From Hamadaea tsunoensis DSM 44101 (lineage in GTDB: Bacteria; Actinomycetota; Actinomycetes; Mycobacteriales; Micromonosporaceae), in assembly GCF_000428945.1 (NCBI RefSeq), contig NZ_AUAX01000046.1, positions 1 through 40,834 on the forward strand: a stretch of 40,834 bases of DNA. Reading direction: 5' to 3'. The notes beneath the pieces are model-generated. The model did not search any database, was not told the DNA's origin, and saw only the letters and a list, made by a program, of their open reading frames with translations. Made by a program: the position numbers and the translations under genes. Shown here in pieces: positions 1 through 40,834 of the stretch; position 1 is the first letter of the stretch, and each line of letters starts with the position of its first letter.

Positions 1-105
1 GATGCTTCGCCCCACTGTGCTGGCAGTGGAGTCCCCGGAGCGCAGCGATAGGGGCGCAACGGTCTCCCGCGGGAGGAGCGGAGGCGAGATCGACGAACCC
101 GGGAC
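1..105. repeat. Dispersed non-coding repeat, copy 1 (inverted partner near 27 kb)
   Basis: The first 105 bases match the reverse complement of 26924-27019 in several blocks: GATGCTTCGCCCCACT, CTGGCAGTGGAG, ACGGTCTCCCGCG, and GAGGAGCGGAGG followed by GAGATCGACGAACCCGGGAC. Similarity stops sharply at GGGAC, just before the 3' end of the lipid kinase gene on the minus strand. The left end is cut by the window edge. No open frame with gene-like character is present. It could be the end of a mobile element or a conserved structured RNA; I do not recognise the family. Confidence 0.65.
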
Positions 106-124
106 AAAATGCTGTTAAAGGGCG

Positions 125-1405
125 TCAATTCCAAGGTGGGCGGTTGCGGAGGATGTTCCAGAGCGCCAGGGTCGTCTGGCGGAAGCCGGGGACCCGGCCC
201 ACCGCGCCCGGCGCCACGGTCCCGCGGGGAAGTCGGACCCGGAGCACGTCGGAGAGCGCCTCGAAGACCAGGGGCGGCTCCAGCTCCAGGGCTTCGCCGT
301 CGATGCCGACCGGGACCGGTGCGCCCGACTCGACCGTGAGGCCGGACGCCGTCCAGGACTGCACCGCGAGCGGGCGGGCGCGTACCACGAGGATGCCGAG
401 TTCGCCGGTGTCGATGCGGGGGCGGCCGCCGAGGGCGACCGGGGTGGCGACGGCGTACGGGTTGTTGGAGACGAGGATGAGGGCCGCCGAATCGTACGGT
501 TCGCCGTCCGGGCCGGCGAACCGCAGGTCGAAGGGGGCGGCGTCCGCGCCGAGCAGGTCGGGCAGCATCGTGGCCGCTGTGAGCAGTTTGGCCTCGCGGT
601 ACTCCTGCGCCTGGACGATCATCGCGTACGCGCCGAGCGAGACGTTGTTGACGAACACGCGGCCGTTGACGCTGCCGAGGTCGATGCGCCGCTCGACGGC
701 CCGGCCGAAGCCGTCCAGGGCCCGGACCGGGTCGGTCTTGTCGAGGCCGAGATCCTGCGCGAAGTGGTTCCGCGTCCCCGCCGGTACGCACACGAACGCG
801 ACTCCGTGCCGCCGGGCGACGTCGGCCACGAGTGCCTGCGAGCCGTCCCCGCCCGCTATGCCGATCGCGGTGGCTCCGTCGCGTACGAGGGAATCGGCCA
901 GCTCTTGAAGATCCTGGCCGGGGGTGAGCGTCTCGACCCGGATGCCGCGGCGGCGGGCGCGGGCGGCGAGGGCGGGATCGGCGCCGCCCGAGGCGGGATT
1001 GACGATGAGGACGGGCTTGAGCGCGGCCTTGACGGAGACGGCGACGGGCGGTGGGCCGGTGTCGGGGGCGAGCGGGCGGTGGCGGCCGATCGCGGCGCGG
1101 GCGAGCGCGACGGAGGCGACGGAGAGCACGATCACGGTGATGACGCCGGCGAGCGCGGTCAGGCCGAGCAGCCAGCCGGCGGCGGTGAGGCAGGCGACGG
1201 CGAGCGCGAGTCCGAAGATCCGGCGCGCACCCCGGTTCACCAGGGCGAGCCAGCCCGACAGGACCGCGCCGGCCACCGCGACCAGGGTCACGGCGAGCGC
1301 GAACGGGTGTCGCAGGAGGACCCAGCCGACGGCGGCGATCGCGCCCGCGAGGGCGAGCAGCGCGCCGACGGCGGCGAGGCGGTTACGCAGCGGAGGCGGG
1401 CTCAC
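125..1405 (-). CDS. Diacylglycerol kinase-type lipid kinase with N-terminal membrane domain
   Basis: The 426-residue protein has about four hydrophobic segments in residues 10-106, then a catalytic domain of the diacylglycerol/sphingosine kinase (DAGK_cat) family. Family motifs are visible: NPASG at 136-140, the nucleotide-binding GGDGS at 185-189 and GTRNHFA at 210-216. The family phosphorylates lipid hydroxyls with ATP, here presumably at the inner face of the membrane; the substrate cannot be read from sequence. The gene starts with GTG and diverges from a PAP2 phosphatase 17 bp away, so a kinase and a phosphatase for lipids share one promoter gap. A GAGACT hexamer lies exactly 6 nt upstream of the GTG and overlaps the opposing TAGTCT, suggesting overlapping divergent promoters and leaderless transcripts. 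The YegS/BmrU-like family assignment is firm; the physiological role is open. Confidence 0.9.
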   Translation of the reverse strand: MSPPPLRNRLAAVGALLALAGAIAAVGWVLLRHPFALAVTLVAVAGAVLSGWLALVNRGARRIFGLALAVACLTAAGWLLGLTALAGVITVIVLSVASVALARAAIGRHRPLAPDTGPPPVAVSVKAALKPVLIVNPASGGADPALAARARRRGIRVETLTPGQDLQELADSLVRDGATAIGIAGGDGSQALVADVARRHGVAFVCVPAGTRNHFAQDLGLDKTDPVRALDGFGRAVERRIDLGSVNGRVFVNNVSLGAYAMIVQAQEYREAKLLTAATMLPDLLGADAAPFDLRFAGPDGEPYDSAALILVSNNPYAVATPVALGGRPRIDTGELGILVVRARPLAVQSWTASGLTVESGAPVPVGIDGEALELEPPLVFEALSDVLRVRLPRGTVAPGAVGRVPGFRQTTLALWNILRNRPPWN

Positions 1406-1422
1406 GGTCGTAGTCTCGCAGA

Positions 1423-2004
1423 ATGGACGCAGAACGCGAGCCGATCGACGTACCGAGGGAGATCGTGACCGAGCTGGACCACGTGGACCGGCTGGTCTAC
1501 GCGGCGGTGGCCGGTTCGAAGACCCCGACCATCGACGACGGCCTGCGCCGGCTGTCCAACGCGGCCAACAACTCCCGGCTGTGGATGGGGGTCGCCGCCG
1601 GGCTGGCCCTGTTCGGGCCGCGCGGCCGTCGCGCCGCCGCGTCCGGGCTGATCGCGATCGCGGCCACCTCCGCGCTGACCAACCTCCTCCTCAAGACCAC
1701 CGTGGTACGCAGCCGCCCCGATCGCGCCTCCGCCGCGGTGGCCCGGTCCCGCCACGTACGCATGCCGGAGTCGACGTCGTTCCCGTCCGGGCACTCCGCG
1801 TCGGCCTTCGCCTTCGCGACCGCGGCCGGCGACGCGCTCCCGATCGCGACCGTGCCATTGCACGCCGTCGCGGGCGCGGTCGCGTACTCGCGGGTCCACA
1901 CGGGAGTGCACTATCCCGGGGACGTGGTGGTCGGCTCGTTCGTCGGCTTCATCGTCGGCACGGCGGTCAACGCCGCCTTCAAGATCGTCCCAAGACGTCG
2001 TTGA
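1423..2004 (+). CDS. PAP2-family phosphatase (lipid phosphatase-like)
   Basis: This 193-residue membrane protein carries the three phosphatidic-acid-phosphatase motifs: K91 with RP at 98-99, PSGHS at 121-125, and SR at 156-157 with H163 and D167. These form the active site that hydrolyses lipid phosphates (phosphatidic acid, undecaprenyl pyrophosphate or similar) through a phosphohistidine. Hydrophobic segments surround the motifs, so the site is probably at the outer membrane face. The ATG at 1423 is preceded by TAGTCT (1411-1416) at a 6-nt gap with no Shine-Dalgarno, which fits a leaderless transcript. It diverges from the lipid kinase gene, suggesting opposite steps in lipid turnover. The 3' end overlaps the convergent DNA ligase gene by 26 bp. 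Confidence 0.9.
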   Translation: MDAEREPIDVPREIVTELDHVDRLVYAAVAGSKTPTIDDGLRRLSNAANNSRLWMGVAAGLALFGPRGRRAAASGLIAIAATSALTNLLLKTTVVRSRPDRASAAVARSRHVRMPESTSFPSGHSASAFAFATAAGDALPIATVPLHAVAGAVAYSRVHTGVHYPGDVVVGSFVGFIVGTAVNAAFKIVPRRR

Positions 2005-3049
2005 GGTCGTAGGAGACCGGCTCGTCGAGCTGCTCGAACGTGCACGACTCCGGGGTCCGGTCCGGGCGCCAGCGGGAGAACTGGGCGGTGTGGCGGAAAC
2101 GCGTACCCTCCATGTGGTCGTAGCGGACCTCGACGACGCGTTCGGGCCGCAGCGGCGTGAAGGACAGGTCCTTGCCCGCGTTCCACCGGCTGTACTCCGA
2201 GCCGCGCGGCGGCCGCTCGCCCTCGTGCTGGGCGGCCCAGTTCCACGGGTGCCCGTCGAACGTGGTCACCAGCGGCTGGAGCTCCTCGAAGAGGCTGATC
2301 CGCCTGGCCATCGGGAACGCGCCGATCACCCCCACGCTGGCCAGCCCGCCGTCCGCCTGGTAGAGCCCCAGCAGCAGCGACCCGATCCGGTCCGGCCCGC
2401 TCGTGTGCACGCGGTAGCCCGCGATCACGCAGTCCGCCGTCCGCTCGTGCTTGATCTTGAACATCGTGCGCTTGTCGGGTTCGTAGAGCCCGTCGAGGGG
2501 CTTCGCCACGAGACCGTCCAGCCCGGCCCCCTCGAACTGGTGGAACCAGCGTCCGGCCAGCTCCCGGTCGGTTGTCGCGGGCGTGAGGTGGATCGGCGGC
2601 CGCGCACCGGCGAGCGCCTGGACGAGGGCCTGCCGCCGCCGCGCGAACGGCCACTGGGTCAGGTCGTCGTCGCCCAGCGCCAGCAGGTCGAAGGCCACGA
2701 AACTCGCCGGGGTCTCGGCCGCCAGCTTGGCCACGCGGCTCGCCGCGGGATGCAGCCGCAGCTGCAGCGCCTCGAAGTCCAGCCGCACGCCGCCGGGAGC
2801 GACCAGGATCAGCTCGCCGTCGACGACGCAGCGCTGCGGGAGGTTCGCCTTCACGGCCTCGACGACCTCCGGGAAGTACCTCGTCATCGGTCGCTCGTTG
2901 CGGCTGCCCAGCTCGACCTCGTCGCCGTCGCGGAAGACGATGGTCCGGAACCCGTCCCACTTCGGCTCGAAGCTCAACTTCCCGTCAGGGATGCCTTTGA
3001 CGGCCTTCGCCAGCATGGGGGACACAGGCGGCATCACAGGCAGCTCCAT
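1979..3049 (-). CDS. ligC: ATP-dependent DNA ligase, LigC type
   Basis: The 356-residue protein has the nucleotidyltransferase core of ATP-dependent DNA ligases: motif I EPKWDG at 28-33 with K30 as the AMP-accepting lysine, then SRNERPM, VDGEL, DGLVAK (motif IV) and FKIKH (motif V), followed by an OB-fold region. Length and the N-terminal MELPVMPPVSPMLAK closely match mycobacterial LigC, an accessory end-joining/repair ligase lacking polymerase and nuclease domains. The start at 3049 is chosen by that N-terminal match. ATG at 3058 (after GGGAG) and TTG at 3082 are in frame and possible. The gene follows the ECF sigma gene on the same strand with little space and so probably lies in its operon. 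It overlaps the convergent PAP2 gene at the 3' end. Confidence 0.88.
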   Translation of the reverse strand: MELPVMPPVSPMLAKAVKGIPDGKLSFEPKWDGFRTIVFRDGDEVELGSRNERPMTRYFPEVVEAVKANLPQRCVVDGELILVAPGGVRLDFEALQLRLHPAASRVAKLAAETPASFVAFDLLALGDDDLTQWPFARRRQALVQALAGARPPIHLTPATTDRELAGRWFHQFEGAGLDGLVAKPLDGLYEPDKRTMFKIKHERTADCVIAGYRVHTSGPDRIGSLLLGLYQADGGLASVGVIGAFPMARRISLFEELQPLVTTFDGHPWNWAAQHEGERPPRGSEYSRWNAGKDLSFTPLRPERVVEVRYDHMEGTRFRHTAQFSRWRPDRTPESCTFEQLDEPVSYDLNDVLGRS

Positions 3050-3087
3050 GCCCACCATTCTGCTCCCGCTGTCCAGGTTCAAGATCC

Positions 3088-4092
3088 CTATCCGCTGGAA
3101 TCACGGGCGGGAGTCCAGATGAGGGGGAGGTCGAAGGCGGGGAAGAGGCGTTCGTCGAACGTGGTCATCTCCACCACCTTGTCGCCTTCGACCCGCAGGA
3201 CGTCGATCTTGAACGCCCGGTACGCCGAGTCGCCCCACTTGCGCAGATAGCTGGCGGCGGCCGGCATCCGGTTGGCGCGGACCGGGACCAGTTTCCAGTC
3301 GCCGATGCTGCCGTCCCCGAAGGCGTTGCGGAGCAAGGGTTCCACCGTGGCGTACCCGTCGAAGAGCATGGGCAGGGGCGGCATGGTGACGCGGATGTCC
3401 TCGCGGAGCAGGGCGAGGGCGGCTTCGGCGTCCGCGCGCTCGTGGGCGTCGATCATCCTGCGGAGGAGGTCGCGCTCGTAGGCGCTGGGCGCGGCCGGGG
3501 CCGGGCGGTGCCGGGCGAGGGTCGCGCGGGCGCGCTGGAGGGCGCTGTTGGCGGCGGCCTCGGTCAGGTCGAGGGCGGCCGCCGTCTCGCGGGCCGGCCA
3601 CGCGAGGACGTCCCGCAGGATCAGGACGGCCCGCTGGCGTGGCGGCAGCAGCTGGATCGTCGCCAGGTACGCGAGCTCGATCGTCTCCTTCGCGACGACC
3701 ACGGCGTCCGGCTGGTCCTCCGCCGGGGCGGCCTCGTCGAGCAGCCGGTCCGGGTACGGCTGCAGCCACGGGATGTCCGCATAGGACCCCGCCGCCGGTA
3801 CGCGCCGCTTCCTGGCCCGGATGAGGTCGAGCGTGGTGTTCGTGGCGATCTTGTACAGCCAGGCCCGGTAGTTCGGGCCGCCGTCGAAGCCCGCCCGGTG
3901 CCGCCAGGCGCGTACGAGGGTGTCCTGCAGGGCGTCCTCGGCGTCCTCGAACGAGCCGAGCAGGCGGTAGCAGTGGATGTGCAGCTCGCGGCGGTGCCGG
4001 GCGACGAGGCGGCCGAACGCCTCCTCGTCCCCGGCGGTCGCGGCCGCGATCAGCGCGAGATCGCTCACCCGCTCCACGGTAGCCGCGGTCAC
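3088..4092 (-). CDS. ECF sigma-70 factor with C-terminal SnoaL-like domain
   Basis: Of about 334 residues, the first 170 or so form sigma region 2 (HIHCYRLLGSFEDAEDALQD, then RAWLYKIATN) and region 4 (LPPRQRAVLILRDVLAW, then the helix-turn-helix ETAAALDLTEAAANSALQRA). The rest is a SnoaL/NTF2-like domain (ERDLLRRMIDAHERADAEAA, EDIRVTMPPLPMLFDG). This architecture occurs in SigG/SigJ/ECF41-type sigma factors, where the tail is thought to control activity in place of an anti-sigma factor; no anti-sigma gene is nearby. GTG at 4092 overlaps the SDR stop (GTGA), indicating translational coupling; an in-frame ATG at 4107 is the alternative. The SDR neighbour fits the oxidoreductase genes often linked to such sigma factors. 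The exact ECF group was not determined. Confidence 0.88.
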   Translation of the reverse strand: MTAATVERVSDLALIAAATAGDEEAFGRLVARHRRELHIHCYRLLGSFEDAEDALQDTLVRAWRHRAGFDGGPNYRAWLYKIATNTTLDLIRARKRRVPAAGSYADIPWLQPYPDRLLDEAAPAEDQPDAVVVAKETIELAYLATIQLLPPRQRAVLILRDVLAWPARETAAALDLTEAAANSALQRARATLARHRPAPAAPSAYERDLLRRMIDAHERADAEAALALLREDIRVTMPPLPMLFDGYATVEPLLRNAFGDGSIGDWKLVPVRANRMPAAASYLRKWGDSAYRAFKIDVLRVEGDKVVEMTTFDERLFPAFDLPLIWTPARDSSG

Positions 4093-4895
4093 AGCACCAG
4101 CCCGCATGTCACGTTGACGATGGTGCTGGTGATGCCGGCGGCCCGGTCCGAGGCGAGGAACGCCGCCGTGTCGGCCACCTGTGCGATCTCGGGCGCCCGG
4201 CGCAGCGCGGCGGCCTGGCCGATCATCTGCTTGACCAGTTCGGGGTCGGGCGCGTTGTCGCCGCCGACCGCCCGGAGCTTCGCCGGTGTCAGCGTCTCCG
4301 AGACCGCCGCCGTCCAGATCCCGGCGACGCGTACGCCGGCCGGCCCCACCTCGGCCGCCAGGTAGCGCATGAAGGTCTCCAGCGCCGCGTCGGCCGGACC
4401 GGTGCCGCCCATGCCGGGCGCGGTGCCCTGCGAGGAGCCGCTGGTCAGGTGCAGGATCACGCCGGAACCCTGCTCGGCCATCCGGCGGGCGGCCGTGCGG
4501 GCGGTGATGAAGGCGCCGAGGATGCCGTCGGTCACCGGGCGGGCGAAGTCGGCGGCGGCCATCTCCAGCAGCGGCCGGCCCTGGACGTCGCCCCGGGCGG
4601 CCAGGTTGAAGGAGACGTCGACGCGGCCGACCGAGTCGACGTGGGCGGCGACGGCGGCCTCGTCGAGCACGTCGAGCACGGTCGTCGCCACCGTGCCGCC
4701 GTCGGCCCGGATCTCGCCGGCCAGCTTGTCCAGCACCGCGGCGTTGCGGCCCGCCACGAAGACGGCCGCGCCCTCCCGGGCGAACGTGCGTGCGATGCCG
4801 CCGCCCAGGGCGCCGCCGCCGTAGATGATCACATTCTTGTCGCTCAGCAGTCGTGTCGTCATGCTCATGGAACGCCGGGCCGGACGCGTACTCAT
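4089..4895 (-). CDS. SDR-family protein lacking the YxxxK catalytic pair
   Basis: The 268-residue Rossmann protein belongs to the short-chain dehydrogenase/reductase superfamily. A glycine-rich dinucleotide motif appears as YGGGALGGGIA, an NAA-like segment as NLAARGD, and the serine-region strand as ILHLTSGSSQG. Where classical SDRs have YxxxK, the aligned stretch reads TGPADAALE, so the general-base tyrosine and its lysine are both replaced. The protein may bind NAD(P) without standard chemistry or use another residue. ATG at 4895 follows GGAGGA closely; in-frame ATGs at 4868 and 4862 are weaker choices. The gene heads the sigma factor/ligase operon and diverges from the APC transporter. Confidence 0.82.
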   Translation of the reverse strand: MSTRPARRSMSMTTRLLSDKNVIIYGGGALGGGIARTFAREGAAVFVAGRNAAVLDKLAGEIRADGGTVATTVLDVLDEAAVAAHVDSVGRVDVSFNLAARGDVQGRPLLEMAAADFARPVTDGILGAFITARTAARRMAEQGSGVILHLTSGSSQGTAPGMGGTGPADAALETFMRYLAAEVGPAGVRVAGIWTAAVSETLTPAKLRAVGGDNAPDPELVKQMIGQAAALRRAPEIAQVADTAAFLASDRAAGITSTIVNVTCGLVL

Positions 4896-4964
4896 CGGTC
4901 CTCCGCGAAGATTCTGGAGAAATTCCGCGGGGGAAATGTCGTAGGCACGGTGGAGGCTGGGGCC

Positions 4965-6245
4965 GTGACCGTCACAGAAGAGGCGCCGGCCGCCCCGGTG
5001 ACCCACGCCGGCGGGCTGTCGATGCCGCAGGGCGTGGCGCTCTACGTGGGCGCCGTCCTGGGTACCGGCGTGATCGCGCTGCCCGCCCTCGCCGCCCGCG
5101 CCGCCGGCCCGGCCTCCCTGCTCGCCTGGCTCGGCCTCGTCCTCGCCTCGATCCCGCTGGCCGCGACGTTCGCCGCGCTCGGCGCCCGCCATCCCGACGC
5201 GGGCGGCGTCTCGACCTACGCCCGGCGCGCGTTCGGCCCCCGGGCCGCGGCCCTCGTCGGCTGGTGGTTCTACGCCGCGGTCCCGGCGGGCGCACCGGCC
5301 GCCGCCCTCTTCGCCGGCGGCTACGTCACCGCTGCCTTCGGCGGGGGCACCACGACCACCTACCTCACCGCCGCCGGCCTCTTCCTCGCCGTCGGCCTGG
5401 CCAACTACTTCGGCGTACGCGTTTCCGGGCGGGTCCAGCTGGCGCTGGCCGGCGTACTCGTGGTGCTGCTCGTCGTGGCGACCGTCGCCTCGCTGCCGCA
5501 CGCGGACCTGGGCAATCTGCGGCCCTTCGCGCCGCACGGCTGGGCCGCGGTCGGGTCGGCCGCCGCGCTGCTGGTCTGGAGCTTCGCGGGCTGGGAGGCG
5601 GTGACGCACCTGGCCGCGGAGTTCCGCCGGCCGGCCCGCGACCTGCCCCGGGCGACGGCCGCGGCGATCGTGGTGGTCGGCGGCCTGTACCTGGCGATCG
5701 CGACGGCGAGCATCCTCGTGCTCGGCCCGGCGGCGGGCGACTCCGACGCGCCCCTGGCGGAACTGCTGGCGCGCGGCCTCGGCGGGCCGGCGAAGGCGAT
5801 CGGCGCGGTGGTGGCCGTGCTGCTCACCCTGGGCGTGATGAACACGTACTTCGCGGGCGCGGCGAAGCTGGGTTCGGCGCTCGGCCGCGACGGCGCGCTG
5901 CCGGCCTGGCTGGCGCGCGGCTCGCAGGCCGGCTCGATCCCGCGGCGCAGCCTCGGCCTGACCATGCTCGTCGCGCTGCTCGGCTGCGCGGTCGTGGCCG
6001 TGACCGGCGTGGGCACCGGACCGCTCGTGCTCGCCACGACCGGCTGCTTCGTCGCCGTCTACGCGGTCGGCACCGCCGCCGCGATCCGGCTGCTGCCGCG
6101 GCGTACGGCGGGGTGGTGGACGGCGGTCGTCGCGCTCGTGACGGTGGGCGTCCTCATCGTGACGACCGGGCCCTATCTGGTCTGGCCCGTGGTCGTCGGC
6201 GTCGCGGCGCTGATCTACGTCCGCCGCAGGAATGTCATCGTGTGA
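4965..6245 (+). CDS. APC-superfamily amino acid transporter, YjeH-like
   Basis: The 426-residue integral membrane protein has about twelve hydrophobic segments. The first contains ALYVGAVLGTGVIALPALAA, the glycine-rich TM1 signature of the amino acid-polyamine-organocation superfamily. It most resembles the YjeH (methionine/branched-chain amino acid exporter) group. The later segment WSFAGWEAVTHLAAEF is also typical of APC carriers. The substrate is not readable. GTG at 4965 lies 8 nt after GGAGG (4952-4956) and is preferred over upstream in-frame codons, which run into the divergent SDR gene. The 69-bp gap to the SDR start probably holds both promoters and contains a small palindrome TTCTGGAGAA at 4912-4921. 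The CorC-like gene follows after about 20 bp. Confidence 0.87.
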   Translation: MTVTEEAPAAPVTHAGGLSMPQGVALYVGAVLGTGVIALPALAARAAGPASLLAWLGLVLASIPLAATFAALGARHPDAGGVSTYARRAFGPRAAALVGWWFYAAVPAGAPAAALFAGGYVTAAFGGGTTTTYLTAAGLFLAVGLANYFGVRVSGRVQLALAGVLVVLLVVATVASLPHADLGNLRPFAPHGWAAVGSAAALLVWSFAGWEAVTHLAAEFRRPARDLPRATAAAIVVVGGLYLAIATASILVLGPAAGDSDAPLAELLARGLGGPAKAIGAVVAVLLTLGVMNTYFAGAAKLGSALGRDGALPAWLARGSQAGSIPRRSLGLTMLVALLGCAVVAVTGVGTGPLVLATTGCFVAVYAVGTAAAIRLLPRRTAGWWTAVVALVTVGVLIVTTGPYLVWPVVVGVAALIYVRRRNVIV

Positions 6246-6266
6246 TCGAGCCGGTACCGTGTGCGC

Positions 6267-7544
6267 GTGGGCGGCTACGGACTCCAGCTGATACTCGTGT
6301 TCTTCCTCATTCTCGTGAACGCGGCGTTCTCCGGCAGTGAAATGGCCCTGGTGTCCTTGCGGGACAGTCAGATCCAGCGGCTGGAGAGCAACTCCCGGGG
6401 CGGCCGCGTGCTGGCCAAGCTGGCGCGCGACCCGAACCGGTTCCTCGCGACCATCCAGATCGGCATCACGACGGCCGGCTTCCTCGCCTCCGCGGCGGCC
6501 GCGGTCTCGCTGGCCGAGCCGCTCGTGAAGGCGTTCGCGTTCCTCGGGTCCGCGGCCGACGCCGCGGCGATCGTGGTCGTCACCCTGGTCCTGACGTTCG
6601 TGACGCTGGTGTTCGGGGAACTCGCGCCCAAGCGGATCGCGATGCAGCGGGCCGAGGGCTGGGCGCTGTTCGTCGCGCGCCCGCTCGACTGGCTGTCGTC
6701 CGCCACCCGCCCCGCCGTCTGGCTGCTCGGCCGGTGCTCGGACATCGTCGTCGGGCTCTTCGGCGTCGACCCGGCCGCCGGCCGCGAGGAGATCTCGGTC
6801 GAGGAGATCCGCGATCTCGTCGTCGCGCAGCGGCATTTCAGCCCCGAGCAGCGCACGATCATCGCGGGCGCCTTCGACATCGCCGACCGTACGCTGCGCG
6901 AGATCATCGTGCCCCGTCGCGAGGTCACCTACCTGCGGGCCGATCTGCCCGTGGCCGAGGCGCTGGGCCGGCTCGCCGATTCCGGGCACTCCCGGGCGCC
7001 CGTCTGCGGTCCCGAAGGGCTCGACGACGTCGTGGGCGTCGTGCACCTGCGCGATCTGCTGGGCGGCGACCCCACCCAGGCCGTACGCGACCGGGCCCGC
7101 GAGCCCCTCTTCGTCCCCGAGACGCTGACGGTGTCGCACGCGATGCGGCAGATGCGTACGGAGCGGCAGCAGCTGGCCCTCATCGTCGACGAGAGAGGGG
7201 CGATCGACGGCATCGTCACGATGGAAGACCTCGTCGAGGAGGTCGTCGGCGAGATCTACGACGAGACCGATCCCGACATCGAATCGGCGATCACCGAGCC
7301 GGACGGCGCGTACCTGGTGCCGGGCAGTTTCCCGCTGCACGACCTGCCCGACCTCGGCATCGACAGCGCCCGGTTCGAGGACGCCGACTACACCACCGTG
7401 GCGGGGCTGGTCCTCGCGCACCTCGGCCAGATCCCGAAGCAGTCCGGCGACATCGTGTCCCTGCCCGGGCTGACCTGCGAGGTCATGGCGATCCGGGGCC
7501 GGGCCATCACCCAGGTGCGCCTCCGCCGGACGAAGAGCCGTTAA
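6267..7544 (+). CDS. CNNM/CorC-family membrane protein (DUF21, CBS pair, CorC_HlyC)
   Basis: The 425-residue protein has an N-terminal DUF21 membrane domain (about residues 1-190, with FSGSEMALVSL and FGELAPKRIAMQ). A CBS pair follows (about 200-325, with PVCGPEGLDDVVGVVHLRD and GAIDGIVTMEDLVEEVVGE), then a CorC_HlyC domain (about 335-420). Such proteins, often annotated as hemolysins, are linked to magnesium or cobalt transport and resistance. GTG at 6267 is chosen because TACCGT (6255-6260) lies exactly 6 nt upstream, matching the leaderless promoter pattern of other genes here; in-frame GTG at 6261 would add two residues. Its promoter would then lie just behind the transporter stop codon. 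Confidence 0.9.
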   Translation: MGGYGLQLILVFFLILVNAAFSGSEMALVSLRDSQIQRLESNSRGGRVLAKLARDPNRFLATIQIGITTAGFLASAAAAVSLAEPLVKAFAFLGSAADAAAIVVVTLVLTFVTLVFGELAPKRIAMQRAEGWALFVARPLDWLSSATRPAVWLLGRCSDIVVGLFGVDPAAGREEISVEEIRDLVVAQRHFSPEQRTIIAGAFDIADRTLREIIVPRREVTYLRADLPVAEALGRLADSGHSRAPVCGPEGLDDVVGVVHLRDLLGGDPTQAVRDRAREPLFVPETLTVSHAMRQMRTERQQLALIVDERGAIDGIVTMEDLVEEVVGEIYDETDPDIESAITEPDGAYLVPGSFPLHDLPDLGIDSARFEDADYTTVAGLVLAHLGQIPKQSGDIVSLPGLTCEVMAIRGRAITQVRLRRTKSR

Positions 7545-7574
7545 TCGATCATGCAGGGCGGGTACGCTCCCGCC

Positions 7575-7949
7575 GTGCCCGCTTCCATCCGCCAGTACAC
7601 CGTGGACGGTCTCGACGATGTGCAGGTCGTCGCCATCATCGGTGATCTGGACCTCGACTCCGCCGCCCAGCTGCGGGAGGCCCTCGCCGGCCTCGTCGAG
7701 CGCGGTGTGACGCGTATCGTCGTCGACCTCGGCGACCTGCGGTTCTGCGACTCGACGGGGCTTTCGGTCCTGATCACCACCCAGCTGCGGTGCCGCCGTG
7801 ACGGAGGATTCCTCCGCCTCGCGGCGCCCGGCCCGGCCATGCGCCGCCTGCTGGCGGTCGTCGGCGTGGCCGACCATGTGACGGCCTTCGAGACGGTACG
7901 CGCCGCCGCGAGCGCCGACCTGTCCCAGCAGCTGCGCCCGTACGCCTAG
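7575..7949 (+). CDS. STAS-domain anti-sigma factor antagonist-like protein
   Basis: The 124-residue single-domain protein has the STAS fold. It includes the strand VVAIIGDLDLDSA, the helix LREALAGLVERG, and the phosphorylation loop FCDSTGLSVL with Ser60 as the predicted site for a serine kinase. Such proteins bind anti-sigma factors in partner-switching pathways when unphosphorylated. No cognate kinase or sigma gene is adjacent. GTG at 7575 is preferred over ATG at 7551 because TACGCT (7563-7568) lies 6 nt upstream, the leaderless pattern seen repeatedly in this window. A strong hairpin follows the stop codon. Confidence 0.88.
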   Translation: MPASIRQYTVDGLDDVQVVAIIGDLDLDSAAQLREALAGLVERGVTRIVVDLGDLRFCDSTGLSVLITTQLRCRRDGGFLRLAAPGPAMRRLLAVVGVADHVTAFETVRAAASADLSQQLRPYA

Positions 7950-7963
7950 AAGAGACCGGAGAC

Positions 7964-7996
7964 AGGCGGTGGACCGGGCTCACCGGTCCACCGCCT
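7964..7996. terminator. Hairpin terminator between convergent STAS and glutaminase genes
   Basis: AGGCGGTGGACCGG (7964-7977), a 5-nt loop and CCGGTCCACCGCCT (7983-7996) form a perfect 14-bp stem. It starts 14 bp after the STAS stop and lies before the 3' end of the convergent glutaminase gene, so it can serve both directions. There is no T-tract, which is common for actinobacterial terminators. Confidence 0.75.
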
Positions 7997-8079
7997 CATG
8001 CCCCGTCGCGGCAGCGGGGACGACTGCCCCACCGTCCCGCGCCGCCGACGGGCCGCTTGTCAGAATCCTTGGAACGGGT

Positions 8080-8976
8080 TCAGAAGACCGACCATCCCGA
8101 CATCGAAGTGAAATGATCGAGTGCCTCGATCGCGGCGATCGAGTTGCCCGACCGGTCGAGCCCGGGTCCCCAGGCGCAGATCGCGCCCCGGCCCGGTGCG
8201 ATCGCGAGGATGCCGCCGCCGATCCCGCTCGTGGCGGGCAGTCCGATGCGGTGCGCCAGATCGGCGCTGGCACCGTAGAGGCCGGAGGTCAGCATCGTCG
8301 CGTTGATGCGCCGGGTGTCCGCTTCGGACAGCAGCCGGCTGCCGTCCGCGCGTACGCCCCGCCGGGCCAGGAACAGTCCGGCGAGGGCGAGATCCCGGCA
8401 CGAAGCCGCGACCGCGCTCTGGCCCACATAATGTTCGAGCACCATCCCGATCGGGTGGCGCAGGTTGCCGAAGGCCGCGACGAGCTGGGCGATGGCCGTG
8501 TTGCGGTGGCCGTGTTCCAGCTCGTCGGCGACGATCTCCTTGTCGAGCTCGACGCCGGGATTGCCGGACTCCGAGCGGATCAGGTCGAGGACGGCCTGGC
8601 ACGCCGCCCCGCCCGCGACGGCCAGCAGCCGGTCGACGACCACAAGCGCGCCGGCGTGCAGGAAAGGATTGCGCGGTACGCCGAACGCGGCGTCCAATGC
8701 GGACAGTGAATGCGGCGGCCGGCGGCCCATGCGCCCCCACGAGACGGCACCGTCGTGCGACACCACGAGGGCGAGGGCGAAAGCCTTGGTGATGGACTGC
8801 GCGGAGAACGGGACGAGCCAGTCGCCCGCGCCGAAGACCTCCCCGTGCACGGTCGCGACGGCGATGCCGAAGCTGCGCTCGTCGACTTCCGCGAGAGTGG
8901 CCACGTCGGGCGACAACCGGCCGGAACCGAACCACGGCCGGGTGGCGGCGTACGCGGAGTCGAGGATGGCCTGCAC
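8080..8976 (-). CDS. glsA: Glutaminase
   Basis: The 298-residue protein matches the serine-dependent beta-lactamase-fold glutaminases, which convert L-glutamine to L-glutamate and ammonia. Visible signatures are FSAQSITKAF, holding the catalytic Ser-x-x-Lys pair, GVPRNPFLHAGAL, and SGLYGASADLAHRIGLPATS near the C-terminus. Length fits the family (about 300). GTG at 8976 is chosen because AAGGGAG lies 6 nt upstream and the protein then begins VQAILDSAY like other members; the longer open frame upstream is low-complexity Pro/Gly. There is no STAS extension. It stands alone between a hairpin at its 3' side and a 295-bp non-coding gap upstream. Confidence 0.93.
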   Translation of the reverse strand: MQAILDSAYAATRPWFGSGRLSPDVATLAEVDERSFGIAVATVHGEVFGAGDWLVPFSAQSITKAFALALVVSHDGAVSWGRMGRRPPHSLSALDAAFGVPRNPFLHAGALVVVDRLLAVAGGAACQAVLDLIRSESGNPGVELDKEIVADELEHGHRNTAIAQLVAAFGNLRHPIGMVLEHYVGQSAVAASCRDLALAGLFLARRGVRADGSRLLSEADTRRINATMLTSGLYGASADLAHRIGLPATSGIGGGILAIAPGRGAICAWGPGLDRSGNSIAAIEALDHFTSMSGWSVF

Positions 8977-9090
8977 CCGTCGCTCCCTTCCGCCGCGCCT
9001 GCCCGGTGAGGACGGTGGTGACGGCGGGGGCCCCGCACCGGGCGACCCGCCGTCCCCGTCCGGCCACCGGGATGGTGGTGGCCGGCCCCC

Positions 9091-9122
9091 CATGGGAACG
9101 CCGATCCCCTAGCGTTCCCATG
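9091..9122. promoter_or_regulatory. Palindrome in glutaminase upstream region
   Basis: CATGGGAACGC (9091-9101) and GCGTTCCCATG (9112-9122) form a perfect 11-bp inverted repeat around a 10-nt loop. It lies 115 bp upstream of the glutaminase start, in a gap (8977-9200) without any convincing gene. It could be an operator or an RNA hairpin. The sequence GGGAAC with CGTT resembles ECF promoter elements, but the 13-bp spacing is too short. Confidence 0.5.
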
Positions 9123-9200
9123 TGTTCCTCGCCCCATCAGCGTGCGGGATGGGCGACCCTCTGGGAAACGGCTGAACCCCTTGCACGTCCCTTGCGTGCC

Positions 9201-9276
9201 CCTAGGGCCTGTCTCCCGGATCATTCGCGGCCCGTTGGCGGCCTCAGACGACGAGATCCGGGAGACAGGCCCTAGG
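9201..9276. mobile_element. MITE-like 76-bp palindromic element with CTAG flanks
   Basis: The 22-bp arms 9201-9222 and 9255-9276 are perfect reverse complements around a 32-nt loop. Each arm begins outside with CCTAGG; the inner part starts GGCCTGTCTCCCGGATC. CTAG at both ends looks like the 4-bp target duplication typical of IS5-group insertions, leaving terminal repeats of about 17-18 bp and no coding capacity. The right-hand CTAG supplies the TAG stop codon of the neighbouring AHSA1 gene. As RNA it would form a strong hairpin and could terminate transcription from that gene. Confidence 0.65.
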
Positions 9277-9697
9277 TCCGCAACGGGTCCTGGCCCTCCG
9301 CCGCCAGCAGGTCGTGGAGGTTCGTGAGGATCGGGGCCCAGCCCTGGCGCCATCCCTCCACGTCCTGCGGCCGGGCCAACTGGTCGTGGTGCAGGATCAG
9401 GCGTACGCCCTTCTCGGCGGGTTCCAGGTCGAACGCCACCCGGGTCGTGTGGCCGTCGCCGGACGTCTGGCGGAACGAGTAGGCCAGGCGGCGGGGTTCC
9501 TCGTATTCGAGCACCTCGCCGGTGTCGGTCACGGTGTCGGAGTCGCCGTCGTGGAAGCGTACGGGGGAGCCGATCTTCCAGTCGGATTCGATGCGGCGGT
9601 CGAACCAGTAGCGCCGGGTGATCTCACCTTGGGTCAGCGCTGCCCAGAGCCGCTCCGGTGTCGTCGGAATCTCGTCTTCATATACGAACTTGGTCAT
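9272..9697 (-). CDS. SRPBCC/AHSA1-family protein
   Basis: The 141-residue protein has the START/Bet v1-like fold of the AHSA1 (activator of Hsp90 ATPase homologue) group: KFVYEDEIPTTPERLWAALT at the N-terminus, then YWFDRRIESDWKIGSPVRF, GEVLEYEEPRRLAYSF and the C-terminal helix GWAPILTNLHDLLAAEG. Such small proteins bind hydrophobic ligands; the role in bacteria is mostly unknown. ATG at 9697 is chosen because the 20 residues upstream are unlike the family. The stop codon TAG coincides with the CTAG flank of the MITE-like element, so the original 3' end may have been altered by insertion, although the domain looks complete. Confidence 0.85.
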   Translation of the reverse strand: MTKFVYEDEIPTTPERLWAALTQGEITRRYWFDRRIESDWKIGSPVRFHDGDSDTVTDTGEVLEYEEPRRLAYSFRQTSGDGHTTRVAFDLEPAEKGVRLILHHDQLARPQDVEGWRQGWAPILTNLHDLLAAEGQDPLRT

Positions 9698-9792
9698 ATC
9701 GTCATCTTCGTCCGCTTGTGGCGACCTCGCAGCACGGCGGCCGGCGGCGCGAGGCACACTCGATGGGGAACAACCGAAAACGAGGAGATCAC

Positions 9793-10938
9793 ATGTCGGT
9801 CAGCGAGACCGTCCCGGCCAGGTCGGCCGCCCGCAGTCTGCGCCCGGTGCTGTTCGGGCTCGCGCTCCTCACGGTGCTCGGGCTGCTGTTCGGCGTACCG
9901 TGGTGGATCATCACCCAGGCCTGGCCGGCGCCGGTGAGCGTGGTGGGCACGGTGGTCTTCGCGGTGGCGCTGCCCGCGATGCCCGCCCTCATGTTCCTGG
10001 GGCACGGCCCCAGGCAGTGGGACGCCGCGGCCCGCGCGGGCGACAAGCTGGTCGGCATCATCTGGGTGCTCTTCACCTGGTCGGTCATCGGCGCCGTGGC
10101 CCGGATCTTCGTCGCGCCGAAGATCGTCGCGGTCGCCGTGCTCGCCGTCGCGGTCGTCCTCCTTGCCTACGGGTACGCCGAAGCGATGCGTACGCCCCGC
10201 ATCCGCAAGGTCGACGTGGTCCTGCCGAGGCTGGGCGCCGGACTGGACGGGATCAAGGTCGCGCTGATCACCGACACGCACTACGGCCCGATCAACCGGG
10301 CGAAGTGGTCGCGGAACGTGGCCGCCGCCGTCAACGAGCTGGAACCGGACATCGTCTGCCACACCGGAGACATCGCCGACGGTACGCCGGTGCAGCGCGC
10401 CGAGCAGTCCGCCCCGCTGGGCACGATCCGGGCCGCGTACGCGCGGGTCTACGTGACCGGCAACCACGAGTACTTCGCCGACGCGCAGGGCTGGCTGGAC
10501 CGGATGACGGAACTGGGCTGGGAGGCCCTGCACAACCGGCACATCCTCGTCGAGCGGGGCGGATCGACGCTGGTCGTCGCCGGTGTCGACGACTACACGG
10601 CGGCCGGATCGGGCCTGCCCTCGCACCGCCAGGACCACGCCGCGGCGCTCGCCGACGTGGCCGCCGACCAGCCGGTGCTGCTGCTCGCCCACCAGCCCAA
10701 GCAGATCACCCGGGCGGTGGAGGCCGGCGTCGACCTGCAGATCTCGGGGCACACGCACGGCGGGCAGATGTGGCCGTTCCACTACCTGGTGAAGGTGGAC
10801 CAGCCGTCGGTGCAGGGGCTCACCCGGCACGGCGAGCGTACGCAGCTCTACACGTCGCGGGGGACCGGGTTCTGGGGGCCGCCGTTCCGCATCTTCGCGC
10901 CCTCGGAGATCACCCTGCTCACCTTGCGGTCCGCCTAG
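9793..10938 (+). CDS. Membrane-anchored metallophosphoesterase, YkuE-like
   Basis: The 381-residue protein has four to five hydrophobic segments in residues 18-127, then a calcineurin-like phosphoesterase domain. Its metal-binding motifs are complete: DTH at 161-163, GDIAD at 192-196, GNHE at 223-226, H300 and GHTHGG at 319-324. It should be a di-metal phosphohydrolase anchored in the membrane. Whether the domain faces in or out, and its substrate, cannot be decided; YkuE/YaeI-like relatives act on lipid or nucleotide phosphates. ATG at 9793 follows GAGGAG with good spacing. The 3' end overlaps the convergent ATPase-like gene by 4 bp. Confidence 0.88.
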   Translation: MSVSETVPARSAARSLRPVLFGLALLTVLGLLFGVPWWIITQAWPAPVSVVGTVVFAVALPAMPALMFLGHGPRQWDAAARAGDKLVGIIWVLFTWSVIGAVARIFVAPKIVAVAVLAVAVVLLAYGYAEAMRTPRIRKVDVVLPRLGAGLDGIKVALITDTHYGPINRAKWSRNVAAAVNELEPDIVCHTGDIADGTPVQRAEQSAPLGTIRAAYARVYVTGNHEYFADAQGWLDRMTELGWEALHNRHILVERGGSTLVVAGVDDYTAAGSGLPSHRQDHAAALADVAADQPVLLLAHQPKQITRAVEAGVDLQISGHTHGGQMWPFHYLVKVDQPSVQGLTRHGERTQLYTSRGTGFWGPPFRIFAPSEITLLTLRSA

Positions 10939-12551
10939 GGCAGCGCGTCGGTGAGATGAGCCAAGCCGTACGCCAGCCGGCGGAAGTAGGTCGCCCGCGA
11001 CAGGTGCAGCCGGTGCGCGAGAAGATCGTGGCCGCCGGCCCGGCGTACGAAGTAGAGATCGAGGATCCGGCCGGCCTCGGCGTCCTCCGGTTCGGGGGAC
11101 GCCGCCAGGGCGCTGATGAGGGCGACGAGCAGCCGGGCGAGCGCCTCGGGGGACCCGGCCCGCTCGGCGAGAGGTGAGGACGCCAGCCGCGCGGGCACCC
11201 GCAGGTTGGTCAGCGCGTCGCGGACGGCTTCTTCGCGAGGGCGGCGCCCGCCCAGCCGGGTCAGCCACGCGGACAGGGAGTCCGGGGCGAACCGCCGCGT
11301 GTAGACGGCGCTGCCGCGCCCGCACCGGTAGACGTCCGACCGGGTCTCGCCGAGCCGGCGCAGCCCGAACCGCGCGGACATCTGCTGGTAGGGCAGGAAC
11401 GGCGTCGACACCACGAGCCGGCCGGCCGTGATCGCCGACGACAGGATCTCCCGGACGAGCATCGGCTGCGTGCGCGCGTACGCGGGGCGGATGGCCATCA
11501 TGCCGACGACGAGACCGGGTTCGCCCGACGACAGCAGGCCGGGCGCGTACTGCTGCAGGAGCGGGTCCAGGACGGGCAGGTCCGCGTCGAGCTCGGTCAG
11601 GTTGACCATCCCGATCGGACGGTCCTCGCCGTCGACGGCCAGCCGGAAACCGTGCGACCGCCCGGCCAGCCACAGCCCGAGCATGCGATCCGCCCGGCGC
11701 CGGGTCAGCCCCTCCGCGGCCGCCCAGATCCGGACCAGCTCGCCCAGCGCGTCCGCGTCCTGCGTCCCCGCGGCACGTACGCGTACCGGCCCGGGCGCCT
11801 CGGCGAACAGATCACGGCGTACGCGCGGGGCGCCGGACAGGTACAGCACCTGATCGGCCAGGCGGGCACGCAGCACGGGGTCCTCGGTCCGGCCGAGCTG
11901 CCGGTACCGGGTCGCGACCGTCCGGGCGGCCGCCTCCGCCCGCCGAGCCGGATGCCGCCACGTGTACGCGAGCTCGAACAGCGTCCGGAACGGCTCGACG
12001 ACGCTCAGCCCGTGCGGTTCGTCGCGTACCACGCTGAGGTCGCGGAGCCGGTCGAAGGCGTCGGCCGGCAGGCGTACCAGGTCGGCGAGGAGATCCGCGT
12101 CAGCGCCGTCCACCGTGGAGATCACGGGCAGGGCGGCGGCCAGCCGGGGACGGATCTCCGTGGCGAGGCGGCGCAGGACCTCGGCACACGCGGCGTCGGC
12201 CAGCGCCCCGGGCACGCGTACTCCCGCGCGGCAGGCCCGGGCCAGCACGTCCGCCAGGAGAGGCAGGCCGCCCGCCAGGCGTACGACGAGATCGGGATCG
12301 TCGAGATCCGCGCAGAGCGAGCGGATGTCGGCGTCGGACCACGGCGTGAGCTCGACGACCTCGAGGCCGGACTGGCCGAGGGGGCGACGGCTCTCCCGCG
12401 CGAGGCCCGGGAAAGCGGCCAGCAGCCGGCTCTTGCCGACGCCGAGCGGACCCGTGACATTGACCGAGACCGGGCCGCTGGCCTGCGCCAACACTGTGAG
12501 CCGGGCCAACGCCTCGTCGCGATGCAGCCGCACGGAGGGCGAGACTACCAT
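10935..12551 (-). CDS. Degenerate P-loop ATPase / GNAT-like / C-terminal HTH protein
   Basis: Of 538 residues, the N-terminus has a Walker A motif GPLGVGKS at 34-41. Only about 25 residues separate it from a STAND-like LTPWSDADIRSLCADLDDPD segment, so the Walker B region seems deleted. A helical part follows. The stretch from about VRVRAAGTQDADALGELVRI to YRCGRG resembles a GNAT acyltransferase fold (PIGMVNLTEL strand, VVGMMAIRPAYARTQPML as motif A). The last 30 residues, LLAHRLHLSRATYFRRLAYG, look like a DNA-binding helix-turn-helix. It may be a regulator that uses a degenerate NTPase and a GNAT-like sensor. The start is uncertain: ATG at 12551 has no Shine-Dalgarno. It diverges from a small secreted protein 54 bp away. 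Confidence 0.7.
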   Translation of the reverse strand: MVVSPSVRLHRDEALARLTVLAQASGPVSVNVTGPLGVGKSRLLAAFPGLARESRRPLGQSGLEVVELTPWSDADIRSLCADLDDPDLVVRLAGGLPLLADVLARACRAGVRVPGALADAACAEVLRRLATEIRPRLAAALPVISTVDGADADLLADLVRLPADAFDRLRDLSVVRDEPHGLSVVEPFRTLFELAYTWRHPARRAEAAARTVATRYRQLGRTEDPVLRARLADQVLYLSGAPRVRRDLFAEAPGPVRVRAAGTQDADALGELVRIWAAAEGLTRRRADRMLGLWLAGRSHGFRLAVDGEDRPIGMVNLTELDADLPVLDPLLQQYAPGLLSSGEPGLVVGMMAIRPAYARTQPMLVREILSSAITAGRLVVSTPFLPYQQMSARFGLRRLGETRSDVYRCGRGSAVYTRRFAPDSLSAWLTRLGGRRPREEAVRDALTNLRVPARLASSPLAERAGSPEALARLLVALISALAASPEPEDAEAGRILDLYFVRRAGGHDLLAHRLHLSRATYFRRLAYGLAHLTDALP

Positions 12552-12605
12552 TGATGAGACTTGATTGATACCGCGCCGCGCGTCGATCCTCCTAGCGTCG
12601 GATGC

Positions 12606-12920
12606 ATGACCATCACCCGCATCCTCGCCGCCGCGGTGCTCGGCGCCGGCAGCCTCGCGTTCCTGTCCACCCAGCCGGCCAACGCCGCCGTGAACCCCGC
12701 CAACTGCACGTGGGGCTACAACCTGTCGATCAACCAGGTCTCCGCGACCTGCTTCGACCCCGTCCAGTCGAACTGGTACCTGCGGCTCGGCTGCGACCGT
12801 TTCGACGGCCGCCACCTCAACATCAACGGAACCCTCGTCTACGGTCCCGGCACGGGCACCTCGATCGCCCGCTGTCCTGCCAACACCGAGATCGTCAGTG
12901 AGACCATCATCAATCTCTGA
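12606..12920 (+). CDS. Small secreted protein with four cysteines
   Basis: The 104-residue protein begins with a signal peptide (Arg at position 5, then about 20 hydrophobic residues, cleavage likely after ANA near residue 27). The mature part of roughly 77 residues has four cysteines (NCTWG, TCFDP, GCDRF, RCPAN), enough for two disulfides, and is rich in Asn, Thr and aromatic residues. No known domain is recognised. ATG at 12606 is chosen because TAGCGT (12593-12598) lies 7 nt upstream, consistent with leaderless transcription, and because it places the signal peptide at the N-terminus. The divergent neighbour is the ATPase/HTH protein, a possible regulator. Confidence 0.75.
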   Translation: MTITRILAAAVLGAGSLAFLSTQPANAAVNPANCTWGYNLSINQVSATCFDPVQSNWYLRLGCDRFDGRHLNINGTLVYGPGTGTSIARCPANTEIVSETIINL

Positions 12921-12961
12921 TGGTGCGCGGGGGCGCTACCGTGTAAGCGGAGGGCGCCCCC

Positions 12962-13444
12962 ATGATCACTTACTATCGCGACCCGACCGTACTGGTGACG
13001 TCGGCGTACGTGCAGGTGGAAGGGCGCGCCTGGCGCCTGAGTGAACTCGAGTACGTCTGGCACCGCGAAGCACCCCCGACCTGGCGCGTACGCGGCCGCA
13101 CCGCCAGTCGCGGCCTCCTCAACACCGCCATGATCCTCGTCGGGATCCTCGGCTTCGTGCTGCTCATCGCATTCCTCGCCGCGGGGTACACCGAGGCCAC
13201 CTCGGTCGGCGGGGTGCCACGGTCCACATTGCTGCTCCTCGCGGTGGTACTCATCCTGATCGGAGTGGGAGTGCCGGTCTGGGAGTGGGCGCTGCACCGG
13301 GTGGACGAGAGCTATGACAAAGGCGATGCGATCTACGAGATCTGGGCGCAGGTGGACGGGCGGTCGGTCCTGGTGCTGCGGCTGGCGGACCTGACGCGCT
13401 TCGGCCAGATCTATCGTGCACTCGAACGAGCGTTGGGCGGATGA
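12962..13444 (+). CDS. DUF6232-like membrane protein
   Basis: The 160-residue protein starts MITYYRDPTVLVTSAYVQVE followed by WRLSELEYVW, a pattern I associate with the actinobacterial DUF6232 family. Two transmembrane segments follow at about residues 52-76 (TAMILVGILGFVLLIAFLAA) and 84-105, then a cytoplasmic-type tail [42 protein letters not shown] sits at a workable distance before the ATG. Function is unknown; the family often occurs near secretion or conflict-related genes but nothing here confirms that. The gene ends right at the start of a repeat-rich non-coding block. Confidence 0.75.
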   Translation: MITYYRDPTVLVTSAYVQVEGRAWRLSELEYVWHREAPPTWRVRGRTASRGLLNTAMILVGILGFVLLIAFLAAGYTEATSVGGVPRSTLLLLAVVLILIGVGVPVWEWALHRVDESYDKGDAIYEIWAQVDGRSVLVLRLADLTRFGQIYRALERALGG

Positions 13445-13449
13445 TCGCC

Positions 13450-13520
13450 GCTTTGCCTTTGCCGCTCCTTGCCTTTGCCGCCTTGGTGCCTTGCCGCCTT
13501 GGTGCCTTGGTGCCTTGCCT
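13450..13520. repeat. 8-bp tandem repeat
   Basis: Units such as TTGGTGCC, TTGCCGCC and TTGCCTTT recur with 8-bp period between the DUF6232 stop codon and a copy of the TTTGTCGCGACTGTCCGA repeat (13519-13537). No coding signal is seen. Confidence 0.7.
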
Positions 13521-13556
13521 TTGTCGCGACTGTCCGACTTGTGCACCCGAGTATCC

Positions 13557-13628
13557 GACGATCTTGCGCGAATGCCCCGAATCTCGTCCCGTGTACCCGA
13601 ATTGCCCGGACATTCGCGCAAGATCGTC
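13557..13628. repeat. 72-bp palindromic repeat, copy 1 of 4
   Basis: GACGATCTTGCGCGAATG (13557-13574) and its exact reverse complement (13611-13628) flank a 36-nt loop. The loop, read on the minus strand, matches the loops of the copies at 27237 and 40173, so this copy is inverted relative to them. Arms and loop are both conserved, suggesting selection on a folded nucleic acid or recognition by a protein. It sits between a TTTGTCGCGACTGTCCGA repeat and a 15-bp tandem array. Confidence 0.9.
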
Positions 13629-13658
13629 GCTGGTGTTGAGGGTCAAGGGCGGCGCTTC

Positions 13659-13770
13659 GGCTCGGCTCGGTCGGGCTCGGCTCGGTCGGGTTCAGCTTGG
13701 TCGGGTTCAGCTTGGTCGGGCTCGGCTTGGTCGGGCTCAGTTTGGTCGAGCTCAGTGTGGCCCGGTTGGG
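13659..13770. repeat. Degenerate 15-bp tandem array
   Basis: About seven to eight units of 15 bp (GGCTCGGCTCGGTCG, GGTTCAGCTTGGTCG, GGCTCAGTTTGGTCG and variants) run directly into the left terminal repeat of the 667-bp element at 13771. Similar 15-bp periodicity is seen at 14440-14570, 35406-35570 and 39420-39460. Confidence 0.85.
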
Positions 13771-14437
13771 CTTTGTCGCGACTGTCCGATATGGGTGGCG
13801 GGGACCATCTTCGATGGCGCGATCGTGTGACGCTATTCCGGCAACGGAGGCTGATTGGCCTTGATCGTGTAACGCCATCTCGGCAGGAGAGCGCTTTCGT
13901 GCCGGAATAGTGCTACATGATCAAGGAGGTGGCCTCGATCATGCTGGGCCCGTGGTCAGGCCGTCCCGGACTTTGTCGCGACTGTCCGATACGGGGGTTG
14001 GGTGGGCCGGCTCGCTGGTGATCGTTTGCGGCTGGGATGTAGTTTTCGGGCCTGTTCCCTCGATCCACTACGGCTGGGATGTAGGTAGGGGGCGGTCTGC
14101 CGCATGTGGAGCGCTGTGAATCTTGGGCGAGGGGCGGGTTTGACATCTCTACCGCTGTGGATCACGCTCAAGCTGCTTGATCGTCGGCTTCTCCCGTGGT
14201 GTGGGAAGGATCTTCCGGCGGGTGGGCCGGGGTCGCCGATTTCTTGATCGATGACGGGTGGGGTGTAAATCCGGCCCGATCTGCATGATCGTTTACGCGT
14301 CAGGTGTAGCTGAGGGCGGTCAGCGTGCTCCAGAACCGTAAACGATCATGCGATCGGTGGCCGTTTTACACCTGAGCCGTAAACGATCACCCCTCCGGCC
14401 CGCCAGCGAGCACCCATATCGGACAGTCGCGACAAAG
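13771..14437. mobile_element. 667-bp non-coding element with 25-bp terminal inverted repeats, copy A
   Basis: The ends 13771-13795 and 14413-14437 are inverted repeats with core TTTGTCGCGACTGTCCGATA; a third, internal direct copy is at 13971-13995. The interior is collinear with the reverse complement of 39461-40125. It holds three half-sites of the type GATCATGTAGCGCCATTCCG (about 13825-13925), two GGCTGGGATGTAG motifs (about 14030-14085), and several GATCGTTTACGG/AGGTGTAAA half-sites (about 14260-14395). No gene-like open frame or transposase was found. The structure suggests a non-autonomous mobile element, but no target duplication was identified and the family is not recognised. Confidence 0.75.
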
Positions 14438-14589
14438 GCCAGCCGGTTCCGGGGCGGGCGGCCCGGGATCAGTCGACCCGGGGCTGGACGGCCCGGCCTG
14501 GCGGGTCGGAGCTGGACGACCCGGGCCAGACGGATCGGCGTTGGATGGCCCGGGGTCAGACGGGTCGGAGTCGGACAGTCGCGACAAAG
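14438..14589. repeat. 15-bp-period sequence ending in an inverted copy of the TIR core
   Basis: Degenerate 15-bp units (for example GGCCCGGGGTCAGAC, GGGTCGGAGTCGGAC) follow element A and end in an inverted copy of the terminal core at 14571-14589. Together with the direct copy at 13519 this gives a nested, roughly symmetrical composite of about 1.07 kb around element A. The remaining stretch 14590-14684 shows nothing further. Confidence 0.6.
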
Positions 14590-14684
14590 GCCAAGCAGGC
14601 CGGCCCGGAACGGTCTCCCCTCAAGCGGAACGGGGGCGAGACCGAGGACCGGAACTCGATCTTGATGGAAAAGGGAGAACAGGA

Positions 14685-15494
14685 TCAGCGGGGACGGCGC
14701 TGGAAGCGGAGGGCCAGGGGTACCCAGAGGCCTTCGAGCTGAATCCCCAGCGTGATCTTGCTCTGCCCGGTCAGCCGGTCGTCGAAGTGGATCGGTACCT
14801 CGACGGTCTTCACGCCCGCCAGCAGGGCCCGGTAGTTCATCTCGATCTGGAAGCTGAATCCGGTGCTGCGTACGTGGGCGAGGTCGATGGACTTGAGGGA
14901 GTCCGCCCGCCACAGCTTGTAGCCCGCCGTCGTGTCGGCGATGCGCAGCCGCAGGACCGTGTTCACGTACGCGCTGCCGCCCCGGCTCAGCATCCGCCGG
15001 TAGAGGGCCCAGTTCGAGGAGAGCGATCCGCTGGCGACGTAGCGGCTGCCGATGATGAGGCCGGCGTCGGTCGACAGCATCGTGCCGAGCATCTGCGGGA
15101 TGAACTCCGGCGGGTGGCTGAGGTCGGCGTCCATCTGGATGATGAACTCGTCGTCGTGGGCCATCGCCTCGGCCATGCCGGCGAGGTGGGCCTTGCCGAT
15201 GCCTTCCTTGGCCGTGCGGTGCACCACGAGCATGCGGTCCGGGCGTTCGGCGTTGTACTCCGCGGCGAGGCGGTCGGCCAGGTCGCCGGTGCCGTCGGGG
15301 GAGTTGTCGTCGACGATGATGACGCGCAGCCGGGAAAGTTTCAGGGCGAACAGCCGCTCCAGCAGTTGCGGCAGGTTGTCCACCTCGTTGTAGGTGGGGA
15401 CCACCACCGCCACCGGCGCGTCGCACCAGGGTTGCGGCAGCACCACGGCGGGGCCGAAGCGTGCGGCCGGGCCGCTTGCGAGCGCTGTGGTCAT
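14685..15494 (-). CDS. GT2 polyprenol-phosphate mannosyltransferase-like
   Basis: The 269-residue soluble GT-A enzyme resembles dolichol/polyprenol-phosphate mannose synthases (DPM1, the Ppm1 catalytic domain). These transfer mannose from GDP-mannose to a polyprenyl phosphate for lipoglycan and protein O-mannosylation. Motifs: PTYNE at 33-37, DDNSPDG at 62-68, DADLSH at 122-127 (metal/sugar-nucleotide site), then DTTAGYKLW and STGFSFQIEMNYRA. Nothing suggests C-terminal membrane helices. ATG at 15494 follows GGAGAGGAA with 7 nt spacing; earlier in-frame codons are in non-coding sequence. It is monocistronic, with a repeat block behind it and the RNase gene upstream on the same strand. Confidence 0.88.
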   Translation of the reverse strand: MTTALASGPAARFGPAVVLPQPWCDAPVAVVVPTYNEVDNLPQLLERLFALKLSRLRVIIVDDNSPDGTGDLADRLAAEYNAERPDRMLVVHRTAKEGIGKAHLAGMAEAMAHDDEFIIQMDADLSHPPEFIPQMLGTMLSTDAGLIIGSRYVASGSLSSNWALYRRMLSRGGSAYVNTVLRLRIADTTAGYKLWRADSLKSIDLAHVRSTGFSFQIEMNYRALLAGVKTVEVPIHFDDRLTGQSKITLGIQLEGLWVPLALRFQRRPR

Positions 15495-15657
15495 CCGGGC
15501 GTTCCTCTCCGCATCATCCGATCCGGCGGACCGGCTCGGCCTTTCAGGGACGGCAGTCGAGTCGGTAAAGCCTAGCCTGTGGCCGGGCGGGTGCGGCAAA
15601 TCGTGCCGCCCACCCGGCCGTGACGACCGTCTGAGCAGGAGGAACGCGTACGCGTGA

Positions 15658-16080
15658 TCAGAGCTGGTAGAACGTGACGTAGTGGTCGGGGGTGAACCAG
15701 ACGACGCCGCTGCTGCGATTGACGACGATCCGGTACGCGTCCCGCGCCGCGCCCTTGGCCCGCGGGTACACGTCGTACTCGTAGTAGGTGGCGCCCGCCG
15801 GGAGTTCGCCTTCCCGGTTCTGGAACCGGCCGCCGGTGTAGTTGTAGAGGCCGCCGCTCCAGGTGTACCAGCCGGCGGTGGTCGGGTAGCCCTTGGCCGA
15901 CCAGCCCGTCCGGGCGGTACGCGCGTCGGCGCAGCGGGAGACGGTGCAGGTGGGGTAGACGGACGCCTGGGCGGGCTGCGCGACGACCGTGGTCGCGACG
16001 AGGCCGGCGAGGACGGCGACGAGGGTGACGACGAGCCGGGCGACCCGGCGGTACGCGGTCGAGGTTTCCATGGCGACCAT
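15658..16080 (-). CDS. Secreted guanyl-type ribonuclease (RNase Sa/barnase family)
   Basis: The 140-residue precursor has a signal peptide (hydrophobic core 16-34, AQA at 37-39 as likely cleavage site) and a mature domain of about 100 residues. The second half aligns with RNase Sa: GRFQNREGELPAGATYYEYDV, then Glu101, Arg113, Arg117 and His133 in the spacing of RNase Sa Glu54, Arg65, Arg69 and His85. These residues cleave RNA after guanosine. Cys45 and Cys50 may form a disulfide near the N-terminus. No barstar-like inhibitor gene is adjacent. ATG at 16080 is tentative; 16071 is also possible. The AT-rich upstream stretch (16081-16140) probably holds the promoter. Confidence 0.87.
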   Translation of the reverse strand: MVAMETSTAYRRVARLVVTLVAVLAGLVATTVVAQPAQASVYPTCTVSRCADARTARTGWSAKGYPTTAGWYTWSGGLYNYTGGRFQNREGELPAGATYYEYDVYPRAKGAARDAYRIVVNRSSGVVWFTPDHYVTFYQL

Positions 16081-16147
16081 GATGTGACGACTTTCGTCAA
16101 TATGGAACATCACGAATACAAAAAACCGCGTGAACTCTGGGGCACAC

Positions 16148-16192
16148 GCAAGGCGGTGACGCGCAAGGCGGTGACGCGTACGGCGGTAATCA
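16148..16192. repeat. Three 15-bp direct repeats upstream of ECF sigma gene
   Basis: GCAAGGCGGTGACGC occurs twice in exact tandem (16148-16162, 16163-16177) and a third, diverged copy starts with GTACGGCGGTAAT (16178). They lie 49-93 bp upstream of the sigma factor start, in the gap to the divergent RNase gene, and could be regulator binding sites. Confidence 0.7.
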
Positions 16193-16240
16193 TGACCGGG
16201 CCCGCGACAGAAGAAGGGCAGGAGCAGAACGGAGGACCGC

Positions 16241-16747
16241 ATGGGGCCACCGCACGACGAACAGTGGTTCACCGGAACCTACGAGAGACACTATCCGCAG
16301 GTCGTCCGCTATGTGCTGCGCCGGACGGCCGACGCCGACCTGGCTGCCGAGCTGGCCCAGGACACGTTCGCCGTGGCCTGGCGGCGGCGCCGGGACGTGC
16401 CCGAGCACTGCCTGCCCTGGCTGTACGCGGTCGCCCGGCGGCTGCTCGCCAACCACTGGCGGGCCGGGCGTTCGGGGGAGCGGGCCATGGCCGAGGTGGA
16501 CGCCGGGTACTGGGACGGGGACGCCGATGCTGTCGCCGGTGTCGCTGATCTGCGTACGGCGCTGGGTGCGTTGTCCGAGGCGGATCAGGAGATCCTCCGG
16601 CTCGTGGGCTGGGAGGAGCTGACCGTCGCCGAGGCCGCGCAGGTGCTCGGGTGTACGCGTACGACGGCCGCGGTGCGGTTGCACCGGGCGCGCAAACGGC
16701 TGCTGGCGAGCCTGGACCGGCCCAGGGAAAGGGTGGAGACCCGATGA
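16241..16747 (+). CDS. ECF RNA polymerase sigma factor
   Basis: The 168-residue protein contains sigma region 2 (FTGTYERHYPQVVRYVLRRT, AELAQDTFAVAWRRR, PWLYAVARRLLANHWR) and region 4 (LSEADQEILRLVGWEELTVA, then the recognition helix RTTAAVRLHRARKRLLA). Length is usual for a two-domain ECF factor. GGAGG lies upstream of the ATG. The stop codon overlaps the start of the next gene (ATGA), so the two are translationally coupled. Like many such pairs, the downstream membrane protein may regulate the sigma factor. Three 15-bp repeats in the upstream gap are candidate control sites; no autoregulated promoter could be identified with confidence. Confidence 0.9.
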   Translation: MGPPHDEQWFTGTYERHYPQVVRYVLRRTADADLAAELAQDTFAVAWRRRRDVPEHCLPWLYAVARRLLANHWRAGRSGERAMAEVDAGYWDGDADAVAGVADLRTALGALSEADQEILRLVGWEELTVAEAAQVLGCTRTTAAVRLHRARKRLLASLDRPRERVETR

Positions 16748-17691
16748 CGACCGAACAGACAGTCCGCGACCTGCTCGGGCCGGCCGATCCGGCCCGCGGT
16801 GTCACGATCGCCCCGGCCCGCCGGTCCGCGGCCGACCTCATGGCCGCCGGCGACGACCGCCGTTCCCGCCCCACGCGCCGCCTCGTGCTCGCCGGCGGCG
16901 CGCTCGCCGCGGCGGCCGCCGTCGCCGCGGTCGCCCTCCGGACACGATCTACTGTGGACGACGGCACGGTGCTGGTCCCGGTCGCGTACCAGTTCGGCGA
17001 CGAGGCTCCGGCCGCGCGCCAGGAACTGCTCGCGCTCGCCGCCCGCCTCACGGACGCCGCCTACGAGCATCACACCGGACAGTACGCGTACCACCTGCTC
17101 CAGAGCTGGGGAGATCCCGTGGTGACGGCCCCCGACGGCCGGAGCTCGATGTCGTACGCGCTGCGGATCCGGACGTGGCTCGCCGCCGACGGATCCGGCC
17201 GGCAGATCACCGACGAGATGCAACGGGAGTACCCGGATGCGGGTTCGCGGGCCTACTGGTCCGGCCGGCCCTCGCCGATCGGTGGCGGATCGACGGACCT
17301 GTCCGCGACCCCGGTCCCGCCGCTGCCGGACTCGCCGGCCGGACTGACGCAGCGGCTGAAGGTCGAGTACGGCGGCGGCGCGGTCGCGAAGGAGGTGGCG
17401 ACGGTCTACGCCGAGTACGCCGTCCCCAAGGCGACCCGCGCCGCGATCCTCCGGGTGCTCGCGGACGTGCCCGGGTGGGTCTGGCGGGGGAACGTGACCG
17501 ACCGCGCCGGGCGGGCCGGTGTGGCCGTGACCTTCGACGATCGCGTACACCACCAGCAGAACCTGCTCGTGTTCGATCCCGGCACGGGCGGGCTGCTCGC
17601 GCACGAACTCGTCACCTTGCTCGCGCCGGTGCGGATCTCGGCGTACCAGCTGATCCTGGCGACCGACCGCACCGGCGCGATCGGTTCCTAG
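16744..17691 (+). CDS. CU044_5270-family membrane-anchored protein
   Basis: The 315-residue protein has a short cytoplasmic N-terminus ([20 protein letters not shown]), one transmembrane segment around residues 48-65 ([19 protein letters not shown]) and a large outer domain. The layout and the segments [20 protein letters not shown] and [15 protein letters not shown] match the CU044_5270 family, usually found just after ECF sigma genes in actinomycetes. An anti-sigma or sensor role is inferred from this coupling only; no ZAS zinc motif is seen. ATG at 16744 overlaps the sigma stop codon. The 3' end overlaps the convergent GH76 gene by 4 bp. Confidence 0.8.
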
Positions 17692-19118
17692 AGGGCGGCC
17701 GCGTTCATCAGGTCCAGGGCGCTCTGCTGACGGGCGGCGTCGGTCTTGTCCACCGGCCCCGCCCAGTGCGCGCCGTAGGTGTCCAGAGCCGTCCGGTCGG
17801 ACGCGTACGCCGCATCCGCGTTCCGCTTCAGGTACGCCGCATACGGATGATCACTCAGGTACGCGTTGAGCGCTCCGAGGCCGCGCGCGTACGCGCCCTT
17901 GAAGGTGGTGCCGTCGCCGCCGCAGTCGCCGCTCTCGCACGGCTCGCGCAGCAGGCCGCCGCTGTTCAGCGTGGCGCTGGTGCTGGACGCGCCGGCCAGG
18001 TTGCGCGCGGTGGTCGCGAGGCTCGCGTCACCGGTCGCCCGGGCCAGCTCGACCAGCCCCGCCAGCGGTACGCCCTGGTTGTACGTCCACACGGTGCCGC
18101 CGTTGTTCTTGCAGGTGGAGAGGTTGATCCCGTCGTTGATCAGGTTCGACGAGTTGATCATTCCGGTGCCCTGGAACCAGGTCCACTCGGCCCGCGCCCG
18201 CGCCAGGTAGGTCGAGTCGCCCGCGACCCGGTTGTGCAGAGCCGCGGTCACCTGCAGGTACAGGCTGTTGGCGATGGCGTTCTTGTAGGTCTTCGCGGTG
18301 CTCCACCAGACCCCGCCGCCACACGTCGAGTCCCAGTACCGCGCCATGTAGTCGGCCGCGTTGCGCGCCGTCGTCAGATAGCGCCCGTCCCCGGTCAGGT
18401 CGTACGCGTCGATCCAGGCGAGCGCCCACCAACCCGTGTCGTCGATGTACGTGTTGGTGAACCCGCCGCCGCCCTGGAGGGAGTACGTGCGGTCGATCGC
18501 GTACCGGTAGCTGGGCATCCCGGTCACGCGTACGTTGTCGATGATCGCGGTCAGCGCGTTGGCCGAGTTCCACCAGCCGGTCGTGTCGAACAGGCCGGTG
18601 CCGAGGTTGTAGAACTCCATGAGCCCGGTCGCCGCCGCGGTACGCCGGTTGCCCGCGTTCCACGTCGTCCGCGCCCAGGGCGTGCAGGCGACCTCGGGAC
18701 GGTCGCCGGCCTTGCCGCACGCGCGCAGCGCCCCGACGCCGAGATTCGCCCAGTCGTCCACATTGAACATCAGCGTACGCCAGCCGCGCTGGCCGGCCGG
18801 GATGGACGTGTCGCCGAGCTTGCTGCCCGAACCCCAGGTACGCCCGCCGTCGAAGGACCGGTCGAGCCATACCTCGTCGCCGGGGTTGCCGGTCTCGATG
18901 GAGGCCCAGCCCATGTCGTCGCCGTCGTCGAAGTGCAGGACGATGCCCCGGCCGTAGACGGCGGTCCGGACGGGCTGGCGGTCGCCGAGGGTCAGGGCGG
19001 GGTCGCGCGCGTCGCAGTACTTGTCGCAGATGGTGGCCGCGGCCGCGGGCACGGCCGGCACGACGAGGACCGCGAGCGCCCCGATGATCAGGGAGGATGT
19101 CCAAGAGAGCGCTCTCAT
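17688..19118 (-). CDS. Secreted GH76 alpha-1,6-mannanase-like glycosidase
   Basis: The 476-residue precursor has a signal peptide (residues 1 to about 28, AAA before the mature Thr), an N-terminal beta-rich region (about 30-135) and an (alpha/alpha)6-barrel domain of family GH76. The catalytic aspartate pair is seen in [12 protein letters not shown] as D226-D227. GH76 enzymes cleave alpha-1,6-mannan backbones such as those in fungal cell walls; GH125 is a less likely alternative. The gene is preceded by TTGACG-N16-TTAAGA (19126-19153 on the opposite strand), and a 12-bp palindrome GAGAGCGCTCTC covers the first codons. This resembles LacI-family operators, so sugar-responsive repression is plausible. 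It ends overlapping the CU044_5270 gene. Confidence 0.9.
19105..19116. promoter_or_regulatory. Candidate LacI-type operator over the GH76 start
   Basis: GAGAGCGCTCTC is a perfect 12-bp palindrome at codons 1-5 of the mannanase gene. Its AGCGCT centre equals that of CebR/LacI-family boxes (TGGGAGCGCTCCCA). It lies just downstream of the predicted promoter, a position suited to repression. Confidence 0.45.
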
Positions 19119-19125
19119 GGAGCGT

Positions 19126-19153
19126 TCTTAACAGAAACGTCGATAACCGTCAA
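19126..19153 (-). promoter_or_regulatory. Sigma-70-type promoter of GH76 gene
   Basis: On the minus strand TTGACG (19153-19148) and TTAAGA (19131-19126) are separated by 16 bp. The -10 ends 7 nt before the ATG at 19118, so the transcript would have almost no leader. Confidence 0.55.
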
Positions 19154-19165
19154 TGACGCACGGCC

Positions 19166-19252
19166 CCCCAAGATCCCGCTTGGATCAGGTTTTCGCACGT
19201 AATCATGGTCCATGATTCGGGTGATTTCCCTGATCCAAGCGGGATCTTGGGG
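19166..19252. terminator. Long perfect inverted repeat, possible bidirectional terminator
   Basis: Arms of 24 bp (19166-19189 and 19229-19252; outer part CCCCAAGATCCCGCTTGG) are perfectly complementary around a 39-nt loop. The loop holds a second palindrome, AATCATGG-T-CCATGATT (19201-19217). A partial extra copy of the outer arm follows at 19255-19267. It lies behind the 3' end of the kinase gene and just upstream of the GH76 promoter. No T-tract is present, so insulator or mobile-repeat origins are alternatives. Confidence 0.55.
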
Positions 19253-19309
19253 CAGCGGGATCTTGGGGCGGCGGGGCGGGGCGGCGGGTGGGCGGCGGGG
19301 CGGGTGCGG

Positions 19310-20191
19310 TCAGGGGATGGCCGCGCGGGCCAGGCGGGCGGCTGCCTCGGCGGCGTCGCCCGCGATCGCGACGGTGGCGCCGCGGGTGGTGAGCAGGCCG
19401 GCGACCGCCGTCTGGACCGGGGTTCCGCCGGTCAGCAGGCCGCCGGCGAGCACGATCGGGCCGTCGGGGTCACCGAGATCGTCCAGGGTGGCGACCAGTT
19501 CCCGGGCGGCATCGTCCACGATGGACTTCGCCACCGGGTCGTCCCCGGCATGGGAGCACACGACCGGTGACAGGGCGCCGAGCCCGCCGGCCCGGGCGGC
19601 GTTGCCCCAGCGGACCAGACCGTCCACATCGGACGCGCCGGCGTGCCGCCGGACCTCGTCCGCGAAGGCGGATGCCGGCCAGTGGCGCACGACCCGGCGG
19701 ACGGCTTCGAGGCCCAGCCAGACGCCGGAACCCCGGTCGCCGAGCAGCCATCCGTGCCCGTCCGCCGTACGCGTGATCGCCGCGTCGCGTACAAGGGCTG
19801 CCACTGCTCCGGTGCCCGCGATGAGGACGGCGCCCCGCGGCGCGTGCGTGCCCGCGGCGAAGGCGGTGACCGCGTCGGCGAAGGGCAGGAGCGGGGCGGT
19901 GAGGCCGAGTTCGGCGAGCGCCCGGTCGTAGTGGGCGCGGGCGGCGGCGACGCCGGTGACGCCCGCGACCCCCAGGGCGACGGCGGCGACCCGGTCCGGG
20001 GACCGGCCCTCCAGTGCGGCCCGTATAGCGAGCTGGAGGGCGGCGGCCGCCGCCGCGCCGTCGGTGACGGGATTGCCCGGACCGGCGTGCCCCCGCCGCA
20101 GCACCGCGCCCGAGGAGTCCACGAGGACCGCGCGGGTCGAGGTGCCGCCCGCATCCACGCCCACGATCAGGTCCCGTGCCTCGTCCGTCAT
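19310..20191 (-). CDS. N-acetylglucosamine kinase-type BadF/BadG ATPase
   Basis: The 293-residue protein is of the ASKHA/BadF-BadG-BcrA fold used by N-acetylglucosamine kinases. It has the phosphate-1 loop VDAGGTST at 12-18, GTGAVAAL, GDRGSGVWLGLEAVR, and the adenosine motif IVLAGGLLTGG near the C-terminus. It should phosphorylate an amino sugar with ATP in the cytoplasm; GlcNAc (or MurNAc/glucosamine) is inferred from the divergent RpiR, SIS and ngcEFG genes. ATG at 20191 is preferred to the upstream 20218 codon because MTDEARDLIVGVD begins like relatives. A TATGCT hexamer at 20209-20204 could be its -10. The long inverted repeat follows its 3' end. Confidence 0.85.
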   Translation of the reverse strand: MTDEARDLIVGVDAGGTSTRAVLVDSSGAVLRRGHAGPGNPVTDGAAAAAALQLAIRAALEGRSPDRVAAVALGVAGVTGVAAARAHYDRALAELGLTAPLLPFADAVTAFAAGTHAPRGAVLIAGTGAVAALVRDAAITRTADGHGWLLGDRGSGVWLGLEAVRRVVRHWPASAFADEVRRHAGASDVDGLVRWGNAARAGGLGALSPVVCSHAGDDPVAKSIVDDAARELVATLDDLGDPDGPIVLAGGLLTGGTPVQTAVAGLLTTRGATVAIAGDAAEAAARLARAAIP

Positions 20192-20221
20192 GCGGCAGAT
20201 CTCAGCATAGGAAAACAACTA

Positions 20222-20250
20222 TTGACAAGACCTCGCCGCGATCGTAATTT
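20222..20250 (+). promoter_or_regulatory. Strong consensus promoter of the rpiR-ngc operon
   Basis: TTGACA (20222-20227), a 17-bp spacer and TAATTT (20245-20250) are close to consensus for a primary sigma factor. This is unusually good for such a GC-rich genome. A start near 20257 would give a leader of about 40 nt before the regulator gene. Confidence 0.7.
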
Positions 20251-20278
20251 TCATCGCAACCCAGAGCACGTGAAAATT
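20246..20278. promoter_or_regulatory. Inverted repeat, candidate RpiR/MurR operator
   Basis: AATTTTCA (20246-20253) and TGAAAATT (20271-20278) are perfect inverted half-sites 17 bp apart. The first overlaps the -10 element and the second the early transcript. A-rich TGAAA/TTTCA half-sites are typical of RpiR-family operators, so autorepression relieved by a sugar phosphate is likely. Confidence 0.55.
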
Positions 20279-20297
20279 TCGGAAAGGGAACCTGAGC

Positions 20298-21248
20298 ATG
20301 TCGGTGGTGAGCGGCGGCCTCATGGAGCGGCTGAAGACGGAGGGTCCGGGCCTGCCCGACGCGCTGGCGCGCATCGCGGAGCAGATCCTGGCCGACCCCG
20401 AGGCGGCGGCCCACGCCAGCATCGTCGACCTCGCCGAACGGGCCGGCACCTCGACGGCGACCGTGACCCGGTTCAGCCGGATGTTCGGCTTCCGGGGGTA
20501 CGCGAACCTGCGCGTCGCCGTCGCGACCGAGACCGGCCGGGCCGAACAGGCCCGCTGGGAGACCGACATCAGCGGGGACATCGCGCCGGGGGATTCCCTC
20601 GACCGCGCGCTCAACGTGATCGCGACCGCCGACACGCGGGCCATCCAGGCGACCGCGGCCGGGCTGGATCTGTCCGCAGTGGACACCGTAGCCGCCGCCA
20701 TCGCCGGGGCGGGCCGGGTCGAGATCTTCGGGCTGGGCAGCAGCGGCACCGCCGGGCATGAGATGGCGTTCCGGCTGGAGCGCATCCGCATCCCGGTCTG
20801 GTACCGGCCGGACGCCCACCGGGCGCTGACCAACGCGGCCCTGCTGGGTGCCGGGGACGTGGCGATCGGCCTGTCCCACTCGGGGCGTACGCGGGAGGTC
20901 ATCGAGGCGCTCGCGGAGGCGGGCGACCACGGTGCCACCACCGTCGCCATCACCTCCTTCGGCCGCTCGCCGCTGGCCGAGGTGGCCGACGTCGTGCTGA
21001 CCACGACGGTGCACGAGACCACCTTCCGGCTGGCCGCGCTCTCGGCGCTGCACTCGCAGCTGGTCGTGCTGGACCTCATCTACGTCGCCGTGGCGCAGAA
21101 GACGTTCGACCGCACAGCCGAGGCGCTGGAGGTCACCGTCCGCGCCGTCGACGCCCATCGGCTGCCCGACACCGCCAAGCGCCGGGGCGCGGTCGCGCGA
21201 GCAGAAAGTCCAGTCCAGAAGAAAGGCAAGACGCGTGACGATCAGTAG
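20298..21248 (+). CDS. RpiR/MurR-family transcriptional regulator
   Basis: The 316-residue protein has an N-terminal RpiR helix-turn-helix domain (about 10-85, including SIVDLAERAGTSTATVTRFS and RMFGFRGYANLR). A C-terminal SIS sugar-phosphate-binding domain follows (about 125-260, VEIFGLGSSGTAGHEMAFRL and IGLSHSGRTREVIEAL). Family members bind inverted AT-rich operators and respond to phosphorylated sugars. The operator-like repeat on its own promoter and the divergent kinase gene suggest control of this locus by an amino-sugar phosphate. The first ATG is at 20298, after GGAAAGGGA. The gene overlaps the next by 14 bp, pointing to one operon. Confidence 0.9.
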   Translation: MSVVSGGLMERLKTEGPGLPDALARIAEQILADPEAAAHASIVDLAERAGTSTATVTRFSRMFGFRGYANLRVAVATETGRAEQARWETDISGDIAPGDSLDRALNVIATADTRAIQATAAGLDLSAVDTVAAAIAGAGRVEIFGLGSSGTAGHEMAFRLERIRIPVWYRPDAHRALTNAALLGAGDVAIGLSHSGRTREVIEALAEAGDHGATTVAITSFGRSPLAEVADVVLTTTVHETTFRLAALSALHSQLVVLDLIYVAVAQKTFDRTAEALEVTVRAVDAHRLPDTAKRRGAVARAESPVQKKGKTRDDQ

Positions 21249-21987
21249 CGCTGCGTACCTGACGGTGATCCGGGAGGCGATCGAACGGGTCGGCTCCGGC
21301 CAGCCCGAGCGCCTCGCGGCCGCCGCCGAGATCCTGGCCTCGGCCGTCGCCAAGGGCGGGGTGATCCAGGCCTTCGGCTGCGGGCATTCCGAGGCGCTGG
21401 CCATGGAGATCGCCGGCCGGGCGGGCGGGCTCGTGGCCTCCAACCGGCTCGCCCTGCGCGACATCGTGCACTACGGGGGCGATCCGGCCACGGTGCTCGC
21501 GGATCCGTCGCTCGAACGCGACCCCACCGTCGCCCGGCGTATCTACGACCTGGCGCCGGTCGGCCCGGACGACGCGTTCGTCATCGCCAGCAACTCCGGC
21601 GTCAACGGGGCGATCGTCGAGATGGCTCTGGTGGTCAAGGAGGCCGGGCACCCGTTGGTGGCGATCACCTCGGTGGCGCACAGCGCGGGCGTGGACTCCC
21701 GGCACCCGTCCGGCAAGAAGCTCGGCGACCTCGCCGACGTGGTCCTCGACAACGGCGCGCCCTACGGCGACGCCGCCCTGCCCCTGCCCGGCGGCGGCAG
21801 CATCGGCGCCGTCTCCTCGATCACGGCCGCGCTGCTGGCTCAGCAGCTCGTCGCCGACGTAGTCGCCCGGCTCCTCGACGCCGGGATCACCCCGCCGGTC
21901 TACCTGTCCGACAACGTGCCCGGCGGGCGCGAGCACAACAACCAATTGGAAGCGCGGTACGCCGGGCGCATCCGGCGTACCGCTTAG
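21235..21987 (+). CDS. SIS-domain sugar isomerase-like protein (UPF0309)
   Basis: The 250-residue cytoplasmic protein has a SIS fold: VIQAFGCGHSEALAMEIAGR, FVIASNSGVNGAIVEMALVV, GHPLVAITSVAHSAGVDSRH and a conserved C-terminal SDNVPGGREHNNQLEARYAG. These match UPF0309, a family related to glucosamine-6-phosphate isomerase and MurNAc-6-phosphate etherase domains, with no settled activity. Position between the RpiR regulator and the ngc importer implies it acts on the phosphorylated amino sugar made by the divergent kinase. GTG at 21235 overlaps the regulator's end and has GAAAGG upstream. The next gene starts 20 bp later with a clear ribosome-binding site. Confidence 0.83.
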   Translation: MTISSAAYLTVIREAIERVGSGQPERLAAAAEILASAVAKGGVIQAFGCGHSEALAMEIAGRAGGLVASNRLALRDIVHYGGDPATVLADPSLERDPTVARRIYDLAPVGPDDAFVIASNSGVNGAIVEMALVVKEAGHPLVAITSVAHSAGVDSRHPSGKKLGDLADVVLDNGAPYGDAALPLPGGGSIGAVSSITAALLAQQLVADVVARLLDAGITPPVYLSDNVPGGREHNNQLEARYAGRIRRTA

Positions 21988-22007
21988 GAGAAGAGAGAAC
22001 CGCTGCG

Positions 22008-23435
22008 ATGGTTCATTTCCCCTCGTCAAGAGTATCTTCCACGGTTCCGGCCTCCCGCCGCGCCGTGCTTTCCGCCGCGGTCGCGGTGGCGGCCACCCCT
22101 GTTCTGGCCGGTTGCGTGACCTCCTCGGGCGGCGGCAACGAGTCCGCCGGCAGCGGTGCCAAGACCGCGGACAACCCGCTCGGCGTACCGGCCGACGCGG
22201 GGCTGGAGGTCGTCATCTTCAAGGGCGGCTACGGCGACGACTACGCCAAGAGCGCCGAGGCCACGTACACGCAGAAGTTCCCGAAGGCCAAGGTCGACCA
22301 CAAGGGCATCCAGCGCGTCGGCGAGGCGCTCCAGCCCCGGTTCGTCGCCGACACCCCGCCGGACGTCGTGGACAACTCCGGTGCCGGCCGGCTCGACCTG
22401 CCGACCCTGGTCGCCTCGGGCAAGCTGGCCGACCTGACCGAGCTGCTGGACGCGCCCGCGTACGACAGCCCGGACAAGAAGGTCCGCGACACGCTCCTCG
22501 CGGGCGTCGTCGACGACGGCACGTTCGGTGGCAAGGTGGCGACGCTGAACCTCACCTACACCGTGTGGGGCATGTGGTACTCCAAGCCGCTGTTCGACAA
22601 GCACGGGTGGGCGTACCCGCAGACGTGGGCGGACATGCTCACGCTCTGCGAGGAGATCAAGAAGGCGGGCATCGCGCCCTGGACCTACCAGGGCAAGTAC
22701 CCGGAGTACATCAACGACCCGATGCTGACGATGGCGGCCAAGACCGGCGGCACGGACCTGCTGAAGTCGGTCGACAACCTCGAACCGAACGCGTGGAAGA
22801 ACGCGGCGCTGATCGGCGCGGCCGAGGCGTTCGCCGAGCTGGCCGGCAAGGGCTACATCATGGCCGGCTCGGAGGCGCTGTCGCACACCGAGTCGCAGGC
22901 GGCCTGGTGCCAGGGCAAGGCGGCGCTGATCCCGTGCGGCTCGTGGCTGGAGAGCGAGCAGAAGGGCGTCACCCCGGCCGGTTTCGACATGGTGATGGGC
23001 ACGGTCCCGTCACTGACCACATCGGACAAGATGAAGGTCACCGCCATCGAGGCGGCCAGCTCCGAGTCCTTCCTCGTCCCCGCGAAGGCCAAGAACAAGC
23101 AGGGCGGCCTGGAGTACCTGCGCATCCTGTTCTCCAAGGCGTCGGCGAAGTCGTTCGCACAGGCCAACTCCACGTTGCCGGCCATCGCCGGGGCGACCGA
23201 GGGGCTGTCCCTGTCGCCCGCCCTCACCTCCGTACGCGATGCGGCGGAAGCCGCCGGGACCGAGGCGTTCAGCTACCGGTTCCGCAGCTGGTACGCGCCG
23301 CTGGCCAAGGCGGTCGACGACGCGACGGCCGAACTGGTGAACAAGCGGATCAATGCGCAGGCCTGGGCCGACCGGGTGCAGAAGGCCGCCGACGCCGTCG
23401 CCAAGGACACCACTGTCACGAAGTACACGCGCTGA
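22008..23435 (+). CDS. ngcE: N-acetylglucosamine/diacetylchitobiose-binding lipoprotein
   Basis: The 475-residue extracytoplasmic solute-binding protein begins with a signal that carries both a twin-arginine-like motif (ASRRAVLSAA) and a lipobox (VLAGC, Cys at about 36), so it is a lipoprotein, perhaps Tat-exported. Segments such as VIFKGGYGDDYAKSAEATYT, PRFVADTPPDVVDNSGAGRL, VWGMWYSKPLFDKHGW, APWTYQGKYPEYINDP and AAWCQGKAALIPCGSWLE match Streptomyces NgcE, which captures GlcNAc and chitobiose. It is followed by two permeases in the usual ngcEFG order with overlapping codons. GGAGAAGAGAG precedes the ATG. Regulation by the RpiR protein upstream is inferred from the shared operon. Confidence 0.93.
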   Translation: MVHFPSSRVSSTVPASRRAVLSAAVAVAATPVLAGCVTSSGGGNESAGSGAKTADNPLGVPADAGLEVVIFKGGYGDDYAKSAEATYTQKFPKAKVDHKGIQRVGEALQPRFVADTPPDVVDNSGAGRLDLPTLVASGKLADLTELLDAPAYDSPDKKVRDTLLAGVVDDGTFGGKVATLNLTYTVWGMWYSKPLFDKHGWAYPQTWADMLTLCEEIKKAGIAPWTYQGKYPEYINDPMLTMAAKTGGTDLLKSVDNLEPNAWKNAALIGAAEAFAELAGKGYIMAGSEALSHTESQAAWCQGKAALIPCGSWLESEQKGVTPAGFDMVMGTVPSLTTSDKMKVTAIEAASSESFLVPAKAKNKQGGLEYLRILFSKASAKSFAQANSTLPAIAGATEGLSLSPALTSVRDAAEAAGTEAFSYRFRSWYAPLAKAVDDATAELVNKRINAQAWADRVQKAADAVAKDTTVTKYTR

Positions 23436-24343
23436 TGAAACACGGAAGGTACCGGTTCATCATCGGCGCACTCGTACCCGCGCTGATACTGCACGCGCTC
23501 TTCGTGCTCTCGCCGTACGCGCAGGCGTTCTACCTGTCGCTGACGGACTGGACCGGTGTCGCGGGCAACGCGCACTTCGTCGGGTGGGGCAACTACGCCC
23601 GCCTCGGCGGGGACGCGCTGTTCCTCGATGCGCTGCGCAACAACGCCGTGATGTTGGTGGCGGTGCCGGTGGTGACCATCGGGATCGGGCTCTTCCTCGC
23701 CTCCATGCTGCACCTCGGCGGGCGGCGGAGCCTTCACGGCGTACGCGGGGCGGCCTTCTACAAGATCGTGTACTTCTTCCCGCAGCTGCTGTCGCTGGCG
23801 ATCGTGGCGGTGCTCTGGCAGTTCGTCTACAACCCCAACAACGGGCTGCTGAACGGGACCCTGCGGGGCGTGGGGCTGGGCGGGCTGGCGCGCAGCTGGC
23901 TCGCCGAGCCGAACCTGGCCCTGGCCGCGGTGATGACGGTGATCGTGTGGTCCTCGGTCGGCTTCTACATGGTGCTGTTCAGCGCCGCGATGGACGCCAT
24001 CCCCAAGGAGCTGTACGAGGCCGCGATCATCGACGGCGCGGGCGGCTGGTCGACGTTCCGCCGGATCACCCTGCCCCTGGTACGCGACAACGTCCGCGTG
24101 GCGTTCGTCTACCTGGGAATCGCCGCGCTGGACGGCTTCGCGATCGTGCAGATCATGACGGTCGGGCCGGGCGGGCCGGACGGGCACACCGAGGTGATCG
24201 GGCTGAGCCTGTACCGCAACGCCTTCACCTACGGCAAGTTCGGGTACGCCTCCGCGATGGGCGTGACGTTGTTCTTCCTGACGCTCGTGATCGCGGTCTT
24301 CGCCCTGCGGGGCGGCCGGGCGACGGACCGGGTGGAGGTGTAG
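23435..24343 (+). CDS. ngcF: ABC sugar transporter permease (NgcF-like)
   Basis: The 302-residue MalF-type permease has six hydrophobic segments, starting at IIGALVPALILHALFVLSPY. It has the cytoplasmic EAA loop ELYEAAIIDGAGGWSTFRRI, which docks the transporter ATPase. ATG at 23435 shares one base with the TGA of ngcE, so translation is coupled. Together with the next gene it forms the membrane channel for the sugar delivered by NgcE. No ATP-binding subunit is encoded in the locus, as with other actinobacterial importers that share the MsiK ATPase. The gene ends 3 bp before the second permease. Confidence 0.92.
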   Translation: MKHGRYRFIIGALVPALILHALFVLSPYAQAFYLSLTDWTGVAGNAHFVGWGNYARLGGDALFLDALRNNAVMLVAVPVVTIGIGLFLASMLHLGGRRSLHGVRGAAFYKIVYFFPQLLSLAIVAVLWQFVYNPNNGLLNGTLRGVGLGGLARSWLAEPNLALAAVMTVIVWSSVGFYMVLFSAAMDAIPKELYEAAIIDGAGGWSTFRRITLPLVRDNVRVAFVYLGIAALDGFAIVQIMTVGPGGPDGHTEVIGLSLYRNAFTYGKFGYASAMGVTLFFLTLVIAVFALRGGRATDRVEV

Positions 24344-24346
24344 ACG

Positions 24347-25162
24347 ATGAAGAGGGTGCCGCTGCACGTGGTCATGATGGCCTGGGCGGTCGTCACGGCG
24401 TTCCCGTTGCTGTGGGCGGTGATGAGCTCGCTGAAGAGCGACTCGGAGATCCTCGACAGCCCGTGGACGCCGCCGTCCCGGCCGCATTTCGACAACTGGT
24501 CCCGGGCGTGGGGTTCGGCCAGCATCGGCCGTTACTTCCTCAACAGCCTCATCGTCGTCGGGGGCGCCCTGGCGCTGACGATGGTGCTCGGCTCGCTGGT
24601 CGCCTACACCCTGGCCCGGTACGAGTTCCGGGGCAACCGGCTCGTCTACTACACGTTCGTCGCGTCCATGTTCTTCCCGGTGTTCCTGGCGCTCGTCCCG
24701 CTGTTCTTCGTCGTGCAGCAACTGGGACTGCTGGGCACCTATCCGGGACTGATCCTGGTCTACACGGCGTACGCGATGCCGTTCACGGTGTTCTTCCTGC
24801 ACTCGTTCTTCCGCACGCTCCCGTCGGCCGTCGCCGAGGCGGCGTTCATCGACGGGTGCTCGCATCTCAAGGTGTTCTACCGGGTGATGCTGCCGATGGC
24901 CCGCTCCGGGCTGGTCAGCGTCGGCATCTTCAACTTCCTCGGGCTGTGGAACCAGTACCTGCTCCCGCTGGTGCTCAACCCCGATCCCGACCGGTACGTC
25001 CTGGCACAGGGGCTGGCGGCGCTGTCCGTCAGCCAGGGCTACCGCAGCGACTGGAGTGGACTGTTCGCCGGGCTCACCATCGCGATGCTCCCGGTGCTGT
25101 TCGCGTACGTCGCCTTCCAGAGACACCTGCGCGCCGGCCTCACGGCGGGCGCGGTCAGGTAA
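24347..25162 (+). CDS. ngcG: ABC sugar transporter permease (NgcG-like)
   Basis: This 271-residue MalG-type permease has about six membrane segments (first VVMMAWAVVTAFPLLWAVMS) and the EAA motif in SAVAEAAFIDGCSHLKVFYR with LPMARSG following. It pairs with the upstream permease. ATG at 24347 comes 3 bp after the ngcF stop. The 3' end of the gene (AGACACCTGCGCGCCGG at 25121-25137) is repeated just after the stop codon at 25175-25191, a small local duplication. About 180 bp then separate it from the GH16 gene, which may have its own promoter or be read through. Confidence 0.92.
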   Translation: MKRVPLHVVMMAWAVVTAFPLLWAVMSSLKSDSEILDSPWTPPSRPHFDNWSRAWGSASIGRYFLNSLIVVGGALALTMVLGSLVAYTLARYEFRGNRLVYYTFVASMFFPVFLALVPLFFVVQQLGLLGTYPGLILVYTAYAMPFTVFFLHSFFRTLPSAVAEAAFIDGCSHLKVFYRVMLPMARSGLVSVGIFNFLGLWNQYLLPLVLNPDPDRYVLAQGLAALSVSQGYRSDWSGLFAGLTIAMLPVLFAYVAFQRHLRAGLTAGAVR

Positions 25163-25191
25163 CCGAGTTTCCCCAGACACCTGCGCGCCGG
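25121..25191. repeat. 17-bp direct repeat across the ngcG stop codon
   Basis: AGACACCTGCGCGCCGG occurs at 25121-25137 inside ngcG and at 25175-25191 behind it. This suggests a short tandem duplication or a former longer C-terminus. The rest of the gap to 25344 shows nothing else beyond a strong GAAGGAGGAGAG ribosome-binding site for the next gene. Confidence 0.7.
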
Positions 25192-25344
25192 GCAGTCAGC
25201 CGGTGTCGCAGGCAGTGAACGCGGGCAGGGTACGCCGGCGCGACGTGGCGCCGGAACCCCGTCCTGCCCGCCCCCGGGGTCGCCGAGTCGACCGGCGGCC
25301 CCTGTGGGCCGAATCCCCCCGGCCCTGAAGGAGGAGAGGCAGTT

Positions 25345-26562
25345 ATGTCTCGCAGTATCAAGGCGGCCGTCGCGGCCGCCGTGCTCACCGCCGGTACGCT
25401 CGTCGGACTCGCCACCGTGACGTCCGGCGCCGCGGCCGCGGCCGACTGCGGCGTCCTGTTCGACGACTTCAACTACACCTCGTCGACCGATTCCTCGCTC
25501 ACCGCCCACGGCTGGGTGCCGCGCAGCTACCAGGGCGGTCCCGGCGTACCCGGGGCGGTCTGGAGCGCCGCGAACATCACGTTCCCGTCGTCGGGCATCC
25601 TGCAACTGAACTCCGGTACCGACGGCACAGGTGCCGGTACCACCCACGCCGAGATCTACACCAGCCAGAAGCGCTACTTCGAAGGCACGTACGCGACGCG
25701 TATCCGGTTCACGGACACGCCCGCGAGCGGCAACGACGGCGACCACATCAACGAGACGTTCTTCACGATCAGCCCGCTCAACGGGGACCTCGACCCGACC
25801 TACTCCGAGCTCGACGTGTCGGAGTACCTGCCGAACGGCGGCTGGGGCGAGACCGGGCCGATCAACTACCAGACCACCTGGTACACCTACCGCAACGACC
25901 CCTGGTACGCCGACAACCAGCACTCCGAGGAGCGCCAGAGCTACGACGGCTGGCACACCCTGGTGGCACAGGTGGCCAACGGGCACGTCCTGTACTACAT
26001 CGACGGGACGCTGGTCGGCGACCACACGGGCAAGTACTACCCGCGCCAGACGATGACCATCAACTACAACCTGTGGTTCATCGACACCGCGGCGCACACC
26101 GGCGGGACGAGCAAGTACATCGAGCAGGTGGACTGGCTCTACTTCGCCAAGAACCAGGTCGTCGCACCGGCCGACGCGACCGCCAAGGCCGCCGCGTACC
26201 GGTCGGCCGGCACGGGCTTCGCGGACACGGTGGACGCCGGCGGCACCTGCACCACGCCGTCGACCTCCGCCTCGGCCTCCCGGTCGGCGTCCCCGTCCCC
26301 GTCCGCTTCGCGGTCGGCCTCCCCGTCGGCTTCCCCGTCGCGGTCGACCTCGCCGCTGCCGGGCAACTGCTCCGGCGTACCGGCCTGGAACATCAACTCC
26401 GTCTACAACACCAACGACCGCGTCACCCACGAGCGCAGCAAGTACGGCGACCCGAACGGGCCGGCGTCCGGCGACGGCGTACACGTGTGGCGGGCCAAGT
26501 GGTGGACCCAGGGCTCGGAGCCGGGCTGGACGGCGAACTGGGAGGACCTCGGCCGCTGCTGA
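25345..26562 (+). CDS. Secreted GH16-type glycosidase with CBM5/12
   Basis: The 405-residue precursor has a signal peptide (1 to about 33, ending in AAAAA) and a concanavalin-like beta-sandwich of family GH16 (about 34-275). Its catalytic ELDVSE is at 155-160: Glu155 nucleophile, Asp157, Glu160 acid/base. A Ser/Ala/Pro linker (about 300-338, SASRSASPSPS-type repeats) leads to a C-terminal carbohydrate-binding module of family 5/12 (about 340-405; PAWNINSVYNTNDRVTHERS, ending WTANWEDLGRC). CBM5/12 modules usually bind chitin. GH16 enzymes mostly act on beta-glucans or galactans, so the natural substrate here is uncertain; chitin-glucan complexes would fit the ngc neighbours. A strong terminator follows. 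Confidence 0.87.
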   Translation: MSRSIKAAVAAAVLTAGTLVGLATVTSGAAAAADCGVLFDDFNYTSSTDSSLTAHGWVPRSYQGGPGVPGAVWSAANITFPSSGILQLNSGTDGTGAGTTHAEIYTSQKRYFEGTYATRIRFTDTPASGNDGDHINETFFTISPLNGDLDPTYSELDVSEYLPNGGWGETGPINYQTTWYTYRNDPWYADNQHSEERQSYDGWHTLVAQVANGHVLYYIDGTLVGDHTGKYYPRQTMTINYNLWFIDTAAHTGGTSKYIEQVDWLYFAKNQVVAPADATAKAAAYRSAGTGFADTVDAGGTCTTPSTSASASRSASPSPSASRSASPSASPSRSTSPLPGNCSGVPAWNINSVYNTNDRVTHERSKYGDPNGPASGDGVHVWRAKWWTQGSEPGWTANWEDLGRC

Positions 26563-26588
26563 GCCGTTCGCCGAGTAGTTCCCCACGT

Positions 26589-26620
26589 GGCGGGGCCGCC
26601 GTGACGGCGGCCCCGCCTTT
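26589..26620 (+). terminator. Rho-independent terminator of GH16 gene
   Basis: GGCGGGGCCGCCG (26589-26601), loop TGA and CGGCGGCCCCGCC (26605-26617) form a perfect 13-bp stem followed by TTTCGTCGTCC. It starts 27 bp after the stop codon and probably ends the amino-sugar operon. Confidence 0.85.
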
Positions 26621-26923
26621 CGTCGTCCATCGATCACCGCCGTGCCGTGATCTTCGCCGCGGGTAAACCCTCGCGGTAGACGACGATCCCACTCAGGTAG
26701 GACGACCCGCGGCCGGCCTGCGGATACGGTTCTTCTGGCGCATGTGCGGCAGGTGGCCGAGCAATCGGGGGATTGCAGTCGATCTTCGGCTGTGGTGCGG
26801 CGAGCCGGGTCGCGAGGTGGCGCTGGGACTCCGCCCGGTTCCTCGGCGGCCGTGGCGGGCCCTCCCAGCCCATGTCAGATGGGCATTCCAGGGCATTTCA
26901 CATTCTTTGAAGATCAAATTCAG

Positions 26924-27019
26924 GTCCCGGGTTCGTCGATCTCACCTCCGCTCCTCGCGCGGGAGACCGTTCCGGCCCCGGGGGGCCTCCACTGCCAGGT
27001 GAGTGGGGCGAAGCATCGT
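26924..27019. repeat. Dispersed non-coding repeat, copy 2 (inverted relative to 1-105)
   Basis: Read on the minus strand this segment matches window positions 1-105 in several exact blocks and ends at the same GGGAC boundary. It lies in an 850-bp gap (26563-27414) between GH16 and rpmJ. The part 26621-26923 shows no convincing gene; a 79-codon minus-strand frame there is unlike known proteins. Confidence 0.65.
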
Positions 27020-27117
27020 TCACTGCCGTCCGCTCACGGTTTCACCCCTTCACCCCTGGCCTTGACGACTGTCCGGTACGCGTGTTCGGCGGCCCGGACG
27101 CGCACGTCAGCCGCAAT

Positions 27118-27226
27118 CGATCAAGGACTCAGCGCCGCCGATCCACATGACGGAAGATCGTTCCCGCATCGCGAACAACGACGAGCCGACCCGCCCAGCC
27201 GGCATATCGGACAGTTGCGGAAAGGG
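27118..27226. repeat. Partial third copy of the 0.67-kb element
   Basis: GATCAAG at 27120, then CGGAAGATCGTTCCCGCATC (about 27150-27169) matches 39647-39700 of element B with the same spacing. The segment then ends with a diverged inverted copy of the terminal core (27203-27224). The central part of the element is missing between these blocks. A 72-bp palindrome follows 13 bp later, as it follows element B. Confidence 0.55.
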
Positions 27227-27236
27227 CCCGCTGGCG

Positions 27237-27307
27237 GCGATCTTGCGCGAATGTTCGGGCATTTCTGGCACACCGGACGAAATTCGGGACATTCGCGCAA
27301 GATCGTC
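27237..27307. repeat. 72-bp palindromic repeat, copy 2 of 4
   Basis: CGATCTTGCGCGAATG (27238-27253) and its complement within 27290-27307 enclose a 36-nt loop nearly identical to that of the copy at 40173. A G-rich stretch (27310-27405) follows before rpmJ. Confidence 0.88.
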
Positions 27308-27414
27308 GGATGGGGCGGCGGGGTCGCCGCGGGCGGGGAGGGCGGGGGAGGGGCGGGGGGAATTTCGGTGGGGGTGGGGTGGTTGTGGGGGCGGAAGGAA
27401 AGGGGTGACCTGCG

Positions 27415-27537
27415 ATGAAGGTACGAAGCTCGCTGCGCAGCCTGGCCCGCCGCCCGGGTTCGGTCGTGGTACGCCGCGGCCGCAAGGTGCTGGTGATCAA
27501 CAAGACCGATCCGCGGCTCAAGGGCCGGCAGGGCTGA
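27415..27537 (+). CDS. rpmJ: 50S ribosomal protein L36, cysteine-free form
   Basis: The 40-residue protein reads [15 protein letters not shown] and ends [14 protein letters not shown], matching L36 of the alternative type (YkgO-like). The zinc-binding Cys/Cys/Cys/His set of standard L36 is absent. In many bacteria this form is made under zinc limitation under Zur control and replaces the zinc form in the large subunit. No clear Zur box is seen in the G-rich leader. AGGGG lies 9 nt before the ATG. It stands alone, 90 bp before the desaturase gene. The family match is strong despite the small size. Confidence 0.9.
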
Positions 27538-27626
27538 CAGCCGGCGAACCGGCTGCCGCTGGACATACATCCAACCGTCGCCCGGCCGTTGTGGTTCCCG
27601 TTCATGATCATGGTTAGTGTCCGGTC

Positions 27627-28616
27627 GTGGTCGGGGTTCCCCAGCGTCACCGGGCGACTCTTTCGCTCGGTCTCCTCGCGGCCGCCCTTCTGCTGGCGGC
27701 CGGACAACTCGTACTCATTCCCGTGCTGATCGCGGACGAGGTGCGGTGGGGGTGGCTGCTGCTGCCGCTCACGTTCCTCACGACGCCGCTCTGGTCGCTG
27801 ATCCACGAGGCGATCCACGGCGGCCTGCTGCGTACGCGTACCTGGAACGATCGGGCCGGCCGGGTGCTCGCCGTCACCTACGGCGCCCCGTTCGCGCTGC
27901 TCAAGACCGGTCATCTACTGCATCACCGGTTCAGCCGGACCCGGCGGGAGCGTACCGAGATCTACGATCCGGCCGTCACGAGCTTCGCGGGGGCGGCCCG
28001 GAAGTACTTCACCCAGTTGCTCGGCGGCCTCTATCTCGCCGAGGCCGCGAGCGTGGTGCTGATGGCCGCGCCGGCGTCGGTGTGGCGGTGGCTGGCCCGG
28101 CGTACGGACGCGGAGGGCACGGTCACCGGGCTGGTCTTCGACACCGTGGCACGCCGGCATCTGCGCCAGTTCCGGATCGACGCGGCCGGCATCGTCGTCC
28201 TGTACGCCGCGGCGCTCTGGGCGTACGGCCGGCACGCCTGGATGCTGGGCCTCGCCGTGCTGGGCCGGGCGGTGCTGATCTCGTTGGCGGACAACGCCTA
28301 CCACTACGGTACGCGGCTGGAGGCGCCGCTGGAGGCGATGAACCTGCGGCTGCCGCGGCCGCTGGAGGCGTTCGTGCTGGCGTTCAACCTCCACAACGTG
28401 CACCATCAGCATCCGGGCGTGCCCTGGTACGCGTTGCGCGAGCAGTTCCTCGCCGACGGCGACGAATTCCACCTGGACTGGTTCCCCGCGGTGCTCCGGC
28501 AGTTGCGGGGCCCGATCCCGGCGGATCGCGAAGACGTGCGTCCCGTGGTTCGATGGCCGGATGGATCTTCTCCGCGACCGCCTGGTACGCAACGGCTTCA
28601 GCCCGCTGACCGTTGA
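27627..28616 (+). CDS. Membrane fatty acid desaturase
   Basis: The 329-residue protein has several membrane segments and the three histidine boxes of membrane di-iron desaturases/hydroxylases: HEAIH at 60-64, HLLHH at 96-100 and HNVHH at 256-260. It should introduce a double bond or hydroxyl into an acyl lipid using oxygen and an external electron donor; carotenoid-type hydroxylases share the fold. GTG at 27627 is chosen because TAGTGT (27615-27620) lies 6 nt upstream with no Shine-Dalgarno. The 3' end overlaps the fructosamine kinase gene by 56 bp in another frame, so the low-complexity C-terminal tail (from about residue 310) may be a late extension. Confidence 0.85.
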   Translation: MVGVPQRHRATLSLGLLAAALLLAAGQLVLIPVLIADEVRWGWLLLPLTFLTTPLWSLIHEAIHGGLLRTRTWNDRAGRVLAVTYGAPFALLKTGHLLHHRFSRTRRERTEIYDPAVTSFAGAARKYFTQLLGGLYLAEAASVVLMAAPASVWRWLARRTDAEGTVTGLVFDTVARRHLRQFRIDAAGIVVLYAAALWAYGRHAWMLGLAVLGRAVLISLADNAYHYGTRLEAPLEAMNLRLPRPLEAFVLAFNLHNVHHQHPGVPWYALREQFLADGDEFHLDWFPAVLRQLRGPIPADREDVRPVVRWPDGSSPRPPGTQRLQPADR

Positions 28617-29424
28617 GGGCGCGGCCGGCGGGGTGGTCGCGCAGGCCGCCCTGGTGACATTCGCCGACGGCACGCTGGCCTTCGCCAAGACGTTCGCCGA
28701 TCCCGGCCCGGACCTGTTCGCGGTCGAGGCCGAGGGCTTGTCCGCGTTGCGGGCGGCCGCGCTCGCGACGCCCGAGGTTCGCTATGTCTCCCCGGATCTC
28801 CTTGTGCTGCAGCCGATGTCGCCGAGGCCGGCGGACGGGCGGTTCTGGGAGCGGCTCGGCCGTGAGCTCGCCCGCCTCCATCTGTCCACAGTGAATGACC
28901 GCTTCGGCTGGCACCGGGACGGCTGGCTGGGCCGGCACGTCCAGGAGAACTCCTGGGACTCCGACGGCCACCGGTTCTTCGCGGAGCGGCGCGTACTGCG
29001 GTGGCTGCGCGAGAAGCCGGCCGAGGACGCGTTCGACCCGGCCGACCGGCGGGCGCTGGAACGGCTCTGCGTACGCCTGCCGGAACTCGTGCCCGCGACG
29101 CCGGCCAGTCTGACGCACGGCGACCTGTGGTGCCAGAACGTCCTCGCCGACACCGTCGGGGCCCCGGTCGTGATCGATCCGGCCGTCTCCTACGCGTGGC
29201 CCGAGACCGACCTCAGCATGCTGTACGCGTCGCCCCGGCCGCCCGAGTCGGATCGGCTGTTCCCGGCGTACCAGGAGGTGCGGCCGCTCGACGACGGCTG
29301 GCGGGAGCGGATGGCGTTGCTGCACCTGCGGGAGCTGATGAGCACGATCGCCCACGGTGACGACGACTGGGGTGCCGCCGCCGAGGTACGCCGGCTGACC
29401 GGGCCGTTCAGAGTACGCGGGTGA
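28561..29424 (+). CDS. Fructosamine kinase-family protein
   Basis: The 287-residue protein has the aminoglycoside/choline-kinase-like fold of fructosamine-3-kinases. K43 in FAKTF is the likely ATP-binding lysine, HGDLWCQN (186-193) holds the catalytic aspartate, and IDPAVSYAWPETDLSM (205-220) the metal-binding aspartate. The family phosphorylates sugar adducts on protein lysines so that they detach, which repairs glycation. ATG at 28561 is used; it lies inside the end of the desaturase gene, and TTCGAT is 6 nt upstream. The 3' end overlaps the convergent TIGR03089 gene by 17 bp. Confidence 0.9.
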   Translation: MDLLRDRLVRNGFSPLTVEGAAGGVVAQAALVTFADGTLAFAKTFADPGPDLFAVEAEGLSALRAAALATPEVRYVSPDLLVLQPMSPRPADGRFWERLGRELARLHLSTVNDRFGWHRDGWLGRHVQENSWDSDGHRFFAERRVLRWLREKPAEDAFDPADRRALERLCVRLPELVPATPASLTHGDLWCQNVLADTVGAPVVIDPAVSYAWPETDLSMLYASPRPPESDRLFPAYQEVRPLDDGWRERMALLHLRELMSTIAHGDDDWGAAAEVRRLTGPFRVRG

Positions 29425-30112
29425 CGCCCTCGCGGGCCATCCGATCGTCGAGCCTCGTCCGGTTCAGGTTGGCGCACAACACGACCGAGGCGCCGAGCAC
29501 CATCGGGGCGAGCAGCCAGCGCACCGGGTTCTCGTGCTCGGTCGCGTCGACGAGGACGCGGTCGCCGGCCCGGATGCCGGCCGAGTGGCCGATCTCGGTG
29601 GCGAGCGCGGCCCAGGCGCCGTGGCTCGTGCCGTCGACCGTCGCCGGCGCGGACGGCAGGACCTGGCGGTACGGAGGCGGGCTGTCGGCGTACCGCTGGA
29701 TCTCGGTGACGTAGTCGAGATAGCCGAGCGGGACGTCGGCCAAGGGCGCACCGTGGGGGGCGAGGCCGAGCACGTAGCGGTGGGTGGCGTCGGGGATGTC
29801 CTCGATCCACGAGCCGATGCGGTGGCGGGCCACGAAGGTCGCGTCGAGCGGGTCGTTCGCGCCGGGGCCGAGCGGGGCCAGCCCGGCGGTGGACTCCGGC
29901 CGCAGCGACAGCGCCATGCCGGCCGCCCACGCGCCGAGCAGGACCGCGGCGGTCTGCCAGTGCGGCGGGAGCAGGACGGCGATCCGGCTGCCCGGCCGCA
30001 GGCGGCAACCCTCGCGCAGCATCCCGGCCGTACGCGCCGACCAGGCGCCGAGGTCGGCGGCCGACAGCTCGGTACGCTCGCCCGTGTTGTCGTCGTAGTA
30101 GGTCAGGAGCAT
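29408..30112 (-). CDS. TIGR03089-family protein (partial AMP-binding-like fold)
   Basis: The 234-residue protein resembles the N-terminal portion of acyl-CoA synthetase/AMP-binding enzymes (LLTYYDDNTGERTELSAADL, GSRIAVLLPPHWQTAAVLLG, GDRVLVDATEHENPVRWLLA). It is far too short to hold the full adenylation domain, and the ATP-binding P-loop is not apparent. This matches the actinobacterial family TIGR03089, of unknown function. The start at 30112 is the first in-frame ATG. It follows the PhnB-like gene by 9 bp on the same strand, suggesting co-transcription. Confidence 0.8.
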   Translation of the reverse strand: MLLTYYDDNTGERTELSAADLGAWSARTAGMLREGCRLRPGSRIAVLLPPHWQTAAVLLGAWAAGMALSLRPESTAGLAPLGPGANDPLDATFVARHRIGSWIEDIPDATHRYVLGLAPHGAPLADVPLGYLDYVTEIQRYADSPPPYRQVLPSAPATVDGTSHGAWAALATEIGHSAGIRAGDRVLVDATEHENPVRWLLAPMVLGASVVLCANLNRTRLDDRMAREGVTRVL

Positions 30113-30121
30113 CCGACCAGG

Positions 30122-30586
30122 CTACGCCCGACCTTCGTACGCGTCCCGTAGCCCCTGAACGTCGATCTTGCGCATTCCCATCATGGCCTGGACGACGCGG
30201 CCCGCCTTGGCCGGATCCGGATCGTTCATGAGCTCGATGAGCGTCTTGGGAATGATCTGCCAGGAGACGCCGTACTTGTCCTTGAGCCAGCCGCACTGGC
30301 TCTCCTCGCCACCGTCCGCGAGCAGGGCGTTCCACAGCCGGTCGACCTCGGCCTGGCCGTCGCAGTCGACGTAGAACGAGATCGCCTCGGTGAAGGGGAA
30401 CTCGGGGCCGCCGTTGAGCCCCACGAAACGCTGCCCGGCCAGCTCGAACGTGACCGTCAGCACGGTGCCGTCGGCGGTGTGGGCGACGTCGACGATGCGC
30501 CCGTCGGAGAAGATCGAGACGTAGTGCTTCGCGGCCTCCTCGGCGACCCCGTCGTACCAGAGATAAGGCGTGATTTTCTGCGTCAT
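30122..30586 (-). CDS. PhnB-like VOC-superfamily protein
   Basis: The 154-residue protein belongs to the PhnB/3-demethylubiquinone-9 methyltransferase-like group of the vicinal oxygen chelate fold (MTQKITPYLWYDGVAEEAAK, YVSIFSDGRI, FELAGQRFVGLNGGPEFPFT, CGWLKDKYGVSWQIIPKTL). Despite the Pfam name these small proteins are not methyltransferases; their role is unknown. ATG at 30586 is clear by homology, and GAGAAT lies 6 nt upstream as a possible weak leaderless -10. It leads a two-gene unit with the TIGR03089 gene and diverges from the kinase-like gene about 190 bp away. Confidence 0.86.
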   Translation of the reverse strand: MTQKITPYLWYDGVAEEAAKHYVSIFSDGRIVDVAHTADGTVLTVTFELAGQRFVGLNGGPEFPFTEAISFYVDCDGQAEVDRLWNALLADGGEESQCGWLKDKYGVSWQIIPKTLIELMNDPDPAKAGRVVQAMMGMRKIDVQGLRDAYEGRA

Positions 30587-30778
30587 CCACCCATTCTCGC
30601 GGCGCGTACCGACAATTTTCCGCGTGTCGTGAAAAGCATGCAGGTCAGGGGCCTGGATCGCGGCGAATTTCGGCACTGGCTGAAATACGGCAGCCACCGG
30701 CTTTCCGCAGCGCCACACTTGTGGTGCACTGTGCCCTGGTCAGTGGAGAGGGATCAGCGCAAACACTCGGGAGCAGCG

Positions 30779-33277
30779 GTGGTCGAACCCCTCGTCGGGG
30801 CGGTGCTGAGCGGGCGGTATCGCCTGGTGCAGCCGATCGCGACCGGGCAGTCGGGCGGCGTCTGGGAGGCGCACGACGACGTGCTCGGCCGTTCCGTCGC
30901 CGTGCGCGAGCTGCGGCTGGGCGCCGACGTGCCGGCCGCGGTCCGGCCCGGACTGCTGCGCCAGGCGGCCGCCCAGGCCCGGGCCACCGGCCGGCTCGCC
31001 CACTCGGGCATCGTGACCGTCTACGACGTCCTCGAGGACGACGACCGCGCGTGGATCATCATGCAGCGGGTCGTCGGCCACTCGCTCGCCGACGACGTGG
31101 CCGCCGACGGGCCGTGGTCGGCGCCCCGGGTCGCGCGGCTGGGTCTGCAACTCGCCGACGCGCTGGCGGCCGCGCACGCGACCGGCCTGGTGCACCGCGA
31201 CGTGCGGCCGACCAACGTGCTGCTCGCCGACGGCGGCGGCCCGATGCTGAGCGACCTCGCCACGCCGCAGATCGCCGCGGTCGGTGCCGTGGCCGACCTC
31301 GCCGCGACCCACCGCGCGGCCGGCTACGCGGCCCCCGAACTGTCCCGTCGGGAGCGGATCACCGTCGCCGCCGACTTCTACAGCCTCGGCGCGACCCTCT
31401 ACTTCGCCCTGACCGGACGCGTACCGTCGGGCGGGAGCACGCCCTGGCCGCAGCCGGACAGCCCGGTCGCGGACGTGATCATGAGCCTGCTCGCCGACGA
31501 TCCCGCCCAGCGCCTTCCCCTGTACGCGGCCGTCGACCGGCTCACCTCGGTCGTCGGAGCCGTGAGCGCGGAGTCCGCCGAGATCCCGGAGAGCGTGGAG
31601 GCGCCGCGGCCCGGCCGGCTCCGCCCGACGCCGCTGCCGCCGATCGAGGTCTCCCAACCGCCGCCGGAGTACCCGCGGTCGCGGCGCCGGACCATGCTCG
31701 TCGCGGGCAGCCTGGTCGCCGTCCTCGCCGTCGCCGGGGTGGCCTTCGCGCTGCGGCACTCGTCGGCGCCGGCGGACTCCCCGGGTACGCACAACGCCGG
31801 CCCGCAGCCGACGGTGTCCCCGGCCGCCACCGGCCCGGACACGATGAGCCCGCAGCCGCCGTCCGGCGTGAAGGTGTCCGGCCGGACGACGACCGCGATC
31901 ACGCTGGCCTGGGACCCCGCGATCGACGACGTCGGCGTCATCGAGTACCGGATCTCCCGCAACGGTACGCAGGCCGGCACGTCCCCGACCCCCGGCTATG
32001 TCGACAGTGGACTGAAGGTCGACACGGGCTACACCTACACCGTGGTGGCGGTCGACGCGGCGGGCAACGTCTCGCTGCCGAGCGCCAAGACCGCCGCGCG
32101 TACGCTCAAGGTGCCCGACGTCCGCAAGCCGACCTCCCCGGCCAGGGTACGCGTCGTCGGCCGGTCGACGACCTCGATCGCGCTGGCCTGGAACGCCGCC
32201 ACCGACGACGTGGGCGTGACCGACTACCAGGTCTTCCGCGACGACCGCCGGGTCGGGAGCACGACCCGGCCGAAGTTCACCGACGAGGGCCTCACTCCGG
32301 AGTCGACCCACTCCTACACGGTGCGGGCCGTCGACGCGGCGGGGAATCTCTCGGCGTACAGCGGGCGGGCCTCGGGGACGACGCTGAAGACGCCGGACAC
32401 GACGGCCCCGTCCGTCCCGAGTGGACTGACTGCGCTGCGGACCACCACGTCCTCGGTGTCCCTGCGGTGGAACCCGTCCATGGACGACGCCGGCGTCGTG
32501 GACTACCTCGTGGCCCGGGACGCGCTCGCGGCGGTGACCGTGGACACGACGTCCTATGTGGATTCCGGTCTGGCGATGGGCACGTCGTACACCTACTCCG
32601 TCAGCGCGCGCGACGCGGCGGGCAACGTCTCGGCACCGGCCAAGCTCACGATCACGACCGTCAAGCCGCAGGTCGTCGGGCTCACCACGGTCGCCGGCGG
32701 GGGAGCCGCACCGGGCTGCCAGGTCACGGTACGCACGACGGTCGCCGTGTCGGCCGGCCCGGTGACCGTGCAGCTCGCGGTGACGATCAACGGCGCGAGC
32801 AGTTCCACGAGCGTGGTCTTCACCGGCAGCGGCCCCCAGTCGCGCCAGGTCGACGTGGGGACCGCGGCGTCGGGCAGCGACGGCAGCGCCACCGTGAGCT
32901 CCACGACCCCCAACGCGGTCGACTCGTCCGCCGACTGGAACGCCCAGGCGGGCTGCCAGCCGGGCTTCACGCTGACCGACGCGGCCGCCTCGGCCGGCGA
33001 CTGCGGCACCTCGCCCGTCCAGGGCTCGATCACCATCGCCGCCCAGCACAACGCGGGGCCCGTCGCGTACACGGTGGTGATGAACGTGGACGGGCAGGAG
33101 GCGGCGAGCACGACGGTGACGGTGAGCCCACACGACTCGCAGCCCGTGGCCCTGACCTCGGCCACCGCGTACGCCGAGGGGACGCACACGGTGAGTTTCA
33201 CGGTGTCCGGCGCGAGCGGCAGCCGAACGGCCGCCGCCGGCGACGTAACGGTGCTCGCGTGCCCCCAGCAGGGATGA
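30779..33277 (+). CDS. Membrane Ser/Thr kinase-like protein with FN3 repeats, probable pseudokinase
   Basis: The 832-residue protein has an N-terminal protein kinase fold (about 13-260), one transmembrane segment (about 306-324), a Pro/Ser/Thr stretch, three fibronectin type III domains (about 355-441, 447-540, 546-625) and a beta-rich tail with paired cysteines. Key kinase residues differ: the VAIK lysine is Arg43 (VAVRELR), the loop reads HRDVRPTN with Arg143 for the usual Lys, and DFG is DLA at 159-161. Asp141, Asn146 and Asp159 remain. The glycine loop is ATGQSGGVW. It probably has little or no kinase activity and may bind extracellular polymers through FN3. GTG at 30779 follows GGGAG; GTG at 30743 is the alternative. 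Confidence 0.88.
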   Translation: MVEPLVGAVLSGRYRLVQPIATGQSGGVWEAHDDVLGRSVAVRELRLGADVPAAVRPGLLRQAAAQARATGRLAHSGIVTVYDVLEDDDRAWIIMQRVVGHSLADDVAADGPWSAPRVARLGLQLADALAAAHATGLVHRDVRPTNVLLADGGGPMLSDLATPQIAAVGAVADLAATHRAAGYAAPELSRRERITVAADFYSLGATLYFALTGRVPSGGSTPWPQPDSPVADVIMSLLADDPAQRLPLYAAVDRLTSVVGAVSAESAEIPESVEAPRPGRLRPTPLPPIEVSQPPPEYPRSRRRTMLVAGSLVAVLAVAGVAFALRHSSAPADSPGTHNAGPQPTVSPAATGPDTMSPQPPSGVKVSGRTTTAITLAWDPAIDDVGVIEYRISRNGTQAGTSPTPGYVDSGLKVDTGYTYTVVAVDAAGNVSLPSAKTAARTLKVPDVRKPTSPARVRVVGRSTTSIALAWNAATDDVGVTDYQVFRDDRRVGSTTRPKFTDEGLTPESTHSYTVRAVDAAGNLSAYSGRASGTTLKTPDTTAPSVPSGLTALRTTTSSVSLRWNPSMDDAGVVDYLVARDALAAVTVDTTSYVDSGLAMGTSYTYSVSARDAAGNVSAPAKLTITTVKPQVVGLTTVAGGGAAPGCQVTVRTTVAVSAGPVTVQLAVTINGASSSTSVVFTGSGPQSRQVDVGTAASGSDGSATVSSTTPNAVDSSADWNAQAGCQPGFTLTDAAASAGDCGTSPVQGSITIAAQHNAGPVAYTVVMNVDGQEAASTTVTVSPHDSQPVALTSATAYAEGTHTVSFTVSGASGSRTAAAGDVTVLACPQQG

Positions 33278-33290
33278 TTAGCATGCGATC

Positions 33291-34118
33291 ATGCACCCGC
33301 TCAGCCTCTGCCTCTGGATCCTCGCCGCCGCCTGTGCCACGACGTGGCTGCTGTCCCTGATCACGCACGAGCATTCGTGGGTCGACCGGATCTGGTCGCT
33401 GATCCCCGTGGCGTACGTGGCGGTCTACGCGGGTGCGGCGCACTTCCGGGACGCCCGGCTCAACGTGATGCTGGTGCTGGTCACGCTGTGGGGAGCGCGG
33501 CTGACCTTCAACTTCGCCCGCAAAGGCGGCTACAGGCCGGGCGGTGAGGACTACCGCTGGCAGGTCCTGCGCGGCCGGATGCCCCGGTGGCAGTTCGAGC
33601 TGTTCAACCTGTTCTTCATCACGGTCTACCAGAACGTCCTGCTGCTGCTGATCTGCCTGCCGGCCCAGGTCGCGTACAAGCACCAGGGCGGGTTCGGGCT
33701 CGGGGACGTGGCGGCCGCGACGCTCTTCCTGCTGCTGCTCATCGGCGAGACCGTGGCCGACCAGCAGCAATGGAACTTCCACGCCTGGAAGGCCGCCGAG
33801 ACCGCCGCAGGGCGTACGCCCGATCCCCGGTTCCTGCAGTCGGGACTGTTCGCGTACTCGCGGCACCCGAACTTCTTCTTCGAGCAGGCCCAATGGTGGG
33901 TCGTGTACGCCTTCGGCGCGCTGGCCCTCGGCCGGGTGTTCCACTGGTCGATCATCGGCGCGGTGCTGCTGAGCCTGCTGTTCGTCGGGTCGACCCGGTT
34001 CACCGAGAGCATCTCGCGCTCGCGCTACCCCGAGTACGCCGACTACCAGCGCCGGGTCTCCGCGGTGATCCCGTGGTGGCCCAAGGCGGCCGGGGCGGCG
34101 GTCAGCCGATCACGATGA
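33291..34118 (+). CDS. DUF1295 membrane protein (steroid 5-alpha-reductase-like)
   Basis: The 275-residue protein has about six membrane segments. Its C-terminal signature SRHPNFFFEQAQWW with YPEYADYQRR belongs to DUF1295, related to steroid 5-alpha-reductases and isoprenylcysteine methyltransferases. The likely activity is an NAD(P)H-dependent reduction of a lipid substrate, which is inference from the fold. ATG at 33291 has TAGCAT (33279-33284) exactly 6 nt upstream; this -10 begins 1 bp after the stop codon of the kinase-like gene, so it may have its own promoter. The 3' end overlaps a convergent gene by 17 bp. Confidence 0.87.
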   Translation: MHPLSLCLWILAAACATTWLLSLITHEHSWVDRIWSLIPVAYVAVYAGAAHFRDARLNVMLVLVTLWGARLTFNFARKGGYRPGGEDYRWQVLRGRMPRWQFELFNLFFITVYQNVLLLLICLPAQVAYKHQGGFGLGDVAAATLFLLLLIGETVADQQQWNFHAWKAAETAAGRTPDPRFLQSGLFAYSRHPNFFFEQAQWWVVYAFGALALGRVFHWSIIGAVLLSLLFVGSTRFTESISRSRYPEYADYQRRVSAVIPWWPKAAGAAVSRSR

Positions 34119-34557
34119 GCAGGACCTCGTCCTCGTCGAGGCCGGCGATCGAGTCCGACAGGACGGCCATGCTCTCGTCGATGGCCGCGGTCAGCTCCTC
34201 GTCCTCGAAGCCGTAGCCCATGTCGTCGAAGTACGCGGCGATCTCTTCCAGCGCGTGGTTGGCCGGATCGAGGTCGGGCAGGAAGCTCTTCTGCTCGGCC
34301 GTGATCAGCACCGCGTAGGAGAGCAGTTCGCTCAGCGACTCGGTGTCGGCGTCGAGCTCGGGCGCACCCAGGTACGCGCCCCGCTCGTCGAGGTACTCCA
34401 GCAGGTACAGCATGCAGTAGCCGGACCAGCCGTAGTCGTCGTGGACCCGCCGGCCGTGCTTGCGGATCGCCGTCATCAGAGCATCGGCGTCGTCGGCCCG
34501 GACCAGGTCGTCCAGATCGGAACGGTGCAGGACGTTGAACGTGGCGATGGCGGACAA
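34102..34557 (-). CDS. Hypothetical acidic protein
   Basis: The 151-residue protein is strongly acidic, predicted helical, and has no signal peptide or membrane segment. Notable stretches are IRKHGRRVHDDYGWSGYCML, YLLEYLDERGAYLG and a C-terminal EDEELTAAIDESMAV. I do not recognise a family. The start is TTG at 34557, supported by GAGGAGG at 6-7 nt upstream. Codon use is like its neighbours. It lies 109 bp downstream of the VOC gene on the same strand; a GTCCGGATCCGGAC palindrome in that gap (34633-34646) may be an operator or terminator stem. Confidence 0.72.
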   Translation of the reverse strand: MSAIATFNVLHRSDLDDLVRADDADALMTAIRKHGRRVHDDYGWSGYCMLYLLEYLDERGAYLGAPELDADTESLSELLSYAVLITAEQKSFLPDLDPANHALEEIAAYFDDMGYGFEDEELTAAIDESMAVLSDSIAGLDEDEVLLIVIG

Positions 34558-34666
34558 GGGGTTCCTCCTCGCGAGGCGTACCGGCGAGGAATCCTCTCAC
34601 GCCCAGGTTGCCGATGACGCCCCGGTCGCACGGTCCGGATCCGGACTCCCCACGCTGTTCCCGAGC

Positions 34667-35053
34667 TCAGTTCGACTGGGCGATCTGCAGGAGGTTGCCG
34701 CAGGTGTCGTCGAGCACCGCGGTCGTGACCGGCCCCATGTCCACCGGCTCCTGCACGAACTTCACCCCCAGGGCGGACAGGCGGGCGAACTCGGCGCGGA
34801 CGTCGGCGACCGCGAAGGAGTTGACCGGGATGCCGTCGGCCATCAGCGCGGCCTTGAACGGCTTGGCGGCCGGGTGGGCGTCCGGCTCCAGCAGCAGCTC
34901 GACCCCGTCCGGGTCCTCCGGCGAGACCAGGGTCAGCCACCGGTGCTCGCCCATCGGCACGTCGTGCTTCTTCACGAAGCCGAGCTTGCCGGCGTAGAAA
35001 TCGAGAGCCTTGTCCTGATCGTCGACGAGGACGCTGGTGACAACAACGCGCAT
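34667..35053 (-). CDS. VOC/glyoxalase-family protein
   Basis: The 128-residue single VOC domain begins MRVVVTSVLVDDQDKALDFY and continues KLGFVKKHDVPMGEHRWLTL, then FAVADVRAEFARLSALGVKF and ends TCGNLLQIAQ, typical of glyoxalase/bleomycin-resistance-fold proteins. ATG at 35053 has AGGAG 5 nt upstream and overlaps the ArsR stop codon; ATG at 35056 is equally in frame. The overlap shows that it is co-translated with the ArsR gene and is probably part of its regulon. The ligand is unknown. Confidence 0.88.
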   Translation of the reverse strand: MRVVVTSVLVDDQDKALDFYAGKLGFVKKHDVPMGEHRWLTLVSPEDPDGVELLLEPDAHPAAKPFKAALMADGIPVNSFAVADVRAEFARLSALGVKFVQEPVDMGPVTTAVLDDTCGNLLQIAQSN

Positions 35054-35334
35054 CATTTCTCCTCAGTGGACGGCAGCCATCGTGCGACGGCCTGCCGGAG
35101 CGGCGTGAGATCGAGATGGTGGAACTTGTAACGGCCGTCGCGCCTGGTCACGACCAGGCCGGCCTCCTCCAGCACGGCCAGATGCTGCGAGACGGCCTGC
35201 CGGGTGGAGGCCAGGCCGTGGCGCATGGCCAGGCGGGAGCAGATCTCGAACAGCGTCTGGCCGTCCCGCTCGGCCAGCTCGTCGACGATCTTCTGCCTGG
35301 TGGGGTCGGCGAGCGCCCGGAAAACATCCCCCAC
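35053..35334 (-). CDS. ArsR-family winged-helix regulator
   Basis: The 93-residue protein is a compact ArsR-type helix-turn-helix regulator (VFRALADPTRQKIVDELAER, then the recognition region TRQAVSQHLAVLEEAGLVV and the wing RRDGRYKFHHLDLTPL). No cysteine pair typical of metal sensing is seen, so it is more like the SdpR-type group found next to VOC or SRPBCC genes. GTG at 35334 is preceded by TATGGT at 6 nt, a leaderless arrangement. An inverted repeat in its promoter suggests autoregulation. It overlaps the VOC gene. Confidence 0.9.
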   Translation of the reverse strand: MGDVFRALADPTRQKIVDELAERDGQTLFEICSRLAMRHGLASTRQAVSQHLAVLEEAGLVVTRRDGRYKFHHLDLTPLRQAVARWLPSTEEK

Positions 35335-35370
35335 AGGCCCACCATAGGCAAGCCGTCACTTGCCTGTCAA
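35335..35370 (-). promoter_or_regulatory. ArsR promoter with operator in the spacer
   Basis: On the minus strand TTGACA (35370-35365), an 18-bp spacer and TATGGT (35346-35341) lie just before the GTG start. The spacer is an inverted repeat, AGGCAAG-N6-CTTGCCT (35346-35365), placed to block RNA polymerase when ArsR binds. Confidence 0.7.
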
Positions 35371-35405
35371 TCACCGCCGTCCCCGCGCCCCACGCCGCCC
35401 CCCTC

Positions 35406-35570
35406 ACGCCCGGCCCCCTTGCGCCCGGCCCCCTTGCGCCCGGCCCCCTTGCGCCCGGCCCCCTTGCGCCCGGCCCCCTTGCGCCCGGCCCCCTTGCGCC
35501 CGGCCCCCTTGCGCCCGGCCCCCTTGCGCCCGGCCCCCTTGCGCCCGGCCCCCTGGCCCCCGGCCCCCTT
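35406..35570. repeat. Near-perfect 15-bp tandem array, 11 units
   Basis: The unit GCGCCCGGCCCCCTT is repeated about eleven times; the first, ninth-to-tenth and last units carry changes. Because 15 is divisible by three it stays open in several frames, but the predicted peptides are simple repeats without a gene context. It runs into the palindromic repeat at 35584. Confidence 0.92.
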
Positions 35571-35583
35571 GCGCCGCCCCTGC

Positions 35584-35655
35584 GACGATCTTGCGCGAAT
35601 GTACCGGCTTTTCGGGCATTTCAGGCAGAATTCGAGGCATTCGCGCAAGATCGTT
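35584..35655. repeat. 72-bp palindromic repeat, copy 3 of 4
   Basis: GACGATCTTGCGCGAATG (35584-35601) pairs with 35638-35655 (one end mismatch). The 36-nt loop is more diverged than in the other copies. It is flanked by the 15-bp array on the left and a 21-bp array on the right. Confidence 0.88.
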
Positions 35656-35659
35656 GGGA

Positions 35660-35743
35660 GTGGACGCAAGGCCGCCGGGGGTGGACGCAAGGCTGCCGGG
35701 AGTGGAGGCGAGGCCGCCGGGAGTGGAGGCGAGATCGTCGGGA
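35660..35743. repeat. 21-bp tandem array, four units
   Basis: Four units of 21 bp beginning GTGGACGCAAGGCCGCCGGG (later units GTGGAGGCGAGGCCGCCGGG) reach to 5 bp before the MarR stop codon. The last unit contains GATCGTCGGG, echoing the palindrome arm. Confidence 0.8.
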
Positions 35744-35748
35744 GTGGG

Positions 35749-36162
35749 TCAGAGGCAGCGGCGCAGGAGCGCGGTGAGCGTCGCGCGTTCCTCGGCGGAG
35801 AGCGGCGCGAGCACCTCGGCGGTGACCGCCTCGGCCGTCTGCTCACAGGCTTCGAGCTCGCGGACGCCGCCCTCCGTGAGGGTCACGAGGTGCCGGCGGC
35901 GGTCGGCGGGATCGCGCTCCCGCCGGGCCAGGCCGGCCTGCTCCAGGGCGTCGATCGTGCGGACCAGGTCGCTGGGGTCCTGGCCGAGAAGATCGCAGAG
36001 GTCGCGTTGAGAGCTGGGGCCGCGTTCGGTGAGGGCGGCGAGGACCGCCATCTCGCGGAGCGTCCGGCCGCGTCCGGCCAACTGGTCCATGAGGCGCCGG
36101 CGGCCTCGCTTGCCGAGCTGGGAGAGCTGGTAGACGGGGAGGGAGTGGAGGCGGTCGACCAT
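35749..36162 (-). CDS. MarR-family regulator
   Basis: The 137-residue winged-helix protein shows the MarR pattern: LREMAVLAALTERGPSSQRD, LCDLLGQDPSDLVRTIDALE as DNA-binding helices, and RRERDPADRRRHLVTLTEGG as the wing. ATG at 36162 has TATCCT exactly 6 nt upstream, suggesting a leaderless transcript. The gene diverges from a VOC gene 29 bp away with a TGGTAA-G-TTACCA palindrome between them, so it likely represses itself and that gene in response to a small aromatic or electrophilic ligand (inference from the family). Confidence 0.9.
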   Translation of the reverse strand: MVDRLHSLPVYQLSQLGKRGRRRLMDQLAGRGRTLREMAVLAALTERGPSSQRDLCDLLGQDPSDLVRTIDALEQAGLARRERDPADRRRHLVTLTEGGVRELEACEQTAEAVTAEVLAPLSAEERATLTALLRRCL

Positions 36163-36168
36163 GGGTTC

Positions 36169-36189
36169 AGGATAGTTGGTAAGTTACCA
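36169..36189. promoter_or_regulatory. Divergent MarR/VOC promoter region with operator
   Basis: TGGTAA-G-TTACCA (36177-36189) is a perfect palindrome. It overlaps TAAGTT (36180-36185), the predicted -10 of the VOC gene, and lies 2 bp from TATCCT (36174-36169, minus strand), the predicted -10 of marR. Both hexamers are 6 nt from their start codons. Confidence 0.65.
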
Positions 36190-36191
36190 CT

Positions 36192-36566
36192 ATGGCTAAC
36201 TACCCACGAATCTACCCGCGCGTCATCGCCGACGACTTCGCCGCCACCGTCCGCTTCTACACCGAGACGCTCGGCCTCGCCGCCGAGAAGGTCGTGCCCC
36301 AGTTCGAGTACGCGAGCTTCGACTTCGACGGTGAGACGGGTCTGGCGATCCTCGGGCGCGCGGCGCTCGGTGCGGCGGTCGCGACCGAGCCCGGCCGGGG
36401 TGCGGGGATGATGCTCGTCCTGGTCGTGCCGGACGTCGACGGACTGGTCGCGCGGTTGCCCGCCGAGGTGGTCGTCGCCCCGCCGGCCGACCGTCCAGGA
36501 TGGAACCTCAGGTCGGCGTACGTGCGCGATCCGGAAGGCAACCTCGTGGAGATTCAGACCTACTGA
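36192..36566 (+). CDS. VOC/glyoxalase-family protein
   Basis: The 124-residue protein is a single VOC domain: NYPRIYPRVIADDFAATVRF, YTETLGLAAEKVVPQFEYAS, then LVVPDVDGLVARLP and a C-terminal YVRDPEGNLVEIQTY with the typical metal-ligand glutamate. It may be a glyoxalase, dioxygenase or binding protein. Divergent placement from a MarR gene with a shared operator suggests it handles the MarR effector. The ATG at 36192 is directly preceded by the -10 and 6 nt, with no ribosome-binding site. Confidence 0.87.
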   Translation: MANYPRIYPRVIADDFAATVRFYTETLGLAAEKVVPQFEYASFDFDGETGLAILGRAALGAAVATEPGRGAGMMLVLVVPDVDGLVARLPAEVVVAPPADRPGWNLRSAYVRDPEGNLVEIQTY

Positions 36567-36571
36567 AGTGG

Positions 36572-36600
36572 TTGACGCGCTCGTTGTACGCAAGTTAGTT
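36572..36600 (+). promoter_or_regulatory. Promoter of GH35-type gene
   Basis: TTGACG (36572-36577), a 17-bp spacer and TTAGTT (36595-36600) lie 41 bp upstream of the GTG start. ACTT and AAGT half-sites at 36602-36617 around the likely transcription start could bind a regulator. Confidence 0.55.
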
Positions 36601-36641
36601 TTACTTCCGAAATAAGTACCGCGATAGCCGGGAGTACGGGC

Positions 36642-38615
36642 GTGAGCAGCGAAAACGGGCGTGTCTTGAACACCGCCGACTACCCCTACTATCGCGATGA
36701 TGCCGAGGTCTGGGCCGACCGGCTGCGCGCCCTGCGCGACGACCTCGGCATCACCGTGGTCACCTGCTACATCCCGTGGCGGCACCACCAGCCCGTGGCC
36801 GGCGAGGCGCCCGACTTCACGGGCCAGACGCATCCGAGCCGCAACGTGGTCGGCTTCCTGGAGCTGTGCCAGGCGGCGGGGCTCACGGTGATCGCGAAGC
36901 CGGGCCCGTTCATCCACGCCGAGACGACCTACGGCGGCCTGCCGGACTGGGTCGGCCCGATCGCGGACGAGCGCATCGAACCGCTGCTGGACTCGGCCGG
37001 GCAGCCCTCGCGGTGGGGCTGGGACCTGCCCGAGCACCCGTCCGGGCGGCCGCTGCCGGCGCCGTTCGGAGCAGTGTTCTCGGCGTACACGCGGGAATGG
37101 CTGGATGCGGTCGGGCGGCAGGTGCTCGACGGGCGGCTGTTCCCCGAGGGGCCGGTCGCGATGATCCAGATCGCCAACGAGGGCATCTACACCAACGGCG
37201 CCCGTGAGGTCACCGCCTTCGACTACAGCCCGTCGGGGCTCGCCTTCTACCGCGAGTGCCTCGCCGAGTGGTACGGGTCGGTGGACGCGTACAACCTGCG
37301 GCACGGGACGGGTTTCGGGTCCTGGTCCGACGTCGACGGGCCCCGGGCCTGGGATGCCAAGCACCCTCTCGTTTACGCCGACTGGGGCCGGTTCCACGAC
37401 GCGTACCTCGGCCGGGTCTATCGCATGTGGACGGACTGGGTCGGCGTCGACGTCCCGACGGTGGTGAACCTCAACCCGCCGACGATCAAGGAACTCGACG
37501 ACTGGCTGGCCCGCGTACGCCCGGCCGGCTGGGACCGCATCGACTACGGCTTCACCAACTGGATGGGCGTGGTCTCGACCGACCTGGACGCGCACGCCCG
37601 CTACGTGATCGCGGCCAAGCTCGCCCCCGGCCCGAACATGGAGGAGAACTGGGGCTTCTCCGAGCTCTACGACCGCGCGTACGCCGACGCGGCCACGAGT
37701 CACCACCAGACGCTGCTGGCGCTGGCCGCCGGGGCGACCGGATTCAACGTCTACACCGGCGTCGGCACCTCCGGCTGGCTGCGGGAGCTGGACGACCAGC
37801 ACACCGAGCCGTACCCGGACTGCTCGCCGATCGCCGAGGACGGCTCGGCCACGGTGAAGGCGCCGGTCGTGAAGGCGCTCGCGGACTTCTTCGCCCGGCA
37901 CGGCGACGAGTTCCTCGCCTGCGTCCCCGAGACCGGTGGCGCCTTCGGCCTCTACCGCCCGTACGCGGGGATCGCCGCCTGGTCGGCCGACCCGGACGTG
38001 CCGCAGTGCGGCCGGGTGCTGCGCGCGTACCACGAGCGGATGCGGTCGGCCGGACTCGACTACACGCTCGTCGATCTCGAAGCCGCCACGGCGGACGAAC
38101 TGGCGGCCGTCGAGCACCTGACCGTCCCCGGTGGAAATTTCATGGCCGAGGACGTGCAACGGAAACTGGCCGCGTACGCCACCGCCGGCGGGCTGCTCAC
38201 GATCGAGGGGCCGCTGCCGGAGACCGACGAACAGCTGCGGCCGTGCGCCCTGCTGGCCGGGATTCCGCTGGTCGCCGGCCCGACAGCCGAGCCGGGCGCC
38301 CGGGTCGTCGCCGGACACGCGGACGTCTACCGGCGTACGGGCGAGGGCGGCGTCGCGTACCTCACGGTTCTTGCCCAGAGTGACAACGACGGCCCGGTGC
38401 GGATCGCGGTCGAGGGCGAGGAGCTGGCCTTCACCCTGGCCCGCGGCGGCGCGGCGATCGTGCGGCTGGTCGACGGCGCGCTGGACGACGTCATAGTCAA
38501 GGGCACCAATTCGTTCCTGGACAGTGCCGAGGTCGCGGCGGTGACCCACCGGGGCACCATGATCAGCGCGACCGGACCCGGCGACCTGGTGATCATCGGC
38601 GGTCTACCGGGTTGA
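36642..38615 (+). CDS. GH35-type beta-galactosidase-like glycosidase
   Basis: The 657-residue protein has a TIM-barrel of the beta-galactosidase (GH35/GH42-like) clan. Near the N-terminus are VVTCYIPWRHHQP and VIAKPGPFIHAETTYGGLPD, typical of GH35. The acid/base glutamate is Glu180 in IQIANEG, and the nucleophile is Glu334 or Glu335 in MEENWG. The region from about 480 resembles a glutamine-amidotransferase-like trimerisation domain (YTLVDLEAATADELAAVEHL), as in GH42-type enzymes, and beta-strands end the protein. No signal peptide is present, so it is cytoplasmic and acts on imported oligosaccharides. GTG at 36642 follows GGGAG. It is monocistronic with its own promoter and a terminator. Confidence 0.82.
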   Translation: MSSENGRVLNTADYPYYRDDAEVWADRLRALRDDLGITVVTCYIPWRHHQPVAGEAPDFTGQTHPSRNVVGFLELCQAAGLTVIAKPGPFIHAETTYGGLPDWVGPIADERIEPLLDSAGQPSRWGWDLPEHPSGRPLPAPFGAVFSAYTREWLDAVGRQVLDGRLFPEGPVAMIQIANEGIYTNGAREVTAFDYSPSGLAFYRECLAEWYGSVDAYNLRHGTGFGSWSDVDGPRAWDAKHPLVYADWGRFHDAYLGRVYRMWTDWVGVDVPTVVNLNPPTIKELDDWLARVRPAGWDRIDYGFTNWMGVVSTDLDAHARYVIAAKLAPGPNMEENWGFSELYDRAYADAATSHHQTLLALAAGATGFNVYTGVGTSGWLRELDDQHTEPYPDCSPIAEDGSATVKAPVVKALADFFARHGDEFLACVPETGGAFGLYRPYAGIAAWSADPDVPQCGRVLRAYHERMRSAGLDYTLVDLEAATADELAAVEHLTVPGGNFMAEDVQRKLAAYATAGGLLTIEGPLPETDEQLRPCALLAGIPLVAGPTAEPGARVVAGHADVYRRTGEGGVAYLTVLAQSDNDGPVRIAVEGEELAFTLARGGAAIVRLVDGALDDVIVKGTNSFLDSAEVAAVTHRGTMISATGPGDLVIIGGLPG

Positions 38616-38622
38616 TTGTGAC

Positions 38623-38666
38623 GCGCGCCACGAGCTCCGCCCCGTTCGGCGGGGCTCTCGGCGCGC
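38623..38666 (+). terminator. Two-step hairpin terminator
   Basis: GCGCGCC and GGCGCGC (outer, 7 bp) enclose GAGCTCCGCC and GGCGGGGCTC (inner, 10 bp with one G-T pair) around a 6-nt loop. It begins 8 bp after the glycosidase stop codon and ends before the GtrA promoter. Confidence 0.8.
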
Positions 38667-38697
38667 ACGCCGATCACTGCGGAGATAGGCTGCCCCG

Positions 38698-39378
38698 GTG
38701 ACCGACGAACCCAAGGGATTGCGCAGCCGGGCCTCCAGCATGATCGGCCGCGTGCTGGCCAAGCTGCCGGAGCCGCTCCGCGCGAAGATCCTGCACCACC
38801 GTGAAGCGTTGAAGTTCCTCATCGTCGGCGGAACCTGCTTCATGATCACCGTAGTGATCAACTACGCGCTCAAGCTCACGATCCTGGGCGACAAACCGGT
38901 CACGGCGCTCACCATCGCCACGATCCTCGCGACCGTGGCCTCCTACGTCCTCAACCGCGAGTGGTCCTTCCGGACCCGCGGCGGCCGCGAACGCCACCAC
39001 GAAGCCGCGCTCTTCTTCGCGATCAGCGGCATCGGCGTCGTCCTCAACGACGTACCCATGTGGATCGCCCGCTACATGCTCGACATCCGCGTACCGGACG
39101 TGACCCGGTTCACCCAGGAGGTCAGCGACTTCGTCTCCGGCATCATCCTCGGCACGCTGCTGGCGATGGTGTTCCGGCTGTGGGCGTTCAAGAAGTGGGT
39201 CTTCCCGCACCAGGACGTCCGGCCCGCCGGCAACTCCACGGTCGCGGCCCACCTCACCGCGGGCACCAAGGGCCATCCGATCGTCGCGCCGACCGCGGCT
39301 AATCGCCGCAAATCCGGCAATCCTGGGCCTAAGGCTCCGTCCGGGAAGAAGGTCTCCTCCGGCAAGGGCCGGCGCTGA
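38698..39378 (+). CDS. GtrA-family membrane protein
   Basis: The 226-residue protein contains a GtrA domain with four membrane segments (ALKFLIVGGTCFMITVVINY; ALTIATILATVASYVLNREW; HHEAALFFAISGIGVVLNDV; IILGTLLAMVFRLWAFKKWV). A basic, flexible C-terminal tail (about 175-226) follows. GtrA proteins are thought to flip or shuttle lipid-linked sugars, for example in arabinogalactan or teichoic acid assembly. GTG at 38698 has TAGGCT (38686-38691) 6 nt upstream, again a leaderless pattern. The window's polyprenol-phosphate GT2 gene is 24 kb away. The gene ends at a repeat block. Confidence 0.9.
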   Translation: MTDEPKGLRSRASSMIGRVLAKLPEPLRAKILHHREALKFLIVGGTCFMITVVINYALKLTILGDKPVTALTIATILATVASYVLNREWSFRTRGGRERHHEAALFFAISGIGVVLNDVPMWIARYMLDIRVPDVTRFTQEVSDFVSGIILGTLLAMVFRLWAFKKWVFPHQDVRPAGNSTVAAHLTAGTKGHPIVAPTAANRRKSGNPGPKAPSGKKVSSGKGRR

Positions 39379-39397
39379 CTCGCCCCCTTCGCCCGTC

Positions 39398-39460
39398 CTT
39401 TGCCGCGACTGTCCAACTCCGGCTCGTCTGCCCCGGTCCGTCTGCCCCAGCCTGGTCGGC
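39398..39460. repeat. Diverged TIR core plus 15-bp-period sequence
   Basis: A variant of the terminal core (TTTGCCGCGACTGTCCAACT at 39399) begins 20 bp after gtrA. It is followed by degenerate 15-bp units leading into element B, mirroring the arrangement around element A. Confidence 0.65.
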
Positions 39461-40125
39461 TTTTGTCGCGACTGTCCGATATGGGCGCTCGGTGGCGGCC
39501 GGGGCGGTGATCGTTTACGGCTCAGGTGTAAAACGGCCGCCGAGTGCATGATCGTTTGCGGTTCTGGAGCATGCTGACCGCCTCCGGCTACACCTGATGC
39601 GTAAACGATCATGCGGACCGGGCCGGATTTACACCTCACCCGTAAACGATCAAGAGATCGGCGGCATCTGCCCACCTGGCGGAAGATTGTTCCCGCATCG
39701 CAGGCGACGGCCGGCGCCGGAACTGCTGGGCCGTGATCCACAGCGCCCGGGATGTACAAACCGCACCCTCGCCCAAGATCGAAAGCGGTTCGGTGTAGGA
39801 AATCGCCCCATAGCTACATCCCAGCCGTAGTGGATCGAGGGAGCGGGTCCGAAAACTACATCCCAGCCGCGAGCGATCACCGATAAGCCCACCCGCCCGA
39901 ACCCCGTATCGGACAGTCGGGACAAAGTCCGGGGGAGCCGACCGCGGGCCCGGCATGATCGCGGCAATCTCCTTGATCATGTAGCGCCATTCCGGCAAAA
40001 GAGCGCTCCCCTGCCGAAATGGCGCTACACGATCAAGGTCGACGGGTCCCCGTCGCCGGAATAGCGTTACATGATCAAAGAGTCGCGGCGTGCACCTCCG
40101 CCCATACTGGACAGTCGCGACAAAG
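39461..40125. mobile_element. 665-bp non-coding element with 25-bp terminal inverted repeats, copy B
   Basis: The ends 39461-39485 and 40101-40125 carry the TTTGTCGCGACTGTCCGATA core in opposite orientation; an internal copy is at 39903-39927. The whole segment is collinear with the reverse complement of 13771-14437 and has almost the same length. It includes GATCGTTTACGG/AGGTGTAAA half-sites (39509-39655), two ACATCCCAGCC motifs (about 39810-39870) and three half-sites related to GATCATGTAGCGCCATTCCG (39975-40080). No coding gene was found. Orientation is inverted relative to copy A. Confidence 0.75.
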
Positions 40126-40172
40126 TCCGACCGGGCCCAGCCGAACCAGCGCCCCCGCCCCCTGAAACCGGC

Positions 40173-40244
40173 GACGATCTTGCGCGAATGTTCGGGCAAT
40201 ACAGGCACTCCGGACGAAATTCGGGGCATTCGCGCAAGATCGTC
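40173..40244. repeat. 72-bp palindromic repeat, copy 4 of 4
   Basis: GACGATCTTGCGCGAATG (40173-40190) and its exact reverse complement (40227-40244) enclose a 36-nt loop almost identical to that of copy 2. It lies 32 bp beyond the 3' end of the edge gene and 47 bp from element B. Confidence 0.9.
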
Positions 40245-40276
40245 GAGGTTGATCGTGGAGTGTGGGTGGGAGGGGG

Positions 40277-40834
40277 TTACAGGTAGCGGACTGCTATGGA
40301 GGCGAAGACGTCGGCGTCGGTGTCCGGGCGGCAGAAGAGGTTGCGCAGGCCGATGGTCGCCGGGTCGTCGGGATCCAGTCCCGCCGAGAGGACGGACGAT
40401 CGCCAGCGGTCCGTGTCGGAACAGGCGTCGAGCAGTTCGGCGAGGATGATCCGCCGGGTCGACGCCTCTTCGCCGCGGTGCGCGCCGAGCGCGTCGAGCA
40501 GCCACGGCCAGCGGACCATGACCTCGACGAAGCGGGCCATCTCGATGCTGTGCCGTTCGATCGCGGTCAGGCTGCTGGACAGGAAGCCCGTGCGGTAGTC
40601 CAGCACCATGTAGAACCGCCACAGGTTGACGAACGCCTTGGTCTGCCGCGGGTTGCGGGCGGGCAGGGCGAGCACGGCGGTACGCAGCGCGCGGCGTACG
40701 GGGGCGAGGCTTTCGAGGTATTCGGCGAGTTGTACGCCCTGATCCTCGGGCCCGGCGACGGTCACCTCCTCGGTGGACGTGTCGATGTTGACGCCGCCGC
40801 CGCTGACGGAGGCCGCCGGCGGGACGGAGACACG
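40277..40834 (-). CDS. C-terminal part of a large protein, possibly a KAP-type P-loop NTPase
   Basis: The frame stays open from the stop at 40277 to the window edge, so at least 185 residues of a longer protein are present; the GTG at 40765 is internal. The visible part is helical: APVRRALRTAVLALPARNPR, QTKAFVNLWRFYMVLDYRTG, IERHSIEMARFVEVMVRWPW. The stretch NPRQTKAFVNLWRF resembles the NPRxxKRFxN motif that follows the NTPase core in KAP-family P-loop ATPases, some of which act in defence or membrane processes. The Walker motifs would be outside the window, so this assignment is tentative. Confidence 0.5.
   Translation of the reverse strand, partial: RVSVPPAASVSGGGVNIDTSTEEVTVAGPEDQGVQLAEYLESLAPVRRALRTAVLALPARNPRQTKAFVNLWRFYMVLDYRTGFLSSSLTAIERHSIEMARFVEVMVRWPWLLDALGAHRGEEASTRRIILAELLDACSDTDRWRSSVLSAGLDPDDPATIGLRNLFCRPDTDADVFASIAVRYL

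What the first reader, a model, noticed from the sequence alone, without database searches (positions are those of the whole stretch)
13771..14437. Two inverted copies of a 0.67-kb non-coding element with 25-bp terminal inverted repeats
13771-14437 and 39461-40125 are collinear over their whole length when one is reversed, differ by 2 bp in length, and both end in inverted copies of a TTTGTCGCGACTGTCCGATA core. They carry no transposase but are packed with internal half-sites of three further motif types. This has the form of a non-autonomous transposon, or of a multi-site protein-binding or structured element. The 25-kb inverted pair could also mediate inversion of the whole interval. I know of no named family with these ends.
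Basis: partly seen in the sequence, partly recalled or inferred. Interest (0 to 1): 0.78.

Follow-up and report, generated by a model that had tools for sequence, protein, structure and literature searches.

The report
Onion-like hairpin repeat in one actinomycete
The pair of 0.67-kb sequences is part of a large family of layered, non-coding hairpin repeats at gene ends in this bacterium; no gene that moves it was found in it, and the layered form was not found in the relatives searched.

Summary
In detail: 13771-14437 and 39462-40125 (reversed) are 81% identical, non-coding, and end in inverted TTTGTCGCGACTGTCCGATA ("m"). But this is not the repeating unit. It is the inner part of a composite that in full form runs between two inverted 131-bp arms (M1). 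Two full copies 110 kb apart are 93% identical over 939 columns, and the match stops at the M1 ends.

The own genome holds 224 M1 arms and 326 m motifs (0 controls each). In a 1.61-Mb sample the family covers 2.1%. The layering is regular, with few exceptions: the B core lies between facing m's; hairpin M3 and palindrome A lie between m's pointing the same way; no neighbouring m pair points outward (0 of 61). Elements sit at gene 3' ends: 41 convergent, 35 tandem, 3 divergent of 79.

No RAYT (Y1) gene, no clear target duplication and no transposase were found. In 299 other family genomes only short partial matches to the composite appeared. However, an M3 hairpin model matches 11 other genera; loci read from six share the CGATCTTG base with clade-specific stems.

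Best reading: a non-autonomous, BIME-like palindromic mosaic. Its spread is inferred from its distribution; its mover and 3'-end role are also inferred. New variant of a known kind.

The parts
13520..13537 (+). outer m motif, ...CGACT variant
13556..13630 (.). M3 hairpin: inverted arms CGACGATCTTGCGCGAATG / CATTCGCGCAAGATCGTCG
13659..13763 (.). degenerate 15-bp tandem repeat between M3 and the reported left end
   Evidence: D2
13772..13791 (+). m motif, left end of the reported element
13820..13941 (.). A palindrome (TTGATC...GATCAA)
13972..13991 (+). m motif, left border of the B core
14017..14166 (+). BL cassette: two-level palindrome of GATC...GCGGCTGGGATGTAG units
14245..14389 (+). BR cassette: two-level palindrome (145 nt) TGATCGTTTACGGCTGAGGTGT...ACACCTCAGCCGTAAACGATCA in consensus
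14417..14436 (-). m motif, right end of the reported element
14571..14588 (-). outer m motif, ...CGACT variant
14603..14646 (-). weak, degenerate M1-like arm (10.5 bits)
39399..39416 (+). outer m motif of the second copy
39462..39481 (+). m motif, end of the second copy
39508..39652 (-). BR cassette, second copy
39733..39880 (-). BL cassette, second copy
   Evidence: L004:1772-1919
39909..39926 (-). m motif between B and A, second copy
39951..40078 (.). A palindrome, second copy
40107..40124 (-). m motif, outer end of the second copy (variant)
40173..40245 (.). M3 hairpin beside the second copy
1..104 (-). M1 arm, cut by the start of the contig
26925..27044 (+). M1 arm of a reduced composite
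27090..27180 (-). B fragment of the reduced composite
27237..27308 (.). M3 hairpin of the reduced composite
35584..35655 (.). solo M3 hairpin, beside a 15-bp tandem array

Best explanation
A non-autonomous, extragenic palindromic mosaic repeat, BIME-like in build and place but larger. Shown: a composite [M1] (m + A or M3 hairpin) m B m (A or M3 + m) [M1], about 0.94 kb in its fullest common form, dispersed through this genome with sharp M1 ends, mostly between convergent genes or downstream of tandem genes. Inferred: (a) it is copied in trans by an enzyme not identified here that acts on the palindromic ends (by eye, M1 begins TTTTG|TCCCGGG and m TTTGTCGCG; both hold TTTGTCSCG). (b) Layers are gained and lost at m by nested insertion or by recombination between direct m copies. 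(c) Transcribed, its hairpins act as 3'-end structures (two-way terminators or mRNA ends), which would be why insertions survive there.
For: Unit: C9:146171-147106 and C9:256869-257806 are 93% identical over 939 aligned columns, from the first to the last M1 base; the 300-base flanks on either side do not align. Number: 224 M1 30-mers with up to 3 mismatches, 0 control; 326 m 18-mers with up to 2 mismatches, 0 control; 326 exact M3 half-sites, 0 control. Load: 90 clusters, 34,009 of 1,605,111 bases, 2.1%, after dropping the contig overlap (91 clusters with it). Grammar: 61 neighbouring m-m intervals, 28 facing, 33 same direction, 0 outward. Intervals with B alone: 22 of 22 facing; A alone: 9 of 9 same direction; M3 alone: 12 of 12 same direction. 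14 hold no module and 4 are mixed, among them one with A+B in the same direction, one with A+B facing and one with B+M3 facing, which break the simple rule. Place: 41 convergent, 35 tandem, 3 divergent of the 79 clusters with genes on both sides (11 more lie at stretch ends), against 269, 814 and 273 of 1356 gene pairs; Fisher p 5e-11 for convergent, 3e-5 for divergent. 2 of 91 clusters lie mostly inside a predicted gene. Fold: the 667-nt window copy has z -9.7 on + and -17.8 on -, 20 shuffles each. M3 filled and empty states occur at one position of the composite. Hairpin class beyond this genome: M3 model at E<=0.001 in 28 of 121 family genomes, 12 of 44 genera, own included; in 16 loci read, arm changes match.
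Against: No movement was seen directly and no second strain was available. The mover is unknown. M3 arms hardly vary within the genome (10 of 23 pairs never vary) and show no clear covariation beyond shuffles (covariation score reached by 26 of 500, two-sided changes by 131 of 500), so the case for a selected RNA fold in this species is weak; sequence recognition as DNA fits as well. 41 of 268 convergent pairs carry an element, 80 of 268 if the R1 hairpin family is added; the rest do without, so it cannot be the general terminator. No U-run follows M3 (flanks, by eye). Gene calls come from a simple finder of my own.
Confidence: 0.62

Rival explanations
1. An ordinary MITE family: a DDE transposase of an IS family moves nested elements with TTTGTCSCG inverted ends; duplications have decayed and the parent IS lies in unassembled or unfetched DNA.
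For: Sharp inverted ends and unit-wise copying. M1 and m share TTTGTCSCG at their ends (by eye). Several contigs end inside these repeats, so part of the family is missing from the assembly.
Against: No clear excess of direct repeats at 24 paired elements. Paired elements are 490-1337 bp; a long reading frame from each of the two largest has no Pfam match. The mosaic of independent hairpins is not usual for a MITE (from general knowledge).
Confidence: 0.2
2. Not mobile: arrays of binding sites or terminators kept by selection and homogenised by gene conversion.
For: Near-invariant M3 arms with variable loops. Strong preference for gene 3' ends. The same hairpin class in other genera.
Against: Whole 939-column units at unrelated places with a sharp edge. 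No element module in three congeners. Modules present or absent at the same inner position.
Confidence: 0.14
3. REPIN/BIME moved by a RAYT (Y1) transposase.
For: M3 looks like a REPIN: two inverted conserved arms around a variable loop, high copy, extragenic.
Against: No PF01797 match in the own genome, while 5 of 14 control genomes match.
Confidence: 0.03
4. The 25-kb inverted pair is an inversion switch.
For: Two inverted copies at 81% identity.
Against: 81% identity is low for homologous recombination (general knowledge). Inverted m and M1 copies are common in this genome. One gene pair across the interval keeps its present relative orientation in G002 and G003.
Confidence: 0.01

Closest known systems
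BIMEs / REP sequences (Di Nocera et al. 2013, PMC3733652: abstract and passages read)
   Same: Extragenic palindromic units, many in opposite-oriented neighbours, lying downstream of genes and between tandem or convergent genes, some species-specific. [quoted passage not shown]
   Different: REPs there are 20-40 bp; here hairpins are about 75-150 bp in composites near 1 kb with long inverted outer arms. 'actinobacter', Micromonospora, Frankia and Streptomyces have no occurrence in its main text.
REPINs with RAYTs (recalled; PMC3116915 seen as a search listing with the start of its abstract only)
   Same: Two inverted conserved arms around a variable loop, as in M3.
   Different: No Y1 transposase found in this genome.
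MITEs (recalled; definition also in passages of PMC3733652)
   Same: Non-coding, inverted ends, many copies.
   Different: No clear target duplication, no parent element found, nested layers with direct m repeats.
Integron cassette arrays (recalled comparison)
   Same: Cassettes separated by directly repeated short sites.
   Different: No genes seen in the cassettes, and m points to the core from both sides; no integrase was looked for. A resemblance only.

Membership tests
MITE | inverted ends | tested here: met
   m and M1 inverted pairs
MITE | no protein-coding capacity | tested here: met
   no Pfam match in the 4 element frames tested (1 each from L295 and L042, 2 overlapping the window copies); 2 of 91 clusters mostly inside a predicted gene
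MITE | target-site duplication | tested here: not met
   at 28 solo M3 no offset had 4 or more sharing a direct repeat of 3-9 bases; 24 paired elements, best offsets at or near the shuffle maximum (one, 15/15 bases out with 4 bases, 4 against a maximum of 3, inside the AAGATC-rich block, out of several hundred offsets tried)
MITE | autonomous relative with the same ends | tested here: inconclusive
   none among 24 paired elements and only short partial matches in 299 other family genomes (two candidate places scored per genome); about four fifths of the own genome was not read through for M1 pairs
REP/BIME | extragenic palindromic units, mosaic arrays, 3'-end location | tested here: met
REP/BIME | GTAG or CGTC tag next to a short hairpin | not tested
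   read only by eye; M3 arms end in GATCGTCG, BL units in GATGTAG
REPIN/RAYT | RAYT (Y1_Tnp) gene in the genome | tested here: not met
   0 matches; 5 of 14 controls match
known structured RNA | match to an Rfam family | tested here: not met
   (window 13000-15000): only a sub-threshold miRNA hairpin, 27.6 bits against 168
intrinsic terminator | stops transcription in vivo | not testable with these tools
   no expression data

The most novel reading that the evidence does not exclude
In this one species such hairpins have been assembled into a self-spreading, onion-ordered composite joined at a dedicated site (m) by a recombination or transposition system that is neither RAYT-driven nor MITE-like.
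Probability: 0.22. Interest if true: 0.78.

Novelty: new variant of a known kind. Interest (0 to 1): 0.52.

Why it matters
High-copy palindromic repeats in bacteria are mostly explained by RAYT transposases or IS-derived MITEs (general knowledge). Here is a family covering 2.1% of the sampled sequence and found in 41 of 268 convergent gene gaps, 80 of 268 with the R1 hairpins, with a regular module order and neither mover found. It gives a concrete system in which to ask how such repeats spread and whether they serve as gene-end signals in high-GC actinomycetes. It also warns assemblers: several contig ends lie in these repeats.

Tried and rejected
Rejected: RAYT-driven REPIN; known RNA family; coding element; MITE with target duplication; C36 copy as a separate locus; carriage on known plasmids (667-bp copy and 938-bp composite) or phages (composite): no match; IMG/VR: one stray m 18-mer and no M1 19-mer. 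Idea that the AT-rich CAAGATC block outside M1 is a target palindrome split by insertion: left and right blocks of one locus are not clearly more alike than those of different loci (permutation 0.07, n = 24; one locus, L049, does show a 27-base match). Empty sites in congeners: the two flank genes tested lie far apart and are 50-66% identical in protein, so no base-exact empty site; the congener matches that I re-checked lie in genes, and one in the tandem repeat. An in-frame start at M1 was considered by eye and dropped. Within-species covariation as proof of an RNA fold: not supported for M3, weak for BR (5 of 32 pairs with a two-sided change). The spread of M3-type hairpins by the covariance model is biased towards hairpins by construction. 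A check without the model is the GATC excess in perfect hairpin arms: own 150 of 312 against 13.2 with letters shuffled, own outside modules 22 of 169 against 3.1, G002+G003 9 of 32 against 1.3. Alignment A2 had 6 of 25 rows in the wrong orientation and was not used. Papers: PMC3733652 abstract and passages; all others only as search listings. In those five searches of the PMC library I saw no title describing this family; that is not proof that it is unpublished.

Full report
What was reported and what is there. The two window segments are real, inverted copies: 81% identity over query 1-666, with inverted TTTGTCGCGACTGTCCGATA near both ends (the outer end of copy 2 carries two changes). The window is a whole contig, C43, of a 9.48-Mb, 68-contig genome. 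The matching place on C36 is the same locus: C36:1-5116 equals C43:35719-40834 at 100%.

The reported unit is not the unit. In the own genome, of the 41 longest blast rows, 9 (8 loci) span most of 1-667, 30 begin at query 161-249, at or near the second m motif, and 2 are shorter. Outside the reported ends lie further modules. I fetched stretches of the genome that with the window make 1,610,227 bases, 17% of it, and mapped five modules: M1 (131-bp arm), m (the reported end motif), M3 (73-bp hairpin), A (about 110-bp palindrome) and B (about 403 bp, itself two 145-150-bp cassettes BL and BR, each a two-level palindrome). They form 91 clusters; one, C36:3681-4527, is the overlap duplicate, leaving 90.

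Sharp outer ends. Two full composites on contig C9, 110 kb apart, align over 939 columns at 93%, and the alignment starts and stops at the M1 ends although 300 bases of flank were offered on each side. I take this as the best evidence that M1-to-M1 is what spreads. Among own-genome loci in hand, 24 distinct M1-M1 pairs measure 490-1337 bp. Next to M1 lies an AT-rich block with AAGATC or GATCTT within 40 nt at 40 of 50 ends in the sample; it differs between copies.

Order of modules. Of 61 neighbouring m-m intervals in the sample (m with up to 3 mismatches), 28 face each other, 33 point the same way and none point apart. Intervals with B alone face in 22 of 22; those with A alone run the same way in 9 of 9 and with M3 alone in 12 of 12. 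14 hold no module (10 same-direction, 4 facing). 4 hold mixed sets: B+M3 facing, A+B facing, A+B same direction, A+M1 same direction. By reading, m next to B usually ends in ATA and m outside M3 in ACT; I did not count this. One interior position is found with M3 (for example C9:257528-257600) and without it (C48:12454-12691), so layers come or go separately. The clusters share ancestry, so these counts are not independent events.

How many. M1 30-mer with up to 3 mismatches: 224, reversed control 0. m 18-mer with up to 2: 326, control 0. M3 half-site exact: 326, control 0. In the sample without the overlap the clusters cover 34,009 of 1,605,111 bases, 2.1%; with a further hairpin family R1 (78 copies) 2.5% (overlap included). 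Counts are lower bounds, since several contigs begin or end inside these repeats.

Where. Of 90 distinct clusters, 79 have a gene on both sides: 41 convergent, 35 tandem, 3 divergent, against 269, 814 and 273 of 1356 neighbouring gene pairs. Fisher p is 5e-11 for convergent and 3e-5 for divergent; against intergenic length free of elements and R1 the binomial p values are 3e-13 and 1e-11. Gaps to the stop codon are often 10-50 bp. Both window copies lie between convergent genes: DUF6232 / glycosyltransferase 2 at copy 1, and GtrA-like / no Pfam match at copy 2. 41 of 268 convergent pairs carry an element, 80 of 268 when R1 hairpins are counted too.

Relatives. B was sought in 40 relatives, three of them congeners: one 31-bp match, in G018. 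In the three congeners the matches to window 11000-16500 that I re-checked lie in genes, one in the tandem repeat, none in a module. The 938-bp composite in 299 other family genomes: nine with short partial matches of 26-84 bases, none a composite; in so wide a search only two candidate places per genome were scored. Outside the family: one stray 20-mer in a collection of 84,980 species (own genome left out by the tool), no match in plasmids or phages, one m 18-mer and no M1 19-mer in IMG/VR. So the composite is, as far as seen, confined to this species.

The parts are older than the whole. The M3 model matches 28 of 121 family genomes, own included, in 12 of 44 genera; the congeners G001-G003 have none (stricter filters, 37 candidates scored per genome). 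I read 14 of the 15 loci returned from other genomes (L259 is cut by a contig end) and 2 of the 9 loci from G133 and G144. All 16, from six genera, hold CGATCTTG...CAAGATCG at the stem base, while the next ten positions differ by clade and match on the other arm 7-10 of 10: CGCGAACTGT in genus g17, CACTTTCTGC in g4, CGCTTATCGA in g51, GAGTTGTGGT in g60, CACTTGTGGT in g11. Some loci that I left out of that table deviate, for example GATCTTGTACGGATG in L235. The model favours hairpins, so this is biased. Without the model, perfect hairpins with arms of 12 or more hold GATC far more often than with letters shuffled, in the own sample and in G002+G003. The BR model matches 3 other genomes weakly, one of them (G104, 43.5 bits) over its full length with other arm letters.

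Movers. No Y1 transposase (PF01797) in the own genome; 5 of 14 control genomes match. No clear target duplication at 28 solo M3 or 24 paired elements (one of several hundred offsets, inside the AAGATC-rich block, passed its 200 shuffles by one). One long reading frame from each of the two largest paired elements, and two overlapping the window copies, have no Pfam match. No other transposase family was searched for, and a parent element may sit in the part of the genome that I did not read.

Structure. Folded as RNA the 667-nt copy reaches z -9.7 (+) and -17.8 (-), 0 of 20 shuffles as good in either case. Within the species M3 arms are almost invariant and show no clear covariation above shuffles; BR has 5 of 32 pairs with two-sided changes. 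So palindromy is certain; whether DNA or RNA is what is recognised is open.

Reading. What it works like: a BIME-like palindromic mosaic that spreads without its own gene and is tolerated, perhaps used, at gene ends. What it is a member of: no family whose defining mover or duplication could be tested positive. Shown: repeat family, sharp unit ends, module order, 3'-end location, no Y1 gene found. Inferred: mobility in trans, joining at m, terminator-like role.

Noticed in passing
L145-L224 (own genome), e.g. C1:57079-57197: A further hairpin family R1, CCAAGATCCCGTTTGGATCAGGG...CCTGATCCAAACGGGATCTTGG, 78 copies in 1.61 Mb; of 76 with genes on both sides 45 convergent, 23 tandem, 8 divergent. 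G002 and G003 hold look-alikes with other stems.
   Followed up: partly
window 35395-35575; 13659-13763: 15-bp tandem arrays lie right beside M3 hairpins; several solo M3 flanks elsewhere show short tandem repeats too.
   Followed up: no
window 1 and 35719-40834: The contig starts inside an M1 arm, and its last 5116 bases are identical to the start of contig C36: unmerged overlap.
   Followed up: yes
L013 1963-2341 (C23 contig end): An M3 hairpin seems interrupted in its loop by unrelated sequence at the contig end, perhaps an IS that targets the hairpin; read by eye only.
   Followed up: no
L228, L248, L267, L268, L270, and downstream of the DUF6232 orthologue in G003: Hairpins of several genera carry a GACACGCC-like loop although their stems differ (seen by eye).
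   Followed up: no
L266 1501-1647 (G104): A single two-level cassette like BR in another genus, outer arms TGATCGTTTGCAGC / GCTGCAAACGATCA.
   Followed up: no
M1 flanks, own genome: The roughly 27 bases outside M1 show a period of three, two weak bases then one more often G or C (108 ends); no reason known.
   Followed up: partly
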